Part shown: positions 1-64,000 of the stretch, in pieces
Layout of the letters: every line of letters begins with the position of its first letter
How positions within the stretch are numbered: the first letter of the stretch is position 1
NCBI RefSeq assembly: GCF_013520865.1
Contig: NZ_JACDXJ010000001.1
Location: 558,001 to 622,000 of the forward strand
Origin: Microvirga mediterraneensis
GTDB taxonomy: Bacteria > Pseudomonadota > Alphaproteobacteria > Rhizobiales > Beijerinckiaceae
Length of the DNA stretch: 64,000 nucleotides
Reading direction: 5' to 3'
Program-made: the position numbers and the translations under genes
Notes under the pieces: generated by a model
The model's database searches: none
What the model was told of the DNA's origin: nothing
The model's input: the letters and a program-made list of their open reading frames with translations, nothing else

Positions 1-114
1 AAGGACGGCATCGTGCAGACCACGACCCTCGACATCGAGGACGGTCGCATCGTCGGGATCTATATCGTCCGCAACCCCGAGAAGCTCCGGCACCTGTCCG
101 ACTTGACAAACTGA
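1..114 (+). CDS. C-terminal end of an ECF41/SigJ-type sigma factor (5' truncated)
   Basis: The reading frame is open from the first base to a TGA at 112-114 and gives 37 residues ending in ...IYIVRNPEKLRHLSDLTN. The pattern 'dGRIvgIYiVRNPeKL' is typical of the C-terminal SnoaL-like extension of ECF41 (SigJ-like) RNA polymerase sigma factors, where this extension modulates sigma activity. The sigma2 and sigma4 domains lie outside the window. The identification rests on this short tail only, so another SnoaL-fold protein is possible. Confidence 0.6.
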   Translation, partial: KDGIVQTTTLDIEDGRIVGIYIVRNPEKLRHLSDLTN

Positions 115-226
115 ACCTGGGCGCAATGAACCTTGGCGAATTAAGCGTTGAAGGAGAGGCCGACCGCGAAAGCACCGGTTGTTCCCGCGCCGCCCTGCCG
201 CTACCTTGCCCTGAAAGGGAGGGCTC

Positions 227-1537
227 ATGGCTGGGACGGGCGAGACGGCACGGCTGGGGATGTTCCGGGATCTGTTGGGCGAGGCGCATCGCGCGCTCGA
301 CCTCCAGTTCGGCTTCGAATTATGGGACGGCTCGACGGTCCCGGCGGACCTGCCTTCCTACGCCATGCGCCTCGTCATCCGGCGCGAGAGCGTGATCGCG
401 GCTCTCCTGCGCCGCCCCAATCTCGATACCGCCCTCAACGCCTATGTGGCGGGCCTTTTGGATCTCAAGAACGGCACCATCTTCGATCTCGCCTCCCAGC
501 GCCCGCAGAAGGCCGGTCGGCGCCTGAAGAGCCTGAGCAAGCTCAAGGCGTTGAAAGTCGCCTACCACTTTCTGCGCGCGCCCGCCGCCATGCCGCGCCC
601 GCTCGCCCGGGTCGAGGACAAGCCGGATGCCCGCGACGGCAAGCCTCAGACCAACAAGCAGAACGTCGCCTACCATTACGACGTGTCGAACGCGTTCTAC
701 GAGCTCTTCCTCGACCCGGAGATGGTCTATACCTGCGCGTATTTCCAGCCGGACTGGCACGACGACCTCGCCCGCGCACAGCGGGACAAGCTCGACATGA
801 TCTGCCGCAAGCTGCGGCTGAAACCCGGCGAGCGCCTGCTCGACATCGGCTGCGGCTGGGGGGCGCTCATCTGCCACGCGGCGCAGCATTACGGCGTGAA
901 GGCTACCGGCGTGACGCTCGCCGAGGAGCAGGCCGCGCTGGCGCGAGCGAAGGTGCAGCGCCTAGGCCTACAGGATCGCGTCGAGGTGCTGGTGAAGGAC
1001 TTCACGCAAATGGGGGGCGAGTTCGACAAGATCTCCTCCATCGGGATGTTCGAACATGTGGGCATCAGGAACCACCCGGCCTATTTCAGCGCCGTGCATC
1101 GCCTGCTTCGTCCGCGCGGGCTCTATCTGCACCACACCATCGCCAGACGGGCGAAGAAGAGCGACAGGGCGTTCCGGAAGCTCAAGCCCGAATACAAGGC
1201 GCTCACCCGCTACATCTTCCCCGGCGGCGAGCTCGACCACCTCGGCATGTCGGTGGCCAATCTCGAACGCCACGGCTTCGAGGTGCACGACGTGGAGGGC
1301 TGGCGCGAGCATTACCAGCGCACCACGCGCCTGTGGTGGGAAAACCTCAACGCCCGCCGGGCGGAGGCGGAGGCGCTCGTCGGACCTGAAAAGACCCGGA
1401 TGTGGCTGCTCTATCTCGCCGGTTGCTCGCTCGCCTTCGAGCGCGCGGCCGTGGGCGTGAACCAGACCCTCGTGTCCAAGCGCACCCGCGGCCCGTCAGG
1501 CCTGCCGCCGTCGCGGGCGGATCTGTATCGGTCATAG
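227..1537 (+). CDS. cfa: Cyclopropane-fatty-acyl-phospholipid synthase family methyltransferase
   Basis: The 436-residue product is a SAM-dependent class I methyltransferase of the CFA synthase family, which adds a methylene bridge to unsaturated acyl chains of membrane phospholipids. Residues 150-158 (HYDVSNAFY) and 168-173 (YTCAYF) are the family's acyl/bicarbonate-side motifs. Residues 205-214 (LDIGCGWGAL) form the SAM-binding motif I, and a conserved MFEHVG follows. The ATG at 227 has a GGGAGG ribosome site five bases upstream. Length is slightly longer than E. coli Cfa (382). It stands alone: the folD operon downstream points toward it. Related paralogues make other modified fatty acids, so the exact product is not certain. 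Confidence 0.9.
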   Translation: MAGTGETARLGMFRDLLGEAHRALDLQFGFELWDGSTVPADLPSYAMRLVIRRESVIAALLRRPNLDTALNAYVAGLLDLKNGTIFDLASQRPQKAGRRLKSLSKLKALKVAYHFLRAPAAMPRPLARVEDKPDARDGKPQTNKQNVAYHYDVSNAFYELFLDPEMVYTCAYFQPDWHDDLARAQRDKLDMICRKLRLKPGERLLDIGCGWGALICHAAQHYGVKATGVTLAEEQAALARAKVQRLGLQDRVEVLVKDFTQMGGEFDKISSIGMFEHVGIRNHPAYFSAVHRLLRPRGLYLHHTIARRAKKSDRAFRKLKPEYKALTRYIFPGGELDHLGMSVANLERHGFEVHDVEGWREHYQRTTRLWWENLNARRAEAEALVGPEKTRMWLLYLAGCSLAFERAAVGVNQTLVSKRTRGPSGLPPSRADLYRS

Positions 1538-1578
1538 CAGCCGCCGGCCTCCGCGCTCATCCAGGAGGCCCGGCGCGC

Positions 1579-2484
1579 TCAGGGAGTGGCGAAATCCACC
1601 GCCGGCATCGTAAGCCCCCTGCGGAGGCAGGCGGCCTCGAGCGTGTTGCGCAGCAGGCACGCGATGGTCATGGGGCCGACGCCGCCCGGCACCGGCGTGA
1701 TGGCGGACGCGACCTGGGCCGCCTCCGCAAAGGCCACATCGCCGACCACCTTGGTCTTGCCCTCGCCGGCCGCCGGGTTCGGCACCCGGTTGATGCCCAC
1801 GTCGATCACGATGGCGCCAGGCTTGATCCAGTCGCCGCGCACCATTTCGGGGCGACCGACGGCGGCCACGAGGAGATCGGCGTTGCGGCAGACTTGCGGG
1901 AGATCGCGGGTCTTCGAATGGGCCACCGTCACCGTGCAGCTCTGGGCGATGAGCAGCTGCGCCATGGGCTTGCCGACGATGTTGGAGCGCCCGAGCACCA
2001 CGGCGTTGAGCCCGGCGAGATCCCGCCGCACCGATTGCGCCAGCAGGAGGCAGCCCAGCGGCGTGCAGGAGACGAGGCCCGGCACCCCGGTCATCAACCG
2101 CCCGGCATTGATCGGGTGGAAACCGTCCACGTCCTTGGCCGGATCGATGGCCTCGAGCACCTTCTGCGCGTCGATCTGCTTCGGCAGGGGCAGTTGCACG
2201 AGGATGCCGTCCACCGCCGGATCGGCATTGAGCCGGGCGACGAGGTCGAGCAGCTCCGCCTCGCCGGTTGAGGACGGCAGCTTGTGCTCGAAGGAGCCCA
2301 TGCCGACCTCGACGGTCTGGCGCGCCTTGTTCTTCACGTAAAGCTGGCTCGCCGGATCCTCGCCGACGATGACCACCGCGAGACCGGGCGTGACGCCCTG
2401 GCCGGCCAGGGTTCCGACCGCTCCGGCGATGCGGGACCGCAATCCCTCGGCATAGGCTTTTCCGTCGATGATCGTGGCGCTCAT
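1579..2484 (-). CDS. folD: Bifunctional methylenetetrahydrofolate dehydrogenase / methenyltetrahydrofolate cyclohydrolase
   Basis: The 301-residue protein is FolD, a cytosolic enzyme that interconverts 5,10-methylene-, 5,10-methenyl- and 10-formyl-tetrahydrofolate using NADP. The substrate-site motif YVKNK at 49-53 supplies the catalytic lysine (K53). [12 protein letters not shown] is the nucleotide-binding signature, and GGVGPMT near the C-terminus is the second family signature. Length matches the family. The ATG at 2484 overlaps the stop of the DUF167 gene in an ATGA arrangement, so it is the last gene of a yggT-DUF167-folD operon with translational coupling. Confidence 0.97.
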
Positions 2485-2810
2485 GAATGGGTCCGTCCTG
2501 TCAGTTCGGCAAGGGCGGCGGCCAGCGCCTCCCCCTCGCCCGCGATCGAAAACGTCTTCAGTCGGGCGGTGGCGCCCGCCGCGAGGCTCACCGCCGAGGC
2601 CGGAACCTTCAGGGCCTTGGCCAGCAGGCGCCGGACGCCCTCGTTGGCGGCCCCATCCTCCGGCACGGCCCTGACCCGGACCTTCACCACCGGCCTGCCG
2701 TCCGACAGGACCTCGAGACCGTCGATGGCATCCCGCCCGCCCCGGGGCGTCACGCGCACCCGGATGTCGAGCCCATCGGGACGGATGCTCCAGGCCACAT
2801 GCGAGGCCAA
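2481..2810 (-). CDS. DUF167 (YggU-like) family protein
   Basis: The 109-residue protein belongs to the DUF167/YggU family of small basic proteins of unknown biochemical role. Visible family signatures are [12 protein letters not shown] near the N-terminus and [22 protein letters not shown] in the middle, with [18 protein letters not shown] toward the end. The start used is a TTG at 2808-2810, chosen because AAAGGAG lies six bases upstream. A GTG a few codons downstream is the alternative. The gene sits 13 bases after yggT and overlaps folD by four bases. The yggT-yggU pairing is common in proteobacteria. Confidence 0.88.
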
Positions 2811-2823
2811 ACCCGGCTCCTTT

Positions 2824-3114
2824 CTAGAAGGCGATCGGCATCAGGTAGTCGACGATCAGGTTCTGGATGAAAATGATCAGCAGGATCAGGATGATGGGCG
2901 AGATGTCGACGCCCCCGAGATTGGGCAGGATGTTCCGGATCGGCCTCAGGGCCGGCTCGGTCACCGCATCGAGGAAATTCCAGATCGAGCGGACTACATC
3001 GTTTCGGGTGTTGACCACGTTGAAGGCCACCAGCCAGCTCAGGATCGCCGAGGCGACGATGAGATAGGTATAGAGCTGCAGGGCCAGCAGAATGACGTTG
3101 AGAAGCGCGCGCAT
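2824..3114 (-). CDS. YggT family integral membrane protein
   Basis: The 96-residue protein from the ATG at 3112-3114 is a YggT-family inner-membrane protein. There are two hydrophobic segments: residues about 5-30 ([20 protein letters not shown]) and about 68-90 ([19 protein letters not shown]). The intervening [18 protein letters not shown] is the family signature. The function is not established; homologues are linked to osmotic shock tolerance and cell-division gene neighbourhoods. Its first codon and whole 5' leader lie inside the 227-bp repeat that flanks the adjacent island, so a second copy of this leader is present at 11020-11246. A longer frame to 3231 has no good ribosome site and was not used. 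Confidence 0.9.
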
Positions 3115-3238
3115 GGGAAACCTGTCGGGGGATCGGCCTCGTTCATGTAGCGATTGAAGCGGGGCTGAACAACCCATAACCGCTTCGCCCCAGGGTCGAG
3201 TCCCGCCGGAAAGCCCTCTCCCGCCGCGCACGGGCCGA

Positions 3239-3268
3239 TTGACAGACCAAAGCCGAGAGGCCTAAAAC
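3239..3268 (+). promoter_or_regulatory. tRNA-Ala promoter, left copy, facing the integrase
   Basis: TTGACA at 3239-3244 and TAAAAC at 3263-3268 are separated by 18 bases and lie about 30 bases before the tRNA 5' end at 3298. The right copy (11150-11179) drives the intact tRNA. In the left copy the tRNA is interrupted, so transcription would pass through the tRNA 5' half toward the integrase start at 3481. Confidence 0.55.
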
Positions 3269-3297
3269 GTCCGCCACTTGGCTCGATTCAATCGACC

Positions 3298-3335
3298 GGG
3301 GCTGTAGCTCAGATGGGAGAGCGCTGCAATCGCAC
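3298..3335 (+). pseudogene. Truncated tRNA-Ala(CGC), 5' half only
   Basis: The 38 bases match positions 1-38 of the intact tRNA-Ala(CGC) at 11209-11284. They include the acceptor 5' strand, the D arm, the 5' anticodon stem and the anticodon CGC, and end in the anticodon loop, after which the sequence is unrelated. The 3' half was displaced to the far side of the island. Confidence 0.92.
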
Positions 3336-3480
3336 AACATGGATTGAGAATCAATCCGGCTCGGCTTTTGAAAAAGCTAAGATGTTGCTTCGATTGTTCT
3401 TTCCTTAGCAGCCTGAAGCCCCCTACCAGCTAGACAATTTCAGTTCGCCACACCTGTGCCACAACGGTGAGACGAACAAT

Positions 3481-4473
3481 ATGGCAACCATCCGCAAGCG
3501 TGGGACCTCATGGGAAGTCCAAGTCCGACGCAAAGGCTTTCCTAGCCTGACCAAGAGCTTTTCCGCCCATTCTGATGCTGTTGCATGGGCAAGAGACAAA
3601 GAGAGGCTCATTGACCGAGATGAGCTTGGCCCGGACACCCAACTCCTCAAATGCATGACCATTGGCGACCTGTTATGTCGCTATCGTGATACAGTAACAA
3701 CAGCTAAACGTGGTGCTGAACCGGAACGCTACCGGTTACGGACCCTCTTAGCCCATCCTCTCTCGAAGGCATCCCTCAATAAGATCTCACCGTCAGTCGT
3801 CACGTCCTACAGAGATGACCGTCTCAAGCTCGTTCAACCAGGATCAGTGAGGCGGGAGCTTGCTATCCTGCAACATTGCTTCGAATTGGCGAAGCGAGAG
3901 TGGGGTTTACCAATCAATACAAATCCGGTTCAGCAAATCACACTACCAAGGGAGCAAAGAGCACGTGAACGACGGCTTCAGAACGGGGAGACACAACGCC
4001 TAGCCTCCGCCATGACCGATTCTGTGTGGTATCTTCGGCCACTAATCACCTTAGCTATCGAGACTGGAATGCGCCGAGGGGAGCTTCTGTCGATCCGGTG
4101 GCGGGACGTTCACCTAGCCGCTCGAACCGTCCGCATTCTGAAGACCAAAAACGGCCACCCACGCACAATCCCTCTTACTCCCAAGGCTGTCGACATTTTG
4201 TCATCCATGGAGAGGAAGGACGATCGGGTCTTCCCGGTGACGCCTAATGCCGTTCGATTGGCATGGGAAAGGCTAAGGAAAAGAGCTGGTCTAGAAGATC
4301 TTCGCCTTCATGATCTCAGGCACGAAGCTGTTTCCCGGTTCTTCGAGTATGGCCTCACTGTGCCTGAAGTGGCTCTGATAAGTGGTCACCGAGATCCACG
4401 AATGTTGAGCCGCTACACCCACCTAAGACCGGAGAAGGTGGCCGAAAAGTTGGCCAAAATGATAGTTGGTTGA
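3481..4473 (+). CDS. int: Tyrosine recombinase / phage-type integrase
   Basis: The 330-residue protein is a site-specific tyrosine recombinase, presumably responsible for island integration at tRNA-Ala. Residues 1-50 form the beta-rich arm-binding domain (GTSWEVQVRRKGF...SDAVAWARD), about 60-150 the SAM-like core-binding domain, and about 165-325 the catalytic domain. Catalytic residues visible are R198 (ETGMRRGEL), H277 and R280 (HDLRH), H303 (SGHRD) and nucleophile Y312 (SRYTHL), so it looks intact. The ATG at 3481 has only a weak ribosome site. It is the first island gene, 145 bases after the truncated tRNA, and transcription from the tRNA promoter would enter it. A hairpin follows its stop. 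Confidence 0.95.
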   Translation: MATIRKRGTSWEVQVRRKGFPSLTKSFSAHSDAVAWARDKERLIDRDELGPDTQLLKCMTIGDLLCRYRDTVTTAKRGAEPERYRLRTLLAHPLSKASLNKISPSVVTSYRDDRLKLVQPGSVRRELAILQHCFELAKREWGLPINTNPVQQITLPREQRARERRLQNGETQRLASAMTDSVWYLRPLITLAIETGMRRGELLSIRWRDVHLAARTVRILKTKNGHPRTIPLTPKAVDILSSMERKDDRVFPVTPNAVRLAWERLRKRAGLEDLRLHDLRHEAVSRFFEYGLTVPEVALISGHRDPRMLSRYTHLRPEKVAEKLAKMIVG

Positions 4474-4487
4474 TCCTCAAAAGAAGG

Positions 4488-4516
4488 GAGCCCGATGGGA
4501 TAACCGTCGGGCTCTT
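4488..4516 (+). terminator. Hairpin after the integrase gene
   Basis: GAGCCCGA at 4488-4495 pairs perfectly with TCGGGCTC at 4507-4514 across an 11-base loop and is followed by TT. The T-run is short, so termination may be weak. It begins 15 bases after the int stop codon. Confidence 0.55.
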
Positions 4517-4585
4517 AAGTCTTCCAGAGGGACCATGAAACTCAAAAAGCTAACGGTTACGCCTTGTCCAAGTTCCTCCCCAGGC

Positions 4586-4717
4586 TCATAAGTCGGCAAT
4601 ATACTTCATCAACAAGAGCGCTAGCACGATGAGGACTAGGGCTCCGACGGCCAACGGCCCTTCAGCGTGAGCGTCGAGAAGCTTCCAGATACGTAGAGAC
4701 AGGCGGGGCAATCTCAC
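4586..4717 (-). CDS. Small membrane protein, 43 residues, GTG start
   Basis: A 44-codon frame from GTG at 4715-4717 to TGA at 4586-4588 encodes a basic N-terminus (RLPRLSLRIWKLLDAHAEG) followed by one hydrophobic helix (PLAVGALVLIVLALLLM) and a short charged tail. GGGAGA lies seven bases upstream of the GTG, which supports translation. Positive-inside topology would place the N-terminus in the cytoplasm. It lies between the integrase and an interrupted palindrome with a LexA-like box that may control it. I recognise no named family; single-helix peptides of this build are common in Hyphomicrobiales. It could be an accessory membrane peptide or a toxin-like peptide; neither can be shown here. 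Confidence 0.6.
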   Translation of the reverse strand: MRLPRLSLRIWKLLDAHAEGPLAVGALVLIVLALLLMKYIADL

Positions 4718-4721
4718 TTTC

Positions 4722-4775
4722 GTTCTCCCAAATCATGTTCTAGAGCTTATCATAAAATTAGAACAAAAGGAGAAC
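4722..4775. promoter_or_regulatory. Interrupted palindrome containing a LexA-like GAAC-N7-GAAC box
   Basis: GTTCTCC (4722-4728) pairs with GGAGAAC (4769-4775), and inside it GTTCTA (4737-4742) pairs with TAGAAC (4759-4764). The right arm contains GAAC-N7-GAAC at 4761-4775, which read on the minus strand is GTTC-N7-GTTC, the known alphaproteobacterial LexA operator pattern. It is upstream of the small membrane gene (minus) and the gene at 4881 (plus). SOS control of an island function is therefore possible, but the match is by consensus only. Confidence 0.45.
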
Positions 4776-4880
4776 ATATTGGTGAGGCTGTGGATGCCTG
4801 TTGATACCTCCGAGTTCAAGACGGGGCATGAAAAAGCCGCCAGTTAGGGCTAGAACTAAGACCCCTTTGAGGTCCAAGCT

Positions 4881-5270
4881 ATGCCGGATTTTGAGATCAC
4901 GATCCAAGTCGCTCAGGACAGGAAGGTGATGGCAATAGAGCTAGCGGCCCTTGGGCGGCCATCACAGCGGCTCATACTTGAGCTTAACGAGCTTGATAGG
5001 CTCATTAGCGAACTCGGCAATGCGAGAAGCCAAATGGTTTCAGAGCAAGCACAGCCTGACCTTGAAAGCGACGAGACCACTATCAGCACGGTTGCAAATG
5101 CAAAGTGGTGTATCCGAGTATCTCCTCCAGCAGTTGCTCTCTTTGCGTTCAACCATCCGAAGTTCGGACCCGTTGGGCTTATGCTTCCAAAAGACCAGAT
5201 CACCAAGATCGTTAGCTTCCTAACGGATCGGTTTATCCTTCAACCAACTCAATCAGTGGAGAAGCATTAG
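4881..5270 (+). CDS. Hypothetical protein (129 residues)
   Basis: No family is recognised. The product has no signal peptide or membrane helix. Residues 1-65 are predicted mixed alpha/beta with an acidic, leucine-rich stretch (LILELNELDRLISELGNA) that could form a short coiled helix. The C-terminal half (IRVSPPAVALFAFNHPKFGPVGLMLPKDQITKIVSFL) looks like a small beta domain with a closing helix. The ATG at 4881 follows a GAGG eight bases upstream. It lies alone on the plus strand between the LexA-like palindrome and the convergent PIN-domain gene, with island-like base composition. Confidence 0.6.
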   Translation: MPDFEITIQVAQDRKVMAIELAALGRPSQRLILELNELDRLISELGNARSQMVSEQAQPDLESDETTISTVANAKWCIRVSPPAVALFAFNHPKFGPVGLMLPKDQITKIVSFLTDRFILQPTQSVEKH

Positions 5271-5326
5271 GCTTTGGCGGGCCTATGAAGTTGAGTTGAT
5301 ATACCCACTCAGCGCCAAGAAAAATC

Positions 5327-6574
5327 CTATTTCTTATGCCTGATGAGGCTTATTCGTTGACGAATGCTGTTCAACTCCTTCCAAATAGCATCGAAAGATA
5401 ACTTGCCTTTCTGCGGAGTCCATTGTGCGAGTTCACTTTGAAGTACGGCTTCACGGTGTTCCAAAAAGAGAAGCTCATTATCGAGTGCGGCCCGATGAGT
5501 ATCAAGCATTTGCTTGTTATTTAAGTGCTCGTTCCATGCCCATCGGAAGTTTTTTAAATCTTTTGCTTCCGAAAAATAACTATCGTTCCATATTATATCG
5601 GGATTATTCTTGGCGATAATTCCCAGATAAAAATCACGCAAGTTATTATTCATATCCTCCTGAGCCAAGACGTCATCCAAATGCTTTTCCAAGCTAATTG
5701 ATGCTTTTTGAGCGCTCTCGTCTTCCTCGATTTCCTTTATTGCGCTCTCGTCAATGACTTTATTAAGGTAGTTCCCGGCCTGTTCTATGAAAGAGCCCAA
5801 GCTGTACATATAGAAAGACTGTCCTGTCTCCCATCTGAATTCCTCAAGAAGTTCAGGTCGAGGGCCTACTTTTTCACCCTTAAATTCATGCCACCAATCA
5901 TCTTTGAGATCGTCTGTGACGAAGATAATGGGGCACTGGTCGGCCTTCGCCTTTGAGAGCATTGCTTTCCAGATAACAAGGTCACCATAAACGTCAGCGT
6001 CTTGCTTCGACGCATCTCGAAATCCGGGTGGTATTTTCCTTTTATAACGGGATTCGCCTTCTTTATAGATCGCCTCAAGTTCCTTCTCAGTTAGCCGCTC
6101 ACCAACCTGATCGCCAATGAGATCGGAAATACGATTAAGAATCCCAAGTGCATCATCCGGGTTTGGATGTTGATTGCTAAGTTCCTCAAGCCGTCTACAA
6201 CGTTCAGAAATGAACTTGTCAATCGCCGCTTTCTCGGCATCGGCATCGATTAACTGGTGACGGTTATAATCGTTAAATAATGCCTTCATGCTGTTGCCAG
6301 CGGTAGTGAGCTTATCCGTTAGGTCTTTGTAAGCTGACCTATTCTTGTAATCGATCTCTCTCCATCGACGGTGGAACTCTAGGCCGACTTGATATGGAAT
6401 CCATAATCTAGATTTGAATGCATTGAATGTTTCGAACACCTGATTTCGTGTATTCTCACCGTATCGAAAAAGGTGGAGAAGCACATTTGTATCAGGCACG
6501 AAAAGACACTGGTCCCAAAGTGCTTTGAACTCGGCATCATTAGGACGATAGTATCCGACAAACCGGCTTTTCAT
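5327..6574 (-). CDS. PIN-like domain protein (PIN_8 type putative nuclease)
   Basis: The 415-residue protein has an N-terminal PIN-like nuclease domain of the PIN_8 (formerly DUF4935) type. Motif I is LFVPDTNVLLHLFRY with D28, an internal E/R-rich LEFHRRWREIDY follows, and IIFVTDDLKDDWW near residue 220 supplies the distal acidic residues. PIN domains are metal-dependent RNases. The C-terminal third (after about 270) is charged and helical, with ISLEKHLDDVLAQEDMNNNLRDF and a coiled LDNELLFLEHREAVLQSELAQ. No antitoxin-sized partner is adjacent. The gene is divergent from the DUF2971 gene with a 98-base shared promoter region. It is strongly A+T-rich compared with the chromosome. A role in defence or abortive infection is inferred only. 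Confidence 0.8.
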   Translation of the reverse strand: MKSRFVGYYRPNDAEFKALWDQCLFVPDTNVLLHLFRYGENTRNQVFETFNAFKSRLWIPYQVGLEFHRRWREIDYKNRSAYKDLTDKLTTAGNSMKALFNDYNRHQLIDADAEKAAIDKFISERCRRLEELSNQHPNPDDALGILNRISDLIGDQVGERLTEKELEAIYKEGESRYKRKIPPGFRDASKQDADVYGDLVIWKAMLSKAKADQCPIIFVTDDLKDDWWHEFKGEKVGPRPELLEEFRWETGQSFYMYSLGSFIEQAGNYLNKVIDESAIKEIEEDESAQKASISLEKHLDDVLAQEDMNNNLRDFYLGIIAKNNPDIIWNDSYFSEAKDLKNFRWAWNEHLNNKQMLDTHRAALDNELLFLEHREAVLQSELAQWTPQKGKLSFDAIWKELNSIRQRISLIRHKK

Positions 6575-6672
6575 AGCGAACCCAAAAGGAAGTTGCCCTT
6601 TGACCTACGTCTTATATACCAAATCAGTTGCTGTCTAACTTCTTATCTCGACCGCCGACAAGAACGAACGCC

Positions 6673-7329
6673 ATGCGGGTCTACCACTTTGTAAACCAAG
6701 AGTACGGCCTTGAAGATATCAAGCGACGGCGGCTCAAGATCGCTACTCTCAACGATCTCAATGATCCATTCGAGCTTGGTGTTGACTCGCCTGACCCGGC
6801 TGTTCGTAGCGCCTTCAGGTCATTGAAGAATAAACTTGCTCAAGCCTTCGGCCTTCTTTGCTTCAGTCGAGATTGGAAGAACCCTGTTCAATGGAGCCAC
6901 TATGCTGACCGACATCGTGGCTTGTGCCTAGGCTTCGACGTGCCAGACGATGTCCTGACGCCGGTCATCTACAAGGCACAACTCCCGAAGCCAGACATGG
7001 CTGTATTGAAGGGTTTAGGAGAACCGGCTACGGAGCATATCAAACAGATCCTCTCGACCAAGTTTCGCCACTGGCGATACGAGAATGAGGTTCGGTGCTT
7101 CCTAAAAATTGAGGATGAAGACGAGGTGAAGGCGGGATTGTACTTCGCCCCGTTCTCAGATGATCTCAGGTTGCGAGAGGTTATCGTCGGCCACAGCTCA
7201 CCTGTGTCACGTGGTAATTTGGTTGAGGCACTTGGAGATCTTTCATCCGTAGTCTCAACCTGCAAGGCTCGGCTGGCGTTCCGCTCCTATTCTGTCGTGA
7301 GACAGAGGCGAGACGAATTTTGGCCCTGA
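6673..7329 (+). CDS. DUF2971 domain-containing protein
   Basis: The 218-residue protein from the ATG at 6673 matches the DUF2971 family. The N-terminal VYHFVNQEYGLEDIKRRRLK motif is followed by LNDPFE, CFSRDWKNPVQWSHYADRHRGLCLGF and a final RHWRYENEVRC segment, all family hallmarks. The biochemical role is unknown; members are often found in defence and mobile-element neighbourhoods and some are annotated as Abi-like. The start at 6673 (MRVYHF) was chosen because the fold begins there; an upstream in-frame ATG at 6628 would add 15 unrelated residues. It is divergent from the PIN-like gene, and the pair may share regulation. Confidence 0.82.
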   Translation: MRVYHFVNQEYGLEDIKRRRLKIATLNDLNDPFELGVDSPDPAVRSAFRSLKNKLAQAFGLLCFSRDWKNPVQWSHYADRHRGLCLGFDVPDDVLTPVIYKAQLPKPDMAVLKGLGEPATEHIKQILSTKFRHWRYENEVRCFLKIEDEDEVKAGLYFAPFSDDLRLREVIVGHSSPVSRGNLVEALGDLSSVVSTCKARLAFRSYSVVRQRRDEFWP

Positions 7330-7360
7330 ATGGAGCGTGATAGTTCTCAGGCAAGGTTGA

Positions 7361-7909
7361 CTAGACTTGCCGCTCAAGAACTCGATAGACAGACGCACGA
7401 CCAATACCAAGACGCTTTGCAATTACTGATGCCCCTAGGCCCTGGTCCTTCAGGGCCTGAACTTGGCTCACGTCAATCGTAGGCTTCCTCCCCCGATACA
7501 CGCCTTGAGCTTTCGCTTTTGCAATGCCCTCCATTTGACGTTCACGCCGTAGGTTGGTTTCAAACTCCGCAAAGACCGCCAGCATGTCCAAGAACGCCTT
7601 ACCCGCCGCTGTGCTGGTATCAATTGGCTGTTCGGTGGCCTTTAAAGATGCCCCTTTCGACTTCAGCATCCGCACGATGTCCTGAAGGTCGGCGACGGAC
7701 CGTGCCAAGCGGTCAATCCGTGTGACCATCAGAATGTCGCCAGCTCGGATGAAATCCAGGAGTGTGGACAGTTCCGTACGGCCTTCACGAGTGGTGCCGG
7801 TAACTTTCTCCGAGCGAACGACTTCACATCCGGCTCTCGTTAAGGCTTCGACTTGAAGTGTCAGATTCTGATCGCTGGATGAAACTCTTGCGTACCCGTA
7901 TGTCGGCAT
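7361..7909 (-). CDS. Serine recombinase (resolvase/invertase family)
   Basis: The 182-residue protein is a small serine recombinase of the Tn3 resolvase/DNA invertase class. YGYARVSSSDQNL at the N-terminus carries the nucleophile S10. MVTRIDRLARSVADL and FAEFETNLRRERQMEGIAKAKAQG are the core arginine and dimer-helix motifs, and residues about 140-182 form the DNA-binding helix-turn-helix (GLGASVIAKRLGIGRASVYRVL). Length is normal and no key residue is missing. It faces an inverted repeat at 7923-7988 that could be its binding site. No transposase accompanies it, so it is either a transposon remnant or an island-specific recombinase. Confidence 0.95.
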   Translation of the reverse strand: MPTYGYARVSSSDQNLTLQVEALTRAGCEVVRSEKVTGTTREGRTELSTLLDFIRAGDILMVTRIDRLARSVADLQDIVRMLKSKGASLKATEQPIDTSTAAGKAFLDMLAVFAEFETNLRRERQMEGIAKAKAQGVYRGRKPTIDVSQVQALKDQGLGASVIAKRLGIGRASVYRVLERQV

Positions 7910-7922
7910 CGTCCCTCAATCT

Positions 7923-7988
7923 GTCTCATTAGACTCTAGACCGCTCTACAATCGTGTCTCGCAAATCAAGAGTCAAGCCTAATGAGAC
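7923..7988. promoter_or_regulatory. Inverted repeat between resolvase and divergent gene
   Basis: GTCTCATTAGAC (7923-7934) is repeated in inverse orientation, with one mismatch, as GCCTAATGAGAC (7977-7988). Additional GTCTC/GAGAC words occur at about 7955, 7997 and 8033. Placement immediately upstream of the resolvase start at 7909 suggests a res-like site or an operator. Confidence 0.4.
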
Positions 7989-8433
7989 GCTTGATATGTC
8001 TCGTGCACGTGTTTCGCTGAAGTACACCCAGGTGAGACGCCTACATAGAAAGGTAGAAGCACGAAACACACAGCGGGTATCGTGCGGACTCAAATCTGAA
8101 GCTAGATCGACCTACCGACTGGCACCGAAGTGGATAAAAAAATTGATACCGTTCAGGACCTATTACGACCAGAACACAAAGGAGGATGGCTCGGATGTAG
8201 CATCGCTCGACCATGAAGATCTGCAACAGCAAGCACAGATCGAAGAAGACCTCTTCGGTCCAATCGACGAAGGCCTATCGGCGTATGCTTCGGCAACCCA
8301 TCGTATAGACGAAGTTTCGTTTCGCCTAGCTCAACAGCAATATGACCGAGCAAAGTCGGATCGTGAGAGACAGGATGCAATGAACAAGAAATTAGATGTG
8401 ATTGGACGAGTTCTCTTAAGGTTAGGCGCATAG
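7954..8433 (+). CDS. Hypothetical basic protein (159 residues)
   Basis: The frame starts at GTG 7954, with an ATG at 7996 as the alternative start; neither has a clear ribosome site. The N-terminal 70 residues are very basic (SRKSRVK..., LHRKVEARNTQR, RLAPKWIKKLIPFR), suggesting nucleic-acid or membrane contact. The C-terminal half is acidic then helical (LQQQAQIEEDLFGPIDEGL, AQQQYDRAKSDRERQD), compatible with a coiled coil. No family is recognised. The upstream part overlaps the inverted repeat facing the resolvase, so the shorter start may be the real one. Confidence that it is translated is moderate. Confidence 0.45.
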   Translation: MSRKSRVKPNETLDMSRARVSLKYTQVRRLHRKVEARNTQRVSCGLKSEARSTYRLAPKWIKKLIPFRTYYDQNTKEDGSDVASLDHEDLQQQAQIEEDLFGPIDEGLSAYASATHRIDEVSFRLAQQQYDRAKSDRERQDAMNKKLDVIGRVLLRLGA

Positions 8434-8460
8434 CGAAAAGTTGTAGGCCAAGCCTTTCAC

Positions 8461-8489
8461 TTGACATCTATTATGTTATGATGTATTAT
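8461..8489 (+). promoter_or_regulatory. Consensus-like sigma70 promoter with no obvious gene downstream
   Basis: TTGACA at 8461-8466 and TATTAT at 8484-8489 are separated by exactly 17 bases. Transcription would start near 8496 and enter about 500 bases with no supported plus-strand reading frame but several strong hairpins. Confidence 0.6.
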
Positions 8490-9008
8490 ACAAATGTCAC
8501 AGCTCACGAGTAGCTGGTGTCTAAATACTTACAAGAACCGTGGACTCTCGTCCCTGGCTTGAGGGAGCCAGCTTCATAAGCCCTCCAACAACAACTCCGG
8601 GTAACGGATGGTAACTGTTGACGGCCTAACGGTTGGGCACTGTCCTACGCTTTCCACAAAGCGAGGACAGCTTCGTGATTGAAGTCGAAAGACAGCATTG
8701 GTGCTCTGTGGCCACTCACAACACCATCTCGATCGGGCCGTTGCCTCGCTAGCGCCGATCGACCCCGCCAGCGTAGAGATACAGGAAGCGGCACGTAAAA
8801 CGGAGACAGGCTGACGCCCCGTTACCTTCAGAGGTTGTGCTAACGAGGAGTGTTTATCGGGACGTGGATCAAACCCGGAGACACACTTTTCCCGTGACAG
8901 GGAAAGTGTGTCTTCAAACATGGATCAAATACTTGGATCCCAATGATGATCCTAATAACATACGTTCCCTCTAGAATATGCGAAGCAACGGCCGCAAAGC
9001 GGCCGTTT
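8490..9008 (+). other. Structured non-coding stretch; candidate island RNA
   Basis: No convincing gene is present between 8434 and 9178. The stretch begins at a near-consensus promoter and contains three strong stems. At 8640-8670, CTGTCCT/AGGACAG plus CGCTTT/AAAGCG close on a CCAC loop with one bulge. At 8880-8912, GACACAC...GTGTGTC forms a stem of about 13 pairs closing on GTGACA. At 8987-9007, AACGGCCGC and GCGGCCGTT form a perfect 9-bp stem with an AAA loop followed by T, like a terminator. The only long frame, 115 codons on the minus strand (8574-8921), has atypical composition and crosses two of the stems. A non-coding RNA or a remnant of replication/recombination sites is possible; no known RNA family is recognised. 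Confidence 0.3.
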
Positions 9009-9178
9009 CACTAACGTGAAGGCTCAAGCCAAAGTTGATACCAGCAAGCCCAAGGCTCCTAATGAGAGTCGATCTCCAGGCCTTGATGTAGCTAGTTTAT
9101 CAGCGGTTTCCGCTTGGTTCACTTCGTTCACCAAGTTTCACTCGCTTCGCTCGTTCAAAGTTCCAGTCTTACCAGGAT

Positions 9179-9961
9179 CTATTGATCACGACGTTCAATG
9201 GACTTCCTGGCACCTTCAGGAAGTCCATTGAACATGGAGTCGATCTGATTAGGTTGGGTAATCATCTGATCGACTATCAAGTTCACAAGACCGAATAGCT
9301 TGACCGCTGTTTCCCGATCATCTCGAAGGTCAACCTGTCCAGGGTGAACGGCATTGTTCCCGATCACACGGACGATATCTAATGCTTGCTGGATTCGTTG
9401 ATTCAGTCCCTTTTTCACCAATGAGGCAATATCCTCATTGATGTTGTCTCCCTTCTCGCCAAGATGCTTTAAGAGCCGTTGAATGGCGAGACGGAGGAGT
9501 GCCGCCGCTCCCCGTGGTGAGTGTTCGACAATGATTGCGGCTTCTTCAAAGTCAGCCCTTACGTCTGATGGTAGATCCTCACTCGGAGCGACTGACAACT
9601 TTACATCAGGGTAGGTGATCCTGTCCCCGACCCATACGGTAATCTCTCGACAGCTAAAGCACCTACTAGCCCAAAGATTGTGGAACTCATCTCGTGGAAA
9701 TGTTGATGAGTCGTGTTTCTCTAAGAAAGGCCGTTTGGATCGAGATTGTTCAAGCCATTCCAGAAGCTGTTGCTTCCTTTCTTCGCTAAACTCTAAAGAG
9801 TGTCGGACAGTATCGGAAGTCTTTTCATCGGCTATTCGAGGACGAACGGTGCGTTCAAAAGGCTCCGCCCAAAGCTTGAGCCATTGCTGATGGGCTAATG
9901 CACCACAGTGAGGACAGTTGAAGGAATCAGCCCCTAAAGTAGGAGGCGTATGTTTACTCAT
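9179..9961 (-). CDS. DUF4145 domain-containing protein with N-terminal zinc ribbon
   Basis: The 260-residue protein has an N-terminal four-cysteine zinc site (CPHCG at residues 16-20 and CFSCRE near 100) and a C-terminal DUF4145 domain. SPRGAAALLRLAIQRLLKHLG and IGNNAVHPGQVDLRDD are the family's HEPN-like core motifs. DUF4145 is common in prokaryotic defence islands and is sometimes fused to restriction or nuclease modules; here it stands alone. AGGGTG precedes the ATG. The last 19 codons before the stop contain a perfect 17-bp inverted repeat (9193-9233). It lies 55 bases downstream of the possible OGG-fold gene on the same strand and is probably co-transcribed with it. Confidence 0.85.
   Translation of the reverse strand: MSKHTPPTLGADSFNCPHCGALAHQQWLKLWAEPFERTVRPRIADEKTSDTVRHSLEFSEERKQQLLEWLEQSRSKRPFLEKHDSSTFPRDEFHNLWASRCFSCREITVWVGDRITYPDVKLSVAPSEDLPSDVRADFEEAAIIVEHSPRGAAALLRLAIQRLLKHLGEKGDNINEDIASLVKKGLNQRIQQALDIVRVIGNNAVHPGQVDLRDDRETAVKLFGLVNLIVDQMITQPNQIDSMFNGLPEGARKSIERRDQ
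9193..9233. repeat. Perfect 17-bp inverted repeat inside the 3' end of the DUF4145 gene
   Basis: GTTCAATGGACTTCCTG at 9193-9209 is exactly complementary to CAGGAAGTCCATTGAAC at 9217-9233 around a seven-base loop. It is translated as part of the protein end (MFNGLPEGARKSIER) and ends 12 bases before the stop codon. It may act as a terminator or 3'-end stabiliser of the minus-strand transcript. Confidence 0.75.
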
Positions 9962-10016
9962 CGCTTCACACCCTGAAAGCGTACTGGCTTGATGGAATTG
10001 GGCACTGATGTGGCAT

Positions 10017-10775
10017 TCAGTTCAAAGCGAAGATAGAGCGTTCCACGTCTACGGCTCTCCAATCTCGCCTCACACCTTTGGCCTCGGACCAAGTGGCCCC
10101 CTTGGCGTTCAGTTCCGCCGCTTTGTCGATGCAAAACTTACACCATGACGTGTAAGCATTACCCTTTGATCTGGTATAGCCAAGACCCACATTCACGACT
10201 CTGGATCCCCACGTGCTATCGAGTTGAGCAAGCCGAGTGATCTTCTCACCAATTTTGCTGTCGTAGATCACAGCCTGTCTAGGGTCGAGAAACATCAGAA
10301 CTTTAGAGGCAAAGGACATACCCAGGTATGGAATGTCCATCAATGCTTTGAGGGCTTGATCGAGTCGCCCCTCCTTCAGGTGAGTGCGCCCGTTTCGGAT
10401 AGCTATTTCTAGCGTACTCATGGAGGGCTTCGGCCTTCCAGACTTGCCATCTACCATCCACTTGGTTCGAGCAAGGGCAAACCCATTTGGGCCTTTCTTT
10501 GGATCCGAACCGGCGTAGTTACCCCAATAAACGACGGACAGGACACCATGGAGGTTGTCCTCGAAGCTATTGGCCCACAGTAGTTCCGAGTGGAACGTGT
10601 CGAGTGTGTGCCGATCCGCCGACGGGATGAGGGAGAAATCTTTGGTAAGTGCCAAATTGGCATAACGCAATGAAGCTACGCCTTTATCGGGTGACCGAAC
10701 GAGACGGGCCGGGGGATAGGCGTAACAGCCTCTTGCCCTCTCCCACTCGAGTATCCCCCATCTTTGGATGTCCAT
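10017..10775 (-). CDS. Hypothetical protein, possible OGG/HhH glycosylase-like fold
   Basis: The 252-residue protein is not firmly recognised. The segment DIPYLGMSFASKVLMFLDPRQAVIYDSKIG (about residues 146-175) resembles the helix-hairpin-helix plus downstream aspartate of the OGG-fold family of 8-oxoguanine glycosylase-like proteins. The lysine in FASK and aspartate in YDSK would sit at the catalytic K/D positions. The N-terminal part is aromatic-rich (WGILEWERARGCYAYPPARL) and the C-terminal part is basic. It is the first gene of a probable two-gene unit with the DUF4145 gene. Assignment to a DNA-repair-like fold is tentative and needs a structure prediction; a defence role is inference from context. 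Confidence 0.6.
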   Translation of the reverse strand: MDIQRWGILEWERARGCYAYPPARLVRSPDKGVASLRYANLALTKDFSLIPSADRHTLDTFHSELLWANSFEDNLHGVLSVVYWGNYAGSDPKKGPNGFALARTKWMVDGKSGRPKPSMSTLEIAIRNGRTHLKEGRLDQALKALMDIPYLGMSFASKVLMFLDPRQAVIYDSKIGEKITRLAQLDSTWGSRVVNVGLGYTRSKGNAYTSWCKFCIDKAAELNAKGATWSEAKGVRRDWRAVDVERSIFALN

Positions 10776-10877
10776 CTCTACGCCCCAGACACTGACTACC
10801 TCTGTGTAATGTAGTTCGGAGCGTGCCTATCGGTCCAGCTTCACTCACCCGTACTAAGATTACAATTTGCCACAGTT

Positions 10878-10900
10878 CTTGCCACACTCGTTGTGGCAAG
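10878..10900. repeat. Inverted repeat near the right end of the island
   Basis: CTTGCCACA (10878-10886) pairs perfectly with TGTGGCAAG (10892-10900) over a five-base loop. It lies in the gene-free 245 bases between the start of the last cargo gene (10775) and the right flanking repeat (11020). It could be an arm-type or excisionase/integrase binding site or an operator. Confidence 0.4.
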
Positions 10901-11149
10901 CCTCCAAACCGGGAAGCTCTGATCGGCTCCCGATAGCTTTGTGTGATCGAAGGAATCGGGTAGTGTCAGCGCTGTGATGAACTGACTTGTTTAGAGGGGT
11001 AGAGGTCCGAAAGTCCTAGGCGCATGGGAAACCTGTCGGGGGATCGGCTTCGCTCATGTAGCGATTGAAGCGGGGCTGAACAACCCATAACCGCTTCGAC
11101 CCATGGCCGAATCCCGCCGGAAAGCCCTCCCCCGCCCCGCACGGGCCGA

Positions 11150-11179
11150 TTGACAGACCGAAGCCGAGAGGCCTAAAAC
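11150..11179 (+). promoter_or_regulatory. Promoter of the intact tRNA-Ala(CGC), element-borne copy
   Basis: TTGACA at 11150-11155 and TAAAAC at 11174-11179, spacing 18, lie 30 bases before the tRNA. The host tRNA is therefore expressed from the copy delivered by the island. Confidence 0.55.
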
Positions 11180-11208
11180 GTCCGCCACTTGGCTCGATTC
11201 AATCGACC

Positions 11209-11307
<99 letters not shown>

Positions 11308-11618
11308 ACTAAAAGCCGCGCGCGATCAAGAGCTTACGCTTCGCCGTGGAATACCGCAGTGGTATACACGGAGACCTAAACGACGCGGCTGATCTCCCTG
11401 GACTGAACTGCCAGCCAACTTCGCCGAGCTTCAGGGATCGCCCGCTCTGCATCGCTCGGGCCATGTCGCAGCCGAGGGCCGTCATGCCCTTGGACGAAGC
11501 GGAGTCGGCAGGGCAATGCCCTGCCCGCCTGCCCATGCCGTCGAGAACGACCCAACCTCCTGCAATCACGCCCCCATAGCCATGGTCGAGGAGGCCGTGA
11601 GCTCCCATCTTAAGGGCG

Positions 11619-13475
11619 ATGGCCGTTTCCGTTTTTCCCTCAAGCCGTCCCCTGCGCGAGCGGGTCGGCGCCTTGCGTCATATCCCGTCTCTGTTTCGTC
11701 TTGTCTGGCAGTCAAGCCCAAGGCTCACGATCGCCAGCTTCGGGCTGCGGCTGGCCCGTTCAGCTCTGCCCATTATGGTCCTTTATATCGGCAAGCTCAT
11801 CATCGATGAGGTCGTAGCCCAGCCCCAGCTTCCATCGCCGGGCGTAAGCCTCGGCGATTGGATCGGCAGCGGCCGGCTTGATGGTCTCGGTGGGCTGGTC
11901 CTTCTGGAGCTGCTCCTGGCCATCCTTGCCGATCTCCTCGGGCGAGCCAGTACCCTTGTCGACAGCCTCCTGTCCGAACGGTACAGCAACTTCGCCAGCA
12001 TCCGCCTGATGGAGCATGCGACGACGCTCGATCTCGAGCAGTTCGAGAGCAGCGACCAGCAGGACCGATTGGAACGAGCCCGCCGTCAGGTGACCGGGCG
12101 AACGACCCTCCTGACCCAGATCTTCGGGCAGATCCAGGATGTGCTCACGGTCCTGTCGCTCGCCGCCGGCCTGCTCGCCTATGCACCGTGGCTCATTGTG
12201 CTGATCATCCTGGCGCTCGTGCCCGCCTTCGTCGGCGAGGTGCATTTCAATGCGCAGGGCTATCGGCTCAACTACTTCCGCACCCCGGAACGGCGCCAGC
12301 TCGACTACATCCGCTATCTCGGCTCGAGCGTCGAGACCGCGAAGGAGGTCAAGCTCTTTGGTCTCAATGCCTTCCTGGTCGAGCGCTTCAGAGGATTCGC
12401 GGACCGGATGTATGCCGACAACCGGCGGCTTGCGATCCACCGGGCCGCATGGGGCACGCTCTTCGCTGCCCTCGCATCCAGCGCCTATTACCTGGCCTAT
12501 GCCCTGATCGTCTGGAAGACCGTTCGGGGAGAGTTCAGCATCGGCGACCTGACGTTCCTGTCCGGTTCGTTCCTGCGCCTGCGCGGTCTGCTCGAGGGAT
12601 TGCTTCTGGGCTTTTCCCAGATCGCCGGGCAGGCGCTGTACCTGGAGGATCTGTTCTCCTTCTTCGATGTCCGCCCGAGCATCGCCTCGCCGCCCGACCC
12701 GCGGCCGTTTCCACAGCCGCTGCGCTCGGGGATCGTGTTCGAGAACGTCGGCTTCCGGTATCCGGACTCGGATCACTGGGCGGTCCGCCACCTGAGCCTG
12801 ACGCTGAGAGCCGGAGAGGTCGTGGCCCTGGTCGGAGAGAACGGCGCCGGCAAGACCACGATCGTGAAGCTGCTTGCGCGTCTCTATGACCCGACGGAGG
12901 GGCGGATCCTTCTCGATGGCCATGATCTGCGCGAATACGATCTGACCGACCTGCGGCGCCACATCGGCGTAATCTTCCAGGATTTCGTGCGGTTTCACTT
13001 CACGGCTGGCGAGAACATCGGAACGGGCCAGATCGAGGCGACCGACGATCGCAACCGGATCCGGCAGGCGGCGGAGCGCAGCCTCGCCGACCGGATCATC
13101 CAACGCCTGCCTCGAGGCTATGACCAGCCGCTCGGCAAGCGGTTCCGGGAGGGGGCGGACCTGTCTGGGGGCGAATGGCAGAAGATCGCCATCGCCCGCG
13201 CCTACATGCGGAATGCCGAGATTCTCATCCTGGACGAGCCGACAGCCGCTCTCGACGCCCGCTCGGAATACGAGGTCTTCCAGCGGTTCCGGGATCTCAG
13301 CCTCGGGAAGACAGCGGTTCTGATCTCGCACCGGTTCTCGACGGTGCGAATGGCGGATCGGATTCTCGTTTTGGAGAACGGGCAGGTTGTCGAGGCCGGT
13401 TCGCACGAACAGCTCGTTGCCTCGGGAGGGCGCTACGCCGAGCTGTTCGAGCTGCAGGCCTCCGGCTACCGCTGA
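11619..13475 (+). CDS. ABC transporter, fused permease/ATP-binding exporter
   Basis: The 618-residue protein is a type IV (exporter) half-transporter of the inner membrane. Residues 1-340 form the six-helix transmembrane domain (for example LIVLIILALVPAFVGEV and LFAALASSAYYLAYALIVW). Residues about 375-610 are the ATPase domain with Walker A GENGAGKTT, signature LSGGEWQ, Walker B ILILDEPTAALD and H-loop LISHRFS. The LSGGEWQ variant and the lack of an N-terminal peptidase are seen in peptide exporters of the LanT/McjD kind, so a small peptide or lipid substrate is plausible. The RTX protein gene follows 690 bases later, but no membrane-fusion or outer-membrane partner is nearby. AAGGG lies very close (two bases) to the ATG used. 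Confidence 0.9.
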   Translation: MAVSVFPSSRPLRERVGALRHIPSLFRLVWQSSPRLTIASFGLRLARSALPIMVLYIGKLIIDEVVAQPQLPSPGVSLGDWIGSGRLDGLGGLVLLELLLAILADLLGRASTLVDSLLSERYSNFASIRLMEHATTLDLEQFESSDQQDRLERARRQVTGRTTLLTQIFGQIQDVLTVLSLAAGLLAYAPWLIVLIILALVPAFVGEVHFNAQGYRLNYFRTPERRQLDYIRYLGSSVETAKEVKLFGLNAFLVERFRGFADRMYADNRRLAIHRAAWGTLFAALASSAYYLAYALIVWKTVRGEFSIGDLTFLSGSFLRLRGLLEGLLLGFSQIAGQALYLEDLFSFFDVRPSIASPPDPRPFPQPLRSGIVFENVGFRYPDSDHWAVRHLSLTLRAGEVVALVGENGAGKTTIVKLLARLYDPTEGRILLDGHDLREYDLTDLRRHIGVIFQDFVRFHFTAGENIGTGQIEATDDRNRIRQAAERSLADRIIQRLPRGYDQPLGKRFREGADLSGGEWQKIAIARAYMRNAEILILDEPTAALDARSEYEVFQRFRDLSLGKTAVLISHRFSTVRMADRILVLENGQVVEAGSHEQLVASGGRYAELFELQASGYR

Positions 13476-13478
13476 AAG

Positions 13479-13495
13479 CGCCGTGGTTCACGGCG
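13479..13495 (+). terminator. Hairpin after the ABC exporter gene
   Basis: CGCCGTG (13479-13485) pairs with CACGGCG (13489-13495) around GTT just after the stop codon. No T-run follows, so it is a weak candidate. Apart from the small gene at 13694-13810, the interval 13476-14163 shows nothing else. Confidence 0.35.
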
Positions 13496-13693
13496 GCCCG
13501 CAATCCCCGGGTCCGAGCATGGCCTGAATGTCGACGAGGGTTCTCGCGCGGGTCGGATTGCCTGCTCCTGCCGGTAAAGACATGGACGATGGCCTGTGCC
13601 ACGCGCACCCGAACCGGGAACCGCGACGGCCTGGATCCGAGGACATTGCGTTTGAATGCAGCCCCCTACCGCCGTCGGACGCGATGCGAGGCG

Positions 13694-13810
13694 TCAGGGG
13701 GCTATCATGGCGGCGGCCACTATGGTGGCCGCATAGGCCGACAGGGTGACGAAGGGGACGAGCACTGTTGCAACCACGGCGAGGCCAAGGGACGTCTTGA
13801 GGGTTTGCAT
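13694..13810 (-). CDS. 38-residue membrane microprotein (paralogue of the one at 19002-19118)
   Basis: A 39-codon frame from ATG 13808-13810 to TGA 13694-13696 encodes MQTLKTSLGLAVV... with a positively charged start, a hydrophobic stretch, a central proline at 19, AYA at 25-27 and a C-terminal proline. AAAGGAG lies eight bases before the ATG. The frame at 19002-19118 has the same length, P19, AYA 25-27, final P and the same ribosome-site layout, which argues strongly that both are real genes. The peptide could be a single-span membrane protein or a secreted peptide cleaved after AYA. The function is unknown. It lies convergent to the ABC exporter gene. Confidence 0.7.
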   Translation of the reverse strand: MQTLKTSLGLAVVATVLVPFVTLSAYAATIVAAAMIAP

Positions 13811-14163
13811 GAGGGGGCTCCTTTGGGGTTCGGCCTCAAGACTGCGGTCAGAAAGCTAACCCGCAGTTAACCTTGAGCATAAAATCAGGCGGCCCTTCGA
13901 TGCTGCGCCTGCGGCAAGTCCTTCCGTGGCTCCCGCGCCCCCCGGAACGAGGCCCCCCCTGCGGGCCTCCCCCATGAGCCGACGATCACCGGCTGCGACG
14001 GGCGACGGATCGAGACGTCGGCATCCGTCAAGACGCCTGAAGCCGTTCCCCGGAGAAACCCTTCGATGATGATCGATGGAACTGCGAGGCGATCAACGAT
14101 GTTGATGATTTCGCCGTCCCTGTCGCGGCCTCGGGATCGCCGAGTTGTTGAGGGAATTAGTCA

Positions 14164-15291
14164 ATGCCCACTGTTATCGCCATCGAAGCCAAGCCCGTCG
14201 AGTTCGAGAACGTCGACAGCAATTTTCTTCACCTCTACCTCGTCAAGACCGAAACCGACGAACAGGGGCGTGTCCTATCCGAGAAAGTGATCCGAGGCTC
14301 CGTCAAGAACAACGACGACCTTCGAACGATTGCCGGCGCGGATCTCGCATCCTCCCCGGACCGGCGCGGCTCCGACACCCCCGAGGAGCGGCATCGCAAA
14401 GTGCTCGATCTCGGCGGACGTGATGCCAACGATGTCTGGCAGGTCATGGTCCAGCATGCTGCCAACATCGATAAGGCCGGCCTGCGTTACAGCTATGACA
14501 TTGCCAAGGCTCTTCCCGGGTATGATCTCAACAGCAACTCGGTGATCGCATCCGTGCTTCATTCCGTGGGCCTGGATTTCAGCACGAGCCTCCCGAGCGA
14601 CGTGAGCCGATCCGAAGTCCCGCTCTACGGCCAACTCAAGTACATGAATGTCGACGACGCTCTCTTCGGAACGGCGGGCAGCGACCAGATTCTGGGTGGT
14701 GTTGGAAACGACCGACTGTATGGTCGTGACATCAACGACCGCCTCTATGGAGAAGACGGCAACGACCGTCTTCACGGCGGGAACGGCGACGATCTTCTGA
14801 GCGGCGGCAGCGGCAACGACAACCTGGACGGCGGCGACGGCAACGATAGGCTCGATGGCGGGAGCGGCAACGATCGTCTCTATGGCAGCTTCGGCGACGA
14901 TGTTCTGAAAGGCGGGAGCGGCAACGATCGTCTCTATGGCGAGTCGGGTGCGGATACCCTGAGCGGCGGTTCGGGAAAAGACGCCTTCATCTACAACACG
15001 CTTCCGAAAGTCGCCGCGGATGTGGACACCATCCGGGACTTCTCGGTTGCCGATGACACGTTCTGGCTGAACAACAAGGTGTTCACGGGCCTGGGAAGCG
15101 AAGGCCGGTTGAAGTCTTCGGCCTTCTGGACGGGAACAGAGGCCCATGACGCAACCGACCGCCTCATCTACGACCGTGCCAACGGCGTCCTCTATTACGA
15201 TCAGGACGGTACCGGCGCGGCGGAGCAGACCATGGTGGTCAAGCTCTCCGCAGGCCTGAAGATGACCAGCCTGGATTTTCTGGTGACCTAA
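14164..15291 (+). CDS. RTX-type calcium-binding repeat protein
   Basis: The 375-residue protein has an N-terminal domain without recognised family (residues 1-165), then about ten glycine/aspartate nonapeptide repeats (GNDRLYG, GGNGDDLLSGGSGND and similar, about 170-275), then a serralysin-type C-terminal region (DAFIYNTL...DTIRDFSVADD, YYDQDGTGAAEQTMVVKL). Such proteins bind calcium in the repeats and are exported by type I secretion using a C-terminal signal. There is no N-terminal signal peptide. GAGGGAA precedes the ATG by seven bases. No protease motif HExxH is seen, so it is probably a surface or biofilm protein rather than an enzyme. No complete secretion system is adjacent. Confidence 0.9.
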   Translation: MPTVIAIEAKPVEFENVDSNFLHLYLVKTETDEQGRVLSEKVIRGSVKNNDDLRTIAGADLASSPDRRGSDTPEERHRKVLDLGGRDANDVWQVMVQHAANIDKAGLRYSYDIAKALPGYDLNSNSVIASVLHSVGLDFSTSLPSDVSRSEVPLYGQLKYMNVDDALFGTAGSDQILGGVGNDRLYGRDINDRLYGEDGNDRLHGGNGDDLLSGGSGNDNLDGGDGNDRLDGGSGNDRLYGSFGDDVLKGGSGNDRLYGESGADTLSGGSGKDAFIYNTLPKVAADVDTIRDFSVADDTFWLNNKVFTGLGSEGRLKSSAFWTGTEAHDATDRLIYDRANGVLYYDQDGTGAAEQTMVVKLSAGLKMTSLDFLVT

Positions 15292-15343
15292 CGCAGCGGA
15301 CCTAAGACTGGACCGACTGTTGGGTCCGAAACGGCGCATTCAG

Positions 15344-15380
15344 ACGTCCCAGCCGACTGATCTTCGGCTGGGACGTTTGT
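15344..15380 (+). terminator. Rho-independent terminator of the RTX gene
   Basis: ACGTCCCAGCCGA (15344-15356) pairs perfectly with TCGGCTGGGACGT (15364-15376) over a seven-base loop, followed by TTGTTGTT. Confidence 0.85.
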
Positions 15381-15476
15381 TGTTGCGGCGCGATGCGTCT
15401 CACATCCCTCGACAGCCCATGCGCTGCGTTCGGCATGAATTCCGGTCTGCGTCAGGCGTTCCTATCGGCAGCCGTC

Positions 15477-15785
15477 TCAAGCGCCGCGGCTCTCCAGGTA
15501 AACTTTCGCGGCCTTGATGGCGGCGTCGCATTGGGTCGATGTGCCGCCGAGGATCTCTTCGGGCGCGGTGCGGCCGGTCCAGACGTCGAACGTGGCCTTG
15601 ACGACCCAGAGCGGGTCGGCGACCGCCCGGTCGGCCAGCTTCGGCAGTGAAGCCTCCGCGCAGGTTCGCACGTCGGCGATGACCGCCTGAGGGGCGCGGA
15701 TCTGGGCCAGGCGTTCGTTCATGTCCGCCTGGAGCGGATCGACGATCAGCACGCTGACGATGGAAGCCAGGAGTTCTTGAAGCAT
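15477..15785 (-). CDS. Hypothetical protein (102 residues)
   Basis: No family is recognised. From the ATG at 15783-15785, preceded by AGAGG, the product starts with a moderately hydrophobic helix (LQELLASIVSVLIVDPLQ) that may be an uncleaved membrane anchor. A helical domain with two cysteines follows (VRTCAEASLPKL and STQCDAAIKAAKVYLESRG). The C-terminal part with a conserved-looking TFDVWTGRTAPEEILGG suggests a periplasmic or inner-membrane-attached domain. An upstream in-frame start (15836) would add 17 residues without a ribosome site. It is transcribed toward the RTX terminator. Confidence 0.6.
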   Translation of the reverse strand: MLQELLASIVSVLIVDPLQADMNERLAQIRAPQAVIADVRTCAEASLPKLADRAVADPLWVVKATFDVWTGRTAPEEILGGTSTQCDAAIKAAKVYLESRGA

Positions 15786-16066
15786 TCTCAACCTCTGCGC
15801 CGGCAGTCGGATCGGAAAAGATCCGACATCACGCAAAGGCCGGCACGGCTCGCGTCAGAGGGGCCCGGATCGGGGTCATTCTAGGATTTAAGCATGGCAG
15901 GGCGTCGTTCAAGGCTGCGCCGCCCAGTTCGCGCGCCTGCCGGAGGATTAGGGCATCAAGGCTCATGAATTCACGAGAATCCTTAGATAAGACAACATTC
16001 CCCTGCGACCAAAGGTACTTACCCGACCGGATGCCGGAGCCTCAAAGTTGCCTGGATTGACCTTGT

Positions 16067-16849
16067 ATGACCCGAGCATGTCTCAAACGATTTGCGGATC
16101 GGATCACCAGCCTCATGAGCAGCCCGCCTCAGCGTCGAAGTGAGTTCACCTTTCCCTGGTCCGTCGATCACCAACCGCAAAACGGCCTCATCGAAAAACT
16201 CGAGCAGTTCCAAAGGCTGAGTCTTCTGCGCTGGCGCTTTCTCGAGACGTGCAGGCAGGCGGCGCGTCCGAGGCTTGCGCATGCCGCCGCCATGCTCGAC
16301 CAGACGGTTCTCGCCACGACCCTGATCGTGATGCCCAGGATACTGGTCGCCTGGGATAGGCTTCGGCCGATTCTGGCCTCTCACTCGCGAGCACTTCTGC
16401 CGTTCCTGCCGATCGCCAGCGAAGAGGAGGAGGCGCTGGCAGCCGATCCGGCCTGGGATCTCCTCGCCGAGTTCCAGACGCTTGCCCCGGACCAGCAGGA
16501 CAAGGCGGCCCGGAATCTCGCGCTCCTGTGGGACCATTTCGAGCACATGTTCGGAGGCCTGAGCGGCTTCCTGGCGGAGCCGGTCATCGAACAATCCATC
16601 TACCTCGACAAGCTCATGACGGCTTCGCGGCGAATGAGGCTGGCCCGCGGGTCGGAGGTCGCCTTCCACTATGTCACGGTCGAGCTGATGCGGCTCTACG
16701 TCTCTTACCTGCAGCTCCGACGGTCGGACCGGGCCGCTCTGGCTCTGGCCGCCCATGTGGTGGCGCTGATCAGCCGTGGGCGCATGGTGACGCCCGCGAT
16801 CACGTCCGGGGTGGAGTTGAACCGGACGCCGCATGCTCGGGCGGCGTAG
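16067..16849 (+). CDS. Hypothetical helical protein (260 residues)
   Basis: No family is recognised. The composition is strongly helical, with many leucine/arginine-rich stretches (SLLRWRFLETCRQAARPRLAHAAA, LLWDHFEHMFGGLSGFLAEP, VTVELMRLYVSYLQLRRSDRAALALAAHVVALI) and no signal peptide or clear membrane segment. Codon use is like the chromosome, and the frame is followed by a bidirectional hairpin. The ATG at 16067 has no clear ribosome site; an ATG at 16115 is an alternative. The opposite strand has a long open frame (16019-16888) that I regard as a shadow because of its composition. Confidence 0.6.
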   Translation: MTRACLKRFADRITSLMSSPPQRRSEFTFPWSVDHQPQNGLIEKLEQFQRLSLLRWRFLETCRQAARPRLAHAAAMLDQTVLATTLIVMPRILVAWDRLRPILASHSRALLPFLPIASEEEEALAADPAWDLLAEFQTLAPDQQDKAARNLALLWDHFEHMFGGLSGFLAEPVIEQSIYLDKLMTASRRMRLARGSEVAFHYVTVELMRLYVSYLQLRRSDRAALALAAHVVALISRGRMVTPAITSGVELNRTPHARAA

Positions 16850-16867
16850 CGCCCCCATGAGATCATG

Positions 16868-16907
16868 CGAAAGGCCCGAGAGACTCATGCTCCTCTCGGA
16901 CCTTTCG
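16868..16907. terminator. Bidirectional terminator between convergent genes
   Basis: CGAAAGG/CCTTTCG and CCGAGAG/CTCTCGG form a 14-pair stem with a single mismatch and a ten-base loop between the convergent genes ending at 16849 and 16926. Confidence 0.75.
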
Positions 16908-16925
16908 CGGATCTGATCGTGAGAC

Positions 16926-17213
16926 TTAACGGCAGCGGCGAATGCGGCGGGTGACGGTATCGCCGTCGTCGTTCTCCTCGCGGATCACCACGGTCCGGCA
17001 ACGGTCGATGCTGCCGGTCGACAGGTCATCGCGGTCGTAGACGCGGCGGCGCTCGATGTAACGGCGCTCGTAACGGTCACGATCGGGTCCGACGCGGACG
17101 CTCGGGCCGTCGGGGCCGATGCCGAACTGTACTTGAGCAGATGAAGGCGTCGAGACGACGACGCTCGAACCGATCAAGGCGGCCGCCAGGAGCCAAACTG
17201 ACTTCTTCATCAT
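16926..17213 (-). CDS. Small secreted arginine-rich protein
   Basis: The 95-residue product begins with a signal peptide (MMKKSVWLLAAALIGSSVVV...SSAQ) and continues with FGIGPDGPSVRVGPDRDRYERRYIERRRVYDRD. It ends in CRTVVIREENDDGDTVTRRIRRC, with two cysteines that could form a disulfide in the periplasm. It is a paralogue of the protein at 18547-18885, which shares the QFGIGPDG motif and the C-terminal C-x(n)-VIREE(D/N)D...TVTRR(I/V)RRC block. The function is unknown. GGAGATGGA precedes the tandem ATG codons. Confidence 0.75.
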   Translation of the reverse strand: MMKKSVWLLAAALIGSSVVVSTPSSAQVQFGIGPDGPSVRVGPDRDRYERRYIERRRVYDRDDLSTGSIDRCRTVVIREENDDGDTVTRRIRRCR

Positions 17214-17427
17214 TCCATCTCCACGTATTGTCGCTGGGAAGAAAACGCGTTACTTCGCTTTACGTTTCATGGAATGAATTCGAGGGCGCTTCATCCTTAC
17301 AGGGTATGGCAAAACGAAGGCATTCTTGAAAAGAACTACGACCAATGGCTGGTATCGTGGGCGAATATGCATCCGGCGCGGTCGTCAGGCCGATAAGCCG
17401 GTTTGTGCCTTCACTTGCGTGGCCATC

Positions 17428-18000
17428 TTAGATCGGCCCTCTCGGGATATCGTGCCAGTAATCCCGCAATTCCTGCTCACGCTTGCGGTCGGGCCAGACC
17501 TGGTCGTCGCCGTAGAAGGCGGGCGCCCCCCGGACCTGGGCCTCGGTCACGTCGGTGCGATAGCCTTCGAGATCCTTGTCGTAGGACAGCTTGTCCCAAG
17601 GGATCCTATGGTGGTGCACCCCAATCCCTAGGAAGCCGCCGAAGGTCATGTCGACATAGAGAACTTTTCCGCTCACCTTCTCGATCAGCAACCGCTTGAT
17701 GGTGCCGATCTGCGTGCCCCGCGGATCGAAGACGGCGGTGCCTTCCACGCGGTCGCTCTCGATCACCGGGTGCCAGGCCGCCGTACGGTTGATCGGCCCC
17801 CAGAGATAGAAGCCGTTCTCGATGATCCCCGCGGCCACGACCGCCCGGCTCACGTCGAGATTCCATTCATCGTCGGGGCCGATCCGGTGGTCGAGAACCC
17901 AGGGCCCCTGATCGGTCGGCAGGTTCTCGCCCGCCTCGTCGTCAGCGAAGCCACGCAGCTCGGGAGTCGTGCTGGACCGGAACACATAATAGGTTCTCAT
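17428..18000 (-). CDS. PRC-barrel domain protein
   Basis: The 190-residue protein contains a PRC-barrel at about residues 85-145 (ESDRVEGTAVFDPRGTQIGTIKRLLIEKVSGKVLYVDMTF). In Hyphomicrobiales this domain is frequent in stress-linked soluble proteins; the domain binds partners in RimM and photosynthetic reaction centre H. The N-terminal part (YYVFRSSTTPELRGFADDEAG) and C-terminal part are not assigned. There is no signal peptide. GGGAGG precedes the ATG by five bases. It is flanked by the secreted small-protein genes and is probably a general stress protein, which is inference. Confidence 0.85.
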   Translation of the reverse strand: MRTYYVFRSSTTPELRGFADDEAGENLPTDQGPWVLDHRIGPDDEWNLDVSRAVVAAGIIENGFYLWGPINRTAAWHPVIESDRVEGTAVFDPRGTQIGTIKRLLIEKVSGKVLYVDMTFGGFLGIGVHHHRIPWDKLSYDKDLEGYRTDVTEAQVRGAPAFYGDDQVWPDRKREQELRDYWHDIPRGPI

Positions 18001-18233
18001 GAGCGCCTCCCATCCAACAGGAATCGCTGCGAGCCCCTCATGGCGGCGAGCGCCAGTGAGGCAATTGCAAGTTCAACCTCAAGGACTTGAGCCCGGTTCC
18101 TCGCACCTGCGAAAATCCGCGCGGATGCACCCTTTTGCCGCGCGCTTTACGGCGTTGGAGCGCCGGACTTTCGGTGGTAGGCTGCTTCTCATCAGGCAAG
18201 ACGCGCTTTCGGAGTCCAGGGAAAGAACCAGCG

Positions 18234-18509
18234 GTGGCAGACTTGGCAATATCCTTGCTCGTCGTTCTGGCCGGCGCCGTCGGGATGCTCCTGCTGCTGC
18301 TCACATGGTTCGGCGGCAGAACCATCACGCCGGAGATCGAAGACGATCTCGATCCTATTCTGGGCGCGCGGGATCCCGTGGCGATCTACGAATCCCATGG
18401 CCCTTTCATCCCCATGCCCGCACATCTGAAGACCAGCGATCAGATGGTGGATTGGATGACCAAGGAACTTCCCAAGCTGACGGCTGAAATCGCGAATCCT
18501 CGCGCGTGA
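18234..18509 (+). CDS. Small single-span membrane protein
   Basis: From a GTG at 18234, 91 residues begin with a transmembrane helix (ADLAISLLVVLAGAVGMLLL then LLTWFGG). An acidic and proline-rich cytoplasmic or periplasmic tail follows (TPEIEDDLDPILGARDPVAIYESHGPFIPMPAH). AGGGAA lies upstream. The longer open frame from 18087 is arginine/serine-rich and has no ribosome site, so it was not used. No family is recognised. Confidence 0.6.
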   Translation: MADLAISLLVVLAGAVGMLLLLLTWFGGRTITPEIEDDLDPILGARDPVAIYESHGPFIPMPAHLKTSDQMVDWMTKELPKLTAEIANPRA

Positions 18510-18546
18510 CATCGCATGCTGCAGTGCCCGGGAATCAGGGCGATCG

Positions 18547-18885
18547 TCAGTCGCAGCGGCGGACCCGCCGCGTCACGGTGCGTCCCCAATCATCCTCCTC
18601 GCGAATGATGATGTTGCGGCAGCGGCTCTCATAACCACCGTAGCGGCGCTCGTCACGCAGCGCATCCCGACGCCCCTCCTCATAGGCGCGGGCGCGATCC
18701 TCCTCGCGCCGCTCGCGCCAGCGTTCGCGACGTTCGTAACGCTCCTGCTCAGGGTCGCGCACGCCAAACTGCGGACGACCATCAGGCCCGATACCGAACT
18801 GGAACTGAGGCTGGGCCAGGGAGGGAGACGCAACGAAAAGACTCGAGCCCATTGTGGCCATGGCCAGGAAAACGATTTTTCTCAT
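18547..18885 (-). CDS. Small secreted arginine-rich protein, paralogue of 16926-17213
   Basis: The 112-residue product has a signal peptide (MRKIVFLAMATMGSSLFVAS...LAQ), the shared FQFGIGPDGRPQFG motif, and a longer charged middle (RYERRERWRERREEDRARAYEEGRRD). It ends with CRNIIIREEDDWGRTVTRRVRRC, parallel to its paralogue. Both cysteines are kept. The charged middle has grown relative to the paralogue, consistent with a rapidly evolving low-complexity linker. The role is unknown; a cell-surface or polyanion-binding protein is possible. Confidence 0.75.
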   Translation of the reverse strand: MRKIVFLAMATMGSSLFVASPSLAQPQFQFGIGPDGRPQFGVRDPEQERYERRERWRERREEDRARAYEEGRRDALRDERRYGGYESRCRNIIIREEDDWGRTVTRRVRRCD

Positions 18886-19001
18886 CGGATAAAGTCCTGT
18901 TCAACAATCGCATTCCAACGCCCGCCCATAACCGCGGTTCCAAAGGAGAAACCGTAAGCCCGCCAGTGATTGCCCAAATAAAAGGGAGAAACGATAAAGT
19001 T

Positions 19002-19118
19002 TCAGGGGAACATCAAAGCTGAAGCCAGCACGCTGACAGCATAGGCCATGGCGACCAGAAGCGGCGCAAGCATTGCGGCGGAAGCGAGCAGGAAAACTGA
19101 CAGGCTGAGGCTGCGCAT
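19002..19118 (-). CDS. 38-residue membrane microprotein (paralogue of 13694-13810)
   Basis: A 39-codon frame from ATG 19116-19118 to TGA 19002-19004 encodes MRSLSLSVFLLAS... with P19, AYA at 25-27 and a terminal proline, exactly as in the peptide at 13694-13810. AAGGAG lies about seven bases before the ATG in the same arrangement. The whole product is hydrophobic apart from one arginine, which suggests a membrane peptide. The function is unknown. It sits between a secreted arginine-rich protein gene and the DUF454 gene, all on the minus strand. Confidence 0.7.
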   Translation of the reverse strand: MRSLSLSVFLLASAAMLAPLLVAMAYAVSVLASALMFP

Positions 19119-19271
19119 GATCTGGCTCCTTCAATCGTGCAGCTTGCAGCCTAACCGGAACCTGGGCCGGAACATGGCACAACCTTGGCCAAACATGACA
19201 AGTTCTGCACAGACAAGGCATTTATATAGCCTTGCAGCACATAGATTTTCTTTCGAATATCGTTTGGAAAT

Positions 19272-19667
19272 CTATCGGTCCGGTGTTCCCGTGAACAGGA
19301 CATCCGCGTCGGCACGCGGCGTCGGACGTGTTGCGATGTAGAGTGCGACTCCGCCCATAATGGCCGCGAGAACAACGGGCAGAATGCGGCTTTCCGTCAG
19401 CCACAGGATCAACGCATAGGAGAGAGCAAGCGTCGTCAGCGCATAGATCTTGGCGTGGCGCGGAATGGCCCTCTGATCGCGCCATGTGGTCAGCAGAAGC
19501 CCGAAGCGGGGATGGTTGTAGAGCCTTTCGGCCAGGGCGGGATTCGAGCGGGCGAAGCACCAGACCGCCAGGAGCACGAACGGCGTCGTCGGCAGGACCG
19601 GCAGGAAGATGCCGACGATGCCGAGCGCGAGGCTCGCATAGCCGAGGCAGAGGAAGAACAGGCGCAT
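19272..19667 (-). CDS. DUF454 (YbaN) family inner-membrane protein
   Basis: The 131-residue protein matches DUF454/YbaN. The signature LGIVGIFLPVLPTTPFVLLA lies near the N-terminus, then CFARSNPALAERLYNHPRFG, then two more hydrophobic helices (YALTTLALSYALILWL and ILPVVLAAIMGGVALYI). It is an inner-membrane protein of unknown function. Length and motif order are normal for the family. It ends close to the amidase gene, but both run on the minus strand with 64 bases between, so they may be co-transcribed. Confidence 0.9.
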   Translation of the reverse strand: MRLFFLCLGYASLALGIVGIFLPVLPTTPFVLLAVWCFARSNPALAERLYNHPRFGLLLTTWRDQRAIPRHAKIYALTTLALSYALILWLTESRILPVVLAAIMGGVALYIATRPTPRADADVLFTGTPDR

Positions 19668-19731
19668 CGTCGTGTCTCTCGCCGGACGGATCGGAATGGG
19701 GATAACGCGCCGCTCTCCGGATTCGTGCCGC

Positions 19732-21030
19732 TTACAGCCCCTGAGACAGCATGGCCTCGACGCTTGCTGCGATATCCAGGAGACGCCGGTCGTGACCGTG
19801 GCGCGCCACGAGCATGAGGCCGACGGGACGCTCCGTGCCGGGGACCGGCAGGGAGATGCCGGTGAGATCGAACTGGTTGCCGAATGTCGTGTTGCGCAGG
19901 ATCAGGTCGTCGGTCTTGTTGTAGAGCTTGATGTCGGCCTCCAGCGGGGCGATCAGAGGGGCCGAGATGGCGGTGGTGGGCAGCACCAGCACGTCGATCG
20001 TTGACAGGCGCTCGTCCATCGCGGCGATGAGGGCGCGCCTGCGGCGCAGCATGCGGATATAGATCGGCGCCGGCACCTTGCCGCTGCGCGCGATCCACCA
20101 ATGGACGCGCGGGTCGATCTCCGCGACCTTGGCCTCGAGCCAATCCGCATGAACCTCGGAGGCTTCGATGGACGCGATGGAGCCCGTGACGATGGTCTCC
20201 GCCATGGCTCCGAGCAGATCCTCGATGCCGTGATCGACGATTCCTGCACCGGCGCCCGACAGACGCTTCAACGCGGCCTCGAAAGCCCGCTCCACCATGG
20301 GCTCCGTCTGCTCGAACAGGCGCCCGCGCGGCACGCCGACCCGCAGGCCCGCCAGAGGATGTGGATTCAGCAGGCGCGGCTCCTCGCCCGCCATGACGGC
20401 ATCGGCGAAAGCGCAGTCCTGCACGTTGCGCGCGAGCGGCCCGATGGAATCGAGACTGGGCGCGAGCGGAAACGCGCCGTCGAGCGGCACGCGATGCGCG
20501 GTCGGTTTGAAGCCGACGACGCCGTTGAGGGCCGCCGGAATGCGCACGGAGCCGCCGGTATCGCTGCCGATGGAAATCTTGCTCGTGCCCTCCGCCACCG
20601 TCACGCCCGCTCCCGACGATGAACCGCCCGGAATGCGTGAGGGATCGGTCGCGTTGCCGGGCGTGCCGTAATGGGGATTGAGCCCGATCCCGGAGAACGC
20701 AAACTCCACCATGTTGGTCTTGCCCAGGATGACGGCGCCCGCCTGACGCAGGCGGCGCACGATGATCGCGTCCTTGCCGGCGGGCGGCGCATCGCGCAGG
20801 GCGATCGAGCCTGCGAGCGTCGTCTCGCCCGCCACGTCGAACAGATCCTTGATCGAAACGATGGTGCCGTCGAGCGGTCCGAGCGTGAGCCCCGCGCGAG
20901 CCCGCGCATCGGCGGCATCGGCGGCGATGCGCGCCGCGTCCTCGTAGATGCGCAGAAACACCCGCTCGTCGTCCTTGCGCCCGGCCAGGCGCGAGAGAAT
21001 GGTTTCGAGCTTGTCTCGGGTCGTCGTCAT
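19732..21030 (-). CDS. Amidase signature family hydrolase
   Basis: The protein (432 residues from ATG 21028-21030) belongs to the amidase signature family, which hydrolyses amide bonds with a Ser-cisSer-Lys triad. The lysine is in TIVSIKDLFDVAG, and the glycine/serine-rich region GGSSSGAG followed by SIGSDTGGSVRIPA supplies the two serines; all are present. Family members include GatA, which works in a GatCAB complex, but no gatB/gatC lie nearby, so this is probably a stand-alone amidase of unknown substrate. An upstream ATG at 21072 is possible but lies in an AGTGTCAT/ATGACACT palindrome next to a dispersed repeat, so the inner start is preferred. Confidence 0.88.
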   Translation of the reverse strand: MTTTRDKLETILSRLAGRKDDERVFLRIYEDAARIAADAADARARAGLTLGPLDGTIVSIKDLFDVAGETTLAGSIALRDAPPAGKDAIIVRRLRQAGAVILGKTNMVEFAFSGIGLNPHYGTPGNATDPSRIPGGSSSGAGVTVAEGTSKISIGSDTGGSVRIPAALNGVVGFKPTAHRVPLDGAFPLAPSLDSIGPLARNVQDCAFADAVMAGEEPRLLNPHPLAGLRVGVPRGRLFEQTEPMVERAFEAALKRLSGAGAGIVDHGIEDLLGAMAETIVTGSIASIEASEVHADWLEAKVAEIDPRVHWWIARSGKVPAPIYIRMLRRRRALIAAMDERLSTIDVLVLPTTAISAPLIAPLEADIKLYNKTDDLILRNTTFGNQFDLTGISLPVPGTERPVGLMLVARHGHDRRLLDIAASVEAMLSQGL

Positions 21031-21089
21031 GAGGGCACCGGATGAGAAGACTGTGAGAGTGTCATTCGACATGACACTTTAGCGCTTCG

Positions 21090-21189
21090 GTGTCATCCCC
21101 GGCGAAGGTTGCGCGGGAAGGGAGCCCATGGCGTGGAGCGTATGGGCGGATTCCCTTCCCCTCCGCTGTGCTCCGGCCGGGAATGACAC
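21090..21189. repeat. Dispersed palindromic repeat, family A
   Basis: A roughly 100-base imperfect palindrome bounded by GTGTCAT and ATGACAC with a GGGAAGGGA...TCCCTTCCC interior. Related copies lie at 30656-30753 and 60467-60576, all intergenic. Confidence 0.75.
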
Positions 21190-21196
21190 ACCGTCG

Positions 21197-23335
21197 TCAC
21201 GACGCGTAACGCTCCTGGGCCTCGGGAGCGCCGGCCTGGTCCGATGTCATGGTCGAGAGCGGGAAGGTGATGACGCAGCGCACACCTGCGGGGGCGAAAT
21301 CGAGCTTGATCTCGCCGCCCAGCTGCTGCGCGAGGCCGCGCTGGATCAGCTTGGACCCGAAGCCCTGGCGTTCGGGCTTCTTCACAAGCGGGCCGCCGCT
21401 TTCGACCCACTCCACGAGAAGCGCGGGCTGCCCGATTCCCGACGTGACGGCCCACATCACATGCACCTTGCCCTCCGGAACGGACAGGGAGCCGTATTTG
21501 ACGGCGTTCGTCGCCAGTTCGTGGACGGCGAGCCCCAAGGCGAGAACGGCGCCCGGCTGCAGGTTGATGCGGGGGCCGCGCAGGCGAATACGTTGCCGCA
21601 GGCCGTCCTGGTAGGGCTCGAGCTCGTTCTTCAGCACGTCTTCCAGAAGCGCGCCCTGCCAATGGGTGGCGGTGAGAAGATCGTGGGTCTTCGCCATTCC
21701 GTGCAGCCGGTCCATGAAGGCGTTCCATGCGGCGGGATCGCTGTTGTCGGCGGAGCGTCTGGTCAGGGAGGCGACCGACTGAACGGTCGCCAGCGTGTTC
21801 TTGACCCGGTGATTGAGCTCATGCAGCAGAAGAGCCTGCCGATCTTCGGCCAGCCGACGCTCGGTGATGTCCTGAGACACGCCGACCATGGAAGGCTGCC
21901 CGTCCGGGCCGCTCCTCATGCGGCCGCTCACCCGGATCCAATGCTCGCTGCCGTCGGGCCAGATCGCGCGATATTCCACGTGAAGATCGGTACGGTCCGC
22001 AAGCGCCCGAGCGACGGCCTCCGCCTGCACGGCGCGGTCGTCGGGATGGATCTGCGCAACGAGATCCGCATAGGAGAACATCTCGTCCGCGCCACGCCCG
22101 AAATGGGCACGGCATATGGGCGTCGTCGTCAGGACGCCCGTGGACGGCGTATACTCCCAGGAACCGAGATGCCCCGCATTGAGCGCCAGGCGCAGGCGCG
22201 CCTCGCTCTCGGCCATGTGGGCGAGCACCTCTTCCCGCTCCCGCTCATGTTTGCGGATGCCCGCGGCCGCCTCCGCAAGCGCCTTCTTGATCGTGTCGAA
22301 CTCCAGAACCCGCGTGGTGGCCGGATCGGAGACTTCGCCTCCACGGCCGAGGGCCTGGGCCGCCGCCACCAGCCGGGCGACCGGCTTGGAAATGGAGCGC
22401 GAGAGCAGAACGGCCAGGAGGATGCCGCCGAGGATGACCGCTCCGAGAATCGTGAGCCAGAAGAGGGAGCGCTGAGCCGATTTCGCCAGCTCCGTCTCCG
22501 GGATGCTGATGACGAAAGACCAGCCATAGGTCGGCGATTGGCTGAAATAGGTGCGCACCGGAATGCCGTCGAGGGTCACGCTCCGGAGAAGCCCTTCCGT
22601 CCGGGCCGCCAAGGCTTCCTGGACATTGGCGCTGGCGAGCTGCCCAACGTAGCGCTCCGGCGACCGGGAGCGCGCCACGAGCCTCCGGCTCCGGTCGAGC
22701 ACCGCCGCGTTCCAGCCGTCGGCGATCCTCTGATCGCGGATGATGTCCTGGAAGACCTCCGGCGTGATCCCGAGCGACAGGATATAGGCGACCCGGCCGT
22801 CGATGATGACGGGGGCATCGATGGTGATGAGCCGCTGCCCCGTCAATGAACCCGCATAGAGATCCGACACATACGGCTTGCGGGTTTCCGCGACGCGCCG
22901 CAACGCATCGGGGCGGTTGCTGTTCGGCAGGATCACGCCGTAAGGCACGCGGGTGTTGAAGACCGCACGCCCGCCGGGTTCGAAAAGAGCCACCCAAGAG
23001 GGCTCCTCCAGACCGCTGGCTTTCGCCCGATGGTAGAATTCCTCGAAGTCTCCTCGGGCAAGGCTGGACGAGTGGGCCAGAATCTGCAGCGCCAGTACGG
23101 ATTTTTCGATTTCGCGGTCGAGCAACAGACTCAAGGCGCGCGCCGTCTCCTGCATGCGCAGATCGGTGGCCTGCTGCTCGGACCGATAGGCCGAATAGAG
23201 GCCTGCCGCAGCCACCAGCATGGTCGGCAGGGCGAGAACCAGGACCAGCCCCCACAGGACCTGCCGCAATGAGGTCCGGGCGCCCTGGGACGGGTCCCCG
23301 GTCGGTCGCACGGAATATGATCTTCGGCCGATCAT
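21197..23335 (-). CDS. HWE-type sensor histidine kinase with Cache, HAMP and PAS domains
   Basis: The 712-residue inner-membrane sensor kinase has a first membrane helix at about 26-48 and a periplasmic Cache-like region to about 290. A second helix (LFWLTILGAVILGGILLAVL) is followed by a HAMP-like segment, a PAS domain near 385-500 (GHLGSWEYTPSTGVL, MVGVSQDITERRLAE) and the kinase core. LLHELNHRVKNTLATVQSVA carries the phospho-acceptor histidine in the HWE-family arrangement, and AVHELATNAVKYGSLS is the N-box. Its ATG directly follows the stop of the upstream receiver-kinase gene with no spacing, so it is the last gene of the phytochrome operon. Such kinases often feed general stress (PhyR) signalling in this order; that link is inferred. 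Confidence 0.9.
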   Translation of the reverse strand: MIGRRSYSVRPTGDPSQGARTSLRQVLWGLVLVLALPTMLVAAAGLYSAYRSEQQATDLRMQETARALSLLLDREIEKSVLALQILAHSSSLARGDFEEFYHRAKASGLEEPSWVALFEPGGRAVFNTRVPYGVILPNSNRPDALRRVAETRKPYVSDLYAGSLTGQRLITIDAPVIIDGRVAYILSLGITPEVFQDIIRDQRIADGWNAAVLDRSRRLVARSRSPERYVGQLASANVQEALAARTEGLLRSVTLDGIPVRTYFSQSPTYGWSFVISIPETELAKSAQRSLFWLTILGAVILGGILLAVLLSRSISKPVARLVAAAQALGRGGEVSDPATTRVLEFDTIKKALAEAAAGIRKHEREREEVLAHMAESEARLRLALNAGHLGSWEYTPSTGVLTTTPICRAHFGRGADEMFSYADLVAQIHPDDRAVQAEAVARALADRTDLHVEYRAIWPDGSEHWIRVSGRMRSGPDGQPSMVGVSQDITERRLAEDRQALLLHELNHRVKNTLATVQSVASLTRRSADNSDPAAWNAFMDRLHGMAKTHDLLTATHWQGALLEDVLKNELEPYQDGLRQRIRLRGPRINLQPGAVLALGLAVHELATNAVKYGSLSVPEGKVHVMWAVTSGIGQPALLVEWVESGGPLVKKPERQGFGSKLIQRGLAQQLGGEIKLDFAPAGVRCVITFPLSTMTSDQAGAPEAQERYAS

Positions 23336-24385
23336 CTAGCCGTTGTCCTGAACCGGCATGACGACACGTACCAGGATGGCGGGATCGTCGAGCGGCCATT
23401 CCACATCCGCATCGAGCTGGCGGGCGAGGGCTTTGAGAATCGTCCCGGACGCGCTGTCCTTCGCATGCTGCTTCTCGTCCGGGCTGAAGGCATCGTCAGC
23501 GATCTGGAACACCAGCGTGCCGTCCACGACCCGCAACAGGAGCTTCAGCTTGCCTTGCCGGTCCTTATAGGCGTGGGTGAGCGCATTGACGACGATCTCG
23601 TTGAACAGGAGCGCCATGGAGGCCGCCTTGCCGGCTTCGACCTCTACGGTATCGATCTCGAATTCCGGCGTGATCCTCACGCCCGGAATCGACGAGGTCA
23701 GTTCCTCGCAAAGACCTTTCGCGAAACGCGACGCGTCGAACCGGGTCGAGCCCTGCCCATCGTAAAGGTCGCGGTGCGCGGCGGCCAGCGCCTGCATGCG
23801 CTCCTTCATGCGCCCGAGCACCTGGCGCGCGGGCCCGTCCTCGGCATGACGATACTCGATGCCGATCAGGGAGAGCAGCAGCTGGAGATTGTTCTTCACC
23901 CGATGATCGAGCTCGTGCAGGAGCGCCGTGCGCTCGTCGAGCATCCGCCGCAGGGCATCCTGCGCCCGCTTCTTCTCGCCGCGTTCGCGGGCTTCGGCCA
24001 GGGCGCGCAGCACGGTGGCGGGCAACCGGTCGAGCTTGTCCTTCAGCACGTAATCCGTCGCCCCGCGCTTCAGGGCCTCGACGGCAACCTCTTCGCCGAG
24101 GGCGCCGGAGACGAAGACGAACGGCGTCGCGCGGGACATCTCCCGGGCGATCTCGAGCGCGTGCAGGCCGTTGAAGGCGGGCAGGAGATAATCGGCGAGA
24201 ATGAGATCCCAGGTCTCGTCGCGGACGGCCCTGGCGAACTCGTCCGCGGACACGACCCGCTCGACCGAGACGGACAACCGGGCATCGACCAGGGTCTCCG
24301 TCACCAGCTCGGCATCGAGCGCGCTGTCCTCCAGGAGGAGGATGCGCAGCACCCGATCGGATGGGATGACGGAAGTGCGGTCCAT
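23336..24385 (-). CDS. Receiver domain-HisKA_2 histidine kinase
   Basis: The 349-residue cytoplasmic protein starts with a receiver domain (ILLLEDSALDAELV, phospho-accepting aspartate in LILADYLLPAFNG, lysine in YVLKDK). A HisKA_2 kinase follows: LLHELDHRVKNNLQLLLSLIG with the histidine, then the ATP-binding N-box LFNEIVVNALTHAY. The glycine-rich end is short but SASGTILKALARQLDAD is in place. It lies eight bases after the single-domain response regulator and directly abuts the next kinase, so it is part of the same operon. It probably receives phosphate from the phytochrome or relays to another regulator; the direction cannot be read from sequence. Confidence 0.9.
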   Translation of the reverse strand: MDRTSVIPSDRVLRILLLEDSALDAELVTETLVDARLSVSVERVVSADEFARAVRDETWDLILADYLLPAFNGLHALEIAREMSRATPFVFVSGALGEEVAVEALKRGATDYVLKDKLDRLPATVLRALAEARERGEKKRAQDALRRMLDERTALLHELDHRVKNNLQLLLSLIGIEYRHAEDGPARQVLGRMKERMQALAAAHRDLYDGQGSTRFDASRFAKGLCEELTSSIPGVRITPEFEIDTVEVEAGKAASMALLFNEIVVNALTHAYKDRQGKLKLLLRVVDGTLVFQIADDAFSPDEKQHAKDSASGTILKALARQLDADVEWPLDDPAILVRVVMPVQDNG

Positions 24386-24393
24386 CGGCAGCC

Positions 24394-24843
24394 TTAAGCG
24401 CCGTTGCGCCGCGGCGGCGGCTCGTTGAGGATCGCCCAGAACACGCCGAGGTCCTGGATCGCGTCGAAGAACTCGCGGAAGCCCACGGGCTTCACCACGA
24501 AGGCGTTCACGCCGAGCTCGTAGCTGCGCACGAGATCACTCTCCTCCCGCGACGAGGTGAGCATGACGACCGGGGTCTGACGCAGGTGCGGATCCGCCTT
24601 GACCTTCTCCAGCACCTCGAGCCCGTCGACCTTCGGCAGCTTCAGGTCGAGCAGGACCACGGCCGGATCGCTGGTGTTGCGGCTCTCATGAGCACCGCGG
24701 CGATAAAGGAAGTCGAGCGCCTCCTCGCCGTCGCGCACCACGACGACTTCGTTGGCGAGCTGGCTCTGCTCCAAGGCGGCCAGCGTCAGTTCGAGATCCT
24801 TCGGGTTGTCCTCAACCAGAAGAATCGGCTTCAGTTCCGCCAT
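24394..24843 (-). CDS. Single-domain response regulator of the phytochrome (Rcp1-like)
   Basis: The 149-residue protein is a stand-alone CheY-like receiver: acidic pair in LLVEDNPKDLELT, phospho-aspartate in AVVLLDLKLPKVDGLEVL, threonine in VVMLTSSREESD and lysine in AFVVKPVGF. The extended loop with VRDGEEALDFLYRRGAHESR is typical of the Rcp1/BphR subfamily that dimerises and takes phosphate from bacteriophytochrome kinases. Its ATG follows the bphP stop with zero spacing (TGAATG), consistent with coupled synthesis of kinase and cognate receiver. Confidence 0.93.
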   Translation of the reverse strand: MAELKPILLVEDNPKDLELTLAALEQSQLANEVVVVRDGEEALDFLYRRGAHESRNTSDPAVVLLDLKLPKVDGLEVLEKVKADPHLRQTPVVMLTSSREESDLVRSYELGVNAFVVKPVGFREFFDAIQDLGVFWAILNEPPPRRNGA

Positions 24844-27084
24844 TCACGCGGCTCCTTCGTTCTGATCCGGCAGGGCGATGGAGAAGGTCGCTCCCTTGTC
24901 GAGCGCGCCTTCGGCCCAGGCCCGGCCTCCATGTCTTTCGACGATCCGGCGGACATTGGCGAGCCCGATCCCGGTTCCTTCGAATTCTTCCATCCGGTGC
25001 AGGCGCTGGAACACGCCGAACAGCTTGTCGATGTACTTCATATCGAACCCGACGCCGTTGTCGCGCACGAAATAGACCGTCTCCCCATCCTTGCGGGTGG
25101 AGCCGATTTCGATGCGCGCTTTCTCCCGGGTGCGGGTGTACTTTACCGCATTGTCGAGCAGGTTTTCAAAGACCAGCCGGATCAGCACCGGGTCGGCATT
25201 CACCGGGGGCAGCTCTCCGACGATCCACTGGATCCGGCGGTCGCCCTGTTCCGCCGAAAGCTTCTGCCGGATCTCGTCGACGAGGCGACCCACGTCCACG
25301 GTCCGGGGCTTCAGGGCCGTGCGGCCCATATGGGAGAAGCGCAGCAGGTTATCGACCAGGGTTCCGGCCGTGTAGGCCGCCTCGATGATCGTGTCGACGT
25401 AGCGCTGGCCCTTCTCGGACATCTCGCCCGCTTCCTGCTTCTTCAGCAGCTCGGAATAGCCCACGATATGACGGAACGGGGCGCGCAGGTCGTGGGAGAC
25501 CGAATAGGAGAAGGCCTCCAGCTCCTTGTTGGAGCGGCGCAGCTCCTCCGTGAGCGCCGCCATCTCTTCGGCCCGGCGCAGCACGATGCCCACGATGGCG
25601 TTGCGCAGCTCCTTGACCGCCTCGACCTCGCTTCGGTCCCAGGGCAAGGAGCGGTCCCGCACCGTCTCCTTCCAGATCTCGAAGGAGCGCCGGGGATGAA
25701 GCCGCAAGGACCCCGCCTCCTCCTGGACGGGCTTCTGCGGATTGCCGCCCCATTTGACGGTCTGCTCGACCTCGGGACGGAACCAGAGCACATAGCTCGA
25801 ATGTGCCTTCGAGACGGAGATGGAGAGAAGCCCGCTCGCCCGGTCGGCGAAGGCCTTCGCCGCCGGATAGACCTCCGACAGGTTGTCGGTGGCGAAGACG
25901 TCCTCCTGATGATGTTCGGAGAGCCAGTCGAAGAGCGCCCTCACCTGCTCCTTGCCGGGGGCATGGCCGAGGCACCAGCAATGGTCCTGCGTGATGACGG
26001 CGGCGCCCTGCGCGCCGGCGAGCATCATCAGGTCGTCGGGATGGTTCACGAGGCCCGCGATGAAATGCTCCTCGGCCGCCATATGGGCGAGAAGCCGCGT
26101 CTGCACGGCGCCGAGGCGCACGCGGTTCTCGGCCAGCATCGTGTTCTCCCGCGCCTCCAGCTGCAGCGAGAAGATCTGCGTGAGGAAGTCGCAGGCGTTG
26201 CGCACCTGGAGAGAGACCCGCTTCGGCTCCTTGTTGTGGCAGGAGATCAGGCCCCACAGCTGGCCGTCGCGCAGGATGGAGATCGACATGGAGGCGAGCG
26301 TCCCCATGTTGCGCATGTATTCGAGATGCACGGGCGAAACGCTGCGCAGCACCGAGTCGCTCAGGTCCAGCGGCGCGGGATCGTGCGACTGGATGGGAAC
26401 GGGCGTGTAGCCGGCATCGGGAATGATGCGCAGCCGGTTGCGGCGGTAGAGCTCCCTCGCCTGGGCCGGGATGTCGGATGCCGGAAAGCGCAGATCGAGG
26501 TAGGACGGCAGCACCTCGTTGCGGTCCTCGGCCACGACGGTGCCGTTCCACTGCTCGTCGAACCGGTAGACCAGCACCCGGTCGAAGCCGGTCATGCGGC
26601 GGATGTCCTGCGCGGCCAGGCCGCACAGGACGTCGATGGTCGACGCGCTCTGCAGCTGCTCCACGAACCGGCGCAGGGTGGGATAGAGCGCATCGATGCT
26701 GGAGATCGACCCGACGGGAGGCTCCTCCAGTTCGAGGATCGCGCACTCGCCCGAGCGGGAAATCGCCGTCTCGAAGAAGCGCTCATCCTGCGCCGTCCTG
26801 ACCCGGATGGTCCGGACGAAGCGTGTGTTTCCCGCCGTCGGCGGATCGGCGAGCTGAGCGTCGAATTCCGTGCTCAGGGCCGGCAGCACCTCGGCGAAAG
26901 GCCGGCCGAGCACGTCGGCCGCCTGGAAGCCGAAGACCTCGGCGATATTGGCGCTCGCATAGGCGATCGTCCTGTCGGACAGGCGGATCGCGAGAAGGAT
27001 TCCGTGCGGCTGGATGTTGCCCGGAATGTGGATCGGCTCCCGCTCGCAGGCGGTCAGGTCGATGTCTTGCGTTTGCAGGTTCAT
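24844..27084 (-). CDS. bphP: Bacteriophytochrome histidine kinase
   Basis: The 746-residue red/far-red photoreceptor kinase has the PAS-GAF-PHY-kinase order. The biliverdin-binding cysteine is C13 (DLTACEREPIHIPG), upstream of the PAS domain as in bacterial phytochromes. The GAF domain has DRVLVYRFDEQWNGTVVAE and the PASDIP motif. The PHY region ends near 500, the kinase histidine is in FSYSVSHDLRAPFRHI, and ATP-binding LLDNAVKYT and DNGVGFD follow. The start at ATG 27084 overlaps the bphO stop in an ATGA arrangement and is preferred to a start at 27102. The light-driven kinase probably acts on the following Rcp1-like regulator. Adjacent bphO supplies its chromophore. Confidence 0.97.
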   Translation of the reverse strand: MNLQTQDIDLTACEREPIHIPGNIQPHGILLAIRLSDRTIAYASANIAEVFGFQAADVLGRPFAEVLPALSTEFDAQLADPPTAGNTRFVRTIRVRTAQDERFFETAISRSGECAILELEEPPVGSISSIDALYPTLRRFVEQLQSASTIDVLCGLAAQDIRRMTGFDRVLVYRFDEQWNGTVVAEDRNEVLPSYLDLRFPASDIPAQARELYRRNRLRIIPDAGYTPVPIQSHDPAPLDLSDSVLRSVSPVHLEYMRNMGTLASMSISILRDGQLWGLISCHNKEPKRVSLQVRNACDFLTQIFSLQLEARENTMLAENRVRLGAVQTRLLAHMAAEEHFIAGLVNHPDDLMMLAGAQGAAVITQDHCWCLGHAPGKEQVRALFDWLSEHHQEDVFATDNLSEVYPAAKAFADRASGLLSISVSKAHSSYVLWFRPEVEQTVKWGGNPQKPVQEEAGSLRLHPRRSFEIWKETVRDRSLPWDRSEVEAVKELRNAIVGIVLRRAEEMAALTEELRRSNKELEAFSYSVSHDLRAPFRHIVGYSELLKKQEAGEMSEKGQRYVDTIIEAAYTAGTLVDNLLRFSHMGRTALKPRTVDVGRLVDEIRQKLSAEQGDRRIQWIVGELPPVNADPVLIRLVFENLLDNAVKYTRTREKARIEIGSTRKDGETVYFVRDNGVGFDMKYIDKLFGVFQRLHRMEEFEGTGIGLANVRRIVERHGGRAWAEGALDKGATFSIALPDQNEGAA

Positions 27085-27647
27085 GAGGTCTCGCACAGCC
27101 AATCATGCATTACGGTGAAGGTATCTCGTGCGGCCCCGACGATCAGGTCGTCGGCCTCCGGCGACGAGGCTTCCAGGAGCACTGCGCCGAACGACTTCCA
27201 CATGGCTGCAACATTTCGTCCATAGCTGCGGAAATAGGCGCAGCCCGTTTCCGCCGTCAATCCAAGCCGGTTCTCCACTTCGCGCGCGATGATGGCACCG
27301 CCGAGCGTGGAGCCCTCGACCACATACATGCTCCCCAGCACCGCCTCCGGGGCGGGCAGGGGCATGAGAGGACGGCATTGTGGCAAACCCATGATATCGT
27401 CAGATTTTAGTCCTAGAGCCTCGAGATCCCTGGCGAGAAGCCTCGTCTTGCAGCGGCTTTCGAAGAAGGCCCGGTCTGGCGCCCGCTCGGCGGCCTCGCT
27501 TTCCCAGGCCGCGTGGAATCCATGGAAGCGGATCAGCAGGTCCCTATAGGCCTCGCGCGACGAGATCCGGCCGTCGAGATCCATGGCGGCCTCGATCCGG
27601 TCGTGGGCGTCCCGGGTTTCGATCTTCAATCGTTCGAGAAGCGTCAT
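27081..27647 (-). CDS. bphO: Heme oxygenase for phytochrome chromophore
   Basis: The 188-residue enzyme opens heme to biliverdin, the bilin cofactor of BphP. The proximal heme histidine is in ETRDAHDRIEAAMDL, and the distal helix region is VVEGSTLGGAIIAREVENRLG. Length fits bacterial BphO proteins. Its ATG overlaps the stop of the permease gene by four bases (ATGA), and its stop overlaps the start of bphP by four bases, so it is translationally coupled on both sides. This position inside a transporter operon is unusual. Confidence 0.93.
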   Translation of the reverse strand: MTLLERLKIETRDAHDRIEAAMDLDGRISSREAYRDLLIRFHGFHAAWESEAAERAPDRAFFESRCKTRLLARDLEALGLKSDDIMGLPQCRPLMPLPAPEAVLGSMYVVEGSTLGGAIIAREVENRLGLTAETGCAYFRSYGRNVAAMWKSFGAVLLEASSPEADDLIVGAARDTFTVMHDWLCETS

Positions 27648-28399
27648 GACACCTCGTCCGCAGGGCGGCCCAGCTTTCCGGCGACGAACCGCTCGGCCAT
27701 TCCCAACCCGTCGTGGATCAGAACGGCGAGCAGCGCAACCACCAAACCGCCCTGCAGCACGAATGCAACATTGTTGGATTGAAGGCCCGCGATGATCACT
27801 TCGCCCAATCCCTTGGCCGCCACCGTCGACCCGATGGTGGCGGTGCCGAGACTGATGATCACCGAGAGCCGGATGCCCGCGAGGATCACCGGAAGCGCGA
27901 GCGGCAGCTCCACCTGGAACAAGCGCTGGCGCGGGTTCATGCCCATGCCCTTGGCGGCTTCGAGCGTCTGCGGCGACACTTCCATCAGGCCCGTGAGCGT
28001 GTTCTCGAAGGTCGGCAGGAGCCCGTAGAGAAACAGCGCGATGAAGGTCGGCTTCTCGCCGAAGCCGACGAGCGGCACGGCGATCGCCAGAACGGCGACG
28101 GGCGGGAAGGTCTGGCCGATATTCACCAGGCTGCGCGACAGCGGCAGGAACTCGCGGCCCGAGGGCCGCGTGACGAAGATGCCGAGCCCGAGCGCCAGAA
28201 TGGTGCTCGCGAGCGTCGCCAGGAACACGATGCGCAGATGCGAGAGGGTCAGGGAGAGCAGGCTGCCCTGGTTGTAGATCGCCGGCGCGCCGTTCGCGGT
28301 CAGCGGCTCGAACGCGAAGGCGAACAGCTGCGGCGCCGTGATGAAGAGCGCCAACAGCACCAGCGCCGCCGCGCGCCAGAGCAACGAACGCCCGGTCAT
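27644..28399 (-). CDS. yehW: Osmoprotectant ABC transporter permease (YehW-like)
   Basis: The 251-residue inner-membrane permease has about six helices and the binding-protein-dependent transport motif EAAKGMGMNPRQRLFQVELPLALPVILAGIRLS, which couples to the ATPase. Length is close to E. coli YehW (243). It is the second permease of a glycine betaine/carnitine-type importer whose gene order (binding protein, long permease, ATPase, short permease) matches E. coli yehZYXW. It overlaps the ATPase gene and bphO by four bases each. Confidence 0.88.
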   Translation of the reverse strand: MTGRSLLWRAAALVLLALFITAPQLFAFAFEPLTANGAPAIYNQGSLLSLTLSHLRIVFLATLASTILALGLGIFVTRPSGREFLPLSRSLVNIGQTFPPVAVLAIAVPLVGFGEKPTFIALFLYGLLPTFENTLTGLMEVSPQTLEAAKGMGMNPRQRLFQVELPLALPVILAGIRLSVIISLGTATIGSTVAAKGLGEVIIAGLQSNNVAFVLQGGLVVALLAVLIHDGLGMAERFVAGKLGRPADEVS

Positions 28400-29334
28400 G
28401 GAACGGACCGTCCATGCGCCACGATGCCTTGCACGCTGACGCGACCCACGAGAGCGCCCGACGTATCGGCGACGGGCAGCGTCTCCCGGCCCGACCAGAT
28501 CAGCCGCGAAAGCGCATCCCGCAGGGAATCGGTGACGAGGACGGGCTCTCCCTCGGCAGCTCCGGGTTCGAGGGCCTCGCGCACCTTCAGCAGGGATAGG
28601 AGACGGAAAGGCCGCTCCGCCGTTCCCACGAGCTGCTCGACGAAGGCCTCCGCCGGTCGCGTGAGCAGCTCGGCGGGCGTCGCGTATTGCAGGAGCCGTG
28701 CCTGATCCATCACGGCGATCCTGTCGCCGAGCTGGAACGCCTCGTTCATGTCGTGCGTGACGAGAACCACCGTGGTGCCGAGACGGCGCTGGATGGCGAC
28801 GAGATCGTCCTGTGCCTTGCTGCGGATGACCGGATCGAGCGCGCCGAACGGCTCGTCCATCAGCAGCACCGCGGGCTTTGCCGCCAAGGCGCGCGCGACG
28901 CCGACGCGCTGCTGCTGCCCGCCGGAGAGTTCGTGCGGGAATTTCTTCGCGAACTCCACCGGGTCGAGCTGGAACAGGTCGAGCAGTTCCTCGACGCGCG
29001 CCGCGCTCTTCCGTTTGTCCCAGCCGAGAAGACGCGGCACGGTGGCGATGTTCTCGGCGACCGTACGATGAGGAAACAGCCCGTAGCCCTGGATCACGTA
29101 GCCGATCCGGTGGCGCAGCTGATCCTCAGGGATCGCCATGGTGTCCTGGCCGTCGATGAGCACGCGGCCCTCGCTCGGTTCCACGAGCCGGTTGATCATG
29201 CGCAGCAGGGTCGACTTGCCCGCACCCGACGTGCCGACCACGACGGTGATCGTGCCCTCGTCGACCCGGAGGGACACGTCGTCGACGACGATCGTGTCGC
29301 CGTAGCGCTTGGTGAGATGCTCGATCTCGATCAT
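28396..29334 (-). CDS. yehX: Osmoprotectant ABC transporter ATP-binding protein (YehX/OpuCA-like)
   Basis: The 312-residue ATPase has Walker A VGTSGAGKST, Q-loop RHRIGYVIQGYGLFPH, signature HELSGGQQQRVGVARAL, Walker B VLLMDEPFGALDP and switch histidine THDMNEAF. After about residue 245 comes a single CBS-like regulatory segment (ETLPVADTSGALVGRVSVQGIV), as in the OpuA/OpuC family, which can sense ionic strength. Length matches YehX (308). The ATG at 29332-29334 overlaps the upstream permease stop by four bases. Confidence 0.93.
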   Translation of the reverse strand: MIEIEHLTKRYGDTIVVDDVSLRVDEGTITVVVGTSGAGKSTLLRMINRLVEPSEGRVLIDGQDTMAIPEDQLRHRIGYVIQGYGLFPHRTVAENIATVPRLLGWDKRKSAARVEELLDLFQLDPVEFAKKFPHELSGGQQQRVGVARALAAKPAVLLMDEPFGALDPVIRSKAQDDLVAIQRRLGTTVVLVTHDMNEAFQLGDRIAVMDQARLLQYATPAELLTRPAEAFVEQLVGTAERPFRLLSLLKVREALEPGAAEGEPVLVTDSLRDALSRLIWSGRETLPVADTSGALVGRVSVQGIVAHGRSVP

Positions 29335-30497
29335 GGAGTGCCCCGCCGGGTCAGATCGATGATCGCATCGAGGATGATGGCGGCGGCGAACGACAGGGCG
29401 ACCGTGGGTATGGCGCCCAGGAGCACGAGGTCGATCGCCGTCTGGCCGATTCCCTGGAACACGAAGGTGCCGAAGCCCCCTCCCCCGATCAGCGCCGCCA
29501 CGGTGGCCAATCCGAGGTTCTGCACCAGCACGATGCGGATGCCGGCGAGGATGACCGGCAGCGCCAGCGGCAGTTCCACCAGCCACAGGCGCTGGCGCGC
29601 GGACAATCCCATGCCCCGCGCCGCATCCGTGACAGTCGCCGGCACCTGCCGCAATCCGGTGACCGTGTTGGCGACGACCGGCAGCAGCGAATAGAGGAAG
29701 AGCGCGATGAAGGCGGGCGCGGCCCCGATGCCGCGAATGCCTAAGGCCGCCGCCAGGGGCACATGGGCCGCGAGATAACCGAGCGGCGCGATCAGGATGC
29801 CGAAGAGCGCGATGCTCGGAACCGTCTGGACGATGTTGAGCACCTGCAGGATCGCATTGCGCAGCCGCGGGACACGATGGCCGAGAATGCCCAGCGGCAG
29901 ACCGACGAGGCAGGCGGCGATCATCGAGCCGAACGCCAGCCACAGATGCTCGCGCGCCTCGCGCCAGAAGGTGGCCGCCCGGCTCGCATATTCCTTGAGC
30001 AGCGAGAGGTTGTCCCAGGCTCCCGAGACGAGCAGCAGCGCGATCGCGCCCGCCGCCACCGCGAGGGCGGCGAGCCGCGCCCAGGGAGAGAGGCGCAGCC
30101 GCGTCAGCGCATCGGCCGCCAGCAGCGCGAAGGCCAGGGCCAGGAGCCAGAAGCCCAGGGACGGCGAGACACGCGCGAAAGTGTTCCCGGGCGGCGTGAC
30201 GAACCCGGCCGATGATCCGACGGCGGGAAAGATCACGCACAGGCCGATGGACGCGGCAGCGAGGCGGATCAGCGGCGCGCGGACCAGGGCCGCGCACAAG
30301 GCCGTGCCGAGCGCCACCGCCATCACGCCGAGGGCGCCCGAGGACGGCAGCGCATCGACCAGCATGCGCCCCTCGCCGGCCACGATGCGGTTGGCCCGGT
30401 AGATGACGAAGGGCGAAGCGAAGAGCGCAACCAGGATCAAGATGGCGATCACGCTCCCAAGCCGATCCAGGGACAGGGAGGAACGCAACGAGGACAT
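29331..30497 (-). CDS. yehY: Osmoprotectant ABC transporter permease with extra N-terminal helices (YehY-like)
   Basis: The 388-residue permease from ATG 30495-30497 has an N-terminal block of about five additional helices (VIAILILVALFASPFVIY, GVMAVALGTALCAALVRA, LGFWLLALAFALLAADAL), then the transport domain with DAARGMGLSARQRLWLVELPLALPVILAGIR. Length is almost that of E. coli YehY (385). The open frame continues upstream to 30800, but that part runs through dispersed repeats and is rejected. It is the first gene after the 415-base gap from the binding-protein gene and begins a chain of overlapping genes. Confidence 0.88.
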   Translation of the reverse strand: MSSLRSSLSLDRLGSVIAILILVALFASPFVIYRANRIVAGEGRMLVDALPSSGALGVMAVALGTALCAALVRAPLIRLAAASIGLCVIFPAVGSSAGFVTPPGNTFARVSPSLGFWLLALAFALLAADALTRLRLSPWARLAALAVAAGAIALLLVSGAWDNLSLLKEYASRAATFWREAREHLWLAFGSMIAACLVGLPLGILGHRVPRLRNAILQVLNIVQTVPSIALFGILIAPLGYLAAHVPLAAALGIRGIGAAPAFIALFLYSLLPVVANTVTGLRQVPATVTDAARGMGLSARQRLWLVELPLALPVILAGIRIVLVQNLGLATVAALIGGGGFGTFVFQGIGQTAIDLVLLGAIPTVALSFAAAIILDAIIDLTRRGTP

Positions 30498-30606
30498 GCC
30501 GGGCACGGTCGTTCGGGAAGAGATCGTCGTCACAAAGTTTCCGGCCCTTATCGCAGCGTCTGGGTCATGAGAATACGGTTCACAGATCTCTCCCTCATTC
30601 CGCTTC

Positions 30607-30753
30607 GTCATCACCGGCCTTGTGCCGGTGATCCCGATTGTTTGAAGCGTCATCAGTGTCATTCCCGGCCGAAGCGCAGCGGAGGGGAAGGGAATCCATA
30701 GCGCGACATATGAAAGTGGATCCCCTTCCCGGCCTTTCGGCCGCCGGGATGAC
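30607..30753. repeat. Composite of dispersed repeats (family B half-copy plus family A copy)
   Basis: 30607-30652 is a half-copy of family B (GTCATCACCGGCCTTGTGCCGGTGAT, then CCCGATTG). 30656-30753 is a family A copy (GTGTCATTCCCGGCCG, GGGGAAGGGAATCCA, TGGATCCCCTTCCC, CCGGGATGAC). They fill most of the 415-base gap between yehY and osmF; the remainder shows nothing else. The potential long hairpin may reduce transcription from osmF into yehY. Confidence 0.75.
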
Positions 30754-30912
30754 AGCGGAGAGCCTTTCCGTATCGGGATGGCCGGCAGGAGGCCGGCCAT
30801 GACATGGAGGTCTCACTTTCGAGCCGGATACCGGGAGCAGCCTGACTGCGTCTCGGAGGAGCCCCGGTGTTTCACGGGAAACGCCTTCACCGGCTGAAAC
30901 CACGACCTCAGA

Positions 30913-31827
30913 TCACTTCAAAAAGCCCTTGGACTTCAGGTAATCCGTCGCCACCGCCTTGGCGGGCTCGCCACCGACCTGGACGCGGGCGTTGAGGCCC
31001 TGGAGCGTGGTGAGGTCGAGGGATGCGAAGACGGGCTTCAGGATCTCGGCGATCTTCGGGTTCTCCTTCAGGGCGGATTCGCGGATGATCGGCGCCGGGG
31101 CATAGACCGGCTGCACGTTCTTGTCGTCTTCCAGCACCGTGAGACCCGACGGGGCGATGCCGCCGTCGGTGCCGTAGACCATGGCCGCGTTGGCCCCGTT
31201 GGTCTGCTCGGCCGCCGCCTTGATGGTGGCCGCCGTGTCGCCGCCGGAGAGCACGATGAGCTGTTCCGGCTTCATCTTGAAGTTATAGGTCTTCTGGAAG
31301 GCCGGCAGGGCCGCATCCGAGTTCACGAATTCGGCGGAGGCGGCCAGCACGACCTTGCCGCCCTTCGTGACCCACTGGCCGAACTCGGACAGGGTCTTCA
31401 GCTTGTTGGAATCGGCCACGTCCTTGCGCAGGGCGATGGCCCAGGTGTTGTTGGCCGGCGAGGGATCGAGCCAAACGATCTTGTTGGCATCGTAATCGAG
31501 CTTCTTGGCCGTCTCGAAGCCCTTGGCCGCGTCCTTCCAGACCGGATCGTCCGCCTTGTTGAAGAAGAAGCCCGCATTGCCGGTATATTCGGGATAGATG
31601 TCGATCTCGCCCGCCGTGATCGCTTTGCGCACCACAGGGGTCGCGCCGAGCTGGATCCGGTCCTGCGTCTTGATGCCGTTGGCCTCGAGGGTCAGCAGGA
31701 TGATGTTGCCCAGGACCGAGCCTTCCGTGTCGATCTTCGACGAGACGACCACGTCGGCCCTGGCGGCGCCCGCCCCAGCGAGCGCCAGCGCGGCGGCAAA
31801 GGTGAGCGATGTGAGGACGGTCTTCAT
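30913..31827 (-). CDS. osmF: Glycine betaine/osmoprotectant substrate-binding protein (OsmF/YehZ-like)
   Basis: The 304-residue periplasmic protein has a signal peptide (residues 1-24, ending AARA) and the OpuAC-type substrate-binding fold. VVVSSKIDTEGSVLGNIILL and AGEIDIYPEYTGNAGFFF are the family motifs, and TDGGIAPSGLTVLEDDKN lies in the second lobe. Length equals E. coli OsmF (305). AAGGGG precedes the ATG by seven bases. It is the first gene of the importer unit, with the permease/ATPase genes 415 bases downstream on the same strand. In E. coli the orthologous system is induced in stationary phase and osmotic stress. Confidence 0.93.
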   Translation of the reverse strand: MKTVLTSLTFAAALALAGAGAARADVVVSSKIDTEGSVLGNIILLTLEANGIKTQDRIQLGATPVVRKAITAGEIDIYPEYTGNAGFFFNKADDPVWKDAAKGFETAKKLDYDANKIVWLDPSPANNTWAIALRKDVADSNKLKTLSEFGQWVTKGGKVVLAASAEFVNSDAALPAFQKTYNFKMKPEQLIVLSGGDTAATIKAAAEQTNGANAAMVYGTDGGIAPSGLTVLEDDKNVQPVYAPAPIIRESALKENPKIAEILKPVFASLDLTTLQGLNARVQVGGEPAKAVATDYLKSKGFLK

Positions 31828-32000
31828 GCGAAACCCCTTGAGAAACCTTGCCCGGCTGGTTTTAGGACAGCCGGACCGTTAGGGCAGGGGGGAGCGTCAT
31901 GAAGAATGAAGCCGGAGCACAAAAACTTCGCGGACCGGCAAAAGATCCCGCCGAAGGAATTTTCATCCTCCGGCGGGGCGACCGTTCTAGCGGCCCCGGC

Positions 32001-32045
32001 GTATCGTGCGGAAAAGTGGTGCCGGTTTTCCGCTCCAGACGATAC
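32001..32045. repeat. Dispersed palindrome, family C
   Basis: GTATCGT (32001-32007) pairs with ACGATAC (32039-32045), and CGGAAAA (32009-32015) pairs with TTTTCCG (32026-32032). The core CGGAAAAGTGG...CCGGTTTTCCG recurs at 57023-57067. It lies in the 288-base gap between osmF and the DUF4170 gene. Confidence 0.7.
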
Positions 32046-32115
32046 GCCCAGCTAAAAGAAGCATCGGATGGATCCCAAAAGTGCAAGTCCACTTTTGGTC
32101 CGATCCTTGGGCCTC

Positions 32116-32325
32116 TCAGGCGCTCAGGGTCGACGGAGGCTCCTGGGCGATGGTGAAGCGGACCTGGGCCTGGGGGCGATGGTCCTCGGACAGGGTGCGC
32201 CAGGTGCGCTCGGCCTCGGTGCGGCTGTCGAAGGGGCCGACGACCCGCTCGGTGCCCTGGACGATGGTCTCGCAGTCGCAGGAGGTGTACTCGCCGCCGA
32301 CCACCCAGAAACGTGACTTCATCAT
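32116..32325 (-). CDS. DUF4170 family small protein
   Basis: The 69-residue product contains FWVVGGEYTSCDCETI, ERVVGPFDSRTEAERTWRTLSED and QVRFTIAQE, the conserved pattern of the DUF4170 family found mostly in alphaproteobacteria. Function is unknown. The ATG at 32323-32325 is chosen because GGAG lies six bases upstream; an upstream ATG (32337) would place this site inside the gene. It is 38 bases downstream of aceA on the same strand and may be co-transcribed with it. Confidence 0.8.
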   Translation of the reverse strand: MMKSRFWVVGGEYTSCDCETIVQGTERVVGPFDSRTEAERTWRTLSEDHRPQAQVRFTIAQEPPSTLSA

Positions 32326-32363
32326 ATCGGTCTCCATTGGTGCAAAGGGTTCGAGGTGTTGCG

Positions 32364-33683
<1,320 letters not shown>

Positions 33684-33818
33684 GGCGGTCCTTTCTTTTA
33701 CATTTCTTGACAAAACTTTCCTGCGGGCCAGAATTGTTGCAGAGCAGCAGGACGTCTTGATTGCATAATCCGCGAAGAACCGATTGTTTCAACGCCGGAT
33801 TTCAAAAGAAAAGTCGCC

Positions 33819-33869
33819 TTGTAAAGCTTTGACTCAGCTGGTCGTGTAAACTTGTAAAAAGATTTACAA
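33819..33869. promoter_or_regulatory. TTGTAAA operator sites between aceA and the regulator gene
   Basis: TTGTAAA at 33852-33858 and TTTACAA at 33863-33869 form a perfect palindrome with a four-base spacer ending one base before the regulator's ATG, and a third TTGTAAA lies at 33819-33825. RamB-type regulators bind related A/T-rich TTTGCAAA sequences, so autoregulation is likely. No ribosome site is visible between the palindrome and the ATG. Confidence 0.55.
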
Positions 33870-33870
33870 T

Positions 33871-35304
33871 ATGGATGAGAGCAGAAAGCTTTTCGTAGGA
33901 CCCCGCCTCAAGCGGCTGCGGCGGGAGCTCAACATGAGCCAGTCCCGCATGGCCGAGGAGCTCGGGCTCTCCCCGAGCTACCTGAACCTGATGGAGCGTA
34001 ACCAGCGCCCGATCACCGCCCAGGTGCTGATCCGCCTCGCCCATGCCTATCAGCTCGACCCGCGCGAATTCGCCAACGACGATCACGAGCGCACCGTCTC
34101 GGAGCTGGAGGAGGTCTTCGCCGACCCGCTCTTCCGGTCCACCCCGGTGGCCCGGCTCGAGCTGCGCGAGACCGTGGAGAGCGCCCCGTCCCTGGTCGAT
34201 GCCATCAACCGGCTCTACCGGGCCTATCAGGCCCTGCGCGGCGCCCGCGAGGCCGTGACCCCGAGCCTCAGCGACCGGGACCGGGCGGAGGACGCGCCCC
34301 AGGTCAACCCGGTCGACCGGGTCAGGGAGCTGATCCACGAGGCCAAGAACCACTTCGCCGAGCTGGACGAGGCCGCCGAGGCCCTGGCGTCGGACCTCGC
34401 CCTGACCGGCCACGAGCCCTTCTTCGCGATCGGCGAGCGCCTGCATGCCCGGCACGGGATCCGCGTACGCGTCATGCCCATCGACGTGATGCCGGATTCG
34501 CTCCGCCGCTACGACCATCACCGGCGCCAGCTCCTGATATCCGAATTGGTCGATCCCTCTGGCAGGACCTTCCAGGCCGCCTACCAATTGGCCTTCACCG
34601 AGATGCGCGAGACCATCGACGCCCTCGCGGCCCGTCTCGAGCCCATGGACGGGCCCGCCCGGCGGCTGCTGCGCGTCTCCTTCGGCAATTACTTCGCCGG
34701 CGCCCTCATGATGCCCTACGGCAAATTTCATGCGGCCGCGGAAGCACTCGGCTACGACGTGGAGGTGCTGGGCGCCCGCTTCGGCGCGAGCTTCGAGCAG
34801 GTGGCGCACCGGCTCACGACGCTGGCCCGCCCCGGCGCCCGGGGCATCCCGTTCTTCCTGGTGCGGGTGGATTCCGCCGGCAACGTGTCGAAGCGCTTTT
34901 CCTCCGGCCGTTTCCCGTTCTCGCAGTTCGGCGGCACCTGCCCGCTCTGGAACCTGCATTCCACCTTCCGGACCCCGGGGCAGGTGGCCACGCAGGTGAT
35001 CGAGCTGCCGGATTCCTCGCGCTGGTTCTCCATCGCCCGCACGGTCAAGCGCGCCTTCAACCCCTGGGGAGCCCCCGATCCGCAATTCGTCGTGGGCCTC
35101 GGCTGCGAACTGAAATACGCCCACCGCCTGGCCTATGCACGGGGCCTCGACCCGTCCTCGGCGGAAGCGACCCCCATCGGCATCAATTGCCGCCTGTGCG
35201 AACGCGTCGCCTGCCCGCAGCGCGCCGCCCCGCCCCTCATGCACGCCCTGATCGTCGACGAGATGAAGCGCGGCGTCTCGCCTTTCGAGTTCGACGCGAC
35301 GTGA
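33871..35304 (+). CDS. XRE-family short-chain fatty acyl/acetate metabolism regulator (RamB-like)
   Basis: The 477-residue transcription factor has an N-terminal helix-turn-helix (residues about 8-65, LKRLRRELNMSQSRMAEELGLSPSYLNLMERNQRP), then an IrrE/DUF2083-like central region. The cysteine-containing C-terminal domain has GINCRLCERVACPQRAAPPL, preceded by GTCPLWNLHSTFRTPG. This arrangement is that of RamB/PrpR-type regulators of acetate, propionate and glyoxylate genes, some of which sense acyl-CoA. It is divergent from aceA and separated by palindromic TTGTAAA sites, so it probably controls aceA and itself. The ATG at 33871 lacks an evident ribosome site. Confidence 0.92.
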   Translation: MDESRKLFVGPRLKRLRRELNMSQSRMAEELGLSPSYLNLMERNQRPITAQVLIRLAHAYQLDPREFANDDHERTVSELEEVFADPLFRSTPVARLELRETVESAPSLVDAINRLYRAYQALRGAREAVTPSLSDRDRAEDAPQVNPVDRVRELIHEAKNHFAELDEAAEALASDLALTGHEPFFAIGERLHARHGIRVRVMPIDVMPDSLRRYDHHRRQLLISELVDPSGRTFQAAYQLAFTEMRETIDALAARLEPMDGPARRLLRVSFGNYFAGALMMPYGKFHAAAEALGYDVEVLGARFGASFEQVAHRLTTLARPGARGIPFFLVRVDSAGNVSKRFSSGRFPFSQFGGTCPLWNLHSTFRTPGQVATQVIELPDSSRWFSIARTVKRAFNPWGAPDPQFVVGLGCELKYAHRLAYARGLDPSSAEATPIGINCRLCERVACPQRAAPPLMHALIVDEMKRGVSPFEFDAT

Positions 35305-35307
35305 TCT

Positions 35308-36048
35308 TCAGGCCCGCAGACGCTTCGGCATGGGATCGTCCAGCCAATGGTCGAGGAACCGGTCGAGCCAGCGGGAGACATGGGGATCGTGCTGGAAGCG
35401 TCCGGCAATCTGACGGACCCGATCCTGAGCGCCCGGCATTTTCAGCCGCTCCTCGGCATGAACCGTCCAGCGACACATCATCGCGTGGGTGACCTCCGGA
35501 TGGAACTGGAGGCCGAAGGCCTTCTCGCCGACCCGGATCGCCTGGGTCGGAAAATCGTCACCGGTCGCCAGGGTCTCGGCGCCGGCAGGGCAGTCGAAGC
35601 CTTCCCGGTGCCAATGATAGACATGGCTTGGCCAGGGCACGCCCCAATCCTCGCTCAGGGTCTCGCCGGCAGCCGTCGGCAGCAGGGGATAATAGCCGAT
35701 CTCGGCCCGGCCCTCGGGATGGGCCCAGACGCGGCCGCCGAGATGCTTCGCCATCATCTGGGCACCCAGGCAGAGACCGAGATAGGGCTTGTTCTCCTTG
35801 AGCGGCACCTCGATCCAGTCGATCTCGGTCTTGAGGAAATCGTCCGGGTCGTTGGCGCTCATCGGTCCGCCGAAGATCACCGCTCCCGTATGCCCGGCCA
35901 GCGTCTCGGGCAGCGGATCGCCGAAGCGAGGGCGGCGGATGTCGAGCCGGTAGCCGCGCTCCAGAAGCAGGCGCCCGACCCTTCCGGGCGTCGAATGTTC
36001 CTGGTGCAGGACGATGAGAACGGGTGCTTTGGGAGGCCGCCTAGGCAT
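35308..36048 (-). CDS. Class I glutamine amidotransferase-like protein
   Basis: The 246-residue protein has the class I glutamine amidotransferase fold: oxyanion region AVIFGGPMSANDPDD, nucleophile elbow YLGLCLGAQMMAKHLGG with the catalytic cysteine, and the histidine-glutamate pair in FGLQFHPEVTHAMM. It resembles the GMP synthase-like stand-alone amidotransferases, with no synthetase domain. The acceptor substrate is unknown; relatives hydrolyse gamma-glutamyl compounds. It is convergent with the regulator gene, with stops four bases apart. Confidence 0.88.
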   Translation of the reverse strand: MPRRPPKAPVLIVLHQEHSTPGRVGRLLLERGYRLDIRRPRFGDPLPETLAGHTGAVIFGGPMSANDPDDFLKTEIDWIEVPLKENKPYLGLCLGAQMMAKHLGGRVWAHPEGRAEIGYYPLLPTAAGETLSEDWGVPWPSHVYHWHREGFDCPAGAETLATGDDFPTQAIRVGEKAFGLQFHPEVTHAMMCRWTVHAEERLKMPGAQDRVRQIAGRFQHDPHVSRWLDRFLDHWLDDPMPKRLRA

Positions 36049-36355
36049 GGCTTCGATCCGATGCGGAGGCGATCATGACGAGACAGGAGCAAACGCGCGA
36101 GAACATAAGCCGATTATTCGGGATAAGATGCCTTCTCCGCAAGGGGTGTCTGTGGCCGGTATCGTCGCAATTCCGAAGCCGGGAGACGGTCGAGTAGGAC
36201 CTAGGCAAAGGCCTGCCATCGCTCTATGATCGGTCAAGAACGATATCACGGCCCAAACCGGTTTTTGCACGGATGCGCAAAAGTGATAGAAGCGCCTGAT
36301 TCCAGTCTTGAAGTCTGGAAGATCCGGCGCATCTTGTTCCGTGTTTTGCTGAGTG

Positions 36356-36781
36356 ATGAGCCAGCATCCCAGCGTGATAGAAAGTGAACCCGTGACCGAC
36401 AGCGTAACGAGCGATGGAGATCTCAACGGCCTGCGTATCCTCGTCGTCGAGGACGAAGCCGCCATCTCCCTGCTCCTGGAAGACATGCTCCTCGATTTCG
36501 GCTGCGAGGTGATCGGCCCGGCAGCCCGCCTGTCGGCGGCTCTCGATGCCGTGGCGCGCGAGCAGGTCGATCTGGCCATCCTCGACGTGAATGTCGCCGG
36601 TGAGCCCATCTATCCGGTTGCCGAAGCCCTGGCGCAGCGTTCGATCCCCTTCGTCTTCTCGACCGGCTACGGCAGCGCGGGAATTCGCGACACCTTCCGC
36701 GACCGTCCCGTCCTGCAGAAGCCCTTTGCCCAGCACGATCTGAAGCAGAAACTGCTGATCGCCTGCGGAAAGACGGCTTGA
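36356..36781 (+). CDS. Single-domain response regulator
   Basis: The 141-residue protein is a receiver-only regulator with a short disordered N-terminus (about 25 residues). ILVVEDEAAISLLLEDML supplies the acidic pair, LAILDVNVAGE the phospho-aspartate, FSTGYGS the switch threonine and VLQKPFAQHDL the lysine. This FSTGYG/LQKPF variant is the common FATGUY-like receiver of Hyphomicrobiales, often linked to HWE kinases and general stress signalling. The partner kinase is not adjacent. A GTG directly upstream (36353) is an alternative start. The 307 bases before it (36049-36355) contain only a TTTTGC-N8-GCAAAA palindrome at 36263-36282. Confidence 0.88.
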   Translation: MSQHPSVIESEPVTDSVTSDGDLNGLRILVVEDEAAISLLLEDMLLDFGCEVIGPAARLSAALDAVAREQVDLAILDVNVAGEPIYPVAEALAQRSIPFVFSTGYGSAGIRDTFRDRPVLQKPFAQHDLKQKLLIACGKTA

Positions 36782-36955
36782 AGACGGCCTTGCTTCATCG
36801 ATTTGGCATCTAAATCTGTGGCGTGAATGTCGCAATCGTTCACGCTGTGCTGCAAAACACATCGTTCGCGCTGTGAATCGGCTTTGTTCCCAGGGACTTC
36901 CTGCTAAGCTCTAGTAACGTTAGAGCAGGTAACCCTTCGATCGAGCCGGTTCTCC

Positions 36956-39900
36956 ATGTCTTTTCGATCCGTCAGGCTTCTGGCCGCCACAAGCGTCCTG
37001 GCGCTTTCCTTTGCTGCCGCGCAGGCTCAAGCTCCCCTGCCGCGTCAGGCGCCAGCAGCAGGCGCTATCGTGGCGGCCAAGGGCGGCGAGGAGATGCGCT
37101 TCGTGCGCGAGGATCTCTGGCGCGCCGCCCAGCTGCAGCAGAGCCTCGTCGGCGGCGACACCCTGCGCACCAACGCCATCGGCAACCTGGCGATCCTGTT
37201 CAACGACCAGACCCAGATCCGCGTCGGGCGCAACTCGACCCTGACCGTCAACGACGTGGCGAGCGGCCCCGCCGACGCGACCCAGCTCAGCCTCCAGGGC
37301 GGCAATATCTGGGCGCGCGCAGCTCGCGGCGGCTCGGGCGTCGACGTCAAGACGCCGGCGGCGGTGGCGGCCATCCGCGGCACCGACTGGTCCCTGGCCG
37401 TGGACGGCGCGGGCAAGACCTCCCTGGTCGTGCTCGAAGGCGTCGTCGAGATCAAGAACCCGCAAGGCGCGGTGACGGTGCGCCAGGGCGAGGGAGCCGT
37501 GGCGGCCGTCGGTCAGGCGCCGACGAAATTCGTTCTCGTCAGCCCGAACGACCGCGAGCAGATGCTCTTCTACATGTCGATGCGCGAGGTGTTCATCAAT
37601 CTGCCGACGACGACGCTGGATAACAGGCGGTTCGAGGCCGAAAGCTCCAGGATCGAGGCCCTGACTTCCGCACGCCGCACGACGGAAGACTGGCTCACCC
37701 TGGCCGAGAGCCTCATGAGCGCCGGCAACAGGCGCGCGGCGGAAGCTCCTCTCGCGGAAGCCCGAAATCGCCCGATGACCAGGGCGCAGCGGGCCCGGGC
37801 CGATTATCTCGAAGCTCTCATAGCCGGCGCGGACCGCCGTTGGCAGGATGCGATCAGGCTGTTCGAGCGCGCGAAGCCGGGCCTCGATTCCCGACGGCGC
37901 GGCTGGGCCGAGTATGGCCGCTATGCGGCCGCCTCCCTGGCGGATCCGAAGCGTGTACGACCGGCCCCGAATGTTCCCGTCAGGGATCCCAGGACGGCGG
38001 AAATCAAGGCCTATCTCACGGGCTTCCGCCAGGATCTCAAAGCCGCCGCCGCCGAGGCCGCAGCGTCCGAGAAGTTGTTTCCGAAAGATGCCGGGCTGGC
38101 CATCCTCTCGGCCTCCCTGGCACAGGATCTCGACCATCGCGAGGGCATGTACGCGGCTTACGAACGCGCCAAGGCCATCGATCCCACGGATCCGGACGTG
38201 GTGGCCTTCGGAGCGACGATCAAGGCGGATTACGCCCGCGACATCGATGGAGCACTGGCCGATCTCTACAGGGTCGTGAAGACCGAGCCGAATTTCTCGC
38301 TCCTCAATCAGATCGGCCTGCTCGAACAGGGCCGGGGCGCCTTCGTCGAGGCCGAGGCGGCCTTCCGGCGAGCCATCGAGATGGAGCCGCAGAACCCGAT
38401 TCCCTACGTCAACCTGGCCATCCTTCTCCTCGATCAGAGCCGGGTGGAAGAGGCAGGCACGCTCATCGACAAGGCGCTGGCGCTCGATCCGCCCACGGCC
38501 TACTCGGCCCGCGGGCGCTATCTTCTGCAGAAGGGCAAGATGGCCCAGGCCATCGAGTCCCTGCTGGCCGGATCCGCCGTCAACCCGGCCCGTTCGAACG
38601 ATCAACTCATCGTGGCGGACGCCTACTTCCAGAACGGCGATTACGAGCTCGCCTGGCAGACGCTCGACAATGCCGACCGGCTCGATCCCAGGGCCCCCAT
38701 CGTGCCCATCCTGCGCACGGCTTTCGCCCTCGATCTCTACATGGCCGACGACGCGATCCTCGCCGCGCGCGAGGCCCTGCGGCGCTACCGGGACCGTGGC
38801 GGGGATTATGCGGGTCTGTCGGTCACCAAGCAGACCGGCTCATACCCGGTGGAGGCCTACCGCTTCATCAACCTGCATGACTGGGCGCGCTTCTACGCCG
38901 ACCGGACCTTCGACCCCTTCGAGGCGCAGGGCTATTTCGACCAGGCAATCGCCAGCAGGCCGGGCCTGTTCCCAACGGAGCCGACCCTCGATGCGGCGGA
39001 AGGCACGGACCTCAACAGCGCAGCCCTGAACCTCTCCGTTCAGGGATTGCTCCTCGACCCCCTGGCTGTGTCCGGCCGCATCGGGCGCTTTGACCCCATC
39101 CGCAGACCGTTTCTCGATATGGAGATCGGCGGCGGCCCTGTGGTGCGCGGCGGCAAGGTCGGCTGGAACGCGGGCGTGCTGGTCAACGGCTTCTCCAACG
39201 AGCCGGTGCCGACGAGCTTCAGCGTCTCCGCGAGCGGCGGCGAGGCCAAGGGCAACCTGACGGCCGACAACGAGAACGCGAAAGGCATCACGCTCAGCAT
39301 CGGCTCGGCTCCGAGCGCGGCCGACCGGTTCATGTTCATGGGCTGGGCGACCGAGGGCAGGCCGGGCCTGACGGATGTGAACCGGTTCGACCTCACCCAG
39401 CATATCGAGCGCGACGAGACGACTCTTTTCGGCGTGGCCGGCTGGAGCCACACGTTCGGCTACCGGAACGTCCTCTCGACGGCGGTTTTCGCGACGCGGA
39501 ATGATACTCTTGATCGTGGAGAGGAATGGGATTACCGGAAATTCCCCTCCGTTCAGACTCTCTGGCAGGAGAAGCAGCGCGTCGACGGCGTCGTCGGAGC
39601 GGTGAGTCATGCCATCGGGATCGGCGACTTCAACCTGCGTTATGGCCTGGAAGCTCAAGCAGGTCAGTTGAGATACAGCGGCGTCAGCAAGAGTTACCAA
39701 TATTGGTTCTCGGGACCAGAGGATTATCTGCAGGACGCGACGGCCTTCGACAGCCCCTTCCGGGGCGGCCGTGCCTATGCCGATCTGTCGTGGCGCCCGA
39801 ACGACAGGTTCGAGGCCCAGGCCGGCATCCATCGCACCTTCCTCGACGTGAAGAACGCCGACCCCGATGTCTGGGTGTCGCCCCGCTTCGGGATCGGCGT

Positions 39901-40591
39901 GTCTCCGTTTGAAGGGCAATGGCTGCGCGCAGCCTATATCGAGAATGCCGACACCTATCTGGGCTACTCGCTTGCGCCCACGACCACGGTCGGGCTGATC
40001 CCGAACGACACGCCCGCGAGCGGGCCGACGAAGAGCCTTGTGTTGCGCTGGGATGCGGAATGGACGCCGCACGTCTTCACGGCCCTTGAATATCAGCGCC
40101 AGAGCCTGAACGACCTCAACGTGCCAAGAATCAACACGTTGGAGAGCTTCGACGATATCGAGAAGGCCCGGGCCGAATGGCTCGCCGCCACAATCAATGT
40201 CTGGCTGGGCCATGGCATCGGCGTGTTCGGCACCGTCGGTGGAGCGACCTCGAAAATCCTCGCGACGTCGGCAGACGTGGAGGGAGGCGTGGGAGAGCCC
40301 GTGCCCTATGTGCCGGAACGCTTTGCGCGCTTCGGAATGACCTTCGTGCATCCGAGCCGCCTCCGGTTCACCCTGACCCAGAACTACATCGGCGAACGGT
40401 CCGGCTCCTATTACAATGACCGGCTGGACGCCTATTGGACGACCGATGCGGCGATCACCTGGGAGACGCCTGACAGGCGCTTCCAAGTCGGTGTGACGGC
40501 ACTCAACCTGTTCGACCAGCGCTACGATTTCGGCTTCGACATTCCGGCCCCCGGCCGCACGGTCGCGGCCTCCGTCAAGGCTCGGTTCTAG
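36956..40591 (+). CDS. FecR-TPR protein with C-terminal outer-membrane beta-barrel
   Basis: The 1211-residue exported protein begins with a signal peptide (RLLAATSVLALSFAAAQAQA). A FecR domain lies at about residues 40-180 (LRTNAIGNLAILFNDQTQIRVG, GVDVKTPAAVAAIRGTDWSL). A long TPR array spans about 225-620 (for example LNQIGLLEQGRGAFVEAEAA and NLAILLLDQSRVEEAGTLID), and a region of alternating aromatic beta strands runs from about 715 to the C-terminal phenylalanine. The ending ...VAASVKARF is typical of outer-membrane barrels. No TonB box or plug domain is evident. Its stop is one base from the GTG of a CHASE2 adenylate cyclase gene, so the two are a functional unit. Role unknown; envelope sensing or export of a ligand to the cyclase is inferred. 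Confidence 0.85.
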   Translation: MSFRSVRLLAATSVLALSFAAAQAQAPLPRQAPAAGAIVAAKGGEEMRFVREDLWRAAQLQQSLVGGDTLRTNAIGNLAILFNDQTQIRVGRNSTLTVNDVASGPADATQLSLQGGNIWARAARGGSGVDVKTPAAVAAIRGTDWSLAVDGAGKTSLVVLEGVVEIKNPQGAVTVRQGEGAVAAVGQAPTKFVLVSPNDREQMLFYMSMREVFINLPTTTLDNRRFEAESSRIEALTSARRTTEDWLTLAESLMSAGNRRAAEAPLAEARNRPMTRAQRARADYLEALIAGADRRWQDAIRLFERAKPGLDSRRRGWAEYGRYAAASLADPKRVRPAPNVPVRDPRTAEIKAYLTGFRQDLKAAAAEAAASEKLFPKDAGLAILSASLAQDLDHREGMYAAYERAKAIDPTDPDVVAFGATIKADYARDIDGALADLYRVVKTEPNFSLLNQIGLLEQGRGAFVEAEAAFRRAIEMEPQNPIPYVNLAILLLDQSRVEEAGTLIDKALALDPPTAYSARGRYLLQKGKMAQAIESLLAGSAVNPARSNDQLIVADAYFQNGDYELAWQTLDNADRLDPRAPIVPILRTAFALDLYMADDAILAAREALRRYRDRGGDYAGLSVTKQTGSYPVEAYRFINLHDWARFYADRTFDPFEAQGYFDQAIASRPGLFPTEPTLDAAEGTDLNSAALNLSVQGLLLDPLAVSGRIGRFDPIRRPFLDMEIGGGPVVRGGKVGWNAGVLVNGFSNEPVPTSFSVSASGGEAKGNLTADNENAKGITLSIGSAPSAADRFMFMGWATEGRPGLTDVNRFDLTQHIERDETTLFGVAGWSHTFGYRNVLSTAVFATRNDTLDRGEEWDYRKFPSVQTLWQEKQRVDGVVGAVSHAIGIGDFNLRYGLEAQAGQLRYSGVSKSYQYWFSGPEDYLQDATAFDSPFRGGRAYADLSWRPNDRFEAQAGIHRTFLDVKNADPDVWVSPRFGIGVSPFEGQWLRAAYIENADTYLGYSLAPTTTVGLIPNDTPASGPTKSLVLRWDAEWTPHVFTALEYQRQSLNDLNVPRINTLESFDDIEKARAEWLAATINVWLGHGIGVFGTVGGATSKILATSADVEGGVGEPVPYVPERFARFGMTFVHPSRLRFTLTQNYIGERSGSYYNDRLDAYWTTDAAITWETPDRRFQVGVTALNLFDQRYDFGFDIPAPGRTVAASVKARF

Positions 40592-40592
40592 A

Positions 40593-42569
40593 GTGAGCGG
40601 CGAAAGACCGGCATCGGCCGATCACGGGAGAGAGCCTCTCTGGCGCCATTTCGTCATGGCCGGGCTCATCGCCGCCCTGCTGATGCCGGTCCTCTATTTC
40701 CCGCCCTTTCATCTCATCGAGGAGCGGCTCTACGATATTCTCTCGGTCGTATCGCCGCCCCTACCGGCAAGGCCGGGCGCCGTGATCGTGGCTATCGACG
40801 AACCCTCCATCGGGGAGATCGGCCAGCGCTGGCCCTGGTCGCGGGAGCTTCACGCCAGATTGGTCGAGAGCCTGCGCGCTGCGGGCGCGAAGGTGATCGC
40901 CTTCGACATCATCTTCGCCGATCCGACCACCGAGGAAGCCGATACGGCCTTCGCGAAGGTGCTCGGCCCGGACGTGGTGCTGGCCGCCGACGACGTGACC
41001 ACGCTCCTGCCGCAAGGCATCCAGGTGACCCGCGTCAGCCCGCTCGACCCCTTCCTCGATGCCGGCGCGGTATCCGGCGTGGCCTCCGTTGATCTCGACG
41101 GGGATGCCTATCTGCGCCGCATGCCGCAGATGCAGGACAGCCTGGCCGCCGAAGCGCTGCGCCTGAAAGGCGAACCGCAGGCGGTCGCTCCCGCCGGCGC
41201 GCTGATCCAGTTCTTCGGACCGTCCCGTTCCTACCCGACCGTCTCCTATTATCAGGCTCTCGACCCGACGAATTTCCTGCCGCCCGGCTTCTTCAAGGAT
41301 CAGGTCGTGCTGGTGGGCTTGAGCCTGAAGCAGGCGACCTCCGCCGATATCGGCGCGCCCGATCCCTTTCCCACGCCCTTCACGCTGACCGAGGGCACTC
41401 TCACGGCCGGCGTGGAGATCCAGGCCACGATCCTCGACAATCTCCGCCATAATCTCTACGTGCTGCCCGTGCCTCGGCTCGTCATGGCACTTCTGGTCAT
41501 CGCCGGGGCCTGGCTGGCCGCCGCCTTCTCCGCCCATGGCGTCTCCTGGCGGACAGGCCTCGCGGCAGCCTTCCTGCTCGCCTTCTTCATCGCCGGATCC
41601 TGGGTCGTGCTCCGTTTCGGGCGGGTCTGGATGCCACCAGCCATGCCGGCAGCGGCGGCGCTGGCGGTTTTCGGCGCGCGTTTCGGACTCGACTATGCCC
41701 GCGAACGCCACCTGCGCCGCACCGTGTCGGAGGCCTTCTCGCGTTATCTCTCGCCGGACCTCGTGGCGCAGCTCGCGCGCGACCCGGGGGCCCTGAAGCT
41801 CGGAGGCGAGCGCCGCAATCTCTCGATCCTGTTCTGCGACGTGCGCGGCTTCACAACCCTGTCGGAGAAGCTGAAGGACGAACCGGAGCGACTGACCACA
41901 TTGATCAACCGCCTGCTCGATCCGCTGTCCGCCGCCGTGCTCGCGGAAGGCGGCACCATCGACAAATATATCGGCGATTGCGTTATGGCGTTCTGGAATG
42001 CCCCGCTGCCGAGCCCGGACCATCCTCTGCGCGCCGCCCGCGCGGCCATGGGCATGCTGGACGCGGTCAAGGCCCTGAACGCCGAGCTGCGGCGGGAGCA
42101 GGGCGAGGATGCTCCCTCCTTCGCCATCGGCGTCGGCATCAATACCGGCGATTGCGTGGTCGGCAATGTGGGCTCTCGCTGGCGCTACGATTACTCCGTC
42201 CTCGGCGATACGGTGAACCTCGCATCGCGCCTGGAAAGCCTGTCGAAGGAATACGGCGTCTCCATCGTTCTCGGTCCTGCCACCGCGAAGGCGCTGCAGG
42301 GGCATTTCGTGCTGATCGAGCTCGACCGGATCGCCGTGAAGGGGCGTGCCGAGAAGACGGCGATTTTCACCATCGTCGCGCCCGCCTCGCAGCGCCTGGA
42401 TCCGGCGCTGGCGGAGCTGCTGGAGGTGCATCCCACGCTGCTCGACAGCATCCGCGCCGGCCGGCGAGTGGAAGCGCTCGAACTCGTCCGCCGCTGCCAG
42501 ACGCTCGCTCCCTTCCTGTCGGCCTATTACGGGAAGCTTCTGCTCAAGGCGACGGCCATCCCGGAATGA
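40593..42569 (+). CDS. CHASE2 domain adenylate/guanylate cyclase
   Basis: The 658-residue membrane protein has an N-terminal helix (HFVMAGLIAALLMPVLYF), a periplasmic CHASE2 sensor at about residues 45-290 (AVIVAIDEPSIGEIGQRWPW, VIAFDIIFADP) and three helices at about 295-360. The class III cyclase domain follows at about 405-590. Catalytic motifs are LSILFCDVRGFTTLSE with the first metal aspartate, IDKYIGDCVMAFWNAP with the second, and DYSVLGDTVNLASRLE with the transition-state region. It converts ATP to cAMP (or GTP to cGMP). The GTG start follows the FecR-TPR-barrel stop after one base, implying co-translation and signalling from the envelope to the cyclase. Confidence 0.93.
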   Translation: MSGERPASADHGREPLWRHFVMAGLIAALLMPVLYFPPFHLIEERLYDILSVVSPPLPARPGAVIVAIDEPSIGEIGQRWPWSRELHARLVESLRAAGAKVIAFDIIFADPTTEEADTAFAKVLGPDVVLAADDVTTLLPQGIQVTRVSPLDPFLDAGAVSGVASVDLDGDAYLRRMPQMQDSLAAEALRLKGEPQAVAPAGALIQFFGPSRSYPTVSYYQALDPTNFLPPGFFKDQVVLVGLSLKQATSADIGAPDPFPTPFTLTEGTLTAGVEIQATILDNLRHNLYVLPVPRLVMALLVIAGAWLAAAFSAHGVSWRTGLAAAFLLAFFIAGSWVVLRFGRVWMPPAMPAAAALAVFGARFGLDYARERHLRRTVSEAFSRYLSPDLVAQLARDPGALKLGGERRNLSILFCDVRGFTTLSEKLKDEPERLTTLINRLLDPLSAAVLAEGGTIDKYIGDCVMAFWNAPLPSPDHPLRAARAAMGMLDAVKALNAELRREQGEDAPSFAIGVGINTGDCVVGNVGSRWRYDYSVLGDTVNLASRLESLSKEYGVSIVLGPATAKALQGHFVLIELDRIAVKGRAEKTAIFTIVAPASQRLDPALAELLEVHPTLLDSIRAGRRVEALELVRRCQTLAPFLSAYYGKLLLKATAIPE

Positions 42570-42758
42570 TCGACCCGCCGCGGCCGTGAGGCGCTCCGGT
42601 TCTCGCGGTTCGCTTCGGGCCGGCCTGCACAGCAACCGCTTTTGCCCCGACATGATTTTGCAAACGAATTGCAAGTAAAAACAAGGTCTTGCGCCTCGCA
42701 GAACACGGTCTATAAGGACGCCTCGTTTTCCGCAGCACTCTCATCTAAGCATCGCGCC

Positions 42759-43646
42759 ATGGACAAGATTCAGAAACTTGCCCTGGGCAGCATATTCGTC
42801 GGAACCGTTGTCTTCGTCCTGAAATATGCCGCCTATTACATCACGGGCAGTATCGCGCTCTATTCGGATGCGCTGGAGAGCATCATCAACGTGGTGACGG
42901 CGGTTGCCGCCTTCATGGCCGTGCGCCTGAGCGCCACGCCGGCGGATGCGAACCACCCTTACGGTCATCACAAGGTGGAATATTTCTCCGCCGTTCTCGA
43001 AGGCGTGCTGATCATCGTGGCGGCGATGGCCATCCTGCGGGAGTCCTATTACGGATTCCTGTCGCCGAAGATGATCGATGCCCCCATGGAGGGCCTTGCG
43101 ATCAACGCGATTGCCGGCGTCATCAATGCCTTCTGGTCCTGGCTGCTGATCAACCGCGGACGGCGCATGCGCTCGCCGGCCCTCGTGGCCGATGGACGCC
43201 ATCTCTTCACGGACGTGATGACCTCGGCGGGCGTCCTGATCGGCCTTCTGCTCGTTCCCTTCACGGGATGGCACTGGCTCGATTCCGCTCTCGCGGCCCT
43301 GGTGGCCGTCAACATTCTCTGGTCCGGCTGGGGCCTGATGAAGGAAAGCATCGGCGGCCTCATGGACGAGGCCCTCCCCGAGACCACGCTCGGCCGCGTT
43401 CGCGAGATCATCGCGGTCAATGCGCAGGGCGCCATCGAGGCTCATGACCTGCGCACGCGCCATGCGGGCCGGATGACCTTCATCGATTTCCATCTCGTGG
43501 TGCCGGGCCACATGAGCGTGACCGATGCCCATGACATCTGCGACCGCCTTGAACGTGCGCTCAAGGAGGACGTGAAGGACGCGCTCATCACGATCCATGT
43601 GGAGCCCGACAACAAGGCCAAGCACGCCGGGATCGTGGTGCTCTGA
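42759..43646 (+). CDS. Cation diffusion facilitator family transporter
   Basis: The 295-residue protein is a CDF-type metal/proton antiporter of the inner membrane. Six helices occupy residues about 8-195, with ALYSDALESIINV and LVADGRHLFTDVMTSAGVLIG carrying the paired metal-site residues (D and H/D) in helices II and V. The cytoplasmic C-terminal domain (EAHDLRTRHAGRMTFIDFHLVVPG, ALITIHVEPD) is complete. Substrate is probably zinc, iron or manganese; it cannot be assigned from sequence. The start at 42759 aligns with the family; an upstream open extension to 42642 is rejected. Confidence 0.92.
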   Translation: MDKIQKLALGSIFVGTVVFVLKYAAYYITGSIALYSDALESIINVVTAVAAFMAVRLSATPADANHPYGHHKVEYFSAVLEGVLIIVAAMAILRESYYGFLSPKMIDAPMEGLAINAIAGVINAFWSWLLINRGRRMRSPALVADGRHLFTDVMTSAGVLIGLLLVPFTGWHWLDSALAALVAVNILWSGWGLMKESIGGLMDEALPETTLGRVREIIAVNAQGAIEAHDLRTRHAGRMTFIDFHLVVPGHMSVTDAHDICDRLERALKEDVKDALITIHVEPDNKAKHAGIVVL

Positions 43647-43773
43647 GAATTTTCGGGGCTCTTGCATGAGTGCCGCCCCCGTGGCATTTCTCTGCCCATG
43701 AACGACCGTGCGACCCCGACCGCAATCCTTTGGTGGCGCTCCTGACAGGAGCGGCACGTCGTTATGTTTTTTG

Positions 43774-43814
43774 CAACGAACGTAGCCGCCGTGCGCGGCA
43801 GGCATCGTTCGTTG
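43774..43814 (+). terminator. Hairpin between the CDF transporter and trpS genes
   Basis: CAACGAACG (43774-43782) pairs perfectly with CGTTCGTTG (43806-43814), with a GC-rich inner CCG...CGG. It could end the transporter transcript or be a leader structure of the tryptophanyl-tRNA synthetase gene, whose ATG is 50 bases further. No tryptophan-rich leader peptide was found. Confidence 0.45.
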
Positions 43815-43863
43815 TTCTTCGATCCATTCCTTCGTCACGGCGGCTCTCATCTGGAGAAGCCCT

Positions 43864-44907
43864 ATGTCCGTCGACATCGACCATCGCCCCGTCATCCTGA
43901 CCGGAGACCGGACCACCGGTCCGCTTCATCTGGGCCATTATGTCGGATCCCTGAAGAACCGGGTCGCCCTTCAGCATAGCCACAGGCAGTACCTGCTTCT
44001 GGCCGATACGCAGGCCCTTACCGACAATGCGTCCGATCCCGCCAAGGTGCGCCGGAACGTGCTGGAGGTGGCGCTCGATTATCTGGCCGTCGGCATCGAT
44101 CCGGTCCAGACGACGATCTGTGTGCAATCGGGCCTGCCGGCACTGGCCGAACTGACCCTTCTCTATCTCAACTTCGTCACCGTCGCACGCCTCGAGCGCA
44201 ATCCGACGATCAAGGACGAGATTCAGGCGCGCGGCTTCGGGCGCGATATTCCCGCGGGCTTCCTGTGCTATCCGGCCGCGCAGGCGGCCGACATCACCGG
44301 CTTCAAGGCGAATGTCGTTCCCGTCGGCGAGGATCAGGCTCCGCTGATCGAGCAGACCAACGAGATCGTGCGCCGTCTCAACCGGCAGGTCGGCCGCGAT
44401 GTGCTTCCCGAAGCACGGGCCTTGATTCCATCCGTCGGGCGCCTGCCCGGCGTCGACGGCAAGGCGAAGATGAGCAAGTCCCAGGGCAATGCCATTGCCC
44501 TGTCCGCCACGCCCGACGAGATCCGCGATGCCGTGCGGCGCATGTACACGGACCCCAATCACCTGCGCGCCTCCGATCCCGGCACGGTGGAAGGCAACGT
44601 CGTCTTCACCTATCTCGACGCCTTCGACGAGGATCGTGCGGCCGTCGAAGAGCTGAAGGCGCGGTACCGCCAGGGAGGTCTCGGCGACGCTTCCGTCAAG
44701 CGCCGCCTGGACGATGTCCTTCAATCCCTTCTCGCGCCGATCCGGGAACGTCGCGCAGCCCTGGAGCGCGACCCCGGTTATGTTCTGGACCTGCTGCGGG
44801 CCGGCACCTCGGCGGCCCGGGAGCGAACCCAAGCCACCTTGGACGAGGTCCGCGCAGGCCTTGGGCTGTTCACCTTCGAGGAAGCAGGGTTCGCAGCGCC
44901 TCGTTAG
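43864..44907 (+). CDS. trpS: Tryptophanyl-tRNA synthetase, auxiliary (TrpRS II-like) type
   Basis: The 347-residue class I synthetase charges tRNA-Trp. The HIGH-type motif is GPLHLGHYVGSLKNR and the KMSKS motif is KAKMSKSQGNAI; both are complete. The HIGH region (DRTTGPLHLGHYVGS) resembles the TrpRS of Gram-positive bacteria and the antibiotic-resistant second TrpRS of actinomycetes, rather than the E. coli-type SGxLTIGNYxG sequence. It may therefore be a second copy in this genome, which cannot be tested inside the window. GGAGAAG precedes the ATG. A strong terminator follows at 44949. Confidence 0.92.
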   Translation: MSVDIDHRPVILTGDRTTGPLHLGHYVGSLKNRVALQHSHRQYLLLADTQALTDNASDPAKVRRNVLEVALDYLAVGIDPVQTTICVQSGLPALAELTLLYLNFVTVARLERNPTIKDEIQARGFGRDIPAGFLCYPAAQAADITGFKANVVPVGEDQAPLIEQTNEIVRRLNRQVGRDVLPEARALIPSVGRLPGVDGKAKMSKSQGNAIALSATPDEIRDAVRRMYTDPNHLRASDPGTVEGNVVFTYLDAFDEDRAAVEELKARYRQGGLGDASVKRRLDDVLQSLLAPIRERRAALERDPGYVLDLLRAGTSAARERTQATLDEVRAGLGLFTFEEAGFAAPR

Positions 44908-44948
44908 CGACAGAGTCTCCGGAAGTCTTCGGGGCCCATTAGCCATTG

Positions 44949-44982
44949 AACCTCGGTCCAACGTCCGGCCTGGACCGAGGTT
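44949..44982 (+). terminator. Terminator of trpS
   Basis: AACCTCGGTCCA (44949-44960) and TGGACCGAGGTT (44971-44982) form a perfect 12-bp stem with a ten-base loop. The rest of the 343-base gap to the chemoreceptor gene (to 45250) is A+T-rich from about 45060 to 45180 and probably contains the chemoreceptor promoter; no specific box was identified. Confidence 0.7.
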
Positions 44983-45250
44983 GCTCAGGCAGGGAGTATG
45001 TCGACGCGACTTCGGCAAAGACGAGGCTGAGCCGAGGCATAGTCTTGAAGGGTTACAGCTCAGCGAAATATGAAAATTCTATTAACAAAACTTCAGAAAG
45101 ACGTGACATTTTATTATTAAAAATGATCTTTATAAGTAATTTCCCGTAATGCGGTCCATAACATAGGACAGTTATAAATAGAGAACCTGTGTAAGCGCGT
45201 CGTGGGGGCGTGCGCCTCCCGCGGGGCTGCGGGCAGGTTGTCGAGGGATC

Positions 45251-46948
45251 ATGCGTTTTCTGAATAACTTGAAATTGGTCGTCAAACTGGCGATTCCGAC
45301 AGCCATCTTTGTCGCTATCGCCATCGGCTTGATTGCAATTGCAAAGAACGGCTTGGATTCCCTCAGCGCCGACACAAAGAGACTGGCGGATGTCCAAGCC
45401 GCGCGCCTGATCACCCTCTTGAATATCAACGCCGAAGTGAACGAGGCCGGCCTGCAGGAAAAGAACCTGATCCTGTTCTCGTCGACGGAGCAGGACCGAC
45501 TCAAGAGCGCAGAAGCCGTCTATGAGCAATACAAGAAGCTGGCGCTTCAGAATGCTGATGAGCTGCTCGACCTCTCCGACTCTGCGGAACGCCGCTCCAT
45601 CAACGAGAACATCAAGGCGACTCTCGTCAATTACTTCGCTCTCGTGGACAAGAGCGTTGCCCACGGAATGCAGGACGACGATTTCTCCGCCCTCCAGATC
45701 TCCAACGGCGAAGGGCGCGATCTTCGCATGAAGGTTCGCAACCTCCTGACCGAGCGCATCGCCGTCAACCAGAAGGCGCTCGATGACGCATCGGACGCCT
45801 CGGAAGCCTTGGCGTCCAAGACCTCCATGTCGCTCATCGTATCGTCGGTCATCGGTCTGAGCATCGCCATTGCGTTGCTCGGCTCCATCGTCGTGATGGC
45901 TATCACGCGTCCGCTGAACGGCGTTGCCGGTTCCATGAGCCGCCTGGCGAATGGCGACCTGTCGGTCGACGTGACCGGCACGGAGCGCAAGGACGAGGTC
46001 GGCGCGCTCGCCCGCTCGCTGCAGGTGTTCAAGGACGCGCTGATCGCGAAGAAGCAGGCGGATGAGCACGCCGCCCTGGAAGCCGATGCCAAGACCCGCC
46101 GGGCCGAGATGCTCGACCGGCTGACCCAACGCTTCGAGCTCAACGTCTCGGCCCTGACGCAGGGGCTGTCCTCGGCCGCCACCGAGATGGAGGCCACCGC
46201 CCAGTCGATGACCGCCATCGCCGGCCAGACCACCCGGCAATCCGTCACCGTCTCGTCCGCCGCCCAGCAGACCTCGGCCAACGTGCAGACGGTGGCGGCC
46301 GCCACCGAGGAGCTGTCGATCTCGATCCGCGAGATCGCCGGCCAGGTGGCGCAGTCCTCGCAGATCGCCGACCGGGCCGTGCAGGGCGCCCGCCGCACCG
46401 ATGCGGCGGTGCAGGACCTGGCCGCGACCGCGGCCAAGATCGGCGACGTGGTGCAGCTGATCAACACCATCGCGGGCCAGACCAACCTCTTGGCGCTCAA
46501 CGCCACCATCGAGGCGGCCCGCGCCGGCGAGGCCGGCAAGGGCTTCGCCGTCGTGGCGTCCGAAGTGAAGGATCTGGCCAACCAGACGGCGAAGGCGACC
46601 GACGAGATCTCGAGCCAGATCGCCTCGGTGCAGCAGGCCACCCAGCAGACGGTGGCGGCGATCCAGGAGATCGCCCGCACGATCACCGAGATGAGCCAGA
46701 TCTCGACCTCGATCGCGGCCGCCATGGAGGAGCAGGGCGCGGCCACGGCCGAGATTGCCCGCAACGTGCAGGAGGCGGCGCGCGGCACCGAGGCGGTCAC
46801 CGGCAGCATCGAGGACGTGCAGCACGGCGCCGGCGAGACCGGCTCGGCCGCCTCCCAGGTGCTCGGCGCCGCCCAGGAGCTGTCGCGCCACTCGCACGAT
46901 CTCGGCCGCGAGGTCGAGACCTTCCTCCAGGGCGTCAAGGCGGCATAG
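45251..46948 (+). CDS. Methyl-accepting chemotaxis protein 1
   Basis: The 565-residue chemoreceptor has an N-terminal membrane helix ([20 protein letters not shown]), a periplasmic helical ligand domain (about 30-190), a second helix ([20 protein letters not shown]) and a HAMP domain ([20 protein letters not shown]). The long signalling coiled coil contains the conserved hairpin tip [40 protein letters not shown]. It lacks a C-terminal CheR-docking pentapeptide. Its HAMP and signalling parts are nearly identical at DNA level to the next gene, whereas the ligand domain differs. Ligand unknown. GAGGG precedes the ATG. A strong terminator follows. Confidence 0.95.
45907..46945 (+). repeat. Near-identical HAMP/signalling segment, copy 1
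   Basis: Bases 45907-46945 align with 47773-48811 at a constant offset of 1866 with no gaps. Two blocks are almost identical: HAMP (about 45907-46035) and the signalling hairpin (about 46131-46945). The linker between them (about 46036-46130) is divergent. The ligand-binding halves upstream are not alike at DNA level. Confidence 0.85.
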
Positions 46949-46973
46949 GCAACAGCCCTGACCTCGCAGGATC

Positions 46974-47005
46974 AAAGGGCCGCTGTTCGCAGCGGCCCTT
47001 TCGTT
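46974..47005 (+). terminator. Rho-independent terminator after chemoreceptor 1
   Basis: AAAGGGCCGCTG (46974-46985) and CAGCGGCCCTTT (46990-47001) form a perfect 12-bp stem on a TTCG tetraloop, followed by CGTTTC. Confidence 0.9.
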
Positions 47006-47122
47006 TCACATCGAGGCCCATTTACCTCCCGGCGGTAACTCAGCCTGGCGCAAGCTCCAGGAGATAATTCCTGGAAGCCTGAAATTCCTCCGCGGGAATG
47101 CGGACAGGACAACGAGACGACG

Positions 47123-48814
47123 ATGAGAGCGCTCAACAATCTCAAGCTGATTACCAAACTGACCATTCCGGTGGCGTTGTTCATCGCCGTGACGATCGGA
47201 CTGATCGTCTTCGCCAAGTCGAGCCTCGACACGCTCGCGGGCGCGACCCAGCAGATCGTCGATGTGCAGGCCGCACGGCGCAGCACGGCGCTCAGCGCCA
47301 AGGCGAACGTCAATGAAGCGGCGATCCATGAAAAGAACCTGATCATCGAGACGCGGGTCGAACAGATCCTGGTCTATGACGAGCTCTTCAAGAAGGCGAA
47401 GGCTGCGGCTCTCAAGGACTTCGACGCTCTCATCGCCCTGTCCGATACGCCCGGGATCCGCAGCTCCAACGAGGCGCTGAAGCAGACAGCCGAAGAGTAC
47501 TTTGCCGTCATGGGCCGGAGCATCGCCCACACGCAGCTCAACGAAAGCGAGGAAGCTTTCAAGCTGTCGACGGGTGAAGGACAGGCCCTGCGCGACAAGA
47601 CCATGCAGGCGCTCGACCAGAGGATCGACGCCACCGTCCAGGCCCTCAACCGGGAGAAGAACCAAGCGGCCGATCTCGCCTCGTTCACATCGACGCAGCT
47701 GATCGCCGCTTCCGTCATCGGGTTGGCTCTCGCCACCTTCCTGCTGGCGGCGATCATGGTTTATGGCGTTGCCCGTCCGCTGAACGGCGTTGCCGGTTCC
47801 ATGAGCCGCCTGGCGAATGGCGACCTGTCGGTCGACGTGACCGGCACGGAGCGTAAGGACGAGGTCGGCGCGCTCGCCCGCTCGCTGCAGGTGTTCAAGG
47901 ACAACGCCATCGAGACTCGCCATCTCGCCGCCGCGCAGGAGGCCGAGAACCAGGCCAAGATGCGCCGCGCCGAGGTGCTCGATCAGATCACCAAGCGCTT
48001 CGAGCTCAACGTCTCGGCCCTGACGCAGGGGTTGTCCTCGGCCGCCACCGAGATGGAGGCCACCGCCCAGTCGATGACCGCCATCGCCGGCCAGACCACC
48101 CGGCAATCCGTCACCGTCTCGTCCGCCGCCCAGCAGACCTCGGCCAACGTGCAGACGGTGGCGGCCGCCACCGAGGAGCTGTCGATCTCGATCCGCGAGA
48201 TCGCCGGCCAGGTGGCGCAGTCCTCGCAGATCGCCGACCGGGCCGTGCAGGGCGCCCGCCGCACCGATGCGGCGGTGCAGGACCTGGCCGCGACCGCGGC
48301 CAAGATCGGCGACGTGGTGCAGCTGATCAACACCATCGCCGGCCAGACCAACCTCTTGGCGCTCAACGCCACCATCGAGGCGGCCCGCGCCGGCGAGGCC
48401 GGCAAGGGCTTTGCCGTCGTGGCCACCGAGGTCAAGGAGCTGGCGAGCCAGACGGCGAAGGCGACCGACGAGATCTCGAGCCAGATCGCCTCGGTGCAGC
48501 AGGCCACCCAGCAGACGGTGGCGGCGATCCAGGAGATCGCCCGCACGATCACCGAGATGAGCCAGATCTCGACCTCGATCGCGGCCGCCATGGAGGAGCA
48601 GGGCGCGGCCACGGCCGAGATTGCCCGCAACGTGCAGGAGGCGGCGCGCGGCACCGAGGCGGTCACCGGCAGCATCGAGGACGTGCAGCACGGCGCCGGC
48701 GAGACCGGCTCGGCCGCCTCCCAGGTGCTCGGCGCCGCCCAGGAACTGTCGCGCCACTCGCACGATCTCGGCCGCGAGGTCGCGATCTTCCTCCAGGACG
48801 TCAAGGCGGCCTAA
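47123..48814 (+). CDS. Methyl-accepting chemotaxis protein 2 (tandem paralogue)
   Basis: The 563-residue chemoreceptor has the same architecture as its upstream neighbour. The first helix is [20 protein letters not shown], followed by a distinct helical periplasmic domain and a second helix ([20 protein letters not shown]). The HAMP segment [20 protein letters not shown] and the signalling tip with [20 protein letters not shown] are nearly identical in DNA to the first copy. Small differences such as [12 protein letters not shown] against [12 protein letters not shown] mark the otherwise homogenised region. It has its own terminator, so the two genes are separate transcription units. The different ligand domains suggest different attractants feeding the same array. 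Confidence 0.95.
47773..48811 (+). repeat. Near-identical HAMP/signalling segment, copy 2
   Basis: Second copy of the segment at 45907-46945 (constant offset 1866, no gaps). Identity spans HAMP and the signalling domain to the last sense codon and stops at the linker and the ligand domain. Confidence 0.85.
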
Positions 48815-48854
48815 GGCGGAGCCTGTCCCCTCCTTTCGAACCTGAACCTCCAGA

Positions 48855-48885
48855 GCCCGGCCCTCGTGAGCCGGGTTTTTCTTTT
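48855..48885 (+). terminator. Rho-independent terminator after chemoreceptor 2
   Basis: CCCGGC (48856-48861) pairs with GCCGGG (48870-48875) and is followed by TTTTTCTTTT. Confidence 0.85.
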
Positions 48886-49209
48886 CCGCTACGCTGAAAC
48901 AAGCAGGGCGCGAGAGCTCTTTACCTCATGACGGGTCATCATCTCTCTTCTGGAGAAGGCCCGTCGCAGAGAGCGGAACGGCATGCTCGTTCGAGCGGGT
49001 TCCTGACCGAAGCCTGTTCCGCGAGATCGATGAGCCGGGCACCCGCCCCGGCTTGAACGGATGGAGGCTCGCATCGCGATATCGCCTGGGCTGAAGACCC
49101 CCTCCGCGTCGAGACGTTGAGCGTTGGAGGCACCCTTCAGCTCGACAATCTGGATTCCTTGACCGGCTGAGCCGGATGAACGTCAATGACGTGTGACCTC
49201 GAGTCACCG

Positions 49210-49243
49210 CGGACCCGCTCCATCGCTGGAACGGGTCCGTTTG
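49210..49243. terminator. Hairpin in the gene-free interval before the tRNA cluster
   Basis: CGGACCCG (49210-49217) pairs with CGGGTCCG (49232-49239) with TTT after it. The 500-base interval 48815-49314 contains this hairpin, the chemoreceptor 2 terminator and the tRNA-Gly terminator; no coding frame there is supported. Confidence 0.5.
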
Positions 49244-49265
49244 GCTGCGCCGGTCCAAAACGCGA

Positions 49266-49286
49266 AAGGCGCCCCGAGGGCGCCTT
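49266..49286 (-). terminator. Terminator of the tRNA-Gly gene
   Basis: AAGGCGCCC (49266-49274) and GGGCGCCTT (49278-49286) form a perfect 9-bp stem with a three-base loop. On the minus strand it is followed by TCGCG after the T's of the stem, 29 bases past the tRNA-Gly 3' end. Confidence 0.7.
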
Positions 49287-49314
49287 GTCGAAGAATGACC
49301 ATGGTGGAAGAAAT

Positions 49315-49389
49315 TGGAGCGGGCGAAGGGATTCGAACCCTCGACCCCAACCTTGGCAAGGTTGTGCTCTACCCCTGAGCTACACCCGC
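49315..49389 (-). tRNA. tRNA-Gly (anticodon GCC)
   Basis: The minus-strand sequence GCGGGTGTAGCTCAGGGG... folds as a 75-base cloverleaf with acceptor GCGGGTG/CGCCCGC (last pair wobble/mismatch tolerated), anticodon loop containing GCC, T loop TTCGAAT, discriminator U and encoded CCA. Confidence 0.95.
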
Positions 49390-49412
49390 ACGCTCCATCT
49401 CTGGATCAGATT

Positions 49413-49488
<76 letters not shown>

Positions 49489-49602
49489 TAACCTGATCGA
49501 GCAGCGCCTTTATTGAGCGCCGCTCCGGTACTCCCGAACACATAAATGCAACCTGCCACAAGGGCAACCCACTTCTAAGTCCTTGTCAATCAAGGAAGAA
49601 GA

Positions 49603-49678
49603 TGGTGCCGCAAGAGGGATTCGAACCCCCGACCCCCTCATTACGAATGAGGTGCTCTACCAGCTGAGCTATTGCGGC
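49603..49678 (-). tRNA. tRNA-Thr (anticodon CGT)
   Basis: The minus-strand 76-base cloverleaf has acceptor GCCGCAA/TTGCGGC, anticodon stem CTCAT/ATGAG with loop TCGTA-type sequence (anticodon CGT, reading ACG), T loop TTCGAAT, discriminator A and encoded CCA. Confidence 0.96.
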
Positions 49679-49757
49679 ATCGCGACTCTGCGATCCGAGA
49701 GGCGCCCTCTTACCCGCTCCCCCGCCGCTTGGCAAGGGAGGGGAAGGCCGGAATGGC

Positions 49758-51353
49758 TTACCAGACCGAAAAAACGCTGCGACGTGCGGACGCCTGATCC
49801 TCGGGCTTGGGCACGTCGGGCGGCGTGGCCGGGAAAACCACGGGCTCGGGCTGATGGACAGGTGGGTCCTGCTTTGCGTCCGCCTTGACCGGCCCGGCGA
49901 CGGCGGCCTCGGCCTTGGTCCCTGTTGGGAGAGGCTCGGAGGCAGGTGCGGCGACGGGCTCGCTCGCAGGGGCCGGAGCGGGTTCTTCCGTGGCCGTGAT
50001 GGGCAGCGCCCTGACCTCGTCGTCGAGATCCCCCGTCACGTCGTCGTGCAGGGTCAGTTCGGGTGCGATCAGCACATCCGGAGGCGCCTGCCAGACAAAG
50101 GCGTCGAGGCGGCCCGTGACGGGCGAGACCGGCGCCCAGTGGTCGGACACGACCCCATCGGCGATCCAAGCCGGGTCGCGCGGCGCGCGGGTCGCGCGTG
50201 CAAGCCATTCGCGTCCCTTGCCGGTGGAGCCGTGCTCCGCCTGCTCCAGATCGGACATGAGCAGGCACACCCGCATGCTCGGCCGGTCCCGCAGCAGGGG
50301 CTCGAGGGCATCACGCGCCCGGTCGAACTCGCGGGCTTCGAGGGCGGACCGCGCCACGGCGAGCCGTCCTTCCGGCGCCCCGTTGGAGAGGCGGGAGAGG
50401 GTCTCGGCGCGCTTGAGACGGTCGAGGCCCGAATCGCCCGGCCGCAGGTTCAGGTAGACGTCCGCCAGATCCGGATGCGGCAGGCTGCGCCAGGCGGTCT
50501 CCACCACCTTGGCGGCCTTGCGCAGGTCACCCTTGCGCGAGAGCAGGCGGCCGGCCAGCGCCGCGGCGGGCACGAGATCGGGCGCGAGCTTCACCGCATC
50601 CTGGGCGCTTCTCAGGGCGCCGTCGGGATCGCGATCCACCCGCTCCAGCGCGTCCGCCGTGAGCAGGACGGCCTGATGGCGCCTGGCCGTCTTCTTGTCG
50701 AGAAGGCCGAGCGAGGTCCGCCGTTCCACGGTCTCCAGCGCCCCGCGCCAGTCCCCGTCGGCGCAACGCGCTTCGAGGACCGCATCGCTCGCCCAGGCGG
50801 CGGCCGGCGCCAGGCGCACGGCCTCGGAGGCATATTGATGGGCCGAGGCCGCATCGCCCCGGCGGCGGGCCTCAACGAAGAGGCCCCGCAGGCCCAGGAC
50901 CCGGGTCTCGTCCTCGTCCATCATCTGCAGGAAGGCGGCTTCGGCCACCTCGCGGTTGCCGGATACCTGGGCGGCCTGTGCCTTGAGCAGGAGCGTCAGC
51001 GGCTCCTTGCCGAGAAGGCGCTCCGCCTCGTTGGCATAGCGGCGGGCCGCGATGGTGTCGCCGGCGCCGACCGCCACCATGCCCCGGGATACGGCCTGGT
51101 AGCCCCGGGAGCGGCGGCGCGCCCGCGAGGCGAAGGTCAGGCGCGAGGGAAGCTGGATGAGGCCGGTCACCAGGGACCAGAGCAGGGCCAGGGCCAGGGC
51201 CAGGCCGGCCAGCGCGATGGCCGCCACCGCCACCGACATCTGGATCTCGTACCCACCGAAGGTGATCAGGACCGTCCCCGGACGGTCGGCCAGCCAGACA
51301 GCGCCGAAGGCCGCGACGCAGAGAAGACCGATGAAAACGAGTGCGCGCCACAT
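49758..51353 (-). CDS. hemY: HemY-like TPR membrane protein (heme biosynthesis cluster)
   Basis: The 531-residue protein has two N-terminal helices (ALVFIGLLCVAAFGAVWLA and VAVAAIALAGLALALALLWSL) with the HemY N-terminal signature RRRSRGYQAVSRGMVAVGAGD. A long TPR-like helical region follows (about 100-400), and the end is a proline/alanine-rich acidic tail (EEPAPAPASEPVAAPASEPL). HemY is an inner-membrane protein of the hem cluster whose exact biochemical role is unsettled; it is not protoporphyrinogen oxidase. The ATG is 15 bases after the mitofilin-like gene stop, and the order hemC-hemD-mitofilin-like-hemY is the usual alphaproteobacterial one. Confidence 0.9.
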   Translation of the reverse strand: MWRALVFIGLLCVAAFGAVWLADRPGTVLITFGGYEIQMSVAVAAIALAGLALALALLWSLVTGLIQLPSRLTFASRARRRSRGYQAVSRGMVAVGAGDTIAARRYANEAERLLGKEPLTLLLKAQAAQVSGNREVAEAAFLQMMDEDETRVLGLRGLFVEARRRGDAASAHQYASEAVRLAPAAAWASDAVLEARCADGDWRGALETVERRTSLGLLDKKTARRHQAVLLTADALERVDRDPDGALRSAQDAVKLAPDLVPAAALAGRLLSRKGDLRKAAKVVETAWRSLPHPDLADVYLNLRPGDSGLDRLKRAETLSRLSNGAPEGRLAVARSALEAREFDRARDALEPLLRDRPSMRVCLLMSDLEQAEHGSTGKGREWLARATRAPRDPAWIADGVVSDHWAPVSPVTGRLDAFVWQAPPDVLIAPELTLHDDVTGDLDDEVRALPITATEEPAPAPASEPVAAPASEPLPTGTKAEAAVAGPVKADAKQDPPVHQPEPVVFPATPPDVPKPEDQASARRSVFSVW

Positions 51354-51368
51354 GCGGGGCAGATCCTT

Positions 51369-53039
51369 TTATTGCGTCGTACGGTTGAGGGTGGCGAGGG
51401 CGTCCGAGCTGATCGCCTGCGCGGCGCGATGCGCCTCGGCGACCGCCTTGACCTGCCGGCCCCATTCCTCGGAGAGCCGCCGCGACGGCTCGGGCAGGGC
51501 ATCCCAGGCGGCTGCGGCCTCCACCACGTCGCCGCGCTCCAGGGCCTGCCGGATGCGGACGACGAGAGCCGAAACGCCCGTGGTGCCCTGTTCGTTCACC
51601 GGCTTGACCGTCACCACCCGGTCGGCCATGCGCAGGAGCCGGTCGGACCAGCTGTTCGTCGGACCGCGGCTCTCGCGCAGGATCGCCGTTTCCACCGGAT
51701 CGAAGCTGCGCGCGAGCGCCGCCGCCGTCGGGGCGCCCTGCTGGGCGAAGGGTTCCAGGGGAGCGACGCGGCTTGCATCGGCCCCGGCCTTCTTCACGCC
51801 GTCGAGCACCTCGGCATAGGGCGTGCCGCTGTTCAGGGCGTCGTTCAGCCGCCCGGCGAGGACGACCTTGGTGCCGGTCTGGCTCGCCGCCTCGGCGTTC
51901 CGGGTGCTCTCCTGTGCCTGCTGCGAGAGAGCCGCAAGGCGTTGTTCCTGTTCGGAAAAACGGCGGTCGGTATCCGTGAACCGGCGTTCCGTCTCGGAGA
52001 AGCGCCTTTCCGCCTCGCTGAAGCGACGGTCCTGGTCGGCGAGACGCCGGTCGAGGTCCGCGATGCGACCGTCGAGCTGCTGGGCCGCATTCGCGGCATT
52101 CGTCGCGCCCTGGGCGTTCGCCTTGACCTGCTCCTCCAGACCCGCCAGACGGCCCGACAGACCATTGGACAGCTCGGTCAGCCGGTTGGACAGGTCGGTC
52201 AGCGCCGCCTCGTTCTGGGGCGGTGGCTGGGGCGCTTCGGGCATGGGACGGTTCAGGGCTGCCTCGGCCTGGCTTGCCGCCTGCCGGGCCGTGTCCTGGA
52301 TCGCCTGGAACCGCTGGTCCAGGTCGCCCCGGGCCGATTCGAGCGCCTTGAGCCGATCCTCCAGCGCCTGCGTGTCGGCCTGCGGCTGCCCGGACGGAGC
52401 CGGCTGCCGGAGGGCGCCGACGCGCTGTTCGAGCTGAGCGAGGCGCAGTTCCATCGGCTGATTCTGTCCCGGTGGTTCCTGCCAGGTCTGCACCCCATAG
52501 AGAACGCCTGCCCCGATGAGGCCGCCGAGCAGGCCGGAGCCGATCAGGGCGCCGACGGAGCCGCTGCGCTCGGGAACCGGACGCGGGGGCACGGTCTCTT
52601 GGCCCGCCTGCGACGTGGGAGGCTCCTGGTAGGAGCTGTCGGATGAACTGGCATCCGACCTTCCAGGCTCCCCGTCGGAGGCTCCGGGCGGGAGCGTATC
52701 GGTGCCTGCTCCCGAATCGAGCGTGGCTTCCGACGAGGCGACCAGGTCCTCGGCCGGAGGCTCGCTGCCGGCCGCGATGGTCTCGGCGGGCTTCGTCTCC
52801 GGGGCCGCGCCCGCGACGATCGTCTCCTGGGCGGGAGCCTCGGCCGCGATCGTGTCCGGTCCCATGGTCTCTTGCCCCATGGTTTCTTGCCCCATGCTTT
52901 CTCGGGCCTCGGCGCCCGGGCTGGTGGCCGGGGCGGCGCCTTCGTCGATCACGGTCGCTTTCAGGTCGATGGTCGCCGGCTCACGCGAGGGCTTCTTGCG
53001 GGACGATTTCGGACGTCGGGGATCAGATGAATCGGTCAC
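51369..53039 (-). CDS. Mitofilin-like (COG4223) inner-membrane protein
   Basis: The 556-residue protein has a low-complexity acidic N-terminus (residues 1-165) and one membrane helix (VGALIGSGLLGGLIGAGVLYG). A long coiled coil follows with visible repeats of the form RRF(S/T)(E/D)(A/T)(E/D) around residues 335-370, and then a C-terminal globular domain (LNDALNSGTPYAEVLDGVKKAG, VVEAAAAWDALPEPSRRLSEEW). This is the bacterial homologue of mitochondrial Mic60/mitofilin, in the conserved hem cluster position; alphaproteobacterial members shape intracytoplasmic membrane. The start used is a GTG at 53037-53039. DNA repeats in the coiled coil and tandem ETMGQETM units near the N-terminus indicate slippage-prone regions. 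Confidence 0.88.
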   Translation of the reverse strand: MTDSSDPRRPKSSRKKPSREPATIDLKATVIDEGAAPATSPGAEARESMGQETMGQETMGPDTIAAEAPAQETIVAGAAPETKPAETIAAGSEPPAEDLVASSEATLDSGAGTDTLPPGASDGEPGRSDASSSDSSYQEPPTSQAGQETVPPRPVPERSGSVGALIGSGLLGGLIGAGVLYGVQTWQEPPGQNQPMELRLAQLEQRVGALRQPAPSGQPQADTQALEDRLKALESARGDLDQRFQAIQDTARQAASQAEAALNRPMPEAPQPPPQNEAALTDLSNRLTELSNGLSGRLAGLEEQVKANAQGATNAANAAQQLDGRIADLDRRLADQDRRFSEAERRFSETERRFTDTDRRFSEQEQRLAALSQQAQESTRNAEAASQTGTKVVLAGRLNDALNSGTPYAEVLDGVKKAGADASRVAPLEPFAQQGAPTAAALARSFDPVETAILRESRGPTNSWSDRLLRMADRVVTVKPVNEQGTTGVSALVVRIRQALERGDVVEAAAAWDALPEPSRRLSEEWGRQVKAVAEAHRAAQAISSDALATLNRTTQ

Positions 53040-53211
53040 GGGTCACTCTTGCACGGGTCGCGTCGGGCGCGGGATCTTCAAAAGGTCAATGTGAAATGCA
53101 ATTGAGGCAAGCTTGGGCGCAGCGTTTCGTTCCCTCCCTGTGCGATCCAAAAACGAACGGCCCATCGGACCACGATCCGCCTCGTATGGCAAAGCTTCCG
53201 GACACCGGCCC

Positions 53212-53910
53212 TCATCGGGGCGGATCGAGGAGCCTGAGAAGCGCATCCTCGGACGGGTCCTCCGCCGTCCGGACCTCGGCCCCGACCGCCAGCAGGGGCG
53301 CAGCCACATCGGCCGACAGGCAGAAATGCGGAAAGGCCCGGAGGCTGGAGGCCGGTCCCGCCTCCTCGACCAGCCGGACGACGAGATCGGCGCTCCGCCG
53401 TGAATAATGGAGCGCGGCGCCGATTTGGCCAGTGCGGAGGGCCTCGACGGCGGCCTCGGGCAGAGCCTCGACGGCCTGCGCCTCATAGGCCTCCCATTGC
53501 ACAACCGTGAACCCGGCCCGACGCAGGGACAGGGCCGGCTCCTCCTTGTGGTGCCGGGCCGTCACGTGGAGCAGGACGAGGCCCGGCGGCAGCTGCTCGC
53601 GAATCAGCCGCGACAGGGACACCGCATCGCCGTCCGCCACGGAGATCCGGGAGAACCCTTCGGCCCTGACCACCTCGGCCGTGTGCTCGCCGACGGCGAA
53701 GACGGGCTTCTGCCGGTCCAGGTCCGCGAGAGCATCCGCCGCATGGGCGCTGGTCACGATGAGGGCATCGTAGGGCATGGCGGGAGCGGGATCGCCCGTC
53801 GGGACGATCCGGGTAACGGGCGCGAGGCAGGAATCATGCCCCAGCGCCGCGAGCCTCTCGGCGGTGCGCGCCGCATCCTCGGCCGAGCGCGTGACAAGGA
53901 TCCGCGTCAT
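53212..53910 (-). CDS. hemD: Uroporphyrinogen-III synthase
   Basis: The 232-residue enzyme closes hydroxymethylbilane to uroporphyrinogen III. It has the two-lobe HEM4 fold: MTRILVTRSAEDAARTAERLAALGHDSCLAPV at the N-terminus, ALIVTSAHAADAL, PVFAVGEHTAEVVRAEGF, and LHYSRRSADLVVRLV in the second lobe. HemD sequences are poorly conserved, but the pattern and the position after hemC fit well. Its ATG overlaps the hemC stop by four bases. The upstream open extension to 54015 is within hemC and is not used. Confidence 0.92.
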   Translation of the reverse strand: MTRILVTRSAEDAARTAERLAALGHDSCLAPVTRIVPTGDPAPAMPYDALIVTSAHAADALADLDRQKPVFAVGEHTAEVVRAEGFSRISVADGDAVSLSRLIREQLPPGLVLLHVTARHHKEEPALSLRRAGFTVVQWEAYEAQAVEALPEAAVEALRTGQIGAALHYSRRSADLVVRLVEEAGPASSLRAFPHFCLSADVAAPLLAVGAEVRTAEDPSEDALLRLLDPPR

Positions 53911-54833
53911 GATTTCAGGAAGTCCGGCGGCATGCGGGAGCGCAGCTCCGATCCGGCGTCGCGCCCGAGCGCCACCGCATCGTCCGGCGAGCCGCGACGG
54001 ATGGCCTCCAGGCATTCGGAGCCGTCCGGACGCAGCACGAGGCCACGGATTTCGAGCTCATTGCCGATCAGCCGCGCATGGCCCGCGATGGGCGTGCGGC
54101 AGGAGCCGTCGAGGATGGTGAGGAAGGCCCGCTCGGCCGCGGGCGCGTGGGCGGTCGACGCGTCGAGGATGGGCGCGAGCGCCGCGCTCACCCGCTTATC
54201 GTCGGCGCGGATCGCGACCGCGATGGCGCCCTGCCCCACGGCCGGCAGGAAATCGTCCGTTTCGAGCACGGTGGTCACGTGATCGGTGAGCCCGAGACGG
54301 CGCAGTCCCGCCATGGCGAGCAGCGTCGCGTCGACCTCGCCGCGCTCGAGCTTGGCGAGCCGCGTCTGCACGTTGCCGCGCATGAGCGTGACCTGGAGGT
54401 CCGGCCGCAGGCGGCGAATTTGGGCCTGCCGCCTCAGGGAAGCCGAGCCGACGACGGCGCCCTGCGGCAGGTCGTCAAGGCTCTTGTAGCGATAGCTGAT
54501 GAAGGCGTCGCGCACGTCTTCGCGCGGCAGGAAGCCCGCGATGACGATCCCTTCCGGCAGGGCCGTCGGCAGGTCCTTGGCGGAATGGACCGCGAGATCG
54601 ATGGAGCCGTCGAGGAGCGCGATGTCGAGCTCCTTGGTGAAGAGCCCCTTGCCGCCGGCCTCCGACAGGGGCCGGTCCTGAATGGCGTCGCCCGTGGTCT
54701 TGATGATCGACAGGGGCAGGTGCTCCACCGTCCAGCCATGGGCGGCGACCAGCCTGTCTTGCGTCTCGTGGGCCTGGGCGAGGGCCAGGGGGCTTCCTCG
54801 CGTACCGATGACCAGGGTGGGTGATGAGGCCAT
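53907..54833 (-). CDS. hemC: Hydroxymethylbilane synthase (porphobilinogen deaminase)
   Basis: The 308-residue enzyme condenses four porphobilinogen molecules to hydroxymethylbilane. The N-terminus VIGTRGSPLALAQA is the family signature, KELDIALLDGSIDLAVHSAKDLPT carries the catalytic aspartate region, and AERAFLTILDGSCRTPIAGHA holds the cysteine that binds the dipyrromethane cofactor. Length matches the family. It begins the hem operon, divergent from tsaD with 120 bases between the starts. Confidence 0.97.
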   Translation of the reverse strand: MASSPTLVIGTRGSPLALAQAHETQDRLVAAHGWTVEHLPLSIIKTTGDAIQDRPLSEAGGKGLFTKELDIALLDGSIDLAVHSAKDLPTALPEGIVIAGFLPREDVRDAFISYRYKSLDDLPQGAVVGSASLRRQAQIRRLRPDLQVTLMRGNVQTRLAKLERGEVDATLLAMAGLRRLGLTDHVTTVLETDDFLPAVGQGAIAVAIRADDKRVSAALAPILDASTAHAPAAERAFLTILDGSCRTPIAGHARLIGNELEIRGLVLRPDGSECLEAIRRGSPDDAVALGRDAGSELRSRMPPDFLKS

Positions 54834-54953
54834 TCTGCCTGAGTGCTCCTGTCTTGAACGATCTGGTTTGATCTTGTGCGGCGCGGCGGACTATAGGGGG
54901 AGGAGCGCCGGGCCGGAAGCCCGGACAACACCTTAATCGAGCGGCCCCCGATC

Positions 54954-56009
54954 ATGCGCATTCTAGGCATCGAGACCACCTGCGACGAGACCGCGGCCGC
55001 CGTGGTCGGCGTCGGCTTCGACGGACGCGGCGAGATCCTCTCCAACGAGGTCTTGAGCCAGATCGCCGAGCACGCCCGCTATGGCGGCGTCGTGCCCGAG
55101 ATCGCCGCCCGCGCCCATGTGGAGGTGATCGATCGGCTCGTGGCCCGGGCGCTGAAAAGCGCCCAGTGCTCCGTGAAGGACATCGACGGCATCGCCGTGG
55201 CGGCGGGGCCCGGCCTGATCGGCGGCGTGCTGGTGGGACTGACCACCGCCAAGGCCATCGCACTCGTGACCCGCAAGCCCCTGATGGCGGTGAACCACCT
55301 CGAAGCCCACGCGCTCACCGCGCGGCTCACCGACGGCATCGGCTTCCCCTATCTGCTGCTGCTCGCCTCCGGCGGCCACACGCAGCTCGTGGCGGTGCGC
55401 GGCGTCGGCGATTACGTGCGGCTCGGCACCACCATCGACGACGCCATCGGCGAGGCCTTCGACAAGGTCGCCAAGATGCTGGGCCTCCCCTATCCCGGCG
55501 GCCCGCATGTGGAGCAGGAGGCCGCGAAGGGCAATCCGGAGCGCTTCGCCTTCCCGCGCCCGATGCAGGGAAGGGCGGAGCCGAATTTCTCGCTCTCCGG
55601 CCTCAAGACCGCCGTGCGGATCGAGGCGGAGAAGATCGCGCCGCTGACGGCGAGCGACATCGCCGATCTCTGCGCCGGCTTCCAGGCCGCCATCGTGGAC
55701 GTGGTGGTGGACCGCACCCGGGTTGGGCTTCGCGCCTTCCGGGAGATCGCAGGACACCCGACCGCCCTCGTGGTGGCGGGCGGCGTCGCGGCCAACCAGG
55801 CCATGCGCCAGGGGCTGCAGCGCCTCGCGGTCGAAGCCGGCCTCAAACTCGTGGCCCCGCCGCTGGCCCTGTGCGGCGACAACGGCGCCATGATCGCCTG
55901 GGCGGGCCTCGAGCGCATGCGCCCCGGCCTCATCGACGACATCACGGCCCCGGCCCGCGCCCGCTGGCCCCTCGACCCGAGCCGTGACGAGGCCGGGGCG
56001 AAGGCGTGA
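54954..56009 (+). CDS. tsaD: tRNA N6-adenosine threonylcarbamoyltransferase
   Basis: The 351-residue protein is the TsaD/Kae1 component that places threonylcarbamoyl on A37 of ANN-decoding tRNAs, acting with TsaB and TsaE. The N-terminus [16 protein letters not shown] is the signature, the metal histidines are in [12 protein letters not shown], and [17 protein letters not shown] is the ASKHA nucleotide-site motif. Length is typical. The divergence from hemC and the following gpsA is the usual arrangement in the order. Confidence 0.97.
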
Positions 56010-56025
56010 CAGGGGCGGTCCTGAC

Positions 56026-57021
56026 ATGACCGCACAGGCTCAAACCATCGGCATCGCCGGAGCGGGTGCCTGGGGAACGGCGCTCGCCAACGCGGCCGCC
56101 ATCGCGGGCAACGACGTGGTGCTCTGGATGCGCTCGCCCGAACACGCGGCGGCTCTGGCGCAGCCGCGCGCCACCGACCGCTGCCTCCCCGGCGTGAGGC
56201 TCCATGCCCGCACCCGGCCGACCGCCGCTCTCGCCGATCTGGCTTCCGCCCACGCCGTGCTGCTCGTCACGCCCGCCCAGACCACCCGCGAGATGGCGGC
56301 GGCCCTCGGCGTCGTCCTGCCCGCGGCGACGCCCCTTGTGCTCTGCGCCAAGGGAATCGAGCGGGACAGCCGGGCCTTCCTTTGCGACGTGGTGGAAACG
56401 GTTCGCCCCGGCGCGCCCATCGGGGTGCTCTCGGGCCCCAGCTTCGCCGACGACGTGGCGCGCGGCCTGCCCACCGCCGTGACGCTCGCCTGCCGGGACG
56501 CGGCGCTGGCCGAGGCGCTGGCCACCGCCCTCTCCGGTCCGACACTGCGGGTCTATCACCGCACCGATCTGCGCGGCGTCGAGATCGGCGGCGCGGCCAA
56601 GAACGTGCTCGCCATCGCGTGCGGGGCCGTGGCCGGAAAAGGTCTCGGCGAGAGCGCCAAGGCGGCCCTGATCGCCCGCGGCTTCGCGGAGCTCCTGCGC
56701 TTCGCCCGCGCCTATGGCGGCGAGGCCGAGACCCTGATGGGGCTCTCGGGGCTCGGCGACCTGGTGCTCACCTGCTCGTCGGCCCATTCCCGCAACTTCG
56801 CTTTCGGCCAGCGCCTCGGGCAAGGCATGAGCGTCACGGACGCCGCCGGCGGCAAGCTGGTGGAGGGTGCCGCGACCGCGAGCGCCCTCGTGGCTCTGGC
56901 GAAGGCGAAGAACGTCGACATGCCGATCGCGGAAGCGGTCGAGCAGGTCCTGTCCGGCGCATGGTCTCTCGATCAGGCGGTCGATGCGCTGATGAACCGT
57001 CCTGTCAAATCCGAACACTGA
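56026..57021 (+). CDS. gpsA: Glycerol-3-phosphate dehydrogenase [NAD(P)+]
   Basis: The 331-residue cytosolic enzyme reduces dihydroxyacetone phosphate to glycerol-3-phosphate for phospholipid synthesis. The dinucleotide-binding GIAGAGAWGTALANAAA, the LLVTPAQTTREM strand, GPSFADDVARGLPTAVTLA and GAAKNVLAIACGAVAGKGLGES (catalytic lysine region) are all present. The ATG at 56026 fits the family start; the longer frame from 55984 overlaps tsaD. It lies 16 bases after tsaD and is co-transcribed with it. Confidence 0.96.
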   Translation: MTAQAQTIGIAGAGAWGTALANAAAIAGNDVVLWMRSPEHAAALAQPRATDRCLPGVRLHARTRPTAALADLASAHAVLLVTPAQTTREMAAALGVVLPAATPLVLCAKGIERDSRAFLCDVVETVRPGAPIGVLSGPSFADDVARGLPTAVTLACRDAALAEALATALSGPTLRVYHRTDLRGVEIGGAAKNVLAIACGAVAGKGLGESAKAALIARGFAELLRFARAYGGEAETLMGLSGLGDLVLTCSSAHSRNFAFGQRLGQGMSVTDAAGGKLVEGAATASALVALAKAKNVDMPIAEAVEQVLSGAWSLDQAVDALMNRPVKSEH

Positions 57022-57022
57022 A

Positions 57023-57067
57023 GCATGATCCGGAAAAGTGGATACCGGTTTTCCGATAAGATCATGC
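57023..57067. repeat. Dispersed palindrome, family C
   Basis: GCATGATC (57023-57030) pairs with GATCATGC (57060-57067), and CGGAAAA (57031-57037) pairs with TTTTCCG (57049-57055). The core is shared with the copy at 32001-32045. It lies just after the gpsA stop. Confidence 0.75.
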
Positions 57068-57091
57068 ACTATCCAAAAAGAGTAAGCGTCG

Positions 57092-57505
57092 ATGGCCCAT
57101 TGGCTCTACAAGTCCGAACCCTCCGTCTGGTCCTGGGACCAGCAGGTCGCCGAAGGCGACAAGGGCACCCATTGGAACGGGGTGCGCAACCACGTGGCCA
57201 AGCAGAACCTGATGGCCATGAAAAACGGCGAGCAGGGCTTCTTCTACCATTCCAACGAGGGCAAGGCGGTCGTCGGCATCGTCGAGGTGATCCGGGAATA
57301 TTACCCCGACCACACGGACGAGACGGGCAAGTTCGGCATGGTCGACATCAAGGCCGTGAAGCCGTTCAAACGTCCCGTGACCCTCGACGAGATCAAGCAG
57401 CAGCCCGGACTCGAAAAGATGATCCTCGTCAACAACTCCCGCCTCTCGGTACAGCCGGTGACCGACGAGGAATGGGCCATCGTGTGCCGGATGGGCGGGC
57501 TGTAG
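57092..57505 (+). CDS. EVE domain-containing protein
   Basis: The 137-residue protein is a stand-alone EVE domain (PUA-like fold), thought to bind modified bases in nucleic acids. The hallmarks are HWLYKSEPSVWSWDQQ, WNGVRNHVAKQNLMAMKNGEQGFFYHS and LVNNSRLSVQPVTDEEW. Length is normal for the family. It follows gpsA on the same strand with the family C palindrome between them; this neighbourhood is common in Hyphomicrobiales. Biological role is not settled. Confidence 0.93.
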   Translation: MAHWLYKSEPSVWSWDQQVAEGDKGTHWNGVRNHVAKQNLMAMKNGEQGFFYHSNEGKAVVGIVEVIREYYPDHTDETGKFGMVDIKAVKPFKRPVTLDEIKQQPGLEKMILVNNSRLSVQPVTDEEWAIVCRMGGL

Positions 57506-57555
57506 GACCGTCCCCCGCTCGCGGTGGCCGAAGGGCGGCGAGCGATACCCGCCAC

Positions 57556-57644
57556 GTCATGGCCGGGCTTGTCCCGGCCATCCCGATCAGGTGGAGCGCC
57601 GCACCTTCTCGGATCGGGGATCACGGGACAAGCCCGGTGATGAC
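57556..57644. repeat. Dispersed palindromic repeat, family B
   Basis: GTCATGGCCGGGCTTGTCCC...GGGACAAGCCCGGTGATGAC. Copies with the same ends lie at 59773-59861 and 62446-62533, and a half-copy at 30607-30652. All are intergenic. Confidence 0.8.
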
Positions 57645-57793
57645 GCGAGAGAAGACCGTTTCCGGACAACACCCGCTCCCCTCCCCGAAAGAAGCAGCGA
57701 CCAAAGTCCGACCATCGTTCCGCTTGCCCCGCCCCTCTCTCTTTCCGTAAACCTAGCTCTAAATCCATCATGGGAGCATCTGGGAGAAGCGCC

Positions 57794-59752
<1,959 letters not shown>

Positions 59753-59772
59753 GCCGGTCGCCTATCCTCCAC

Positions 59773-59861
59773 CTCATGGCCGGGCTTGTCCCGGCCATCT
59801 CGATACGGAAAGGCACCGTGCTTCATGCGATCGAGATCACCGGCACAAGGCCGGTGATGAC
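59773..59861. repeat. Dispersed palindromic repeat, family B
   Basis: TCATGGCCGGGCTTGTCCCG...CCGGCACAAGGCCGGTGATGAC after acs. Same ends as the copies at 57556 and 62446; the centre differs. Confidence 0.8.
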
Positions 59862-59938
59862 GTGAGAGACGAAAGCGGAACCGTAGCCTTATCTTTCGCG
59901 TCTCACCCTCGTGCATCACTCGCAGGAGGGTTCGGGAC

Positions 59939-60445
59939 ATGGGCGCGCGCGCCGCATTCGCCATCGCGGCCGTCATCGGCATCGCTTTCACCGCAACGGT
60001 CGCTTCGGCCCGCGAGATCGTGCCCTTCGAGGGGCGCGTGTCGCCGGGCACCATCGTGATCAAGACCGGCGAACGGAAGCTCTATTACGTGCGCGGCGAC
60101 GGGACCGCCCTGCGCTACCGGGTGGCGGTCGGCAAGCCCGGCAAGCAATGGTTCGGCGAGGCGCGGATCGACGGCAAATACGTCCGTCCCGCCTGGGCCC
60201 CGCCCGCCGAGGTCAAGCGGGACAACCCGCGCCTGCCCGACGTGATCCCCGGGGGCGCGGCGAACAACCCCATGGGCGCCAGGGCGCTGACGCTCAACCT
60301 CGACGAATACGCCATCCACGGCACCAACCGCCCGAGCTCCATCGGGACCTATGCGTCCTACGGCTGCATCCGCATGCTCAACGAGGACATCGTCGATCTC
60401 TACGAGCAGGTGAGCGTGGGGACCCGGGTGGTGGTGGAGCGGTAG
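59939..60445 (+). CDS. L,D-transpeptidase (YkuD family)
   Basis: The 168-residue periplasmic enzyme has a signal peptide (residues 1-24, ending TVASA) and a YkuD catalytic domain. The active-site region is HGTNRPSSIGTYASYGCIRM, with the histidine and the catalytic cysteine (SYGC). It forms 3-3 cross-links in peptidoglycan or attaches proteins to it. There is no LysM or peptidoglycan-binding domain, so this is a minimal form. AGGAGGG precedes the ATG. Confidence 0.93.
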   Translation: MGARAAFAIAAVIGIAFTATVASAREIVPFEGRVSPGTIVIKTGERKLYYVRGDGTALRYRVAVGKPGKQWFGEARIDGKYVRPAWAPPAEVKRDNPRLPDVIPGGAANNPMGARALTLNLDEYAIHGTNRPSSIGTYASYGCIRMLNEDIVDLYEQVSVGTRVVVER

Positions 60446-60466
60446 AAGGCGATCATCTGCGAGAGG

Positions 60467-60576
60467 GTGTCATTCCCGGCCGGAGAGGGCGGAGCCATCG
60501 GAGGGGAAGGGAATCCATCGCTCGGCGCTTGACCGTGGATCCCTTTCCCTCGCCTTCGGCTCGCCGGGGATGACAC
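60467..60576. repeat. Dispersed palindromic repeat, family A
   Basis: GTGTCATTCCCGGCCGG...GAGGGGAAGGGAATCCA...TGGATCCCTTTCCC...CGCCGGGGATGACAC, between the transpeptidase and MFS genes. Confidence 0.8.
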
Positions 60577-60658
60577 CGACAAGGAAACGGAACGGCAAGG
60601 CCTCCTCCGGCAGGGTGCTTTGGTGATAGAAGACCACCGAGCCTCAGCCGGGAAACCC

Positions 60659-62044
60659 ATGCCTTTGAAAACCATCGATCCTCTTGCGCCTTCGCGGAAT
60701 GCCTCGCGTCCGGCGATTCTCGGCTGGCTGCTGTTCGACTGGGCCTGCCAGCCCTTCTTCACCCTCGTCACCACCTTCGTGTTCGCGCCCTATTTCGCCT
60801 CCGCGCTCGCGCCCGATCCGGTGAGCGGGCAGAGCCTTTGGGGCTATGCCACGGCGGCGGCCGGGCTCGTGCTGGCCTTTCTCTCGCCGGTCCTCGGCTC
60901 CATTGCCGACGCGACGGGGCCGAAGAAGCCCTGGATCGCATCCTGCGGCCTGGTGCTGTTCGTCGCGTCCTTCGCCCTGTGGTACGCGGCGCCGGGACAG
61001 CCCTTCGCCATCGCGGTCGCGCTCGTCGGCTTCGCCTTCGGGACCGTCGCCGTGGAGGTCGCGGCGGTGTTCAACAATGCCATGATCCCGCACCTCGTGC
61101 CGCCGGAACGCTACGGCCGCCTCTCGGGCACCGGCTGGGCCATGGGCTATCTGGGCGGCCTCGTGTCGCTCGTGATCGTGCTCGGTTTTCTCGCAGCCGA
61201 TCCGGTGTCGATGAAGACGGTCTTCGGCCTCGATCCCCTGTTCGGCCTCGATCCGGCGACGCGCGAGGGCGACCGGGTCACGGGACCGTTCTCGGCCCTG
61301 TGGTTCCTCGTCTTCGTGCTGCCGCTCTTCCTCGTGACGCCGGATATCCCGCGCTCGGCCATGAGCCTCGGCCAGGCGGCCCGGAAGGGGATCGACCAGG
61401 TGAAAAGCACCATCGCGGACGCGCGGCGGCACGAGAGCGTCGGCCGCTTCCTCCTCGCCAACATGGTCTACCAGGACGCCCTGGTGGCGCTCTTCGCCTT
61501 CGGGGGCATCTACGGGGCCGGGGTGTTCGGCTGGCAGGCCATCGAGCTAGGCATCTTCGGCATCCTGCTCACGATCACCGGCACCCTCGGGGCGCTCGTC
61601 GGCGGACGGCTCGACGACCGCATCGGGGCGAAGCCGGTGATCCTCGGCGCGATCCTGATCCTCGCCCTCGTCTGCATGGGCGTGCTGTCGCTCGGGCGCG
61701 ACCACATCCTGTTCGTTGTGCCGACCGCGCCGCCCGCGCCGGACGACGGTCTCTACGGCTCCGCGCCCGAAAAGCTGTTCGTGCTGCTCGGCCTCGTGAT
61801 CGGGGCCGTGGCGGGACCGCTCCAGGCCTCCTCGCGCAGCCTGCTGGCGCGGCTCGTCCCGGCCCGGGAAGCGGGCCGCTATTTCGGCCTGCTCGCCCTG
61901 TCGGGAAAGGTCACATCGTTCATGGCGCCGCTCGCGGTCGCCGTGGCGACGGCATTGTTCCAGACGCAGGCCGCCGGTCCGGCGGTGCTGATCCTGTTCC
62001 TGCTCGCAGGGTTCTGGCTGTTGAGCGGCGTGAAGCGGGTGTGA
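60659..62044 (+). CDS. MFS transporter, UMF1 (Atg22-like) family
   Basis: The 461-residue inner-membrane protein has about twelve helices and belongs to the UMF1 family of major facilitators (related to vacuolar Atg22). The characteristic start is GWLLFDWACQPFFTLVTTFVFAPYF, followed by LSPVLGSIADATGPKKPWI (cytoplasmic loop motif) and GPLQASSRSLLARLVPAREAGRYFGLLA. The substrate is unknown; amino-acid efflux is suggested for relatives. An upstream ATG (60620) is possible but lies nearer the repeat and is less well supported. Confidence 0.92.
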   Translation: MPLKTIDPLAPSRNASRPAILGWLLFDWACQPFFTLVTTFVFAPYFASALAPDPVSGQSLWGYATAAAGLVLAFLSPVLGSIADATGPKKPWIASCGLVLFVASFALWYAAPGQPFAIAVALVGFAFGTVAVEVAAVFNNAMIPHLVPPERYGRLSGTGWAMGYLGGLVSLVIVLGFLAADPVSMKTVFGLDPLFGLDPATREGDRVTGPFSALWFLVFVLPLFLVTPDIPRSAMSLGQAARKGIDQVKSTIADARRHESVGRFLLANMVYQDALVALFAFGGIYGAGVFGWQAIELGIFGILLTITGTLGALVGGRLDDRIGAKPVILGAILILALVCMGVLSLGRDHILFVVPTAPPAPDDGLYGSAPEKLFVLLGLVIGAVAGPLQASSRSLLARLVPAREAGRYFGLLALSGKVTSFMAPLAVAVATALFQTQAAGPAVLILFLLAGFWLLSGVKRV

Positions 62045-62054
62045 GCGCTGCCGC

Positions 62055-62375
62055 TCACTCCAGCGTCACGGCCGTGCCGCTGACCGACACCATCATCATG
62101 CCCTCGTTCTTGCCGAGGGCGCCGTAATCGAGGTGAACGCCGACGATGGCGTGGGCGCCGAGGCGCTGGGCCTCCTCGATCATCTCCTGCAGGGCCGTGT
62201 CGCGCCCGTCGCGCAGCACGCGCTCGTAGGAGCCGGCCCGTCCGCCGACCACGTCGCGGATGGACGCGAAGAAATCGCGGAACACGTTGGCGCCGAGGAT
62301 CGCCTCGCCCGAAACGATGCCGCGATAGGAGGCGATGCGGCGGCCTTCGATGGTCGGCGTGGTGGTGATGATCAT
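62055..62375 (-). CDS. YbjQ family protein (DUF74)
   Basis: The 106-residue protein matches YbjQ/DUF74, a pentameric small-protein family of unknown role sometimes called heavy-metal-binding. [47 protein letters not shown] is the signature. [19 protein letters not shown] and [13 protein letters not shown] complete the fold. The ATG at 62373-62375 has GGAGA six bases upstream; a TTG one codon earlier is rejected. It is convergent with the MFS gene. Confidence 0.92.
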
Positions 62376-62445
62376 CAATGTCTCCTTCTGCTCCGCTTCA
62401 TATGGGAAGGGGCAGGAGGAACGTCATCAGGGATGCACCCGCCAC

Positions 62446-62533
62446 GTCATGGCCGGGCTTGTCCCGGCCATCCCGATTGCTTGGAGCGTTGCGCTTTTCT
62501 GATCGAGATCACCGGCACAAGGCCGGTGATGAC
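62446..62533. repeat. Dispersed palindromic repeat, family B
   Basis: GTCATGGCCGGGCTTGTCCC...CACCGGCACAAGGCCGGTGATGAC, between the YbjQ and aldo/keto reductase genes. Confidence 0.8.
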
Positions 62534-62551
62534 GTGAAGGGGAGAGAGTGC

Positions 62552-63595
62552 TTACGGGCACGGATTGCAGTGCTCGACGTGGATCGCGTTGATGCGCTCT
62601 TCCAACTCCGGCGTGATCGTCACGTCGATGGACGCGATGTCCGTCTTCAGCTGCTCCATCGAGGTCGCGCCGATGATGTTCGACGTGAGGAAGGGGCGGG
62701 AATTGACGAAGGCGAGCGCCATCTGGGCCGGATCGAGGCCGAATTCCTTCGCGAGCGCGATGTACTTGCGGATGGCGGCCTCGGCCGTGGGGTTCTCGTA
62801 GCGCTGGCCGCGGTTGAACAGGGTCGTGCGCGATCCCGCGGGGCGTGCGCCGTCGAGATACTTGCCGGTAAGATACCCTTGAGCCAGCGGCGAATAGGCG
62901 AGCAGGCTCACGTTCTCGCGCATGGAGACCTCCGCCAGCGCCACCTCGTAGGTGCGGTTGAGGAGGTTGTAGGCGTTCTGCACCGACTGCACCCGGGCCT
63001 GTCCTTTGGCGTCCGCGTGCTTGAGGAAGGTCATGGTGCCCCAGGCGCTCTCGTTGGAGAGGCCGAAATGGCGGATCTTCCCGGCCTTCACCAGGTCGGT
63101 CATGATCTCGACCGTCTCGTCGATGGGGTGGGACGGCCCCTCCATGTGCCGGTAGATCGTCGGGTTCGAGCCCCAGGGCATGGGGCGGTCGGGCCAGTGG
63201 ATCTGGTAGAGGTCGATGTAGTCGGTCTGGAGCCGCTTCAGGCTCTTGTTCACCGCCTCCTCGACCTGGGCGCGAGAGAGTTCGCCCTTCGAGCCGTCGT
63301 CCCGGAACCAGGTGTTGTCGGAGCGGCCGATCACCTTGGTGGCGAGGATCACCTTGTCGCGGCTGCCCCGGGCCTTGAACCAGGAGCCGATGAACCGCTC
63401 GGTGGACCCTTGTGTCTCCGCGCGGGGCGGGATCGAGTAGAGCTCGGCGGTGTCGAAGAAGTTGATGCCCTGGTCGAGGGCGTAGTCCATCTGCGCGTGG
63501 CCGTCGGCCTCGGTGTTCTGCTGGCCCCAGGTCATGGTGCCGAGGCAGATGAGGCTGACATTGAGATCCGTGCGGCCGAGGCGGCGGTATTCCAT
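62552..63595 (-). CDS. Aldo/keto reductase (Tas-like)
   Basis: The 347-residue NADP-dependent oxidoreductase has the catalytic tetrad of the aldo/keto reductase family: aspartate and tyrosine in FFDTAELYSIPPR, lysine in VILATKVIGRS and histidine in LYQIHWPDRP. LLAYSPLAQGYLTGKYL and the C-terminal GATSMEQLKTDI bind the cofactor phosphate. Overall it is closest to the Tas/YajO-type subfamily (AKR12-like). The substrate is unknown. Confidence 0.94.
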   Translation of the reverse strand: MEYRRLGRTDLNVSLICLGTMTWGQQNTEADGHAQMDYALDQGINFFDTAELYSIPPRAETQGSTERFIGSWFKARGSRDKVILATKVIGRSDNTWFRDDGSKGELSRAQVEEAVNKSLKRLQTDYIDLYQIHWPDRPMPWGSNPTIYRHMEGPSHPIDETVEIMTDLVKAGKIRHFGLSNESAWGTMTFLKHADAKGQARVQSVQNAYNLLNRTYEVALAEVSMRENVSLLAYSPLAQGYLTGKYLDGARPAGSRTTLFNRGQRYENPTAEAAIRKYIALAKEFGLDPAQMALAFVNSRPFLTSNIIGATSMEQLKTDIASIDVTITPELEERINAIHVEHCNPCP

Positions 63596-63660
63596 AGGGT
63601 TAAGCTCCTCGCGGCGAAGGGGTCCACCGCGTTCAGGCGAAAATGAGGCGCTGAAGGGTC

Positions 63661-64000
63661 TCAGCGTTGGGCAAGGCGGGCGAGAAAGCTCTCGACGCTG
63701 GGCAGGATGCGCTCGACGATGACCTCGACGCCCTTGGCCGTCGGGTGCATCCCGTCGGGCAGGTTGAGGGATTTCTCGCCGGCGACCCCGTCCAGGAAGA
63801 AGGGATAGAGCACAAGGTCGTACGTCTTCGCAATGTCCGGATAGATGCTGTCGAATTTCTGCACATAATCCGGCCCGAGATTGCGCGAGGCGTACATGCC
63901 CGCGAGCATCACCTGGATGTTGCGGCTCTTGAGCCGCTCGACGATCGCCACCAGGTTCCTGCGGGTCCCGGCCGGATCGAGGCCGCGCAACATGTCGTTG
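63661..64000 (-). CDS. SGNH/GDSL hydrolase (arylesterase-like), 5' truncated by window end
   Basis: The frame is open to the window edge (N-D-M...), giving the last 113 residues. NDMLRGLDPAGTRRNLVAIVERLKSRNIQVMLAGM contains block III (N-D) of SGNH hydrolases of the TesA/arylesterase type, and LPDGMHPTAKGVEVIVERI contains block V with the catalytic Asp-x-x-His. The serine block lies outside the window. The enzyme is an esterase or lysophospholipase, usually periplasmic; the start and any signal peptide are not seen. Confidence 0.88.
   Translation of the reverse strand, partial: NDMLRGLDPAGTRRNLVAIVERLKSRNIQVMLAGMYASRNLGPDYVQKFDSIYPDIAKTYDLVLYPFFLDGVAGEKSLNLPDGMHPTAKGVEVIVERILPSVESFLARLAQR

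Follow-up and report, generated by a model that had tools for sequence, protein, structure and literature searches.

A bacteriophytochrome module joined to an osmoprotectant importer gene train in the genus Microvirga

Why bacteria that do not photosynthesize should sense light has long been an open question. Studies of Pseudomonas syringae and Ramlibacter link bacteriophytochromes with water stress. In P. syringae, water-stress functions are reportedly raised through a bacteriophytochrome ahead of drying (Hatfield 2023, as described in PMC12627116), and heme oxygenase is co-transcribed with the bacteriophytochrome in the bphOP1 unit, beside which the available part of that account places neither a partner regulator nor an importer (PMC5654926). 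Ramlibacter tataouinensis, an organism of semi-arid soil, has a putative operon hmuO-RtBphP1-RtBRR-RtBHK; phytochromes govern the division of its rods, and the authors suggest that light warns of desiccation to come (PMC6848086). Its genome is said to lack opu-type betaine importers (PMC3164672). Importers of the YehZYXW type have been reported to stand under the general stress response in alphaproteobacteria.

The locus described here lies in a window of 64,000 nucleotides (the whole stretch of DNA that was analysed), which is part of the 5.35 Mb assembly of Microvirga mediterraneensis. It shares with Ramlibacter the order heme oxygenase, bacteriophytochrome, CheY-like partner and hybrid kinase, as well as a non-photosynthetic dry-land host, a likeness by gene order. 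Unlike the Ramlibacter module, which stands without an importer in the text available, the Microvirga block forms the tail of a yeh operon and includes an extra HWE kinase. As in the P. syringae bphOP1 unit, heme oxygenase and bacteriophytochrome are very likely transcribed together in Microvirga. Plasmid p4 of Azospirillum brasilense encodes a BphP 54% identical to that of the window, with genes for a response regulator and a PAS-domain protein after it; the 14 kb stretch concerned contains neither an importer nor an annotated heme oxygenase. The importer itself has the four genes of YehZYXW/OsmF systems in the same order, with OsmF at equivalog level; it differs from other such systems in being followed by a photosensory block and in having no EcfG-type site before osmF.

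No paper on a yehW-bphO or light-osmoprotectant junction was found in an open-access library. Both modules are separately known, and judging from the genes the new part is the physical join of the light module to the osmoprotectant importer. Genome evolution in Microvirga points in a similar direction to the work on the other two organisms.

Anatomy of the gene train

Nine genes follow one another on the minus strand of the window in the order osmF-yehY-yehX-yehW-bphO-bphP-response regulator (RR)-receiver-kinase-HWE kinase. The features of the locus are as follows.

31947..31977, minus strand: terminator-like hairpin before the operon (terminator scan; 3 sites found, 6.0 expected from shuffles)
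31860..31887, minus strand: promoter-like two-block element CTGYC-N16-CCTARA, 60 bases before the osmF ATG (alignment)
31827-30913, minus strand: osmF/yehZ, substrate-binding protein (Pfam, NCBIfam, solved-chain comparison)
30605..30803, no strand: REP-like palindromic stretch in the osmF-yehY interval (repeat analysis)
29331..30533, minus strand: yehY, permease; start at GTG 30533 or ATG 30497 (Pfam)
29334-28396, minus strand: yehX, ATPase (Pfam)
28399-27644, minus strand: yehW, permease (Pfam)
27644..27647, minus strand: ATGA overlap of the yehW stop and the bphO start; the same overlap in 33 of 39 linked genomes of the genus
27647-27081, minus strand: bphO, heme oxygenase (PF01126)
27084-24844, minus strand: bphP, PAS-GAF-PHY-HisKA-HATPase bacteriophytochrome with Cys13 and His531 (Pfam, alignment)
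24843-24394, minus strand: single-domain RR of phytochrome-partner type with Asp66 (Pfam, solved-chain comparison)
24385-23336, minus strand: receiver-kinase, a receiver plus HisKA_2/HWE kinase with Asp65 and His161 (Pfam, alignment)
23335-21197, minus strand: HWE histidine kinase with PAS and His509; dCache and HAMP matches below their cut-offs (Pfam, alignment)

The sequence-only reading of this DNA had joined the importer and the light genes in one train, and this view is supported: Pfam agrees with each gene name given there, and the spacings it listed were all exact on re-reading. These are overlaps of four bases (ATGA) at yehY/yehX, yehX/yehW, yehW/bphO and bphO/bphP, 0 at bphP/RR, 8 at RR/receiver-kinase and 0 between the receiver-kinase and the last, abutting HWE kinase. 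The placement of osmF just upstream of yehY was also borne out, with a nuance: in the window this is the loosest junction, with 379 bases to the yehY GTG and the REP-like stretch inside, and among 30 relatives in which the gap was measured it spans 19-63 bases in 22 and 217-308 bases in eight. REP-like repeats flank the yehYXW-bph train (30605-30803 and 21090-21189), and a 19-mer is common to the former stretch and 21153-21171 (two matches in the window, 0.08 expected).

The importer genes encode a binding protein, permease, ATPase and permease in the order Z-Y-X-W. OsmF scores 515.7 bits against the NCBIfam OsmF equivalog NF049931 (cut-off 400), and its closest solved chains are 5teu and 5uve, which we take to be of Brucella origin. 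The predicted importer is therefore of the YehZYXW/OsmF type and would take up glycine betaine or a like solute.

The light genes follow the HO-BphP-BRR-BHK module order: heme oxygenase, BphP, single-domain RR, receiver-kinase. BphP has PF08446, PF01590, PF00360, PF00512 and PF02518 all above cut-off, i.e., PAS-GAF-PHY and a histidine kinase; against the NCBIfam equivalog NF041576 it reaches 362 bits for a cut-off of 1040 and so falls outside that family's particular subgroup. The closest solved chains of the RR are 5brj and 5ic5 (presumably AtBRR and RtBRR), followed by RcpA and Rcp1, which makes it a phytochrome-partner type. The positions that we take to be chromophore and catalytic residues are invariant in all genus rows in which the alignment covers them: Cys13 of BphP, presumably the N-terminal biliverdin-binding Cys, in 39 of 39; His531 of BphP, Asp66 of the RR, Asp65 and His161 of the receiver-kinase and His15 of BphO in 38 of 38 each; and His509 of the HWE kinase in 36 of 36.

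One genome (G013, locus L031) has its bphP frame interrupted after about 519 codons and keeps the rest of the operon. The genome of the window encodes a second bacteriophytochrome, 37% identical, in a 731 aa frame (C6:3683-5755, L002); the 3.5 kb covered there contains none of the partner genes.

The yehW-bphO junction in Microvirga and beyond

We searched 48 Microvirga genomes twice, starting from BphO and from OsmF. In 39 of them, namely the window, 32 named loci (L003-L034) and six more genomes (L053-L056, L058, L059; L057 and L011 are one locus, counted once), yehW and bphO are direct neighbours, so the junction is not a feature of this strain only. When genome contigs were scanned with BphO, identities were 63-96% for the 32 Microvirga loci, in all of which yehW lay directly upstream of bphO, and 32-40% for six other loci. 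The yehW/bphO spacing is -4 in 33 of the 39 and a gap of 67-108 bases in the other six (L026, L029, L031, L032, L053, L054), while bphO/bphP is -4 in every named locus (the bphP start offsets of L054, L058 and L059 come from alignment ends and were left out of the counts). All nine genes lie on one contig in 34 of the 39; L010, L012 and L016 are cut by contig ends, and the last kinase is absent or incomplete in L033 and L053. The outer neighbours are more variable: of 32 loci, some of them truncated where a contig stops, 18 show isocitrate lyase upstream and 26 show an amidase downstream. In L012, L014, L017, L018, L021, L025, L027 and L030, another OsmF-like protein (48-50% identity) is encoded on the upstream side of osmF, at a distance of a few kb.

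A close OsmF (at least 82%, window included) is present in 46 of the 48 genomes; the best matches are 51% in G018 and 49% in G034, a fragmented assembly. BphO of at least 49% is found in 41 of 48, a 30% match in G004 and no match in six genomes. These six (G003, G008, G010, G011, G030, G043) have no PHY domain anywhere and no light block after yehW, and all of them keep the importer, which is therefore independent of the light block. In G011 the amidase gene, which elsewhere follows the last kinase, comes directly after yehW; the five light genes are thus missing together there. In G018 and G021 a PHY domain occurs elsewhere in the genome: the bphP-RR-kinase block of G021 is located away from the importer, and G018 has its phytochrome and a distant importer apart. 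A fortieth genome, G004, has yehW followed by bphP, the RR and both kinases, without bphO at that place (locus L042: yehW ends at 5001 and bphP lies at about 5091). Since its sole BphO match is the 30% relative on another contig, its biliverdin supply may differ. The retention of the arrangement in most of the genus suggests that Microvirga ties light sensing to coping with drying.

Outside Microvirga the two modules occur singly. Nine stretches (L064-L072) have yehZYXW alone. The bphP-RR-receiver-kinase set occurs without the importer in ten others, with bphO beside it in L035, L073, L075, L088 and L091 and with no bphO in the stretch seen in L081 (of G021, a Microvirga genome), L086, L087, L089 and L090. 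Among 199 genomes of the family (ten of them Microvirga), bphO lay within 20 kb of osmF in none outside the genus, as read by hand, the nearest case being 32 kb apart (G227). Among 347 genomes of the order, 31 besides the window encode both proteins (E <= 1e-60), and none of the 31 has them fused into one train, with three BphP candidates scored per genome and the two genes on different contigs in many drafts. Two of the 31 have both modules less than 10 kb apart (G529, 2.6 kb and divergent; G276, 7.9 kb), against about 0.15 such neighbours expected by chance, a rough estimate with a 10 kb line that was set after looking. In G529, which belongs to another family of the order, the heme oxygenase and phytochrome kinase genes diverge from yehZYXW at 2.6 kb (L084, 7735-16264), and the intervening gene, read by eye, is histidine-ammonia-lyase-like; this is perhaps a second, looser juxtaposition of the two modules.

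The history of the junction was followed on two trees, both from quick searches, with some forks open and a program warning of long branches. On the importer tree (OsmF, YehX and YehW; 55 rows, 46 from the genus and nine from outside; L010 and L016, which have no osmF, were left out), five changes are needed to explain the linked state, and unlinked lineages (G030; G003 with G043; G011) are nested among linked ones. On the BphP tree (48 rows), in which no branch set the chosen outgroup apart on a side of its own, all 38 BphPs linked to yeh genes group together (SH-aLRT 99), and the stand-alone G021 protein (L081) and two relatives of the same family branch off just outside. Distances of BphP and importer agree (Spearman 0.89, 37 rows), which fits joint inheritance. 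The two known modules were probably joined once in Microvirga, and a single joining followed by several losses is the simplest reading of the trees.

Control and possible role of the train

From its anatomy, co-transcription of the whole train is very likely. We regard the train as a stress operon in which a pre-existing red/far-red module was placed behind yehZYXW and its light signal would serve drying tolerance, a reading to which we assign a probability of roughly 0.55. It is supported by the gene order, the tight junctions, the conservation in the genus, the joint absence of the light genes and the invariant catalytic residues, as well as by the single BphP group with its matching importer distances and by the precedents from P. 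syringae and Ramlibacter. Counted against it are the nested lineages with the importer and without the block (G030; G003 with G043; G011), the separate modules in G021 and G018, and the lack of an EcfG-type site.

The promoter-like element before osmF bears on the main alternative. In its strict form it occurs in 28 of 38 linked rows, in four of seven unlinked genus rows and in none of five upstream regions from outside the genus, the pattern having been drawn from the same alignment on which it was scored. A shuffle control gave one in 10,000, which for a pattern from the same sequences shows rarity only. Given its presence in unlinked genus upstreams, the element belongs to the importer, and the light block was apparently brought under its control. 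The block could then be using the importer promoter as a handy source of transcript for an unrelated job, and the linkage would persist since a cut would leave the block promoterless. This explanation, which also draws on the six genomes that keep the importer and have no phytochrome, we consider a fair rival, though less likely than the stress-operon reading: outside the main clade, the 67-108 bases before bphO leave room for a promoter of its own, whereas the main clade has the four-base overlap in 33 of 33 (L010 and L016 not being on the tree). A single change from gap to overlap suffices on the importer tree, with the yehW-bphP gap of G004 scored as a gap, and is compatible with this alternative too. 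A regulon of the element was considered and rejected, its matches in the window's genome being one (osmF itself) versus two for the reversed control.

It is improbable that bphO and the genes after it form a second, abutting transcript with its own promoter inside yehW and an overlap due to genome compactness: a short SD-like sequence (GAGG or GGAGG) stands before bphO in 20 of 32 loci, six genomes have the gap, and the block must own a promoter where it occurs alone, but the coding strand has a sigma-70-like match inside bphP (25169-25140; two matches in the region, 0.8 expected) and none near bphO, and synonymous conservation in the last 20 yehW codons is not raised (0.55 versus 0.59 overall), both being weak tests, the latter with six sites. 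A bphO promoter hidden in the end of yehW was accordingly dropped as a candidate. No terminator-like site was found on the coding strand inside the operon, which says little because the scan found fewer sites in all (3) than shuffles did (6.0). The translational coupling of bphO to yehW that had been proposed is plausible; it is not compelled, given the SD-like sequence, absent in 12 of the 32 loci, and the gap in six of the 39. No structured RNA reached the gathering score at 19-34 kb of the window.

Under the stress-operon reading, light and osmotic cues would exert cross-control over the operon. A promoter before osmF would drive all nine genes, and photoreceptor levels would then rise under the same conditions that demand uptake of compatible solutes. 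BphO would make biliverdin, which would attach to Cys13 of BphP, and light would alter phosphorylation at His531 and transfer to Asp66 of the RR. The signal would pass to the receiver-kinase and, with the second HWE kinase, most likely enter the stress signalling of the cell, for which NepR and PhyR/EcfG-like genes are present. Daylight may in this way ready cells for drying while the importer supplies solute. A more specific version, which we advance tentatively, is photo-anticipatory osmoprotection: red/far-red light acting through BphP and the kinases would prompt solute loading before drying, and water stress would in turn make the cell more sensitive to light, the two inputs forming a loop on a single messenger. 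The idea is testable in culturable strains, with relatives that have the importer and no phytochrome as natural comparisons.

Genes of the general stress response

HWE kinases often feed PhyR. For this reason, and with yehZYXW known under the general stress response, EcfG-type sites were searched. None was found in 31 osmF upstream regions or on the coding strand of the operon, so the stress-sigma route of other yehZYXW operons is not supported here; the motif is poorly specific, the 3.1 kb phyR/nepR stretch alone having seven matches with spacers of 15-20. HWE/HisKA_2 kinases and core general-stress genes are both present in the window's genome, and any link of the operon to this response would have to go through protein signalling. 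The genome has four NepR matches (L060-L063), and one NepR gene adjoins phyR- and ecfG-like ORFs (read by eye), with GGAAC-N16-CGTT ahead of the phyR-like ORF. In the window, the same EcfG-type motif occurs on the minus strand at 18941-18917, before a small secreted-protein-like ORF (18547-18885, minus strand), and a further match lies at 4576, also on the minus strand.
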